From an uncultured Spirochaetales bacterium (GTDB lineage: Bacteria; Spirochaetota; Spirochaetia; Sphaerochaetales; Sphaerochaetaceae), in NCBI GenBank assembly GCA_949297785.1, contig CASFTW010000018.1:1-35779 (forward strand): 35,779 nt of DNA. Direction: 5' to 3'. The notes under the pieces were generated by a model. That model searched no databases. It was not told where the DNA came from and saw only the letters and a program-made list of their open reading frames with translations. Of this stretch, positions 1-35,779 are shown piece after piece; positions within the stretch are counted from its first letter, which is position 1; the number at the start of each line of letters is the position of its first letter. A program made the translations under genes and the position numbers.

Positions 1-195
1 GGAGAAAGGAAAATGAGTTCGGTATGGAAAGAAGTTGAAGATGAAGGGATCGTGAAAGGTATTGAAAAAGGCAAATCAGAAGTTGCAAGGAATCTGCTTA
101 TGAAAAACAAAATGAGTGAAGCGGAGATTGCTGAAGTGACAGATCTGTCCCTCGATGAGGTCAGTAAGATAAAGTCACAGATGAAGATGTGTTGA
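1..195 (+). CDS. C-terminal part of an Rpn-family nuclease/transposase-like protein (5' end outside window)
   Basis: The frame is open from the first base of the window, so this is probably the tail of a longer gene and not a 60-residue gene starting at the ATG at 13. A GGAGAAAGG sequence just before that ATG does leave an independent small ORF possible. The visible protein has the low-complexity linker rich in G, K and E (VKGIEKGKSE) followed by a short helix-turn-helix-like end (MSEAEIAEVTDLSLDEVSKIK). This is the usual ending of Rpn / PD-(D/E)XK 'putative transposase' proteins, which are abundant and often decayed in gut bacteria. The catalytic PD-(D/E)XK domain would lie upstream and cannot be seen, so whether the gene is intact is unknown. 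Confidence 0.6.
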   Translation, partial: GERKMSSVWKEVEDEGIVKGIEKGKSEVARNLLMKNKMSEAEIAEVTDLSLDEVSKIKSQMKMC

Positions 196-205
196 AAAAT
201 ACTTG

Positions 206-234
206 TTTCATGAGCCGGCTGACGGCTCATGAAA
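206..234. terminator. Stem-loop between convergent genes, probable terminator
   Basis: A perfect 12-base inverted repeat (TTTCATGAGCCG at 206-217 and its complement at 223-234) with a 5-base loop lies between the ends of the Rpn remnant and the ABC exporter gene. The T-tracts are imperfect: reading on the minus strand, a TATTTTT run follows about five bases after the stem. It most likely ends one or both transcripts. Confidence 0.55.
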
Positions 235-283
235 ACACATAGCAGAAACCATAAAACAGTTGCAGTATAAATCCGTGAAATGA

Positions 284-2014
284 TCAGGAAACGGATGCGA
301 ACTGGCTTCTGTAAAGCTCGCTGTAGAAACCGTTCTTCTTCAGCAGTTCCTCATGGTTTCCGGCTTCCACAATGTCCCCGTCTTTCATGACGAGAATGAC
401 ATCGGCATTGCGTATTGTGGAAAGCCTGTGGGCAACAACAAAGCTTGTACGGCCTTCCATCATCCTGTTGAAAGAATCCTGAATGAGACCTTCCGTTCTT
501 GTGTCGATATTGCTCGTTGCTTCATCAAGGATGAGCAGATCGGGAAGATCAATCATGCAGCGTGCAATGGCGATGAGCTGCCTTTCACCGCCTGAAAGGA
601 GACCTTCGTCATCATCGAGAACAGTGTCGTAACCATTCTCAAGTCTCATTATTATGTTATGGACATGAGCCTTTTTACAGGCTTCAATAACTTGCTCATC
701 AGAGAAATCACGGCCCATGGTGATATTATCCCTGACCGATGCCGACTTTATGAATGAATCCTGCAGCACGGAACCGAATGACCTGCGCAGGCTCGACAGC
801 TTTACGTCCTTTATGCTTATGCCGTCAATGAGGATATCCCCCTCATCGATTTCATAATAGCGCATGAGAAGGTTTATTATCGTGCTCTTTCCGGCTCCTG
901 TCGGTCCTACGATCGCCACATGCTGTCCTTTGCCGATCTTCAGTGAAAAATTCCTGATGAGATTCTGTCCCGGTGTATAGGAGAAACAGACATTGCGGAA
1001 TTCAACACTGAGCGCGCCTTCCGGCAATTCCTCCTTTCCCTCATCAACTATCTCTTTCTCATCAAGAAGCGCAAATACCCTGGAAGCACACACAAGTGCG
1101 TTCTGGAGCTCTGTCACGACACCTGTTATCTCATTGAATGGTTTCGTATACTGGTTGGCATAGCTCAGGGCACTTACAAGACCGCCTACCGTAAGACGTC
1201 CTGCCAGTACAAGAAAGCTTCCGCAAAGAGCCGCACATGCGTATACGATGCTGTTCACCGCTCTTGTCGCGGGATTGACCAGAGACGAATAGAATGTCCC
1301 TTTAAGTGAACTGTCTGCCCACTGCTCGTTGACACGGTTGAATTTGTCCTGACATGCACTCTGGAGGTTATAGCAGATGACCTCCGGGCTGCTGGTTATG
1401 AACTCATCGGTAAGATCTGTCTGCAGACTTCTCATCTGGGCAGTGCTCTTGAAGAAACGGTGCGTGCGGCTTGCAATGAATTTCGCGACCAGGAATGAAA
1501 GAGGACTGACCAGTATGACGACAAGTGCGATTATGAAGTCAAGAGAGAAAAGATAATATATGGTGACTACGATCGTGAGTGAAGCCGAGAAGAACTGGCT
1601 GAAGCCGAGCAGCAGGCCGTCTGAAAGCTGCTCGACATCATTGATTATCCTTGAGACGATGTCGCCCTGACGGTTGCTGTCAAGATAACTGAACGGAAGC
1701 ACTTCTATCTTTCTGAACGCATCGTTCCTCACATCACGCGCGATACGGTATGTCATCCTGTTGTTTAAACGGGATAGGACATACTGTGACACAAAACATA
1801 CGATGGCTGTTATGAAAATACGCACGGCATCTGATGCAAGGGCCATGAAGTCAACACCGCCGGGTCCGGCAAGGCTGTCTATCGCACGGCCGGCAAGCAG
1901 CGGAATATACAGCGATGCGATTACGTAAATGAACGCCATGAGAACGGAAAGGAAAAATTCCAGCCTGTAGTTCGCAAGATAGGAAAGACACCGCTTTATA
2001 GTCTGTTTATACAT
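284..2014 (-). CDS. ABC exporter half-transporter, catalytically canonical subunit
   Basis: A 576-residue ABC half-transporter with an N-terminal six-helix exporter domain (about 15-310) and a C-terminal ATPase. Visible motifs are Walker A GPTGAGKST (370-378), signature LSGGE (473-477), Walker B ending LLILDE with catalytic Glu498, and switch His529 (VVAHR). I chose the start MYKQTIK at 2014 because AAGGAGGAAAA precedes it. A longer frame begins at 2104 but adds a non-family extension inside the upstream gene. It overlaps the end of its partner by 8 bases, so the two are translationally coupled and almost surely form a heterodimer (MdlAB/LmrCD/TM287-288 class). The substrate is unknown; drugs, lipids or peptides are typical for the family. 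Confidence 0.9.
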   Translation of the reverse strand: MYKQTIKRCLSYLANYRLEFFLSVLMAFIYVIASLYIPLLAGRAIDSLAGPGGVDFMALASDAVRIFITAIVCFVSQYVLSRLNNRMTYRIARDVRNDAFRKIEVLPFSYLDSNRQGDIVSRIINDVEQLSDGLLLGFSQFFSASLTIVVTIYYLFSLDFIIALVVILVSPLSFLVAKFIASRTHRFFKSTAQMRSLQTDLTDEFITSSPEVICYNLQSACQDKFNRVNEQWADSSLKGTFYSSLVNPATRAVNSIVYACAALCGSFLVLAGRLTVGGLVSALSYANQYTKPFNEITGVVTELQNALVCASRVFALLDEKEIVDEGKEELPEGALSVEFRNVCFSYTPGQNLIRNFSLKIGKGQHVAIVGPTGAGKSTIINLLMRYYEIDEGDILIDGISIKDVKLSSLRRSFGSVLQDSFIKSASVRDNITMGRDFSDEQVIEACKKAHVHNIIMRLENGYDTVLDDDEGLLSGGERQLIAIARCMIDLPDLLILDEATSNIDTRTEGLIQDSFNRMMEGRTSFVVAHRLSTIRNADVILVMKDGDIVEAGNHEELLKKNGFYSELYRSQFASVS

Positions 2015-3728
2015 CTGCCTTTTCCTCCTTCTCGAACTGTGTGTAATAGATATCCCGATAAATACTGCTGGAAGCAAGCAGTTCCTCATGTGTGCCCATA
2101 GCACTTATGCAGCCGTTCTCAAGCAGTATGATCTTGTCGGCATTGAGAATCGAAGACGTACGCTGGGAGATTATGACTTTTGTCAGATCCCGTTTCACAA
2201 GTGCCGCTCTTACGGCAGAGTCCGTCATGTAATCAAGTGCGGAGAAGCTGTCATCCAGTATGAGAATGCGCCCGCCATGCACAAGAGAGCGTGCGATTGA
2301 AAGACGCTGTCTCTGTCCGCCTGAGAAATTGCGTCCTCCGGCTTCCACCGGGCTGTCAAGCCCCTTCTGCATTACAAAGTCATATGAAGCGGAATCCTTA
2401 AGCGCAACCATGATATCCTCTTCGCCGGCATCCGGGTTTGCAAGCAGCATATTCTCCCTTATCGTACCTTTGAACAGCCGTGCTTTCTGAAGCACCATGG
2501 TCACATTTCCATGCAGGAAGGAAAGGCTGTAGTCCCTGACGTTACGGCCGAAAATATCAACTTCGCCGCTTTTCACATCATACAGCCGGGCGATCAGGGC
2601 AGCCAGAGTCGACTTGCCGCTTCCGGTTGCGCCGATGATGCCGAGTGTCTGTCCTTTTCTGAGAGAGAAAGATATATCCGTAAGGACATTCTCGCTTGAA
2701 TCATTATAGGAGAATGAGACGTTCCTGAATTCTATTGCTTTATCACAGGAGTCATCAATCTCACTCACACTGCCGCTGTCCATGCCGGTGGCGGTGTTGA
2801 ATACAGCCTCGACTCTTCTGGCACTGGCCAGGGCTTTGGTTATGGTCTGTATCAGGGAAGCAAGCTTGATGAGCTCAACAAGTATCTGGCTCATGTAATT
2901 GAAAAGAGCGACGACACTTCCCTGTGAAAGCGTTCCGGTGTCAACCCTGAGTCCGCCGTAGTAAATGATCGCTATGATCGCTGTATTGACCACAAAGGAT
3001 GTCATGGGATTCGTCAGCACCGATATCTTACCGGCCCTGAGCTGGGATGAAAGCAGTTTCCCGTTCGCTTCCCTGAATGATGCCACTTCCTCATCCTGAA
3101 GGCTGAAAGCTCTTATGACTCTGACGCCTTTATAATTCTCCCTGCCCCGGGCAAGAAGTCCGTCACTGTGGGACTGAACCGTTCTGAAACGCGGGACACT
3201 TATTCTCAGAAGGACATAAACGATCAGGGAAAGAAGCGGTATTGCAACAGCGAAGATCAGCGCTGCTTTCACATCCACCGTGAATGCCATCAGCGCCGCA
3301 CCGAAAACCACAAACGGAGAGCGCAGCAGAAGCCGTAGCGTCATGTTCACACCGGACTGCACCTGATTCATGTCCCCCGTCATCCTGTTGATCAGAGTTG
3401 CAAGTCCCGTCTTATCACAGTCGGCAAGTGAAAAAGTCTGTATATGCGCAAAAAGCGCTTTCTTCGCATCGCGTGCGAAACAGGCAGCGGCTTTTGCCGA
3501 GAAATACTGTGCCGTGAATGACACTATAAGCCCGGCCACGGCAAGGGCAAAGAGAATGAGAACCATCTGTATGATAAGCCCCCTGTTCCCCTGCGGGATT
3601 GCATCATCAACGATAGAGGCCACGACAAGCGGCACGAAAAGCTCAAGCAGAGCCTCAAAAAGTTTAAAAAGGGGTGCAAGAATGCACTCCCTTGTGTATT
3701 TTCTGAGAAAAGAAGCTAAAGTCTTCAC
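2007..3728 (-). CDS. ABC exporter half-transporter, degenerate-site subunit
   Basis: A 573-residue ABC half-transporter and partner of the following gene. The membrane domain spans roughly residues 15-300. The ATPase has Walker A GATGSGKST (366-374), Q-loop Gln414 and signature FSGGQ (468-472). The catalytic Glu after Walker B is Asp493 (ILILDDS) and the switch His is Gln522 (IISQR). These two substitutions are what heterodimeric exporters such as TM287/288 show in their non-hydrolysing site, so this protein's Walker motifs should bind but barely hydrolyse ATP. The start codon is GTG, with AAGGAG seven bases upstream. It lies 18 bases after lysS on the same strand and may be cotranscribed with it. 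Confidence 0.9.
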   Translation of the reverse strand: MKTLASFLRKYTRECILAPLFKLFEALLELFVPLVVASIVDDAIPQGNRGLIIQMVLILFALAVAGLIVSFTAQYFSAKAAACFARDAKKALFAHIQTFSLADCDKTGLATLINRMTGDMNQVQSGVNMTLRLLLRSPFVVFGAALMAFTVDVKAALIFAVAIPLLSLIVYVLLRISVPRFRTVQSHSDGLLARGRENYKGVRVIRAFSLQDEEVASFREANGKLLSSQLRAGKISVLTNPMTSFVVNTAIIAIIYYGGLRVDTGTLSQGSVVALFNYMSQILVELIKLASLIQTITKALASARRVEAVFNTATGMDSGSVSEIDDSCDKAIEFRNVSFSYNDSSENVLTDISFSLRKGQTLGIIGATGSGKSTLAALIARLYDVKSGEVDIFGRNVRDYSLSFLHGNVTMVLQKARLFKGTIRENMLLANPDAGEEDIMVALKDSASYDFVMQKGLDSPVEAGGRNFSGGQRQRLSIARSLVHGGRILILDDSFSALDYMTDSAVRAALVKRDLTKVIISQRTSSILNADKIILLENGCISAMGTHEELLASSSIYRDIYYTQFEKEEKADV

Positions 3729-3746
3729 CCCACTCTCCTTTGATTC

Positions 3747-5318
3747 TCAATAACGTGAGAGTATCTTCACAAGCTTGTCCCTGGAACATGCCTTGAGGAA
3801 ACCTGCAAGCTTCGGACCTTTCTCCTTTCCGATGAGAACTTTATAGACAAGGCGGAAGAAATCGGCATTCTCAATACCGTTGTCCGCACATGCCTTGTAG
3901 ATATAAGCGGAGAAATCCTTCTCTCCAAGCTCATCCAGATACTGTTCTATATAAGAAGACAGATCCCTGAGAGCCTTTCTCTCGTCATCGCTGACGCTGA
4001 CCGGTTCGCTGTTCTCGCCGGAAAGAGAGAAACGGAAATCTTCCGGTGCGAAATTCGTGATCCATGCCCAGGCACAGCGGCAGCGGACCTGAAGTCTTTC
4101 CCTCTGTCCGGGTGTAAGACCGTCCAGACTGTCCAGTACTGCATCGATGTTGCCGGAATGGATCTGCAGAAGATTGCAAAGATGCCTGAAAGGAATCTGG
4201 TATCCGGGTTCGGATGGCACACCGTCCACCTGCGAAAGCTCGTAGATTCTCTTCTCCTTCTCCTTCCTCTTCTCATTGACGGGAAGAAGGCCGAAATAGA
4301 TTCTCTCGCAGTTGTCATAGTCCTCATATATCTTCAGTACATCAAGATCAAAAGAAATTGCAAATTCTGTATTCGGCCTTGTGGACACAAAAAGATAACG
4401 GCATATCTCCGGTGTATAGACCTCGAGAACATCATAAAGTGAAATGACCTCACCGGATGATGACGAGATCTTCCCTCCGCGTCCCTTGATTGAGATGAAG
4501 TCATACTGGAATGAAACCGGTGCCTCACCGCCGAAGAATCTCACAACTTTCTTTGAGGTGTCGAAAGAACCTCCTTCAGAGTGATGGTCCTTTCCCGCCG
4601 GTTCGAAATCAACACCTTCCCTTGCCCATCTCATCGGCCAGTCTATGCGCCAGGGAAGCTTGGCATATGGAGTTGTCCTGAGGTCGATTGTCTCTTCCTG
4701 TCCTGTTGAATCATCACGGTATGTGATACTGTATTCACCGTCCCATGCAAGTATTGTGGTCGTATCCCTGTCGGTGAATGAGGAGAAGACTGAGACCGGC
4801 CACCAGTCATCGTCCAGAGGCTGGGTGCGGTACTCATTCAGGACGGCCTTTATCTCTTCCTTATGTTCAAGAGCCGTCTTTATCCCTTCGGCATACATGC
4901 TGCTTCTGTATCTCTCAGCCTGATAAAGATACTCGGGCCTGACGCCAACGGACGGCAGGATCTTCTCAACATCAAGCTCGTTCTTTCTTGCATAGTTCTC
5001 CGCCTGACCCGTAGTATCGGGGACAAGCGTGATGGGCTTTCTGAGATATGTCTCGAGAAGCTCGGGCTGCGGCATGTTCTTGGGCACCTTTCTGAACACG
5101 TCATAATCATCCCAGCTGTAGATGAAACGAACGTTCTTTCCCTTGGCGCGCAATGCCCTGACAACAAGTTCGACAGAGATTATTTCCCTGAAATTTCCGA
5201 TATGTACAGTACCTGAAGGTGTTATTCCGCTGGCGCAGGTATAAAGCTCCTTGTCGCCCTTCTCACGAATAATCTTATCGGCGTATATATCCGCCCAATG
5301 TGTCTGATTTTCACTCAT
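3747..5318 (-). CDS. lysS: Lysyl-tRNA synthetase, class I
   Basis: Charges tRNA-Lys in the cytoplasm using ATP. It is the class I type (Rossmann fold), not the class II LysS found in most bacteria. Class I LysRS is typical of archaea, spirochaetes and some alphaproteobacteria, which supports a spirochaete origin. Visible signatures are HIGN at 39-42 and the KMSKS-equivalent KISSS at 283-287, and the length of 523 residues fits the family. I start at the ATG at 5318 (MSENQTHWAD), which matches known N-termini. A TTG at 5354 would add 12 residues but has no better ribosome-binding site. It sits between the PIG-L gene (75 bases upstream) and the ABC exporter pair. Confidence 0.95.
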   Translation of the reverse strand: MSENQTHWADIYADKIIREKGDKELYTCASGITPSGTVHIGNFREIISVELVVRALRAKGKNVRFIYSWDDYDVFRKVPKNMPQPELLETYLRKPITLVPDTTGQAENYARKNELDVEKILPSVGVRPEYLYQAERYRSSMYAEGIKTALEHKEEIKAVLNEYRTQPLDDDWWPVSVFSSFTDRDTTTILAWDGEYSITYRDDSTGQEETIDLRTTPYAKLPWRIDWPMRWAREGVDFEPAGKDHHSEGGSFDTSKKVVRFFGGEAPVSFQYDFISIKGRGGKISSSSGEVISLYDVLEVYTPEICRYLFVSTRPNTEFAISFDLDVLKIYEDYDNCERIYFGLLPVNEKRKEKEKRIYELSQVDGVPSEPGYQIPFRHLCNLLQIHSGNIDAVLDSLDGLTPGQRERLQVRCRCAWAWITNFAPEDFRFSLSGENSEPVSVSDDERKALRDLSSYIEQYLDELGEKDFSAYIYKACADNGIENADFFRLVYKVLIGKEKGPKLAGFLKACSRDKLVKILSRY

Positions 5319-5392
5319 GCCTTGGATTATGTCAGAACACACAAGTTTCTTCAACCTTGAGTGAGATGGAGCTCCACGGCGTTTTTACATCC

Positions 5393-6139
5393 CTATTTCC
5401 CCCTTTCGGGAAGACAATGCAGCTCTGTCTGTGACAGCAGGCGGAAGGCCTCTGCATGAAGCGACAGCTTTCTGAACCCGTAATTCAGAGATCTCAGCTT
5501 GAGATATGTAAAAATGATATTTCCTTTATCAAACTGGCTTTTATGGCAGGAAAGAGCGTTCATCTGCACTCTGAAATATTTTCCCGTCCTGACAAATACA
5601 TCTGGTTTCGCAGTCATGTAGAATGCCACAGCCTTGACTGGGGACGGAGAAAGCCCCATTTCATTCATTATTCCTCCGTATGGAGCAAAGCAGGCAATGC
5701 TTCCGGCCATTCTCCCGACATTCAAATGATCTTTATGGAACTCGCTGGTCACACAGGGATCAGGAGCGAATATGATGTCGGGACGGAAGGCCGAGACCTC
5801 AGCGGCCATTGCCCTGTAAAGTTCATCCGTATCATAGAACCCTCCGTCGGAGAATGAAAGGAACACAACATCATTCACACCGAGAAGACGGGCACTCTCA
5901 AGTGCCTCGGCCTTTCTTATTCCGGCAAGCTTTTCAGGTTCTGTGGTCTCAGAGCCGAAACGCCCGTCCGTGACAACAACGAAACGCACCTTCTTTCCCA
6001 TTGCCGCAAGCTTTGCGGCAGTTGCTCCCGCCCCTATTTCAATGTCGTCAGGATGCGGACCGAAAAACAGGAAGCGGTCAGCTTCCTCTATCTTCAGCTT
6101 TGGGAGTGCAAAATGAAGAGCCGCCTTAACAAGATTCAT
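5393..6139 (-). CDS. PIG-L/LmbE-family zinc deacetylase
   Basis: A 248-residue protein of the PIG-L/LmbE family, zinc hydrolases that remove acetyl groups from N-acetylglucosamine-type amino sugars (GlcNAc-PI, mycothiol and bacillithiol precursors, diacetylchitobiose). The zinc motif PHPDD is at 28-32 and the second motif, FHKDHLNVG, near residue 135. There is no signal peptide, so it acts in the cytoplasm. Its ATG overlaps the stop of the upstream symporter gene (ATGA, 6136-6139). This strongly suggests coupled translation and a shared substrate, which would be an N-acetylated sugar or glycoside imported by the symporter. The exact substrate cannot be read from sequence. Confidence 0.85.
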   Translation of the reverse strand: MNLVKAALHFALPKLKIEEADRFLFFGPHPDDIEIGAGATAAKLAAMGKKVRFVVVTDGRFGSETTEPEKLAGIRKAEALESARLLGVNDVVFLSFSDGGFYDTDELYRAMAAEVSAFRPDIIFAPDPCVTSEFHKDHLNVGRMAGSIACFAPYGGIMNEMGLSPSPVKAVAFYMTAKPDVFVRTGKYFRVQMNALSCHKSQFDKGNIIFTYLKLRSLNYGFRKLSLHAEAFRLLSQTELHCLPERGK

Positions 6140-7602
6140 CTGTTTCTCTCCTCAAGAGACCTGCAGATCCTTTCATAAGTCTTCTCATCAAGCCTGTACT
6201 TTTTCAGATACACGAGAGACGAGAGCACCAGCAGGATCATCGGGATGATGCACATCGCACACAGCATCGCCGTGCTGCGTCCTTCACCTGCACGCTGCAG
6301 GACAGCTTCGATTGACGAAAGTTTATCAGCTTCGCTTATGAGGCCCCTTGCCGCCATGTTTTCATAATCTGAGATGCTGTTGGTGTAATCAATCACACCG
6401 AAAATAATGTAGCTTGCACTTGCAATGACAACGGTAAGCGCGGATGCAAGTTTTGTGACAAACGGTCTGAGGGAAGCTATTATTGCCTCGTCTCTCGTTC
6501 CGTTGCGGTATTCATTGTACTCAACGGTGTTCAGTATCGAGATCATTGCAATCAGATACAGTCCGTACTGGCCGAAATTGGCAAGGACGTAGCCGCCTGT
6601 GAGGAAAGCGAACTTCAGCATGGAGGAAGAAGGAAGGACAAGACCGCAGACAAGTGTAACGACATACCCCGCAAATGCCGTAACACTCAGTATTTGCGCA
6701 AGTCTTCTCCGTCCGGCCTTCCGGCTAAGGAGAGGATAGAAGATCATGAGGAAAGCTGTCGGCAGCATGCCGATGGTGGTATAAAGGGAGAACAGCCCTC
6801 CGCTGTAGCCGAATTCGAAATATATGTATGTCGCACCCAGTCCGGAAAGCGCTATGCCGTTTCCGACCTGCTGCAGCAGGAGGAAGATACAGCACCACAC
6901 AAGCTGGTCATTGTTTCTGATCGTCGAGAATATTTTCCTGAAACTCACCGGAGGAGCAGTCTTCTCAAGATCCCTCCTGTCCTCCTTTGCCTCTGCTATT
7001 GTGAAAAGCAGGAAGAGAGGCGCAATGATTGCAATGATCAGGGCAATACGGCCGTATGCTGTTTTCGCAGAACCTCCGATGGCAAAGGCCCCGGTTGTGA
7101 GCATGGGGATCAGAATATTGGCAAGTGTTCCGCCTATTCCCGCAATGAGGGTTGTCCTGCTTGTAAGATGATTCCTCATCCCGGCATCCCTGCTCAGGGC
7201 GGGAATCATGCCCCAGTAGGAAATATCATGCATCGTGTAGGCAATGCTGTATGAGAAATAGATTACACCGAAGAAAATGACAAAATCCCAGCCTTCAAGC
7301 GGCACATTGAACATAAGAAAGATTACAAGGGATGTCAGCAGTATCCCGCTCAGCAGATACGGTTTGAACTTTCCCCATCTCGTTCTCGTCTTCTCTATGA
7401 TGTTTCCCATGACAGGATCATTGAGCGCGTCAAAGACCCTTGCTCCTATCATTATGGCGGTCACTGCCGCAAGCTGTGAGGCATTCAGATTCTGAGTGAA
7501 AAGAATGAAAGTGAGAAGGAAATTCGTTACAAGGGCATAGACCATGTCCCGGCCGAATGTTCCAAGCGGAAAGAAAAGAAGGTTCCTTTTGTCTTCAGTC
7601 AT
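6136..7602 (-). CDS. GPH-family (MelB-like) sugar/cation symporter
   Basis: A 488-residue, roughly 12-helix inner-membrane protein of the major facilitator superfamily, glycoside-pentoside-hexuronide (GPH) group. It shows the family's N-terminal FFPLGTFGRDM-like segment, the NDPVMG motif (MelB-type cation-site helix) and the cytoplasmic RTRWGKFKPYLL loop. GPH carriers import glycosides with Na+ or H+. Translational overlap with the PIG-L deacetylase argues for an N-acetylated substrate. The gene starts 38 bases after the UPF0210 gene on the same strand and could belong to that transcript. The Shine-Dalgarno match is weak (GGAAG close to the ATG). Confidence 0.85.
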   Translation of the reverse strand: MTEDKRNLLFFPLGTFGRDMVYALVTNFLLTFILFTQNLNASQLAAVTAIMIGARVFDALNDPVMGNIIEKTRTRWGKFKPYLLSGILLTSLVIFLMFNVPLEGWDFVIFFGVIYFSYSIAYTMHDISYWGMIPALSRDAGMRNHLTSRTTLIAGIGGTLANILIPMLTTGAFAIGGSAKTAYGRIALIIAIIAPLFLLFTIAEAKEDRRDLEKTAPPVSFRKIFSTIRNNDQLVWCCIFLLLQQVGNGIALSGLGATYIYFEFGYSGGLFSLYTTIGMLPTAFLMIFYPLLSRKAGRRRLAQILSVTAFAGYVVTLVCGLVLPSSSMLKFAFLTGGYVLANFGQYGLYLIAMISILNTVEYNEYRNGTRDEAIIASLRPFVTKLASALTVVIASASYIIFGVIDYTNSISDYENMAARGLISEADKLSSIEAVLQRAGEGRSTAMLCAMCIIPMILLVLSSLVYLKKYRLDEKTYERICRSLEERNR

Positions 7603-7640
7603 TCTTCCATTCTAACATCCGGCAGGGCTTTGTGGTATTG

Positions 7641-9005
7641 TTAATTTTTGAAACTGTGAACCGGAGCGGGAATTCTTCCTCCCCGCTTGACGAAATCATC
7701 GCAGGAATAGCTGTTGACCTTCATCACGGGGGCCGTTCCCAGAAGTCCGCCGAACTCAGCAGACTCACCCACACTCTTGCCGATTACGGGAATCACACGT
7801 ACTGCGGTGGTCTTCTGGTTCACCATGCCGATCGCCATCTCATCGGCGATTATTCCTGAAATCGTGGTTGCCTTCGTGTCTCCGGGGATTGCGATCATGT
7901 CAAGACCGACAGAACAGACACAGGTCATGGCCTCAAGCTTTTCTATCGTCAGGGCACCGCACTCTGCCGCCTCGATCATCGCATGATCCTCGCTGACCGG
8001 AATGAACGCGCCGGAAAGTCCTCCTACATAGCTTGATGCCATTATTCCGCCTTTCTTCACCTGATCATTCAGCAGCGCTATTGCTGCGGTGGTTCCGGGA
8101 GCACCGGCCTTCTCAAGTCCCATCACCTCGAGAATCTCTGCAATCGAATCACCTACGGCAGGAGTCGGAGCAAGAGAAAGATCGACAATGCCGAACGGGA
8201 TGTTCATCCTGCGGCTTGCCTCCTGTGCGACAAGCTGTCCGAGCCTCGTGATCTTGAAAGCCGTCTTCTTTATCTTTTCGCACAGTGCACCAAAGTCCTG
8301 TCCCCTGACAGTCTCAAGAGCGCTTTTGATGACACCGGGACCGGAAACACCGACATTGATGACATTGTCAGTTTCCGTGACACCATGGAATGCTCCGGCC
8401 ATAAACGGGTTGTCATCCGGAGCATTGCAGAACACCACGAGCTTTGCACAGCCGATGGAGTCCCTGTCAGCGGTAAGCTCGGCGGTTTTTCTTATGATCT
8501 GACCCATGAGAAGGACTGCATCCATGTTTATACCGGTCTTCGTGGATCCCAGATTAACAGATGCACATATATTGTCAGTACGGCTGAGAGCCTCGGGGAT
8601 TGACTTTATGAGCAGCTCCTCGGACTTTGTCATGCCTTTCGCGGGAAGAGCGGAATAGCCTCCCAGGAAATTGACACCCACTTTCTTCGCAGCCCGGTCA
8701 AGGGTCTTTGCAATCTGGACGAAATCGCCGCAGGATCTGCAGGCAGATGCACCGATGATCGAGACCGGAGTAACGCTTATACGCTTGTTCACAATCGGAA
8801 GCGCATATTCCCTCTCGATCTGGTTTCCCGTCTTCACAAGGTCCTTTGCAACCGTGGTGATCTTCTCATAAATATTGTCGCACAGTTTCTCGAGATTATC
8901 CGAGATGCAGTCGATGAGGGAAATGCCGAGAGTGATTGTCCTCACATCAAGGTTTTCCTTTTCAATCATCGCATTGGTTTCTATGACTTCATTGATGTTT
9001 ATCAC
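7641..9005 (-). CDS. UPF0210 / PFL-family (DUF711) protein
   Basis: A 454-residue cytoplasmic protein matching the UPF0210 (DUF711, 'PFL family') proteins in length and character. Recognisable stretches include the N-terminal [21 protein letters not shown] and a glycine-rich region around [17 protein letters not shown]. The family has a pyruvate-formate-lyase-like fold, but its reaction is not known. The start codon is GTG at 9005, preceded by AGAGGA. It follows the ACT-domain gene by two bases, and these two families are widely found as an adjacent pair, so they probably work together. The ACT protein may sense an amino acid or other small ligand. Confidence 0.92.
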
Positions 9006-9007
9006 GG

Positions 9008-9280
9008 CTAGATCCTCTGCATCTGGTTGAATATGTCTTCTCTCTGGAGCTTTATGATACAGCCCATGGAACGTCCCAGCTCCTCAAGGCCTTCCGACAG
9101 AGGAAGGAACTCGACGGATGCGTTGTTGGTATCAGTGATCATCATCATATTGAAGAACCCGTCAACAATTGTCTGACTTATATCCAGTATGTTGACATTG
9201 TTCTCAGCCAGGTAAGTGCAGACCCTAGCAATGATGCCGACGCGGTCCTTTCCCACAACAGTAATAATAGATTTCTGCAT
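9008..9280 (-). CDS. UPF0237 ACT-domain protein
   Basis: A 90-residue stand-alone ACT-domain protein, exactly the usual UPF0237 length. The start [20 protein letters not shown] is the classic ACT beginning, followed by the conserved [11 protein letters not shown] strand. ACT domains bind amino acids or similar small ligands and control partner proteins. This one is related to the glycine-cleavage regulator GcvR type but has a single domain. A GAGG sits about seven bases before the ATG. It is the first gene of the minus-strand run and immediately precedes UPF0210, its conserved neighbour in many bacteria. Confidence 0.92.
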
Positions 9281-9471
9281 ATGTTAACCTCACTGTGAGT
9301 TTGCTTCATTACAGGGAAAAAGACAATCCTTCACGCCCAATATGCACATTTCATGATGCATTTATGTATTTTACGTGAACAGAGGCTGGCCGTCGGCATC
9401 TTCACACAATCTTCATTTGAATTTTGTCATGATGAGAGTTATCACTGGCTGTGTGAAAGGAGAAAAGACAT

Positions 9472-10644
9472 ATGAAAACAAGAAAATTCATTTCCGTCTT
9501 ATTGATCATGATACTCTGTGCAGGACTCACCTTCGCTTCAGGTGCACAGAGTCTTTACAACGACTTTGAGACTGCCGTCCGGAACGGTGATGTGTCAGGG
9601 GCAATTGAAGCATACAGCAGTCTGAACGATCAGATCGCAAAAGAAAAGGAAAACATACAGAAATCCATAGAGAAGGCTTTCGACAAACACGACAGGGAGC
9701 TTTACCGCAATGCGATGAATGATCTGAGGAATCTCAGCTCATACTCGATCAGCAGACAGGATACGGATGCCCTTCTCACTGCAATCGTGAATTCAGACAG
9801 CAGCGAGGCCGGACAATGGGCCGAATGGCTTTATGAGAATTCCTCATACTACCATCCGGTGCTCACCTTCTCCACAGACATCTCGAGTGACGGCTATGCC
9901 CAGAGCTACAGGAGAAGCATCTCCGTCGCACCGGGCAGTGATGTGACACTTCCGGACAGTTCATCATTTTCCACCAACACCACGGCAAGCGGCGTGCTCA
10001 CCGGATGGGGACTCACCCCGGATGAGGTGATCTATGAAGCCGGAGAGACAATAAAGATGCCTTATACCGACCAGACACTGTATGCCGTGTACAAGGCCCA
10101 GGTTGTCTTCAGTGATGAATACAGCGGCAGCAATACCGTCTTCGACGATGTGAAGGCCGGCGATGTTATTGAAATTCCCGTCCTCCAGGATCAGCCGGAT
10201 GCGATCTTTGAAGGCTGGTATGACAGAACAAGCGGACAGTATCTGAGCCCGGATGAAAGCGAGTACACAGTGCGCGGCATGGGTGCATCGTTCCAGGCCC
10301 TTTACATAAAGGCAGAGGCGACAAGCATCTCAACCGGACACTACGATGTGTCAAAGCTTCCGACTGCGACACAGATTCCTCTCAGCTTCGCAATCGAGAA
10401 CACCGGCTCAGAGGACCTGAGGGGCGTCGACATCAGCGTGTCTTCCGAAAGCGAATACGTGACGCTCATGAACACGAATGCCTACATCAGGAACATGAAG
10501 GCCGGAAAGAGCTACAACCTGACCGGAGTGAAGGCTGTGATCTCTTCCTCCTGCCCGTCCGGAACAGACATACCGGTGACGGTCACGATGACTGACAGCG
10601 AAGGAAACACATTCACAAGCACATTCAACTTGACCTCCAAGTGA
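9472..10644 (+). CDS. Secreted protein with two InlB-type repeats and a C-terminal beta domain
   Basis: A 390-residue exported protein of unknown function. Residues 1 to about 24 form a signal peptide (MKTRKF, then a hydrophobic core ending TFASGA). The cysteine in that core is not in a proper lipobox, so type I cleavage is likely. Residues 25-130 look helical and charged. Two copies of the Listeria-Bacteroides (InlB B-type) repeat follow: one around 150-215 ending DQTLYAVY, another around 225-280 with FEGWYD. The remainder, from about 290, resembles a CARDB-like beta-sandwich (PLSFAIENTGSEDLRGVDISV). Such repeats occur in surface or adhesive proteins. AAGGAG precedes the ATG, and a strong terminator follows. 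Confidence 0.75.
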   Translation: MKTRKFISVLLIMILCAGLTFASGAQSLYNDFETAVRNGDVSGAIEAYSSLNDQIAKEKENIQKSIEKAFDKHDRELYRNAMNDLRNLSSYSISRQDTDALLTAIVNSDSSEAGQWAEWLYENSSYYHPVLTFSTDISSDGYAQSYRRSISVAPGSDVTLPDSSSFSTNTTASGVLTGWGLTPDEVIYEAGETIKMPYTDQTLYAVYKAQVVFSDEYSGSNTVFDDVKAGDVIEIPVLQDQPDAIFEGWYDRTSGQYLSPDESEYTVRGMGASFQALYIKAEATSISTGHYDVSKLPTATQIPLSFAIENTGSEDLRGVDISVSSESEYVTLMNTNAYIRNMKAGKSYNLTGVKAVISSSCPSGTDIPVTVTMTDSEGNTFTSTFNLTSK

Positions 10645-10679
10645 AAATAAGGGAAGGACGCACTGATCATCAGTCCCGG

Positions 10680-10716
10680 CTGCCGCATCACAACAGGTGG
10701 TGCGGCAGTCTTTTTT
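10680..10716 (+). terminator. Rho-independent terminator of the InlB-repeat gene
   Basis: A 12-base stem (CTGCCGCATCAC with one wobble partner in GTGGTGCGGCAG), a 5-base loop and a TCTTTTTT run lie 35 bases after the stop codon on the plus strand. There is no T-run in the opposite direction, so it serves the plus-strand gene only. Confidence 0.9.
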
Positions 10717-10718
10717 CA

Positions 10719-11456
10719 TCAGAAGAATGCCGCTGCGATAAGACAGGGCGGTATGACACATAAAGCGCTGAGCACGCTGCCTGCGTAAAGCCGCATTCCG
10801 TAGTCTTCCCTTTTTCTTATGACAAGGGAGAAAAGAGCACACTTTGCAAAGAAGAAAACGGCAAAGGAAAACCATGAACCGTAGAAAACGGAATATGCAT
10901 ACAGGAGTCTTTCGATGATTCCGATCACAGAACCACTGTATCCGGTGTTCTCATTCTGTCCTTCCTCGATGAGAGAGAGGAGTTTCCTTATGATCACGTT
11001 TGCGGGCCGGATGATCAGGGCAAGGGTGAATGCAAAGGAAAGCACCTGATTGTAATCAAGGGCGAACCTGTCAAGGAAGAAACGAACCTGTCTCCATGGT
11101 TCGAAGCTTCCCCATCTGACGGAGTGGAGGAATGCCAGCGCGGCGAAGGCTGCAACCTTCAGAATCTCGAATATGACAAAAACGGTATCCCTCACCTTTT
11201 CATTTCCGCTTCTGCCGGCAGTGAAGAAATAAATCACGGAAAGCAGAAGATGGAGAATCAGTATGCTGAGTGCATACAGATAGTTGTTGCCGTCCAGCAC
11301 CGGAGAGAAAAACAGGGCGAGGGCTATGGTGTAGATCAGAAACTCAATGATCAGGCGCCAGGGCTTCTTTCCTTGTCCGAATGATGAAAAATAGTAAAAA
11401 GCGAACGCATGCGCGCACAGAAAAAGCATAAATGCCTGTCTCATATCCATGTGCAT
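10719..11456 (-). CDS. Multi-pass membrane protein, possible DUF3307 relative
   Basis: A 245-residue protein with about six hydrophobic segments. The C-terminal third (GSVIGIIERLLYAYSVFYG, then FFFAKCALF and a final hydrophobic helix) resembles the end of DUF3307 membrane proteins, in which an IGxxERLL helix is followed by an AAKS-like segment. The DUF3307 N-terminal motif is not evident, so this is a tentative family guess. I start at the ATG at 11456 (MHMDMRQ), which has GGAAAGGA upstream; the longer frame from 11495 has no such site. It is transcribed away from the pfk operon and converges on the InlB-repeat gene. Function unknown. Confidence 0.65.
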   Translation of the reverse strand: MHMDMRQAFMLFLCAHAFAFYYFSSFGQGKKPWRLIIEFLIYTIALALFFSPVLDGNNYLYALSILILHLLLSVIYFFTAGRSGNEKVRDTVFVIFEILKVAAFAALAFLHSVRWGSFEPWRQVRFFLDRFALDYNQVLSFAFTLALIIRPANVIIRKLLSLIEEGQNENTGYSGSVIGIIERLLYAYSVFYGSWFSFAVFFFAKCALFSLVIRKREDYGMRLYAGSVLSALCVIPPCLIAAAFF

Positions 11457-11527
11457 GATAATATCCTTTCCTTCCGGATTAAGAAAGAACCCCATGCGAA
11501 GTGAAAAACATGCTAGAATATTTCAGA

Positions 11528-11600
11528 TTTCACATGGTTTTCACATTCAAAACGTTTTTCATTATGTGAAAAACTTTGCTAAGATGTTAAAAAAAGGAGG
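11528..11600 (+). promoter_or_regulatory. pfk operon promoter region with repeated TTTCACAT boxes
   Basis: Two direct TTTCACAT boxes (11528-11535 and 11539-11546, 11 bases apart) and one inverted copy ATGTGAAA (11564-11571) lie upstream of pfk. An 8-base inverted repeat GTTTTTCA / TGAAAAAC (11554-11574) overlaps a weak -35 (TTTTCA, 11556-11561), which is followed by a -10-like TAAGAT (11580-11585). A strong AAAGGAGG ribosome-binding site at 11593-11600 fixes the pfk start. The boxes suggest an operator for an unidentified regulator. Confidence 0.5.
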
Positions 11601-11607
11601 ACAGATT

Positions 11608-12696
11608 ATGAGAATCGGTATTTTAACGGCAGGCGGAGACTGTCCGGGTCTCAACGCAGTCATCAGAGGTTTCGCAAAATATGTTTACAACCAGATCCCG
11701 GATGCGGAGATCATCGGCATCTCGGACGGCTACCGCGGGCTCATCAACGGAGAGTTCAAGAACCTGAAGGAATCGGATTTCTCCGGTATCCTGAACATTG
11801 GCGGCACCATCCTCGGAACATCGAGGCAGCCCTTCAAGGAAATGACGAAGGAGGAGCAGAACGGCAGCACCCGCCTTGATCAGATGGTGAAGAACTACAA
11901 GAAGGCGAAGCTTGACCTTGTCGTCACGCTGGGAGGAGCCGGTACGCACAAGACTGCGGCCCTGCTCTCCGGTGCAGGCTGCAACGTCATCGGACTTCCC
12001 AAGACCATTGACAACGATATATGGGGAACGGACATCACATTCGGTTTCCATTCCGCAGTCGACATAGACACAGAGTGCATCGACCGTCTTCACACCACGG
12101 CTGCAAGCCACGGCAGGACAATGGTTGTCGAAATCATGGGAAACAAGGTCGGCTGGCTCACTCTGTATTCCGGCATAGCAGGAGGTGCCGACATCATCCT
12201 GATTCCGGAAATCCCGTTTGACCCGGATGAAGTGTGCAAGACCGTTGCAAAGCGCTACAAGAGCGGCAAGGACTTCACGATCATCGCCATCGCGGAAGGT
12301 GCAATGACAAAAGCGGAAGCTGAAATGAAGAAAGCAGACAGACTTGCCGCAAGGGGAAGTGAAACCACCGCGACAAATGCCATCGCCCGCTATATCCAGG
12401 AGCAGGTCGGCGTCGAGACAAGAACAGTCGTCATCGGACACCTCCAGAGAGGCGGCAGCCCCTCCCCGTATGACCGTCTCATCTCCACTGAGCTGGGAAG
12501 CTTTGCCGGAAAGCTCGTTCAGGAAGGAAACTTCGGAACCACGGTTGCCGTGCAGAACAATGCCATCACCTACAACTGGCTCAGCGATGTCGCAGGAAAG
12601 ACAAAGTACGTCAGCGAGGACAACCAGATGGTGAATGTCGCCCGGTCAATCGGAATCTCATTCGGAGACGGAAGGAAATTCAAGGGAATAAAATGA
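11608..12696 (+). CDS. pfkA: 6-phosphofructokinase with an unusual donor-site motif
   Basis: A 362-residue PfkA-superfamily enzyme that phosphorylates fructose-6-phosphate at C1 in glycolysis. Visible motifs are GGDCPGLNAVIRG (9-21), catalytic TIDND (133-137) preceded by Lys132, and the substrate-binding segments MVVEIMG and IGHLQRGGSPSPYDR. The phosphoryl-donor motif, GGDG in ATP enzymes and GGDD in PPi enzymes, is here GGAG (109-112) followed by THK, so the first Asp is missing. Lys132 in place of Gly is usual in PPi-type and related groups, while Gly112 is the ATP-type residue. The donor is therefore uncertain. AAAGGAGG fixes the start, and a frame beginning at 11449 is only upstream read-through. 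It overlaps the next gene (ATGA) and heads an operon with polyphosphate genes. Confidence 0.9.
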   Translation: MRIGILTAGGDCPGLNAVIRGFAKYVYNQIPDAEIIGISDGYRGLINGEFKNLKESDFSGILNIGGTILGTSRQPFKEMTKEEQNGSTRLDQMVKNYKKAKLDLVVTLGGAGTHKTAALLSGAGCNVIGLPKTIDNDIWGTDITFGFHSAVDIDTECIDRLHTTAASHGRTMVVEIMGNKVGWLTLYSGIAGGADIILIPEIPFDPDEVCKTVAKRYKSGKDFTIIAIAEGAMTKAEAEMKKADRLAARGSETTATNAIARYIQEQVGVETRTVVIGHLQRGGSPSPYDRLISTELGSFAGKLVQEGNFGTTVAVQNNAITYNWLSDVAGKTKYVSEDNQMVNVARSIGISFGDGRKFKGIK

Positions 12697-13622
12697 GAAA
12701 ATACGCAATCATCGATTTTTCGGCTTCCTCCCTCTCCCTGCTGATCGCGAAGATCGAGGGACTGAGAATGGAAGGCCTTCTGCACACAAGGATCCCGCTC
12801 AGTTTCTCCACTTCGATTTTCGAAGGAAGGGTCCTGAGCAGTGTCGAGAAACTGGAAGTGCTTGAATCAGCCGAGTGCATGATAGATATCTGCCGTGAGA
12901 ACGATGTCGACAGAGTATATGCAATCGCATCATCCACTTTGTCGTCTGTCAGTGAGGCGGATGATCTCATCAGCGAGATATCGGACAAGCTGTCGCTTCA
13001 CATCCAGAAACTTGACATCGCGGAGGAAGGAGAAGCCCGTCTGATTGCGAATGAACGTTACAGCATACTGCCCCGTGCCGTACTGGTTGACTTCGGTTCC
13101 CTCTCAACGAAGCTTTACAGTTTCTCCAACTATCTGTGCACCATACCTGCAGGACCGCTCGGACTCTACAAGGAACAGGTATCCCAGATGGTGCCCAGCA
13201 TAAAGGAAGCAAGGAACATAAAGGAGAAAGTCAGGGCGGTGCTTGATGAAGCCAACCTGCCGGAAGAAGGCTATTTCGAGAATGCGGTTCTGGCAGGCGT
13301 GTACAGCTGGGCACTTTACCAGCTGTACGCAGACTATTTCAAACTCTCTCATCAGCATGGTGAGAAGATAATGCAGTACAAGAAGCTCAAAAAGCTGTGC
13401 AAATACCTCATAAAACAGGATAACAGCCGTTCCCTGATGATACTTAAGAATGCGCCTGAAGTGATGACGCAGGTCATCCCTGCAGCCATTCTGGCAAAGG
13501 AAATGCTGAAAAGGTTCGGCGTTTCAAGCATAATAATTTCAGACCTTGGTGTTAAGGAAGGCGTGCTGAAACAGATTGTCTGCTCCTCCCGCAAGGCCGA
13601 GGGACTCGAGCTCAAGGGTTAA
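12693..13622 (+). CDS. Degenerate Ppx/GppA-like (exopolyphosphatase-type) protein
   Basis: A 309-residue protein with the outline of a Ppx/GppA actin-fold phosphatase. Residues 5-20 align with the phosphate-1 motif (IIDFSASSLSLLIAK in place of the usual DxGSNS), about 78-85 with the ATSA motif (IASSTLSS), about 110-118 with the GEEEAR motif (AEEGEARLI), and 131-141 with the DIGGGSTE motif (LVDFGSLSTKL). The glycines and acidic residues of the last motif are largely lost, so activity is doubtful and a binding or regulatory role is plausible. It overlaps pfk by four bases and ends four bases before ppk, so it clearly belongs to this operon. The identification rests on motif order and context. 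Confidence 0.65.
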   Translation: MRKYAIIDFSASSLSLLIAKIEGLRMEGLLHTRIPLSFSTSIFEGRVLSSVEKLEVLESAECMIDICRENDVDRVYAIASSTLSSVSEADDLISEISDKLSLHIQKLDIAEEGEARLIANERYSILPRAVLVDFGSLSTKLYSFSNYLCTIPAGPLGLYKEQVSQMVPSIKEARNIKEKVRAVLDEANLPEEGYFENAVLAGVYSWALYQLYADYFKLSHQHGEKIMQYKKLKKLCKYLIKQDNSRSLMILKNAPEVMTQVIPAAILAKEMLKRFGVSSIIISDLGVKEGVLKQIVCSSRKAEGLELKG

Positions 13623-13626
13623 TGGT

Positions 13627-15696
13627 ATGTCAAAAGAACTGGACGTAATGGGAAAATGCATAAAAGGCGCATATACAAACAGGGAGATAAGCTGGCTCGC
13701 ATTCAACAAGAGGGTGCTTGATCAGGCAATGGATCTGACCAATCCCCTGCTTGAAAGATGCAAGTTCCTTTCAATCTTCATTTCGAATCTGGATGAATTC
13801 ATCCAGGTGAGGCTTGGCACCCTTATAAACCAAGATGAAAAAGATCCTGCGGCAAAAGAAAACAAAACCGACATGACTGCCAGAGAACAGATCGATGCCA
13901 TACTTCACTGCCTTCCTTCTCTCTATAAAGCCAGCAACGAGACATACCGTTTCCTTAAAAACGAGCTGTATGACAAAGGCATAAGCATAATAAAGGGAAA
14001 AGACCTGTCCGAACGCCAGCTGAGCGTCGCAAAGGAAGCCTTCCACAGCCAGATCCTGCCAAGAACCAATCCGATGGTTCTTGACTCCAAGCATCCTCTC
14101 TACCGCTTTGAGAATTTCAGGATCTATCTTGTCGTTTCGCTCGAGAGGAAGGGACGGGAGATGACAGGCGTGGCATCTCTGCACACCACAACCCCGCGCC
14201 TCATAAAGCTTTCAGGCGGAAAAAAAGTCCATCTCATGCGCAGCGAGGAAATGCTCCTCAATTTCGCAGACAGCGTCTTCCCCGGCTTCACGGTGAAGGA
14301 CAAGGCACTCATCCGTGTCACACGCAATGCCGACTTCGACGCAAGTGCGGAGGATGCCGATGATGAATACGGATTTGACTTCTCCCGCCTCATCCAGACA
14401 AAAGTTGAAGGCAGGACCAGCAACGATGTGATCCGCCTTGAGACCACTGTCATTTCCGACAGTCTCAAAGGTTTTCTCCTCAAGACGCTGGGCATAAAGA
14501 AAAACAGCTGTTTCCTCATTCAGGGATGCTTTGATTACAAATTCATGTTCCGTATCGGGGATTTCTTCGACTACGAGACGCTCTCATCCCTGCGCTATCC
14601 GGCATACAAGCCGGTGGTGCCACGCTATCTGTCCCTCTCAGAGGACCTGATCAGTGAAGTAAGGAAGAAGGACATATTCCTCGCCTATCCATATCAGAGC
14701 ATTGATGTGCTTCTGAAGCTGCTTGAGCAGGCGGCATGCGACAGGAGGGTCACTTCGATAAAGATCACCATCTACCGTCTTGCCAGCAGATCAAAAATCA
14801 TTGAAGCACTGCTGAAGGCGGCGGAAAACGGCAAGGAAGTTGTCGCCATCATGGAGCTGTGCGCACGCTTTGACGAAGAGAACAATCTTTACAATGCAGA
14901 CATGCTGCGTGATGCAGGCTGCACTGTCTTCTATGGAATAGAAAACTACAAAGTCCATTCCAAGATCATATCCATAACAATGGAAGATGAAGATGGAATA
15001 AGCTATATAACCCATATAGGAACGGGAAACTACAACGAGTCGACGGCCAAGCAGTACACCGACCTGAATATCATAACGGCAAACCGGGAGATCGGAGAAG
15101 ACGGGGCCGCTTTCTTCAGGAATCTTGCCGTTCTCAATGTCGAGTACGATTACACCAGGCTTCTTGTCGCGCCGTATTCTCTCAAGGCCGGTCTCCTGGC
15201 TGAAATGGACAGGGAAATCGCAAAAGGCGACAAGGGTGTGATCCGTGCGAAGTTCAACTCCCTCACCGACAGGGACTGCATTGAGAAGCTCATTGAGGCA
15301 AGCCGTGCCGGCTGTCAGGTGTCTCTTGTCGTAAGGGGTATCTGCTGTCTGGTGCCGGGAGTGAAGGATCTTACCGAGAATATCACCGTGATAAGCATAG
15401 TGGGACGTTTCCTTGAGCACTCGAGAATCTATTCATTCGGATGTGAAGGCGAAGAGAGAGTGTACATCGCAAGTGCCGACATGATGACAAGGAATCTTGA
15501 GAAGAGAGTCGAAATCGCCACCCCTGTTCTCGACCCCGATGTGAAGAAAAAAGTACTTCATATCCTCTCCCTCGTGGAAAACGACAATGTGAAGGCCCGC
15601 CGTATGGACAGCACAGGCCGCTATGCCAAGATACAGAACCTCTCATCCCCGATCAACAGTCAGGAAGAATGTCTGAGGGAAGCTCTGAATCTCTAG
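13627..15696 (+). CDS. ppk1: Polyphosphate kinase 1
   Basis: A 689-residue PPK1, the usual length, which makes polyphosphate from ATP terminal phosphates and can run in reverse. The N-terminal domain begins TNREISWLAFNKRVLDQA, and the head domain contains SNLDEFIQVR. The autophosphorylated histidine is His444 in YKVHSKIISI, followed by THIGTGNYNESTAKQYTDL, the standard PPK1 segment. The C-terminal domain carries the second conserved histidine in FLEHSRIYSFG. I start at the ATG at 13627, with AAGGG eight bases upstream, instead of the frame's first Met inside the preceding gene. It is the last gene of the pfk operon and has its own terminator. Confidence 0.95.
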   Translation: MSKELDVMGKCIKGAYTNREISWLAFNKRVLDQAMDLTNPLLERCKFLSIFISNLDEFIQVRLGTLINQDEKDPAAKENKTDMTAREQIDAILHCLPSLYKASNETYRFLKNELYDKGISIIKGKDLSERQLSVAKEAFHSQILPRTNPMVLDSKHPLYRFENFRIYLVVSLERKGREMTGVASLHTTTPRLIKLSGGKKVHLMRSEEMLLNFADSVFPGFTVKDKALIRVTRNADFDASAEDADDEYGFDFSRLIQTKVEGRTSNDVIRLETTVISDSLKGFLLKTLGIKKNSCFLIQGCFDYKFMFRIGDFFDYETLSSLRYPAYKPVVPRYLSLSEDLISEVRKKDIFLAYPYQSIDVLLKLLEQAACDRRVTSIKITIYRLASRSKIIEALLKAAENGKEVVAIMELCARFDEENNLYNADMLRDAGCTVFYGIENYKVHSKIISITMEDEDGISYITHIGTGNYNESTAKQYTDLNIITANREIGEDGAAFFRNLAVLNVEYDYTRLLVAPYSLKAGLLAEMDREIAKGDKGVIRAKFNSLTDRDCIEKLIEASRAGCQVSLVVRGICCLVPGVKDLTENITVISIVGRFLEHSRIYSFGCEGEERVYIASADMMTRNLEKRVEIATPVLDPDVKKKVLHILSLVENDNVKARRMDSTGRYAKIQNLSSPINSQEECLREALNL

Positions 15697-15726
15697 GAAA
15701 AAGAAGTCACTAAAAAAGAAACAAGG

Positions 15727-15764
15727 CATTCCGTCCAGCCTGGCAGACGGGATGTCTTTTTTTT
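15727..15764 (+). terminator. Rho-independent terminator of the pfk-ppx-ppk operon
   Basis: Stem CATTCCGTC / GACGGGATG (one wobble), 10-base loop with a small inner CCA/TGG pairing, then an eight-T run after one C. It lies 30 bases downstream of ppk on the plus strand. Confidence 0.9.
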
Positions 15765-15776
15765 GAAATAAGTCTG

Positions 15777-17219
15777 TTATAGAACTTTTTCCACTTTCAG
15801 GGTGACGGAGTTATTTCCGCTGCCGTAACGCGGTTCTATGTATGCATATGTCAGCTCGAGCTCCGGATCGTTTTCAGATGAGAAATCGAATGATGGCTTT
15901 CCTTTGTGGATGTTCTGTCCTGAATAGCCTTTTTCACTGAAAGCAACAACTCTTATGTTGCTGACAGCATCAAAGCTGTCTGCAGATATCTTCAGACCTT
16001 TAAGATCTTCTTTACTGCCTTCAAATATTACAGGAATGAAACGGAGGGAATCAGGATCAAACTGTATTGTTTTGCTTTTTTCTTCTGAAACATCGAAAGT
16101 CACAAACGAGTCTTCAATTTCTGCAGCTTCTTTTTCACTTAGTTCTCTCCATGAAATGCTTCCGATATCATCCTTTCTGCAAAGTCCCTGAGGAGATGAA
16201 AGATAATAGTTGAACCAGAATTCGGGCTGTCCTCCTTTCACATATATTTCAAGATCACCGTTCTCATTGTATCCAAGAGGAAAGAAATAACGGACATCAT
16301 AAGAACCTTTACCGTCAACGGTTGTTCCCAATATCTCATGAAGCTGATACATAAAACCTTCAGGGATACCGTCGTCATTCAGTTCTATTGTTATTATCGC
16401 AGCCTTGTCGCTTTGTGGAACAATGTAGTAAGTCGGAGAATTAAGCTCAGCAGGCACATCTGCCTTCAGCTCCAGAGGTGTTTTCAGCATCACCTCATAT
16501 CGCAGATTATCATCCTGTGTACCGGCGACATCCAGATCTTCAAGACGCCTGTGCAGAGAAAAGTAGATTTTTACCGCATCAAGAGAAGAACAGGCATCTA
16601 TGTCATTTGTATTCACGCCGTATCCTGAATTGTCAAAAACCTGGGTGACGCTCAGGCCGCCGCCATCTCCAGTACGCAGAACTTCAGCGATCAATCGGTC
16701 AGGATCTTCTATTCCATATTTTTCATTATTCTCAAGGTCAATATAGAAATATGACTGATATACAGGGCGTCCTTCTTCATCATAATACAGAATCTCACTG
16801 TCTTTCGGGACGAATACAAGATCCTCAGGAGAAGTGAATTTCTCCTGAGGCAGCTCATAAACAAGTGCATCCGAGGCATTGAAGTCAGAAAGAGAGAAAA
16901 CCGCCTCCCCTTTTTCATCAGGTATGATCAGATAAGTCCCGTTCCCGATATTTCTGAGCGAAGACGATACATATCTCTTAGCAGATTTCTGCAGAGATCC
17001 TGAAAAAGAAACAGCGTACATCTTCTCCGCCTCAAGAGATGACAGAAAAACAACATCAGATGTTATCTCCTGCACACCTTCTTCAAGCTGACCTGACGTA
17101 ATTTCAACACTCCCTTCTGGCAGTACAGTTTCTTCACTTTCATCAGGAATCGTGCCGGTAGTACCGTCACAGGAAACCAGCATGAACACAATAAGCAGAA
17201 CTGCAAATATATTTTTCAT
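15777..17219 (-). CDS. Lipoprotein of unknown function
   Basis: A 480-residue protein that begins with a lipoprotein signal peptide (MKNIFAVLLIVF, then MLVSC, with Cys17 as the lipidated residue) and an acidic linker (DESEETVLPEG). I recognise no domain in the remainder, which is rich in beta-prone, Asp/Glu/Ser segments and contains no obvious enzyme motif. It is expected to be anchored on the inner or outer membrane facing outward. It stands alone, converging with the pfk operon on one side and separated from the oxidoreductase by about 290 bases. That intergenic stretch holds a poly-T run and the oxidoreductase's terminator. Confidence 0.75.
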   Translation of the reverse strand: MKNIFAVLLIVFMLVSCDGTTGTIPDESEETVLPEGSVEITSGQLEEGVQEITSDVVFLSSLEAEKMYAVSFSGSLQKSAKRYVSSSLRNIGNGTYLIIPDEKGEAVFSLSDFNASDALVYELPQEKFTSPEDLVFVPKDSEILYYDEEGRPVYQSYFYIDLENNEKYGIEDPDRLIAEVLRTGDGGGLSVTQVFDNSGYGVNTNDIDACSSLDAVKIYFSLHRRLEDLDVAGTQDDNLRYEVMLKTPLELKADVPAELNSPTYYIVPQSDKAAIITIELNDDGIPEGFMYQLHEILGTTVDGKGSYDVRYFFPLGYNENGDLEIYVKGGQPEFWFNYYLSSPQGLCRKDDIGSISWRELSEKEAAEIEDSFVTFDVSEEKSKTIQFDPDSLRFIPVIFEGSKEDLKGLKISADSFDAVSNIRVVAFSEKGYSGQNIHKGKPSFDFSSENDPELELTYAYIEPRYGSGNNSVTLKVEKVL

Positions 17220-17455
17220 GAATATCGTCCTTCCCTTTTGTCATTATATGCCCAGAATAATGTATTTTTTTTTCTGTATACTTTTATGCATTTTATTCCG
17301 TATTTTGCGGCACGAGTGCAGGGAATTGAAAACACTACATACCAAGACAACCTTTTCAGCCCCATACACCAGAAACTCGATTTCGGTTAAAAGCACTCAT
17401 TTCAGAAAGCAGCTCCAGCCTGTGAATTTTCCAAAAAAGAAGTCTATAAAACAGC

Positions 17456-17492
17456 AAAGGCATCCTGCCAGTACCCAAAGCAGAATGCCTTT
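17456..17492 (-). terminator. Terminator of the oxidoreductase gene
   Basis: Read on the minus strand, the arms are AAAGGCATTCTGC and GCAGGATGCCTTT, with an 11-base loop. The single non-Watson-Crick position is a G-U wobble only in the minus-strand RNA, which argues for this direction. The following T-tract is short and interrupted (TGCTGTTTTA). It lies about 20 bases after the oxidoreductase stop. Confidence 0.75.
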
Positions 17493-17511
17493 TGTTTCAA
17501 ATCATATGTCC

Positions 17512-18504
17512 TTACTCTTCAAGCTCACCTGCAAGCTTTATCTTCCATATCTCTCTCAATGCATCAGTGTATGTAAGAACCCTCACAGTCTCACTCCATG
17601 GCATATGAGGATCTTCAATCTTTCCTTCTGCGATGCAGTTTGCGGCAGAAAGCAGTTCATACTCATAGCCGTTGACCTCATGTGTAATCTCGATTGTCTC
17701 AAGCAGAACGGGATTCCTGTCACCGGAGAAAACTTCAATCTTCTCAGGATTGTTGACATTCGTCACCTCAATATGCCCGTTAGTGCCGTATATGATTCCT
17801 TTTCTGTCGGTCACGCAGCAGGACTCTGAGTATACACTCGCCTGGGCATCGTTTTTGAATGTGATGTTGATGAAGCTCCTCTCATCAACGCCCTTCTCTG
17901 TTTTCACGCAGGTTCCGGTGAGTGTGGAAACAGGAGTACCCTCCATTGCCATGAGTGTGAAATTGAGAGGATACACACCGACATCAAGCAAAGCACCTCC
18001 GGCAAGAGACGGCTCGCTGATCCTCGGCTTCTGAATGATGGTGTAGCCAAGATTTGCAGTGATTGACTTCACATCTCCTATGCGTCCTGAATCAATAATA
18101 TCCCTGATCATCTTTCTGGAAGGCATATAGCGTGTCCATATGGCTTCAGCAACATAAAGATTCTTTTCTTTTGCAAGTGCGAAGACTTCCCTTGCCTCGG
18201 CGGCATTCACACAGAATGCCTTCTCACACAGTATGTGTTTACCGTGATTCAGGGCATCAAGCATTATTTCCTTGTGATGCGAATGAGGAGTTGCGACATA
18301 CACGATGTCAACATCAGCATCCTCATACAGTTCCTCATATGATCCATAAGCCTTCCCGATCGAGAAACGGGAGGCAAACTCCTCCGCCTTCTCTTTCGAA
18401 CGTGATGCCGCAGCTTCAATCTTCATCGCTTCAGGATAGTGGTTCATTACAGGTGCAAGCGTCGATGCGATGTTTCCGCATCCGACAATACCGATTCTCA
18501 TCAT
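17512..18504 (-). CDS. Gfo/Idh/MocA-family NAD(P)-dependent oxidoreductase
   Basis: A 330-residue sugar- or cyclitol-type dehydrogenase. The Rossmann dinucleotide motif GIVGCGNIAST starts at about residue 5. The family's second motif appears as CEKAF in place of the common EKP (residues near 92-96), with VATPHSHH before it. The C-terminal part contains the conserved GGALLDVGVYPLNF, with Asp and His/Tyr-type catalytic positions as in dihydrodiol dehydrogenase-like members. The substrate is unknown. The start codon overlaps the stop of the upstream membrane-protein gene (TGATG; two adjacent ATGs at 18504 and 18501), and an AAGGAGG lies 12-15 bases upstream. Translation is therefore probably coupled. 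Confidence 0.88.
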   Translation of the reverse strand: MMRIGIVGCGNIASTLAPVMNHYPEAMKIEAAASRSKEKAEEFASRFSIGKAYGSYEELYEDADVDIVYVATPHSHHKEIMLDALNHGKHILCEKAFCVNAAEAREVFALAKEKNLYVAEAIWTRYMPSRKMIRDIIDSGRIGDVKSITANLGYTIIQKPRISEPSLAGGALLDVGVYPLNFTLMAMEGTPVSTLTGTCVKTEKGVDERSFINITFKNDAQASVYSESCCVTDRKGIIYGTNGHIEVTNVNNPEKIEVFSGDRNPVLLETIEITHEVNGYEYELLSAANCIAEGKIEDPHMPWSETVRVLTYTDALREIWKIKLAGELEE

Positions 18505-19391
18505 CAGATATTATCCTCCTTGGTTTTGTTCTCATTTTTCATCTTCATCTTCTCGGCTTTCCTTTCAGCCTTCCTCTTCTTCGCCTCGGCTGCTTCCTTA
18601 TACTTCACTGTGGGAATGAAAAGACGGGCAAAACGCCCCTCTCCCCTGTTTTTCGAATAAAAGAAGCCGATGAAGGAAAACACAAGGGCACCTACAAAAT
18701 TGACAAACAGGTCTTTCATTGTGTCGATCAGCCCGATATCAAGATAGCCGCCGAGTCCGAGATTCGTCCCGTCGGGGAAATACACATCCGTTATACCCTC
18801 TATCGTCACCACTTTATTCGAACGTGTCACATCCAGTTCAACTGTATGAATGGTGTTTATTATAGTGTCCTTCTGCATGTCGGAACCGAAAAGCTGATCA
18901 GCAGAGAACTCGAAGAATTCCCAGCACACAGCCACCGTCATGGAGAAGCAGAAGGCGACAAAGGCAAGGAAAAACGGGGAGAGAGAGAATTTTATCTTCT
19001 CATTTCTGTTGAAAATATCACAAAGGGAAAATCCGACGGCAGCGGCAAGGAATCCTGTGATTGTATGCAGCATGGTGTCCCAGAATGGAATATTGACATA
19101 ATATGCTCTCAGTTCTCCGAGAATTTCAGCCGCATATATGAAAAGAAGGACTATTATCTCAAGTGTGTCCGGTATGTCTATATGCCAGTTGTCCTCTATG
19201 AAAGACGGAATAAGCATGAGGATAAGGGAGAGCACACAGTAGAACACATTCTCCCAGTTGCCGTTGAGTATCTGCGCGATAAGTATCACGACAACCGAAA
19301 AACGGAGTGCGAAATAAACTGCAAAAAGCGCCTTATGTTCCCTGACCCGTGTTTTAAAGCTTTCTGTATGGATTCTTTCCCTTTTCGCCAT
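18504..19391 (-). CDS. YjdF/DUF2238-like integral membrane protein
   Basis: A 295-residue protein with about six transmembrane segments and a highly basic tail from about residue 265 (repeated KK/RK/AEK, coiled-coil-like). The pattern WDTMLHTITGF, then VCWEFFEFSADQLFG, then DTMKDLFVNFVGAL resembles the YjdF/DUF2238 membrane family, whose conserved His, Glu and Asp residues sit in these helices. The family has no established activity. I prefer the ATG at 19391 (MAKRERIH); the frame could extend to a TTG at 19406. Neither start has a strong ribosome-binding site. The downstream oxidoreductase overlaps it. Confidence 0.7.
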   Translation of the reverse strand: MAKRERIHTESFKTRVREHKALFAVYFALRFSVVVILIAQILNGNWENVFYCVLSLILMLIPSFIEDNWHIDIPDTLEIIVLLFIYAAEILGELRAYYVNIPFWDTMLHTITGFLAAAVGFSLCDIFNRNEKIKFSLSPFFLAFVAFCFSMTVAVCWEFFEFSADQLFGSDMQKDTIINTIHTVELDVTRSNKVVTIEGITDVYFPDGTNLGLGGYLDIGLIDTMKDLFVNFVGALVFSFIGFFYSKNRGEGRFARLFIPTVKYKEAAEAKKRKAERKAEKMKMKNENKTKEDNI

Positions 19392-19472
19392 AAGTGAATC
19401 ATACAATCTTTTTCTGTCTGTGACAAACTTAAGAAATCATATTATATTATTTCAGGAAAACAGGAGATGCTT

Positions 19473-20786
19473 ATGGATCTTATCAATACTTATAAAACAT
19501 TCCTCGACAGGGGAAAAACGGAAAGGGAATGCGTGAGCGTGTCTCTTGAGCTTGCGGAAAAAGCCGGATTCAGGGACATCTGCACATATGAATCCCTCAA
19601 GAGCGGCGACAAGGTATACGTTGTCAACAAGGATAAGTCAGTTGCCCTTTTCATCATCGGACGCAAGAGCCTTCAGGAGGGCATCAACTTCGTGACGGCA
19701 CACATCGACTCACCCCGCCTCGATCTGAAAATGAAGCCTGTGTATGAGAAAGACGGAGTTGTCTATCTCAATACCCATTACTACGGTGGCATCAAGAAGT
19801 ATCAGTGGGTGACCATGCCGCTTGCCCTTCACGGCGTCGTGTTCAGAAAAGACGGAAGCAGCGTGAACATCTGCATCGGTGAAGACGAAGACGGCCCTTC
19901 CTTCTGCATCAGCGACATTCTTCCCCACATGGCCCAGGACCAGATGAAAAAAGGTGCTTCAGAATTCATCGACGGCGAAAACCTCGATATCGTTGCAGGC
20001 CTCAACCTCAAGGAAGGTGATGAGAAAGACGGAGGAAAGAATGAAATCCTCAGGATCATCGAAAAAGAGTACAAGATAAATGAAGAGGATTTTCTTTCCG
20101 CTGAAATCGAAGTCGTTCCTGCCGGAAGATCCCGTTCTCTCGGCTTCGACAGTTCAATGGTCATGGCTTACGGCCAGGACGACAGGGTATGTGCATACAC
20201 TGCCCTTCAGGCTGTACTCGACAGCAGCAGCGATCTTGAGACAACAGCATGCACCCTGCTTGTGGACAAGGAGGAAATCGGTTCTGTCGGAGCAACCGGA
20301 ATGGACAGTGAGCTTCTTCCAAACATGGTCAGTGAAGTCATGGACAAGGCAGGCGAATATTCATCCCTTGCACTCAGACGCTGTCTGAGAAAATCACACA
20401 TGCTCTCAAGTGATGTCACTGCAGCATACGATCCACTCAACGGAGAACTCTATGACAGGATGAATGCATCATTCATGACAAAAGGTGTTTCCTTTGAAAA
20501 GTATACGGGAAGCAGAGGAAAAAGCGGTTCAAGCGATGCATGTCCCGAATTCATTGCCAAACTAAGGAAGACCCTTGACGATGCCGGAGTGAAATACCAG
20601 ATGAATGAAATGTCAAAGGTTGATGTCGGTGGCGGCGGTACAATCGCAAAGTTCGCTGCACACTACGGCATGGATGTCATTGACTGCGGAGTCTGCGTGC
20701 TTTCAATGCACAGTCCGTGGGAAATCACAGCTGTGAAGGATATCGAAAGCGCATACAGTGCCTACAAGGCATTCTTTGCTGACTGA
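19473..20786 (+). CDS. M18-family metallo-aminopeptidase
   Basis: A 437-residue cytosolic aminopeptidase of family M18 (DAP/LAP4 type), which removes N-terminal residues, typically acidic or leucine, from peptides. Conserved di-zinc motifs are AHIDSPR (His77, Asp79), YGQDDRVCAY, the DKEEIGS glutamate pair and the C-terminal VLSMHSPWE histidine. I place the start at the ATG at 19473, since AGGAG at 19462-19466 directly abuts the ATG at 19467 (zero spacing) but gives a normal six-base gap to 19473. It is a single-gene unit with its own terminator. Peptide salvage could complement the adjacent cell-wall sugar locus, but that link is speculative. Confidence 0.92.
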   Translation: MDLINTYKTFLDRGKTERECVSVSLELAEKAGFRDICTYESLKSGDKVYVVNKDKSVALFIIGRKSLQEGINFVTAHIDSPRLDLKMKPVYEKDGVVYLNTHYYGGIKKYQWVTMPLALHGVVFRKDGSSVNICIGEDEDGPSFCISDILPHMAQDQMKKGASEFIDGENLDIVAGLNLKEGDEKDGGKNEILRIIEKEYKINEEDFLSAEIEVVPAGRSRSLGFDSSMVMAYGQDDRVCAYTALQAVLDSSSDLETTACTLLVDKEEIGSVGATGMDSELLPNMVSEVMDKAGEYSSLALRRCLRKSHMLSSDVTAAYDPLNGELYDRMNASFMTKGVSFEKYTGSRGKSGSSDACPEFIAKLRKTLDDAGVKYQMNEMSKVDVGGGGTIAKFAAHYGMDVIDCGVCVLSMHSPWEITAVKDIESAYSAYKAFFAD

Positions 20787-20814
20787 AAAAACAGAAAACA
20801 TCTGTCGTAAAACA

Positions 20815-20857
20815 ATCAGGAGCCGTTCTCAATGCAATTGCGGCTCCTGATTTTTTT
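20815..20857 (+). terminator. Rho-independent terminator of the aminopeptidase gene
   Basis: A perfect 10-base stem TCAGGAGCCG / CGGCTCCTGA (20816-20825, 20841-20850) with a 15-base loop, followed by seven Ts. It separates the aminopeptidase from anmK. Confidence 0.92.
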
Positions 20858-20878
20858 ATAACTGTACAGACAATACAA

Positions 20879-20893
20879 TGGTATAATCTCATC
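20879..20893 (+). promoter_or_regulatory. Extended -10 promoter placing the start site at the anmK ATG
   Basis: TGGTATAAT (extended -10, consensus TATAAT at 20882-20887) is followed by exactly six bases and then the anmK ATG. No convincing -35 and no Shine-Dalgarno are present. Transcription should start at or within a base of the ATG, predicting a leaderless mRNA. Confidence 0.7.
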
Positions 20894-22087
20894 ATGAAGA
20901 AAATACAGGAGTTAAGGAACAAGAAATCCAGGCTGTGTATCGGCCTCATGAGCGGCACTTCTCTTGACGGTATAGATGCCGTTATGGTCAGAATCACCGG
21001 TCATGGCATACAGACTGAAATCAATGAGGAAAAGTTCAAAACATATCCATACCCTTCAAAAGTAAGACAAAGACTTTTGGAAATAGTTGAAAACAATACA
21101 TTATGCATTGAAGAAGTCTGCAAAATGAACTTTTTATTAGGCAATCTGTTTGCCGATGCGGCACTGAAACTTATCAATGAGTGTGGATATACACCAGCAG
21201 ATATAGATCTTATAGGAAGTCACGGTCAGACATTATGGCATGCTCCCGTAAAAGAAAACTATCTGGGATTCGACATAAGCTCAACTCTGCAACTTGGAGA
21301 AGGCGCAGTAATTGCGGAAAAAACAAAATCACTCACGATAAGTGATTTCAGAGTACGTGACGTTGCGGCAGGAGGCCAGGGTGCGCCTCTCGTTCCCTAT
21401 ACGGAATATCTGCTGTATGGAGGGAAAGAACATAATGTATGTCTCCTAAACCTTGGAGGAATAGCCAATATAACAATCCTTGAAAAGGATGCACCACTCA
21501 GCAAGCTTATTGCGTTTGATACAGGTCCTGCAAATATGCTCATTGATAAAGCAGTTTCAATTCTGACAGGCGGAATACATACATATGACAAAGACGGGGA
21601 AATGGCTTCTGCAGGTAAATTCAGTGCAGATCTTTTCAGCTTCATATGTGAAAATGACAATTACACATTCTCACCTCCTCCGAAAACAACAGGCAGAGAA
21701 AAATACAGTGCTTCTTATGCCAGCAAAATCCTTAACTATGCAAAATGGCATGCAATAAGTGATAATGATGTTATAAGAACACTGAGTGAATATACAGCCT
21801 GGACTGTCGCCTATTCCATAGAACATTACAGCCCTGTTAAAATCGATACTCTGATAGTCAATGGCGGAGGCGCTTCCAATCCTGCAATCATGGCTGCATT
21901 AAAAGAGAAATGCAGGGGATGCACAGTCATGACAGGCTGGCAGGCTGGTATAAATCCAGATGCAAAAGAGGCAACTGCATTTGCAATACTTGCAAACGAA
22001 GCTCTGTTCGAATCGGAAAACAATGCACTGGGGGCAACAGGTGCGGAACATCAGGTTGTAATGGGAAAATTCAATTTCGGCTGTTGA
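20894..22087 (+). CDS. anmK: Anhydro-N-acetylmuramic acid kinase
   Basis: A 397-residue AnmK. It hydrolytically opens the 1,6-anhydro ring and phosphorylates anhydroMurNAc to MurNAc-6-phosphate in the cytoplasm, acting on the sugar released from lytic-transglycosylase products. Signatures are GLMSGTSLDGIDAV (17-30), GSHGQT, QGAPLVP, LLNLGGIANI, AFDTGPANMLID and PPKTTGRE, all standard for the family. It has no ribosome-binding site and a -10 element six bases before ATG. Its 3' end overlaps the convergent hydrolase gene by 17 bases. Its product is the substrate of MurQ, encoded within the same locus, so the two should act in series. Confidence 0.96.
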   Translation: MKKIQELRNKKSRLCIGLMSGTSLDGIDAVMVRITGHGIQTEINEEKFKTYPYPSKVRQRLLEIVENNTLCIEEVCKMNFLLGNLFADAALKLINECGYTPADIDLIGSHGQTLWHAPVKENYLGFDISSTLQLGEGAVIAEKTKSLTISDFRVRDVAAGGQGAPLVPYTEYLLYGGKEHNVCLLNLGGIANITILEKDAPLSKLIAFDTGPANMLIDKAVSILTGGIHTYDKDGEMASAGKFSADLFSFICENDNYTFSPPPKTTGREKYSASYASKILNYAKWHAISDNDVIRTLSEYTAWTVAYSIEHYSPVKIDTLIVNGGGASNPAIMAALKEKCRGCTVMTGWQAGINPDAKEATAFAILANEALFESENNALGATGAEHQVVMGKFNFGC

Positions 22088-22772
22088 AATAGCCTTCAAG
22101 GCATTTCCTTATAAAAGGAGTGCCTTCATCGTACAGTATGGCATGAGTGCTGTCACTACTTATTACAACAGGGAAAGCCAGTTTTTTTAGAACAGATTCG
22201 GCCTTGTCGCAGTCAATGACAGGATCTTTTTTCCCCAGAAATGCTATCCCTGATGAAAAATCACCCTCACATTCACATGCTTTTTTTATGATCTTTTCCA
22301 GTACAGTGTTTTCATGTGTTCTGCTGTAAAATCTTATTACTTCCAAATCTTCATCATCACACATCGCTTTGAGTCTCGGATTTATTTCAGCTTGAGCTTC
22401 TTTTCCTGTTACTTCTCTTTCTCTCAGGCTGAGTGCCGGAGCAAAAAGTATAACTTTTTCAACCGGTATCAATGATGAAATAATGACAGATAAAGCTCCG
22501 CCCATTGAATACCCCGCAAGAGACACTGATTCATATCCTCGGCTTCTTTTACGGATGAAATCAATACAGGAACCTACATAGTCCTCAATTCCGGTTACCT
22601 TCTCATACGACATGTAATCCGCCTGATGTCCCGGATACGGGACAGAAACCAGATCCCCTTTAAATAGATCCAGCACTCCATAAAAGGCACCAGGACCACC
22701 TTGATGCCCGTTAAGGAAAAAAGTAATGCATTTTGACGAGTTATCAATATCGAAATGTGAAAAGAATTTCAT
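22071..22772 (-). CDS. Alpha/beta hydrolase, last gene of the salvage operon
   Basis: A 233-residue alpha/beta-hydrolase-fold protein without a signal peptide. The nucleophile elbow is GYSMGG (Ser89), the likely acid Asp183 (GKKDPVID) and the likely base His210 (DSTHAILYD), so the triad looks complete. I start at 22772, where AAAGGA lies at proper spacing; the frame can extend to a TTG at 22796 inside the upstream permease gene. It begins four bases after the permease stop, so it belongs to the operon. The substrate is unknown. Given its neighbours, an esterase on acylated or O-acetylated cell-wall sugars is an attractive but unproven idea. Confidence 0.8.
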   Translation of the reverse strand: MKFFSHFDIDNSSKCITFFLNGHQGGPGAFYGVLDLFKGDLVSVPYPGHQADYMSYEKVTGIEDYVGSCIDFIRKRSRGYESVSLAGYSMGGALSVIISSLIPVEKVILFAPALSLREREVTGKEAQAEINPRLKAMCDDEDLEVIRFYSRTHENTVLEKIIKKACECEGDFSSGIAFLGKKDPVIDCDKAESVLKKLAFPVVISSDSTHAILYDEGTPFIRKCLEGYFNSRN

Positions 22773-22776
22773 TTGA

Positions 22777-23649
22777 TTATCCTTTGACTGAGCCAACCAT
22801 CACGCCTTTGACGAAATATTTCTGGAGGAACGGATATACCATTATAATCGGAAGTGTTGAAACCAGAATTACGGCACACTTAATAGACATTGAAAGAGAT
22901 GCAGTATCAGAAGAAGTTCCGCTGGAGCCAGCAATCTGAGTGGTACCATTTACTATATTTCTCAGATAAAGCATTACCGGGTACTGACTGCTCTTGAGAT
23001 ATATAAGAGAATTAAACCAGTCATTCCAAAAGAAAACGGCAGTATACAAACTGATTGTAGCGATTCCTGCACCTGAAAGAGGGAGTACAATCTTCAGGAG
23101 AACACCGGTATATGATAATCCGTCTATAATAGCCGCCTCCTCAATATCATTTGGAATAGATTTGAAAAAATTGATGAGAAGGATCAGGTTGAACTGGTTA
23201 ATAGCAAAAGGAATCAATATTGCAAATCTGGTATTTACCATATGAAGGGAACTGATCAGCAGATAGTTCGGGATCATTCCTCCGGAAAAAAACATACTGA
23301 ATATTACAAACTTCATTACAATCTTCTGCCCTTTGAGGAATGTTTTTGAAAGTGGATAGGCAAAAAGAGTCATCATAATAAGCGAAATAAGCGTACCGGC
23401 AATAGTGTAAAATATAGTGTTACCATATGCCCTGAAAAAATTAGGATAAGCGAATATCTGCTCAAATGCCTCAAGGCTAAATCCTACAGGGTGAATAAAA
23501 ACCTCACCATTTACAACAGCAACCGGATCCGATAATGAAACAGAAATGATATACAGAAATGGCACTAGACATACTATCAGAACCAACAGCATGAAAAGAT
23601 AGATCACTGTTTTGTAAATTATATTTCCAAGTGTCTTGTATTCTCTCAT
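22777..23649 (-). CDS. ABC sugar transporter permease, LplC/YtcP type
   Basis: A 290-residue inner-membrane permease with about six helices. The EAA loop that contacts the ATPase is visible as EEAAIIDGLSYTGVLLKIVLP near residue 190. The sequence FSGGMIPNYLLISSL and the C-terminal KYFVKGVMVGSVKG are typical of the LplC/YtcP branch of carbohydrate ABC permeases (CUT1). With the preceding permease and the binding protein it would form an importer. No ATPase gene accompanies them, which is normal for this branch because a shared MsmX-like ATPase is encoded elsewhere. It lies 11 bases after its partner permease. Confidence 0.93.
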   Translation of the reverse strand: MREYKTLGNIIYKTVIYLFMLLVLIVCLVPFLYIISVSLSDPVAVVNGEVFIHPVGFSLEAFEQIFAYPNFFRAYGNTIFYTIAGTLISLIMMTLFAYPLSKTFLKGQKIVMKFVIFSMFFSGGMIPNYLLISSLHMVNTRFAILIPFAINQFNLILLINFFKSIPNDIEEAAIIDGLSYTGVLLKIVLPLSGAGIATISLYTAVFFWNDWFNSLIYLKSSQYPVMLYLRNIVNGTTQIAGSSGTSSDTASLSMSIKCAVILVSTLPIIMVYPFLQKYFVKGVMVGSVKG

Positions 23650-23660
23650 CTATGGCCTCC

Positions 23661-24608
23661 TCAGTAAATGCTTTCACCTGTCAGACGCTTGGACAGATAA
23701 TTTGAACTTGAAACGAGAATCACCCCAATGATACCAGTGAACAATCCTATTGCCGTTGCATAAGAGTAATTCTGGTTTGCAAGTCCTGTACGATAAATCA
23801 AAGTATCAAGAATATCAGATACTCCACTGTTTGCAGGTGTATACATCAGGAGCACTTTCTCATATCCAAGAGACAGAAGGCGTCCCACATTCATAATAAG
23901 CATTATCATGATTGTCGGCATAATTGAGGGAATTGTTACATACCATATCTGCTGGAAATGCCCCGCACCGTCTATTACCGCGGCTTCATACATATCCTGT
24001 GGAATTGATGTTATTGCCGCCAGATATATAATTGCTGTCCAGCCTGTGAACTGCCATGTGTCAAGCAGAATATATATGACACGGAAATACTTCGGATCAT
24101 TCATAAAATAAATCGGTTCCATTCCAAGGACATCTTTAATGAATTTATTCACGATCCCGGAAGAAGGTGACAATAATTCACCTACAATTGCAATAACAAC
24201 GACAGTTGACACAAAACGAGGCATATAGGACACAGTCTGGATTGCTTTCTTATATCCTACTGCATTTATTTCATTTAAAAGAACTGCAAAAATAATCGGT
24301 ATAGGAAAATTGATGACCAGATTCAGAAGTGCAAGAACAAGCGTGTTCTTAAACGCAGACCAGAATGCAGGGTCTTTGAAAAAGCGTTCAAAATAAAGGA
24401 ATCCGACCCACTCGGTCCCCCATGCACTGCGACCGGGACGATAGCGGCGGAAAGCAAGTATATTTCCAAACATAGGAGCATATTTGAAAATAACGAAATA
24501 TATGACAGGTACCAGCATCATCAAATACAGATGCCAGTATTTCCCGAGATATTTTTTCAATGGTGTTTTATTTGTTTCAAGGAGCTTGTCCGTCTCTTTT
24601 TTTCTCAT
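23661..24608 (-). CDS. ABC sugar transporter permease, LplB/YteP type
   Basis: A 315-residue permease of the LplB/YteP group with a cytoplasmic N-terminus and about six helices. Characteristic segments are FKYAPMFGNILAF, SYMPRFVSTVVV and the EAA loop YEAAVIDGAGHFQQIWYVTIP. It ends with the family's usual LSKRLTGESIY. I take the ATG at 24608; a TTG one codon earlier also reads in frame. AAGGAGG lies upstream. The gene follows the binding-protein gene after about 120 bases that contain a terminator-like hairpin and a second inverted repeat, so its expression is probably lower than that of the binding protein. Confidence 0.93.
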   Translation of the reverse strand: MRKKETDKLLETNKTPLKKYLGKYWHLYLMMLVPVIYFVIFKYAPMFGNILAFRRYRPGRSAWGTEWVGFLYFERFFKDPAFWSAFKNTLVLALLNLVINFPIPIIFAVLLNEINAVGYKKAIQTVSYMPRFVSTVVVIAIVGELLSPSSGIVNKFIKDVLGMEPIYFMNDPKYFRVIYILLDTWQFTGWTAIIYLAAITSIPQDMYEAAVIDGAGHFQQIWYVTIPSIMPTIMIMLIMNVGRLLSLGYEKVLLMYTPANSGVSDILDTLIYRTGLANQNYSYATAIGLFTGIIGVILVSSSNYLSKRLTGESIY

Positions 24609-24638
24609 CAAATACTGCCCTCCTTATATTTCGTACCC

Positions 24639-24674
24639 ATTTCCTTTAGGAAACATGTGTTTCTTATAGGAAAT
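24639..24674 (-). repeat. Imperfect inverted repeat in the permease leader
   Basis: Arms of 16 bases (ATTTCCTTTAGGAAAC and its partner, 14 of 16 paired) around a 4-base loop ATGT. It sits between the binding-protein terminator and the permease ribosome-binding site. It could be an operator, or a stem-loop that stabilises the 5' end of a processed permease mRNA. Confidence 0.6.
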
Positions 24675-24685
24675 GAATAAGAAGA

Positions 24686-24718
24686 AAACGAAAAAGGAGT
24701 GCCGTTTTCCGGCACTCC
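24686..24718 (-). terminator. Attenuating terminator after the binding-protein gene
   Basis: A perfect 9-base stem GGAGTGCCG / CGGCACTCC with a 5-base loop, followed on the minus strand by TTTTTCGTTTTC. It lies about 12 bases after the binding-protein stop and in front of the permease genes. This is a common arrangement giving more binding protein than permease. Confidence 0.88.
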
Positions 24719-24729
24719 CCGGATTTCAT

Positions 24730-26268
24730 TTAAAGATTTGCATTATACAGCTCAAGCATTTGATCGATGCCGAGATTTTTCATTTCAGCCACATATGCAT
24801 CCCAGTCTGTTTCTATGGACTTTGCGCCAGTGAGGAATGCATCGTTCCATCTTTCCCATGTGTCTGCAAGAGGAGTCATAAGAGAATTGACGGTTTCAGC
24901 ATCAAGATCATTGAAGCTCGGTGTCGGAGGAGTATTCTGAATAACATCTCCCATTGCTTCCACCTGTGCATTGATTTCGCTGTAACGCTCATCGTACTTT
25001 GTCATTTCTCTCTTATTGACCCATACCATCTGTGTTACATCTGAGCCGCAGCCATATTCCTGCTGCATTGCTTTGTAAACACCTCTTTCATCGTTCTGAA
25101 GTTCTTCCTTATAGACAACCTCACCGTCAACGATATCATACGTAACACCCTCTACACCGAGACACCAGATTTCAGCGGCTTCTTCCGAGAAGAAGATTTC
25201 ATCAATTTTCCTGACAATCTGCTCAAAATTCTTGCTTTCTGCTGTCTTTGCAGGGAAGATAATACCGTTTGCTGTCTTTGTCTTAGGCTGGCTATGTGCA
25301 CCGGCAGGACCTTCAAGAGCAGGATACATATCAAGGTCAAAACCCTCGATGGAAGATGCATTCTCAATTCCGCCAAGCTGATCATAATATGCCCATGTTG
25401 CCATTGACATTCCTGTAGCCATCTTGTTGGTGAATCTTGTATCATCAATCGGATCTGCCATTTCAGGATCAAGAAGACCTTCAGCATAGAGTTTATGCAT
25501 GTATGTGATATATGTTTTATACTCTTCGGAAATTGCACCTGCGAAGTATTCTTCATTTTCATAATCCCATGAGAGTACATATGAACCACTGGAACTGTTC
25601 TTGCCGAGAGAAATTCCAAAAGACGGCATTGTGAAACGGTAAAGGACTCTAGGTCCGACAAGAATTGTCAATGGATATGAATCCGGATTATGTTCTTTGA
25701 AAACTTTGAGGACTTCATAGAATTCATCAAATGTCGTAGGTACTTCAAGTCCGTATTCTTCAAGCAGATCCTTTCTGAGAATAAGACCGCCATCGTAGAA
25801 AGGAACATCAAAAAGCCCGGGGAGGCTGTATCTCTTACCGTCCGACAGGTTAAGCGCCTCCACTTCATCTTCAAGACCAAATTCTTCTACCCTTGCATTA
25901 AAATTAGGTGTCCATTCCGAATAATCGGAAATAGGAACTATTGCACCATTCAGGGCAAGAGAGGCATTCTCACCTGTAATCGACTGATACAGAATCACAT
26001 CAGGCGCATTATTATAAGTATTCAATGCAAGTGACACCTTTGTCTGATAATCAGCAATCGGAATGATCTCAAACTCAAGATCCACATTGAACCTTTCCTC
26101 AATCGTTTTAACTGTAAGCCAGTCATCTCTGAAAGGCAGTGTGGCATTATCTGAATAATAGAGAGAAATCTTAAGCGGACCATCTCCTGAAGTACTTTCA
26201 GACGAACCACCAGCAAACAATGACAGTGCAACTGTCAACACCAGTAAAACTGAAAATAGTTTTTTCAT
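24730..26268 (-). CDS. Extracellular solute-binding protein, LplA/YtcQ type
   Basis: A 512-residue family 1 (carbohydrate) solute-binding protein that captures the substrate for the two following permeases. The signal peptide MKKLFSVLLVLTVALSLFAGG is followed by a Ser/Gly linker. The position where a lipobox cysteine is expected is empty, so it should be cleaved by type I peptidase and remain soluble in the periplasm, or be retained by its signal sequence. The mature region starts LKISLYYSDNATLPF, and large LplA-like proteins of this kind usually bind oligosaccharides. An AAGGAG site precedes the ATG, and the gene follows murQ by 18 bases. The ligand is inferred to be a MurNAc/GlcNAc-containing sugar from context only. 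Confidence 0.92.
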   Translation of the reverse strand: MKKLFSVLLVLTVALSLFAGGSSESTSGDGPLKISLYYSDNATLPFRDDWLTVKTIEERFNVDLEFEIIPIADYQTKVSLALNTYNNAPDVILYQSITGENASLALNGAIVPISDYSEWTPNFNARVEEFGLEDEVEALNLSDGKRYSLPGLFDVPFYDGGLILRKDLLEEYGLEVPTTFDEFYEVLKVFKEHNPDSYPLTILVGPRVLYRFTMPSFGISLGKNSSSGSYVLSWDYENEEYFAGAISEEYKTYITYMHKLYAEGLLDPEMADPIDDTRFTNKMATGMSMATWAYYDQLGGIENASSIEGFDLDMYPALEGPAGAHSQPKTKTANGIIFPAKTAESKNFEQIVRKIDEIFFSEEAAEIWCLGVEGVTYDIVDGEVVYKEELQNDERGVYKAMQQEYGCGSDVTQMVWVNKREMTKYDERYSEINAQVEAMGDVIQNTPPTPSFNDLDAETVNSLMTPLADTWERWNDAFLTGAKSIETDWDAYVAEMKNLGIDQMLELYNANL

Positions 26269-26286
26269 TTTTGTCTCCTTTTATTT

Positions 26287-27204
26287 TTATCTGAATTCTT
26301 CACTGAGTCTAAGTTTTTCCTGTGAAAGGAAAATATTTCCTATTGTTTTATATTTTAGTAAAAGCTCCCGTGCATGCTCCTTTTCAAACCCGGTTGCTGC
26401 CATCACAATTGCAAGACGTGTATCATTCCCGCTTGCTCTGAACACATCCTCTGCTTCTTTCCTGCTGCACCCTGTGATAAGTTTGATCATATTTATCGAA
26501 CGGATAACAAGCTTCTCATTCAGAGGAAGAACATCAACCATGAGATTGTTATATACCTTACCCAGCTTTATCATGCAGGCGGTTGTTATCATATTAAGTG
26601 TCATTTTCTGAGCTGTACCGGACTTCATACGCGTAGATCCGGTAATGATCTCAGCTCCCACCGGAAGGTAAATTCTGTACCGGCGATCGATGACATCAAA
26701 AACTTCGGTCTCTGGATTTGAAGAGATAGCAGCTGTAAACGCATTAAGGGATGAAGCATATTTAAGTGCCTCTACAACAAATCTGGCTCCCCCGTTTGCC
26801 GTTATGCCGACAAGAGCGTCACAGGAAGAGAAACGGCGTCTTTTCATTTCTGCCACAGCTTCTTCTCCATGATCTTCTGCTCCTTCCACAGACGTCGTGA
26901 GCGCTTTGTTTCCTCCGGCTATTATTCCCTGTACCATATCATAAGGAACTCCGAATGTCGGATGGCACTCAGAAGCATCCAGAACACCAAGACGGCCTGA
27001 AGTTCCAGCACCTATATAAAAGAGTCTGCCTCCCGAGGCAAGTACCTCAGTCACCCTATCGACAGTCGCAGCTATCTCAGGCAGAGCATGTTCCACGGCA
27101 AAAGCTACTTTCTTATCTTCCTCGTTTATAATATGGAGGATTTCAATCGTACTCTTTGTGTCAATGCCGACAGAATTCGGATTTCTCTCTTCTGTAACTC
27201 TCAT
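26287..27204 (-). CDS. murQ: N-acetylmuramic acid 6-phosphate etherase
   Basis: A 305-residue SIS-domain enzyme that cleaves the lactyl ether of MurNAc-6-phosphate, giving GlcNAc-6-phosphate and D-lactate in the cytoplasm. The phosphosugar motif FYIGAGTSGRLG is at 62-73. The two catalytic glutamates known from E. coli MurQ (31 residues apart there) correspond to Glu79 (DASECHPT) and Glu110 (EGAEDH), also 31 apart. The C-terminal segment includes STRMKSGTAQKMTLNMI. Two modes of expression appear possible: read-through from nagZ and GNAT using GGAGG at 27216-27220, and its own promoter whose -10 ends six bases before the ATG. It is the point where both kinase products converge. Confidence 0.97.
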   Translation of the reverse strand: MRVTEERNPNSVGIDTKSTIEILHIINEEDKKVAFAVEHALPEIAATVDRVTEVLASGGRLFYIGAGTSGRLGVLDASECHPTFGVPYDMVQGIIAGGNKALTTSVEGAEDHGEEAVAEMKRRRFSSCDALVGITANGGARFVVEALKYASSLNAFTAAISSNPETEVFDVIDRRYRIYLPVGAEIITGSTRMKSGTAQKMTLNMITTACMIKLGKVYNNLMVDVLPLNEKLVIRSINMIKLITGCSRKEAEDVFRASGNDTRLAIVMAATGFEKEHARELLLKYKTIGNIFLSQEKLRLSEEFR

Positions 27205-27210
27205 GAATAT

Positions 27211-27239
27211 ATTATCCTCCAGTTATTTCTGAATGTCAA
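27211..27239 (-). promoter_or_regulatory. Internal murQ promoter, predicted leaderless
   Basis: On the minus strand: TTGACA (27234-27239), a 17-base spacer, GATAAT (27211-27216), then exactly six bases to the murQ ATG. This near-consensus promoter would start transcription at the ATG. A GGAGG (27216-27220) lies inside the spacer and touches the -10, so it could serve only longer read-through transcripts. Confidence 0.7.
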
Positions 27240-27266
27240 ATTTTTTCATGAATTTTAAAATTACAA

Positions 27267-27281
27267 TGAAAAAAATTTTCA
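27267..27281. promoter_or_regulatory. Candidate MurR operator upstream of murQ
   Basis: The palindrome TGAAAAAAATTTTCA lies 28 bases upstream of the murQ -35 and touches the end of the GNAT gene. Extended arms AATGAAAA / TTTTCATT (27265-27283) are perfect. It matches 13 of 15 bases of the palindrome between the regulator and kinase genes. Confidence 0.6.
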
Positions 27282-27755
27282 TTTATCAGGCCGAAACATT
27301 CTTCCGTATATTCCAGGAGTAGAATTTTCGATAACTTCCGCATTAACGGTTTTCTGATAGAACTCCACAGGACCCACCGAACCTATAACAGCATAAGCAT
27401 ACCCTTCCTGAGCAAGAGCATGCAGACATGCCAGAAGCAGGACTTTTCCTATTCCCCGTTTCTGATATGATTCGTGAACTTTCATTGGTCCGAAAAAATC
27501 AGGTGCTGTTGCATTATAACATGCATATCCGGCAATGCGGTTACCATCAAGTGCTACAAAAATTGATGGAATAGAATGAGAAAAGGCACACTCGGCTTCA
27601 CCTGCTGCAAATAGTGATGAATTTTCTTTTATCCACTGTACGATGTGTTCTCTGTTCGGAGGAAGCGCCCGGATAACCCTTATACCGTCTGCCTCAAGTT
27701 TTTTCATATCTTCTTCCATCGGTGGAAGATCATACAATCTGACCAGCATATCCAT
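27279..27755 (-). CDS. GNAT-family acetyltransferase
   Basis: A 158-residue GCN5-related N-acetyltransferase. The acetyl-CoA-binding motif is HESYQKRGIGKVLLL near residue 105, preceded by the beta-strand IAGYACYNA and followed by the VGPVEFYQK segment. The acceptor is unknown. It sits between nagZ (3-base gap) and murQ, and in Bacillus subtilis a GNAT gene (ybbJ) likewise adjoins murQ, so association with muramic acid metabolism may be real. N-acetylation of a glucosamine or muramic acid is a possible role, not shown by the sequence. GTGGAGG precedes the ATG at 27755. Confidence 0.85.
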   Translation of the reverse strand: MDMLVRLYDLPPMEEDMKKLEADGIRVIRALPPNREHIVQWIKENSSLFAAGEAECAFSHSIPSIFVALDGNRIAGYACYNATAPDFFGPMKVHESYQKRGIGKVLLLACLHALAQEGYAYAVIGSVGPVEFYQKTVNAEVIENSTPGIYGRMFRPDK

Positions 27756-27758
27756 ACT

Positions 27759-29297
27759 TTACACCTCCACAGGCAACCTGCCTTTAATGCTGCCTTTATT
27801 CTGAATAAGAAGAGCAATCTCATCAAAAATACGGCTTGAATATTCGTAACAGGCAAAAGACGAAGAAACCATTTCCCTCACATCAAGAGAAAGGTCATAC
27901 GGATTACGCAAGGCAAACAGATTAATCTTATGCCCTGCCCCTGAAAGAGCTTTTACCATCTTTATCTGCCCTTTCTGCAAATGTCCGTTATAAGAACCAA
28001 AAGTTATTGCCCCAGCTCCTTTTAATTTTTCTACCAGAGTCTGTATCTCTTTTTCGTCCGGATCCGCACTTATGATTTCACCTTTACAAGATGGGAATTT
28101 TGCTAGCATATATGAAACGAAATCCACACCACCCAGCTGATCCGAAATATTCGACGTGATATAAGCCTTCGGTGCGATAAAAGCCATATCCGCATCTGCA
28201 AGCTGAACATTGCCACTGACATGAGATATACTCTCACGGGCCAGAATATCATACTCTTTCTTGAGTTCATGCATATTACTATCCATTACAAATGGCTGCG
28301 GTGAAGATAGCTTTCCCTTCAAGACCTCAAGCCTGGACAGAGAAGTCTCAAGACATTCCTCAATGTCATCATATTGCTCAACAACCTTTGCAATTGTTTC
28401 ACAAGCAATATCTGCATGATGAGAAATAAAAACAATGTCCACTCCCGCTTTAAGAGCTCTGATTGAAGCATCCTGTGTTCCATAGAAATCTTTTATCGCA
28501 TTCATTTCCATGCAGTCCGAAATTATAATGCCTTTAAAACCCAACTGTTCTCTCAGAATTGACGTTAGGATTGTCCGGCTCATAGTGCAAGGTATTTTTT
28601 CTCTCTCAATCTGGGGAAAGAGAATATGACTGGTCATAATAGCGGGAACACCTTCTTTTACAGCATCCAGAAATGGAACAAGTTGTCCTCTGATAAGCTC
28701 ATCAAGGCTTTTGTTTATAACGGGAAGAGCCAAGTGGGAATCCACATGGGTATCGCCATGCCCGGGAAAATGCTTTGGAGAAAAAAGTATACCACTCTTC
28801 TTGTACCCTCTTATGCTTGCACATCCAAACTTTGATACAATCTCTTTTCTATCTGAAAAACTTCTAACTCCTATCACAGGATTTTTTTTACTTTCATTCA
28901 CATCAAGACAGGGTACAAGATTGAAATTACAGCCCAAAGCCTTCAGTAACTTTCCATTCTTGTATGAGGTCTCTTCTATAATCTTTTCATCTCCGAGAGC
29001 AGACAATGCCATTTGAGAAGGCAACACAATGCTATTCATAGGAAGCCGTGATACCATTCCCCCTTCCTGATCTATGGTTATGAAAGGATGATATCCCGTC
29101 TCGGAAAAAATCAGATGATCAACATCCATGCACAGCTTGTTAAGACCTTCAAGTGAAGTAACATTATCTGAAAAAATAATGAAATTGCCAATTTTGTATT
29201 TTTTCACGCATTCAACAAATTCGGGAGTAAGCTTGTCTCCTCTGAATCCGGATACAAAATGCTGTCCTGCCTTTATGAGTTTTTCTTCCAGTTGCAT
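27759..29297 (-). CDS. nagZ: Glycoside hydrolase family 3 beta-N-acetylglucosaminidase
   Basis: A 512-residue GH3 enzyme that removes non-reducing GlcNAc from cell-wall fragments such as GlcNAc-MurNAc or GlcNAc-anhydroMurNAc. The NagZ-specific His/Asp loop KHFPGHGDTHVDSH is at 175-188, the nucleophile is Asp261 (IISDCMEMN), and ITIDQEGG sits near residue 75. It is longer than the single-domain NagZ of E. coli (about 340) and carries a C-terminal domain (about 365-512), as in Bacillus NagZ (YbbD). Unlike the Bacillus enzyme it lacks a signal peptide, so it should act in the cytoplasm. GGAGG precedes the ATG. It lies 15 bases after namZ. Confidence 0.93.
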   Translation of the reverse strand: MQLEEKLIKAGQHFVSGFRGDKLTPEFVECVKKYKIGNFIIFSDNVTSLEGLNKLCMDVDHLIFSETGYHPFITIDQEGGMVSRLPMNSIVLPSQMALSALGDEKIIEETSYKNGKLLKALGCNFNLVPCLDVNESKKNPVIGVRSFSDRKEIVSKFGCASIRGYKKSGILFSPKHFPGHGDTHVDSHLALPVINKSLDELIRGQLVPFLDAVKEGVPAIMTSHILFPQIEREKIPCTMSRTILTSILREQLGFKGIIISDCMEMNAIKDFYGTQDASIRALKAGVDIVFISHHADIACETIAKVVEQYDDIEECLETSLSRLEVLKGKLSSPQPFVMDSNMHELKKEYDILARESISHVSGNVQLADADMAFIAPKAYITSNISDQLGGVDFVSYMLAKFPSCKGEIISADPDEKEIQTLVEKLKGAGAITFGSYNGHLQKGQIKMVKALSGAGHKINLFALRNPYDLSLDVREMVSSSFACYEYSSRIFDEIALLIQNKGSIKGRLPVEV

Positions 29298-29312
29298 CTT
29301 TATTTTCCTCCT

Positions 29313-30440
29313 TCAGTACAAGTAATATCTGCTGCTTTGTTCTAAAAACATCTCTTCATCCCTTTTGAAAAGAGGTTCGATATCATGTCCTGCGATTATC
29401 CGCTCTATCATATTTTTTCCAAGCAGTCTGTCAATGAAAAGACAAGAGTCTTTTGTCCGTACAAGCTGAATATCTGCGCAGTTTTTAAAACACAAATATA
29501 TCAGAGTCAGAGTAAGGGAAAGAGGATCCGCGATAGAATAATCATCTACTGAAATACGAAGACAACTGCAGTCTTCCGACTTCCATTTACCGCAAGAAGG
29601 AACTACACTGACAGTATCTATGCAAAATCCTTCGCTAGATTTGAGACAGGACAATTCCTGTTTTATTTTTTCTGCATCAAGCCAAGGCGCACCAATAATA
29701 CGGAAAGGAGAAGATGTTCCACGACCTTCACTTAGATTTGTTCCTTCAATCAGGCATGTTCCTGAGTAAATGAAGGCTGTCTCAAAATCTTTAACAGACG
29801 GAGATGTAGGATAAAACTTACGGTTAGTGTCTATTTGAAGTTCTCCTCTCCAGCCCAATATCTTGATTCCATCAATTTCCACATCAATATTGAATTCATC
29901 TCTATACCAGAGAGCCAGCTCAAAAGGCGTCATTCCATAACGTATCGGAATACATGCCGGACCTACAAAAGACAAACTGTCTTTGCCAAGTATATTTCCT
30001 CTTATCTTTCTGCCAAGAGGATTCATCCTGTCAAGAATAAAAAGAGGAATACGGCAGGCCGCACATTCTCTCATCAGACACAGAAGAGAAGAAATGTAAG
30101 TATAAAACCTAAGGCCGAGATCTTGAATATCATAGACAACACAATCAACTGCTTCCTTTACATTTCCGGGAATAGCGACAGAGCCTTCATCCGAATACAG
30201 AGATATTACTTTAATTCCATCTATAAGACATTCTTCCCTCACATTTTCACCGGCACCGGCTTTCATCGAAAATCCATGCTCAAATGACAAAAGACAGTGA
30301 ATATTGCATATGTCTTTCAATACAACTACAGAAGATCTGCCATCAGCATCAACAGATGCAAAATTAGCAGCGAGGGCAATCGTTTTTCCGTTAAGCTTCT
30401 CTTTTAAACGATTAACTTGATCTATTGCATAAAACAGCAT
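29313..30440 (-). CDS. namZ: Exo-beta-N-acetylmuramidase NamZ (GH171, formerly DUF1343)
   Basis: A 375-residue DUF1343 protein. The Bacillus subtilis member (YbbC/NamZ) is an exo-N-acetylmuramidase that releases MurNAc from the non-reducing end of MurNAc-GlcNAc, and it founded GH171. Conserved segments here are SFEHGFSMKAGAGE near 50-65, YDIQDLGLRFYTYISSL, LDRMNPLGR, ETAFIYSGTCLIEGTNLSEGRGTSSPF and IGAPW. There is no signal peptide, in contrast to secreted Bacillus NamZ, which implies hydrolysis after import. I start at 30440 (MLFYAID) with AAGGAG six bases upstream, two bases after the regulator's stop. Together with NagZ it could strip cell-wall saccharides alternately from the non-reducing end. 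Confidence 0.9.
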   Translation of the reverse strand: MLFYAIDQVNRLKEKLNGKTIALAANFASVDADGRSSVVVLKDICNIHCLLSFEHGFSMKAGAGENVREECLIDGIKVISLYSDEGSVAIPGNVKEAVDCVVYDIQDLGLRFYTYISSLLCLMRECAACRIPLFILDRMNPLGRKIRGNILGKDSLSFVGPACIPIRYGMTPFELALWYRDEFNIDVEIDGIKILGWRGELQIDTNRKFYPTSPSVKDFETAFIYSGTCLIEGTNLSEGRGTSSPFRIIGAPWLDAEKIKQELSCLKSSEGFCIDTVSVVPSCGKWKSEDCSCLRISVDDYSIADPLSLTLTLIYLCFKNCADIQLVRTKDSCLFIDRLLGKNMIERIIAGHDIEPLFKRDEEMFLEQSSRYYLY

Positions 30441-30442
30441 AA

Positions 30443-31285
30443 CTACTCCTTTTTCACAGCATCCCATGTAGCCACGATTCTATCCAGAGAGCCCTGCTTT
30501 GCAAGAATTATCGAATAATAAATTATATCAACAAGCATAAGCTGCTCTATACGTGAAACAGAAGCGCCTTCCCTCAAAACTGATTCACGGGAAGAAACTC
30601 TGAGAACGATATCGGCAATTGATGCAAGATGATTTTTACCTGTTTTTGTAATTGCAACCGTTTTGATGCCGCGATTCTTAGCATTTTCAGCAAGCTTGCG
30701 GATAAAAGCTGTGTTTCCTGAATAAGAGAACAGTATGAGCAGATCTTTTTCGCTCATTGATACAAGCTGAACAAACTGAAAATCTTCGCTTTGACCAAAA
30801 TGTGAAAAGATACCTATTCTTGCAAGTTTCTGTTGCAAATCCTGCGCAGCAAGAGAACTAGCTCCAATTCCAGCAATGAGAATATTACGGCTGGAAAGCA
30901 CAGCTTCTACAACCTTCTGAACATCATCCTTATCCACCAGCTCTCTAAGGCACTCAATTGACTGTTTAGTAGAACTTATAACATGAGAAACCACACCATC
31001 CACGGATCTTGCATTTGCAACATCACTATCATTACATTCTTCCGTCTTTACGTTATCCTTTGTATATTTTGCAAGTTCCAGCCGCAGCTCAGGATAACCA
31101 GACAGACCTGCTTTTTTACAGAACCTGACAATTGATGCTGTTGATACAGAAATTGCATGTGCAAAATCTGTCACTGAATGACTGATAACAAAATCAGTAT
31201 CATCAATTATCGCCTTGACTATCATCTTTTCAGCTTTTGTATATTCACTTCTAAGTGACAGAGCATTTATCAGATTTTCATTCAT
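30443..31285 (-). CDS. RpiR-family transcriptional regulator, MurR-like
   Basis: A 280-residue regulator with an N-terminal RpiR helix-turn-helix domain (about 1-77, including VSTASIVRFCKKAGLSGYPELRLEL) and a C-terminal SIS domain (about 120-260, ILIAGIGASSLAAQDLQQKL and LFSYSGNTAFI) that binds a phosphosugar. In E. coli the homologue MurR represses murQP and responds to MurNAc-6-phosphate; the same ligand is inferred here from neighbours. It is the first gene of the minus-strand operon and divergent from the kinase. I chose the ATG at 31285 because family N-termini fit. An upstream ATG at 31303 adds six residues, and neither has a ribosome-binding site. The promoter predicts leaderless translation from 31285. 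Confidence 0.88.
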   Translation of the reverse strand: MNENLINALSLRSEYTKAEKMIVKAIIDDTDFVISHSVTDFAHAISVSTASIVRFCKKAGLSGYPELRLELAKYTKDNVKTEECNDSDVANARSVDGVVSHVISSTKQSIECLRELVDKDDVQKVVEAVLSSRNILIAGIGASSLAAQDLQQKLARIGIFSHFGQSEDFQFVQLVSMSEKDLLILFSYSGNTAFIRKLAENAKNRGIKTVAITKTGKNHLASIADIVLRVSSRESVLREGASVSRIEQLMLVDIIYYSIILAKQGSLDRIVATWDAVKKE

Positions 31286-31291
31286 AATCAC

Positions 31292-31320
31292 ATGGTAAAC
31301 CATAAAAAAAGAACTGTCAT
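31292..31320 (-). promoter_or_regulatory. Promoter of the murR-like operon, predicted leaderless
   Basis: On the minus strand: ATGACA (31315-31320, five of six to TTGACA), a 17-base spacer, TACCAT (31292-31297, a weaker -10), then exactly six bases to the ATG at 31285. No Shine-Dalgarno sequence precedes that ATG. Confidence 0.55.
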
Positions 31321-31342
31321 GAAAATTTTTTACATTTTTTTA

Positions 31343-31355
31343 GAAAATAATTTTC
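31343..31355. promoter_or_regulatory. Candidate MurR operator between regulator and kinase
   Basis: A perfect 13-base palindrome GAAAATAATTTTC in the 91-base divergent intergenic region, overlapping the expected -35 region of the kinase promoter. A binder here should block the kinase promoter directly. The wider 15-mer AGAAAATAATTTTCA matches the murQ-upstream palindrome at 13 positions. Confidence 0.65.
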
Positions 31356-31361
31356 ACACTA

Positions 31362-31370
31362 TGCTATAAT
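31362..31370 (+). promoter_or_regulatory. Extended -10 promoter at the kinase start, predicted leaderless
   Basis: TGCTATAAT, a consensus extended -10, is followed by exactly six bases (GGAGCC) and the ATG at 31377. GGAG lies only two bases from the ATG, too close to work as a ribosome-binding site and upstream of the expected transcript start. Confidence 0.72.
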
Positions 31371-31376
31371 GGAGCC

Positions 31377-32312
31377 ATGAACACAGCAATTGGAATAGAT
31401 GGAGGCGGAACATCTACAAGAACCGTACTTAGCATAGATGGATATATCAAGGCATCCTGCAGAACAGGAGCTTCAAACATTTATGCGGCAGGATTCGAAA
31501 ATGCAGTTAAAGCAATCATTGAAGGAATTGATAGCTGCATAAGGGAAGCAGGACTTAACGAGAAAACACCAATGTCAATTCACATCGGCGGAGCCGGCAT
31601 GGGTAGTATTCAAAACAAAACAAAAATAAAAGACCTTCTTTCTTCCTTCTACCCTTCATCAATTATAAATATAAGCGACGATATAGCAGTTCTCACTCCA
31701 GAACTTGGAGGCAGCCGAAGCGGTATAATTCTTATCGCTGGGACAGGAGCAATAGCATATGGACAAAATATGTCTGGAATGTCAATTAGAAGTGGAGGTT
31801 ATGGCTGGAGACTGGATGATGAAGGTTCTTCTTTCTATATTGCAAAAGAAGCGATAAAACGGACACTGAAAAGCTGTGAGCAGATTGATCTTAAAACCTC
31901 GATTGACAAAGTCTTATGCCGTCATTACGGAATAAGTTCTATTACTGAAATAATTTATTACATCAACGATGATGAAAGAAAAAAAACTGATTATTCTTCT
32001 TTTACCCCAGAAGTCATAAAACTGGCAGAAAAAGGAGACTTGCTTGCTGAAGATATCATACGAAAAGCAGTGGATGCCCAGTTCAACCTGATCGAAAGCA
32101 TAACAAAAAGACTTTCACCGCCTTTCGACAAAACAATACTCCTTTCAGGAGGACTGCTTCTTAATGAAGAATACCTCTCTGCAAGACTTATTGAAAAACT
32201 AAATACAACATTCCCTGAATATACTGTTAAAACAGCCGATAAGGACTCAGCCGTACGAGGAGCATTGAGTATGGCAGAAGAATATTTAAAAACACAGTAT
32301 TCTCAAACATAG
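31377..32312 (+). CDS. murK: BadF/BcrA-type N-acetylhexosamine kinase, MurK-like
   Basis: A 311-residue ASKHA-fold kinase of the BadF/BcrA/BcrD/HgdA group. The phosphate-1 motif GIDGGGTSTRT is at 6-16, the phosphate-2 region IAGTGAIAYG follows near 120, and GGYGWRLDDEGSSFYI is the family's hallmark segment. The adenosine motif LLSGGLLLN lies near the C-terminus. Family members include human GlcNAc kinase and the Clostridium MurK that phosphorylates both MurNAc and GlcNAc. With murQ adjacent and no PTS, MurNAc is the most likely substrate, with GlcNAc second. It is divergent from the murR-like gene, has a predicted leaderless start, and overlaps glnN by 10 bases at its 3' end. The symbol is assigned by context. 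Confidence 0.87.
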   Translation: MNTAIGIDGGGTSTRTVLSIDGYIKASCRTGASNIYAAGFENAVKAIIEGIDSCIREAGLNEKTPMSIHIGGAGMGSIQNKTKIKDLLSSFYPSSIINISDDIAVLTPELGGSRSGIILIAGTGAIAYGQNMSGMSIRSGGYGWRLDDEGSSFYIAKEAIKRTLKSCEQIDLKTSIDKVLCRHYGISSITEIIYYINDDERKKTDYSSFTPEVIKLAEKGDLLAEDIIRKAVDAQFNLIESITKRLSPPFDKTILLSGGLLLNEEYLSARLIEKLNTTFPEYTVKTADKDSAVRGALSMAEEYLKTQYSQT

Positions 32313-34390
32313 AACAACATCTGTCCATATGTAGGATACGGCCACACTTTCTCGTCAACGATCAGCTCAAGCCTGTCACTGACACTGCGCACAGCCTGCA
32401 TCTGTGTCAGGATGTATCTTCTTGAGTAATGAGCAAGGTCCGAGCCGTGGAACTCACCGGCAGCCTGCACAGCCTCATCAAGATTATGCGTCTCTTGTGC
32501 AAGCTCATCAAGAAGGCCTGTGATCTGTCTGACAAGACTGACTTCTGATCTGCACTCAAGATCGGGAAGCAGACTCTTCTTTGCCTTCACCGACCGTGCA
32601 AGATTCATCGAATACTCTGAAACGGCGGGAATGATCTGCTTGTTCACCATATCGACAAGGGTGACAGCCTCAATGTGGACAGTCTTTGAATATTCCTCAT
32701 TGAGAATCTCATAGCGGGCATGCATCTCAACGGAGTTGAAGATGTTGAAACTTGCAAACAGATCGATATTCTTCTGAAGCAGGAAAGTATCATAAGCTTC
32801 AGGAGAACTTGAAAGATTGAGAAGACCTCTCTTCTCAGCCTCGCCTATCCACTCAGGAGCATAGTTGTTGCCGTTGAATACGATTCTCTTATGCTCACTG
32901 TATACTCTCTTCACAAGATCCTGCACTGCGCTGTCGAAATCAGAAGCATCCTTGAGCTCTTCATAGAATGCACGCAGTGAATTTGCAACAATTGTGTTGA
33001 GGACAGTATTTGGATCAGCAACCGAGAAAGAGGAGCCCAGCATGCGGAACTCAAACTTGTTTCCGGTGAATGCAAAAGGACTTGTCCTGTTCCTGTCCGT
33101 CGTATCACGCGGGATGGGAGGAAGAACATGGACACCCAGTTTCATCTGTCTCTTTCCCCTGCCGGCAACAGCACTTCCGCTGGCAAGACCTTCCAGTATT
33201 TCGGTAAGCTCGTCACCGAGGAACATTGACACAATCGCAGGAGGTGCCTCAAATCCGCCCAGGCGGTGATCATTGCCTGCGCTGGAGACACTGATTCTCA
33301 AGAGATCCTGATATTCGTCAACTGCCTTTATGACAGCGACAAGGAAAAGAAGGAACTGTGCGTTATCCTTGGGATTGTCGCCAGGTTCAAGCAGATTGCT
33401 GCCGGTGTCGGTTGAAAGCGACCAGTTGTTGTGCTTGCCCGAACCGTTGAACCCGGCAAACGGCTTTTCATGTAAAAGACAGGCAAAACCATGTTTGTCT
33501 GCTATTTTCTTCATCAGCTCCATTGTCAGCTGGTTCTGGTCAACAGCGACATTGGTCGTAGTATAGACAGGTGCAAGCTCATGCTGACAAGGTGCAACTT
33601 CATTGTGACTTGTCTTGGCATATATTCCAAGGCGCCACAATTCATGATCAAGATCCTTCATATAAGCGGACACGCGGGTTCTCAGCGGGCCGAAGTAATG
33701 ATCCTCAAGCTCCTGCCCCTTCGGACTTCTGGCTCCGATGAGTGTGCGTCCGGTATAGATAAGATCCTTGCGCCTTTCATAATCCTTTTTGTCAATCAGG
33801 AAGTATTCCTGCTCAGCACCTACAGTGGTGATGACTCTCTTCACATCAGTCTTGCCGAAAAGATGAAGTATTTTGACAGCTTCCTCACTGAGTGCTTCCA
33901 TACTTCTGAGAAGCGGGGTTTTCTTGTCGAGAACTTCGCCTGAGAATGAGCAGAAAGCTGTGGGGATGCAAAGTGTCTCGTCCTTTATGAACGCATAGCT
34001 TGTAGGATCCCATGCAGTATAGCCGCGGGCTTCAAACGTGGCTCTTATTCCGCCAGAAGGAAAACTTGATGCGTCAGGCTCGCCTTTGATGAGTTCCTTT
34101 CCGCTGAATTCCATTATGATTCTGCCACCGCCGGCGGGGACAATGAAGGCATCATGCTTTTCAGCGGTTATTCCGGTCATCGGCTGGAACCAGTGTGTGT
34201 AATGTGTTGCACCGTTTTCAATCGCCCATACCTTCATGGCGTGAGCGACACTGTTTGCAATGTTCAGGTCAAGATCCTTGCCTTCTCCGACAGTTTTCTT
34301 CAGCTGTCTGTATACATCCTTCGGCAGACGGGATCTCATTTCCTCATCATTGAATACCAGTTCACCGAAATAAGATGTCACATCATCCAT
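32303..34390 (-). CDS. glnN: Glutamine synthetase, type III
   Basis: A 695-residue GSIII, which makes glutamine from glutamate, ammonia and ATP. The size (about 700, against about 450 for GSI) and motifs identify the class: HYTHWFQPMTG at the N-terminus, TSHNEVAPCQHELAPVY, EKPFAGFNGSGKHNNWS and SSAGNDHRLGG. GSIII is found in Bacteroidota, some Firmicutes, cyanobacteria and spirochaetes, and forms a dodecamer. GGGAG lies about nine bases upstream of the ATG. A small palindrome TGCAA-ACAG-TTGCA (34417-34430) sits just upstream and may be regulatory. The stop overlaps the end of the convergent kinase gene by 10 bases. Confidence 0.96.
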   Translation of the reverse strand: MDDVTSYFGELVFNDEEMRSRLPKDVYRQLKKTVGEGKDLDLNIANSVAHAMKVWAIENGATHYTHWFQPMTGITAEKHDAFIVPAGGGRIIMEFSGKELIKGEPDASSFPSGGIRATFEARGYTAWDPTSYAFIKDETLCIPTAFCSFSGEVLDKKTPLLRSMEALSEEAVKILHLFGKTDVKRVITTVGAEQEYFLIDKKDYERRKDLIYTGRTLIGARSPKGQELEDHYFGPLRTRVSAYMKDLDHELWRLGIYAKTSHNEVAPCQHELAPVYTTTNVAVDQNQLTMELMKKIADKHGFACLLHEKPFAGFNGSGKHNNWSLSTDTGSNLLEPGDNPKDNAQFLLFLVAVIKAVDEYQDLLRISVSSAGNDHRLGGFEAPPAIVSMFLGDELTEILEGLASGSAVAGRGKRQMKLGVHVLPPIPRDTTDRNRTSPFAFTGNKFEFRMLGSSFSVADPNTVLNTIVANSLRAFYEELKDASDFDSAVQDLVKRVYSEHKRIVFNGNNYAPEWIGEAEKRGLLNLSSSPEAYDTFLLQKNIDLFASFNIFNSVEMHARYEILNEEYSKTVHIEAVTLVDMVNKQIIPAVSEYSMNLARSVKAKKSLLPDLECRSEVSLVRQITGLLDELAQETHNLDEAVQAAGEFHGSDLAHYSRRYILTQMQAVRSVSDRLELIVDEKVWPYPTYGQMLFYV

Positions 34391-34618
34391 ATTTTCACAC
34401 TCCCAGATTCATATGTTGCAAACAGTTGCATTACTGTTCCACACAATACAGATTAATACAAAGCTACTCTAGCAGATGTTTGAATCTTAGAAAACCGGAA
34501 AGAAGAAAGAAAACATGGTTTTAAACACTGCTATCCACCTGAAACTGAAATTTGCAATTCTATATCATAACCAGACTGTACTGGATCAAATCCGTATTCA
34601 ATGCGCAATATTTTACAA

Positions 34619-34663
34619 AATAATGTTGAAAAACTTTTCAACAAAAAACTTTTCAACATTATT
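34619..34663. repeat. Inverted/direct repeat cluster in the glnN upstream region
   Basis: The 397-base gene-free stretch 34391-34787 holds this cluster, the small palindrome near glnN, and the lipoprotein terminator; I see no gene in it. AATAATGTTGAAAA (34619-34632) is perfectly complementary to TTTTCAACATTATT (34650-34663). A third TTTTCAAC copy (34635-34642) makes an 18-base palindrome, GTTGAAAAACTTTTCAAC, with the left arm and an 11-base direct repeat, ACTTTTCAACA, with the right. Confidence 0.75.
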
Positions 34664-34691
34664 CAAGATTCAGAGAACGGAATTCCCACAT

Positions 34692-34720
34692 AAAAACAGG
34701 AGGAGAAAAAGATCTCCTCC
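34692..34720 (-). terminator. Rho-independent terminator of the lipoprotein gene
   Basis: Read on the minus strand, a perfect 8-base stem GGAGGAGA / TCTCCTCC with a 6-base loop is followed by TGTTTTTA. It lies about 70 bases after the lipoprotein stop. Confidence 0.82.
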
Positions 34721-34787
34721 AGCCTTGGTATTACAAATCAAACTATATAAACAATGATCAATACTTCATCACATGTTTCCTGATATG

Positions 34788-35570
34788 TCACCGAGTATGT
34801 TGAGAATAATTATTCCTCATCTCTCCGGTCACAAGATATGGAACTCCTGCGATTTCGCAAACTATTTCCCCATAACGTTCTTGAGAAGCATAGTCTACTA
34901 CACCATTTGACTCATAGGTGATTTCCAATGCAGAAATACCACTATATGGCTTATTTAATGCCATAGCGAGTTTTCCTGTAAAAGTCTCTGCATCAGAAAA
35001 GGTCTCAGCCTTTGTAACTTCTTCATAGTCTATAGAAACAGTGTATTCTGTATTTTCTCCAATACTTATGTCAGAAAAAACAATTTCTGCTGTCTGTCTT
35101 GCTTTTTGGGTTGAGGTGGACATCAGCTCTCCGATTTCGGCAAAGACTTCATCCATAGTTGAAGGAGTGCCATTTATGGAAACTGTGTTATTTTTATCTT
35201 CATAAGTTGTAATCACTATTACAGTACCTGCAGATAAATCTCCTGCCTTGGTCTGCAATGTAACAGTTGTAATGCTCAGCTTATTTTCAGAATCATATGT
35301 GTCTTTCTGTGATGCAAAGCATATACCATCATTATAATATAAGGTTTCCCTTGAAACCACGGGAACTCCCATTTTGTCAGTAGCACTGTATAAAGAACTG
35401 ATGATCTCATTGATCACTTCTGAATCATCTTCGCTGAGTTCATCAGATGTTTCTGGAACTTCAATATCCTCAACAGGAGATTCATCTACGGGTGTACTGG
35501 GATTGTCATTGCTGCATCCGACAGCGAAGATCAGCAGAATCGCTGACAATAAAACCAAAAGCTTTTTCAT
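34788..35570 (-). CDS. Lipoprotein of unknown function
   Basis: A 260-residue protein with a clear lipoprotein signal peptide (MKKLLVLLSAILLIF, then AVGC with lipidated Cys19) and an acidic Pro/Ser/Glu linker (about 20-50). The rest has alternating beta-strand character (TVTLQTKAG, TVIVITTYEDK, YTVSIDYEEV) and no motif I recognise. A GAGGTG ribosome-binding site precedes the ATG. It ends in its own terminator and appears to be a single-gene unit. It resembles the 480-residue lipoprotein at 15777-17219 in general style (acidic, Thr/Ser/Glu-rich, AT-rich), though I see no clear homology. Confidence 0.75.
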   Translation of the reverse strand: MKKLLVLLSAILLIFAVGCSNDNPSTPVDESPVEDIEVPETSDELSEDDSEVINEIISSLYSATDKMGVPVVSRETLYYNDGICFASQKDTYDSENKLSITTVTLQTKAGDLSAGTVIVITTYEDKNNTVSINGTPSTMDEVFAEIGELMSTSTQKARQTAEIVFSDISIGENTEYTVSIDYEEVTKAETFSDAETFTGKLAMALNKPYSGISALEITYESNGVVDYASQERYGEIVCEIAGVPYLVTGEMRNNYSQHTR

Positions 35571-35724
35571 ACTTTCTCACCTCTTGCTTGTTTTTTGACA
35601 GAGGTGAATTCATCTGTATGTACGCAATAAATCCCCTCTGATCACCTATAAAATAGGCTATTTTTTTCCACGCAAGATTTATCTGTAACTTTTAGAAATT
35701 AGGTATCAGAAATAGGCATGCAGT

Positions 35725-35740
35725 CCGGGAGAAATCCCGG
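35725..35740. other. Short GC-rich hairpin near the window end
   Basis: CCGGGA-GAAA-TCCCGG forms a six-base stem with a GAAA loop. On the plus strand only a loose T-rich stretch (TTCTTTATTTT) follows, and no plus-strand gene precedes it, so its role is unclear. The rest of 35571-35779 shows no gene. Confidence 0.35.
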
Positions 35741-35779
35741 GCTAATTCTTTATTTTCCAAAGGATTCCCTGTTGCACTC

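Follow-up and report, generated by a model that had tools for sequence, protein, structure and literature searches.

How is the salvage of peptidoglycan sugars controlled in spirochaetes of the family Sphaerochaetaceae? This question is raised by the window analysed here, a 35,779-nucleotide stretch from an uncultured Spirochaetales bacterium, in which murQ, an ABC importer and a kinase gene lie beside a gene for an RpiR/SIS regulator. An earlier note on this DNA had proposed that two palindromes, one upstream of murQ and one between the regulator and kinase genes, are MurR operators. Both palindromes are present, TGAAAAAAATTTTCA at 27267-27281 and AGAAAATAATTTTCA at 31342-31356, with 13 of 15 bases in common (Table 1). 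We consider it probable that they serve as operators for the RpiR/SIS regulator encoded beside them. This protein would act as an autoregulated, MurR-like repressor released by a MurNAc-derived sugar phosphate. Our search of the open literature found no operator described for the control of peptidoglycan-sugar salvage in spirochaetes, and the one proposed here, with its spacing rules, can now be tested.

Table 1. Sites, promoters and genes of the MurNAc cluster, in window coordinates
Feature	Position	Strand	Remarks
Strong palindrome upstream of murQ, TGAAAA-AAA-TTTTCA	27267..27281		12/12 arm bases, 6/6 arm pairs
Weak partner site, TGAAAAAATTTGACA	27234..27248	-	10/12 arm bases; on murQ -35 box
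Palindrome in regulator/kinase gap, AGAAAA-TAA-TTTTCA	31342..31356		11/12 arm bases, 5/6 arm pairs
Second palindrome in regulator/kinase gap, TGAAAA-TTT-TTTACA	31320..31334		11/12 arm bases
murQ promoter, TTGACA-17-GATAAT	27211..27239	-	consensus scan, 11/12; conserved in relatives
Kinase promoter, TAGAAA-18-TATAAT	31341..31370	+	consensus scan; extended -10 (TGC)
Regulator promoter, ATGACA-17-TACCAT	31292..31320	-	consensus scan
RpiR-family regulator (HTH_6 + SIS)	30443..31303	-	likely start 31285
NamZ-type exo-beta-N-acetylmuramidase	29313..30467	-	NamZ_N + NamZ_C
Family 3 glycoside hydrolase, NagZ-like	27759..29297	-	profile match
GNAT acetyltransferase	27279..27755	-	profile match
murQ, MurNAc-6-phosphate etherase	26287..27204	-	above TIGR00274 equivalog cut-off
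Solute-binding protein and two ABC permeases	22777..26268	-	co-transcription with murQ presumed
BadF/BadG-type amino-sugar kinase, murK/nagK-like	31377..32312	+	above PF01869 cut-off; divergent from regulator
anmK, anhydro-MurNAc kinase	20894..22087	+	own leaderless-type promoter, without operator copy

The strong murQ site occupies positions -77 to -63 from the murQ ATG and shares bases with the stop codon (TGA) of the GNAT gene upstream. Its weak partner, overlooked in the earlier note, lies 33 bp away, and the right half of this partner is fused with the -35 hexamer TTGACA; it could alternatively be an UP element or UP-element A-tract. The palindrome between the regulator and the kinase falls, as had been expected, on the -35/spacer region of the kinase promoter (TGnTATAAT). 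It had also been placed near the regulator's own promoter. A second site that had been missed, TGAAAATTTTTTACA, lies 22 bp from the first and abuts the regulator -35 hexamer, with one base in common.

Such sites exceed chance expectation in the window, and exact copies are rare in the intergenic DNA of the genome. With up to two mismatches to the palindrome, the two strands of the window hold 6 matches where 0.99 would be expected, and none of 100 shuffles reached 6. In a pattern search of the 2,219,725-base genome the exact form, WGAAAANNNTTTTCW, occurs at 12 places, 10 of them inside ORFs; the only two intergenic copies are the murQ site and the 31342 site of the regulator/kinase gap. The relaxed core TGAAA-N5-TTTCA occurs at 19 places, of which the murQ site and only four others are intergenic. 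These four lie near an aldose-epimerase-like gene, a MatE/aspartokinase-like pair, a phosphate-binding-protein-like gene and acetate kinase (names by sequence reading). As operators we took them to be chance occurrences, since their genes have no MurNAc link.

The sites are also conserved. We analysed upstream regions in contigs labelled Sphaerochaetaceae, Sphaerochaeta or Pleomorphochaeta, the same family as the window, which was itself excluded, and counted a site when at least 10 of 12 arm bases agreed. Sites were found upstream of 13 of 22 murQ genes (Fisher p = 3.5e-9) and 10 of 25 rpiR genes (p = 3.5e-6), values that are optimistic because the loci are AT-rich, are not phylogenetically independent and include several close relatives. 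Thus, the conservation expected upstream of orthologous genes holds for murQ and for the regulator gene, and fails for the kinase as a class (p = 0.91); the kinase of the window is covered by a site because it has its promoter gap in common with the regulator. The weaker enrichment upstream of namZ (p = 0.0095) arises because namZ is divergent from murQ in some genomes. There was no enrichment upstream of nagZ, GNAT, perm1, perm2, anmK or murK in the relatives (p = 0.29 to 0.98). Some relatives with murQ have no site at this gene, mostly those in which murQ is internal to an operon or far from the regulator gene. In one genome (G017), murQ has switched strands, and a site is found both at murQ and at the transporter operon left behind. 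Four named-contig clusters (L118, L123, L125 and L155) have the same two site placements. Judged from these arrangements, the motif keeps its place at murQ or at the transporter operon when the genes are rearranged.

The spacing of the sites is also constrained. When the murQ and transporter promoters are aligned on the strong site, the palindrome is followed by 18-19 bp, a TGAAAA or TAAAAA half-site running into the -35 box, 17-18 bp and the -10 box. The left-half signal at murQ and the solute-binding protein gene peaks at offsets 33 and 34 (means of 4.47 and 4.18 of 6 vs 1.9; permutation p = 2e-4, the floor of the test). In the relatives, rpiR pairs are mostly 21-23 or 33 bp apart (p = 2e-4, again the floor). 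A two-part pattern derived from the spacing seen at these aligned promoters, TGAAAWNNNWTTTCA-N18-19-TRAAAA, has 9 matches in 101 genomes, and the reversed control has 0. In the source genome its only match is the murQ site. Of the other eight matches five were looked at, and four of these are in murQ, transporter or rpiR promoters (G032, G017, G046 and G057); the match in G089 lies about 3.4 kb from the regulator. Could the palindromes still be chance products of AT-rich promoter DNA? Their arms are runs of A and T, and shuffled windows still yield about one match at two mismatches. However, the cross-genome enrichment, the fixed spacing and the genome-wide uniqueness make this extremely improbable. 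On sequence grounds, the palindromes are a real and conserved RpiR-type operator, predicted to be bound by such a protein.

Which protein would bind them? The regulator belongs to the RpiR family by its scores for PF01418 (63.4 bits, cut-off 28.3) and PF01380 (74.9 bits, cut-off 25). It is the only RpiR-type (HTH_6) gene product of the genome and is therefore the natural binder of the palindromes. The window sites and those of the relatives have the RpiR operator core TGAAA-N5-TTTCA (PMC12713135). Another transcription factor, such as a global carbon regulator, might bind here while the RpiR protein acts elsewhere, as the site resembles other AT-rich 15-bp palindromes and its Firmicutes versions are somewhat like CcpA cre boxes. 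We regard this as very unlikely, since a global regulator would have exact intergenic matches beyond the cluster, where none was found, and since the core is of the known RpiR type in a genome with one RpiR gene. Thus, the earlier proposal of autoregulation plus control of murQ by the RpiR/SIS protein is supported by the single RpiR gene and by the conservation at murQ and at the regulator gene, from which we infer binding.

We name the regulator MurR-like only, because its score for the NCBIfam MurR equivalog NF012026 (78.2 bits) is far under the cut-off of 408. The closest solved SIS domain is that of E. coli MurR, whose chains give the best alignment. Jaeger and Mayer are said to have described E. 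coli MurR and the murR-murQP divergon in 2008. As in that system, the regulator gene is linked to murQ and they have an operator motif in common. The E. coli operator is described as two sites that are 17 bp apart, span 47 bp overall and overlap the promoter, and MurR reportedly bridges them (PMC12713135). The two-site operators of the window, which also overlap promoters, span 48 bp at murQ, with 18 bp between the sites, nearly equal to E. coli, and 37 bp at the regulator/kinase gap, where only 7 bp separate the sites. E. coli uses the PTS transporter MurP, whereas the window has an ABC importer and a separate kinase (PMC5061867, PMC12713135); the E. coli regulator is divergent from murQ, whereas here it heads an operon divergent from the kinase; and, unlike murR-murQP, the regulon here would include NamZ, NagZ and, in relatives, AnmK.

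We suggest the following mechanism. Each operator would consist of two 15-bp sites (TGAAAA-N3-TTTTCA) spaced by about 22 or 33 bp, so that one tetramer could hold both sites on the same face of the helix. The strong upstream site at murQ would pair with the weak site on the -35 box; in the regulator/kinase gap two good sites would cover or abut both divergent -35 regions. The bound regulator would keep RNA polymerase off all three promoters and so repress murQ together with the importer genes, as well as the kinase and the operon headed by the regulator itself (regulator-namZ-nagZ-GNAT). Release would come from a sugar phosphate derived from imported or recycled MurNAc. This would most likely be MurNAc-6-phosphate, because it is the substrate of MurQ and because of the analogy with E. 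coli MurR.

The same protein and sites could also serve activation, with the sugar phosphate stabilising a tetramer that touches RNA polymerase from the upstream site, a mode of action that has been proposed for S. pneumoniae NanR. NanR of S. pneumoniae is an RpiR protein reported as an activator, of sialic acid genes rather than the MurNAc-salvage genes found here (PMC12713135). Its 15-bp core, TGAAA-N5-TTTCA, is that of the window arms, and it has a degenerate half-site about 23 bp away, (PMC12713135), whereas in the present case the partner is often a nearly complete site and can also lie 33 bp away. In addition, the position of the strong murQ site, upstream of the -35 box, hardly varies among many relatives (about -89 to -93). 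However, we consider activation unlikely. This is because a site on the -35 box or spacer at murQ and the kinase, and abutting the -35 box at the regulator, fits blockage, and because repression is the mode of action described to date for other RpiR regulators (PMC12713135). Overlap with or contact to the -35 box at all three promoters thus fits repression with autoregulation. The paired sites also allow a test of RpiR tetramer bridging, so far proposed for E. coli MurR and NanR.

The three promoters have a further property in common. The -10 boxes of murQ, the regulator and the kinase each end exactly 6 nt before the ATG (27204, 31285 and 31377), so that their mRNAs are probably leaderless. 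A -10-like hexamer ends at the same distance before the anmK ATG (20894). At the regulator gene, a spacing of 6-7 nt is found in nearly all relatives examined. Both this spacing and the starts of orthologs indicate that the regulator probably starts at ATG 31285 and not at 31303. Among 654 candidate ATGs at 21 loci, TANNNT is commonest at 6 nt before the ATG (35 cases, 5.4%, against a background of about 1.4%); this suggests that such genes are common in the lineage. In a previous survey, leaderless genes were reported from 6 of 18 spirochaete genomes, with a mean of 3.9% of genes (PMC3160421).

What would the regulon do? The importer is a probable MurNAc or muropeptide-sugar importer. It has no ATPase gene of its own nearby. 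Its binding protein is 63-79% identical across the Sphaerochaetaceae, and the importer is linked to murQ in Firmicutes too. By sequence reading, NamZ and the NagZ-like enzyme have no obvious signal peptide at their starts, which makes it probable that the ABC system takes up disaccharides for cleavage in the cytoplasm. The kinase scores 94.6 bits against the GlcNAc kinase model, whose cut-off is 370. MurNAc auxotrophy is ruled out, since MurB is present. The source genome has one PBP transpeptidase domain (PF00905, at G000:C1:274964-275875), as do most members of the family; in the class, most other families have 3-5. In B. subtilis, we take ybbC to be the NamZ gene. The B. subtilis cluster, murQ-murR-murP-amiE-nagZ-ybbC, and the window have the same functional set of murQ, a MurR-like regulator, nagZ and ybbC (PMC5061867). 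Uptake there is by a PTS and degradation is extracellular (PMC5061867), whereas the window has ABC uptake and apparently cytoplasmic enzymes.

The same importer is found in Paenibacillus, Cohnella, Anaerocolumna and other Firmicutes. The proposed operator would tie this previously unassigned ABC importer to MurNAc salvage. Upstream of the Firmicutes genes, TGAAA-N5-TTTCA is enriched at the importer (Fisher p = 8.5e-8) and rpiR (2.9e-4) and not at murQ (0.87); we treat this as a lead, because six pattern-gene combinations were tried, the loci are related and the motif is somewhat like the CcpA box. In six Firmicutes clusters (L128, L138, L141, L142, L149 and L169), the homologous importer operon has a perfect TGAAA-N5-TTTCA upstream, at a distance of 52-188 bp. 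These palindromes point to a module common to the phyla. A lineage-wide MurNAc regulon is a tentative extension: a MurR-like tetramer might bridge pairs at multiples of 11 bp (22 or 33) over leaderless promoters, and, with the same operator core retained at the importer operon of Firmicutes, the regulator, sites and importer might be one module kept across phyla.

One gene of the pathway stands apart. The earlier note had seen no operator copy upstream of anmK, and we agree, as the best match there is 8/12 (p = 0.70). A terminator-like hairpin precedes the gene, which is served by a promoter of its own. We therefore reject it as a target of the regulator in the window. Lying outside the operon, behind the hairpin, with its own promoter, anmK seems to have left the regulon. 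In relatives (L098, L101, L103 and L104), anmK belongs to the regulator operon and directly precedes the operator of murQ or of the transporter.
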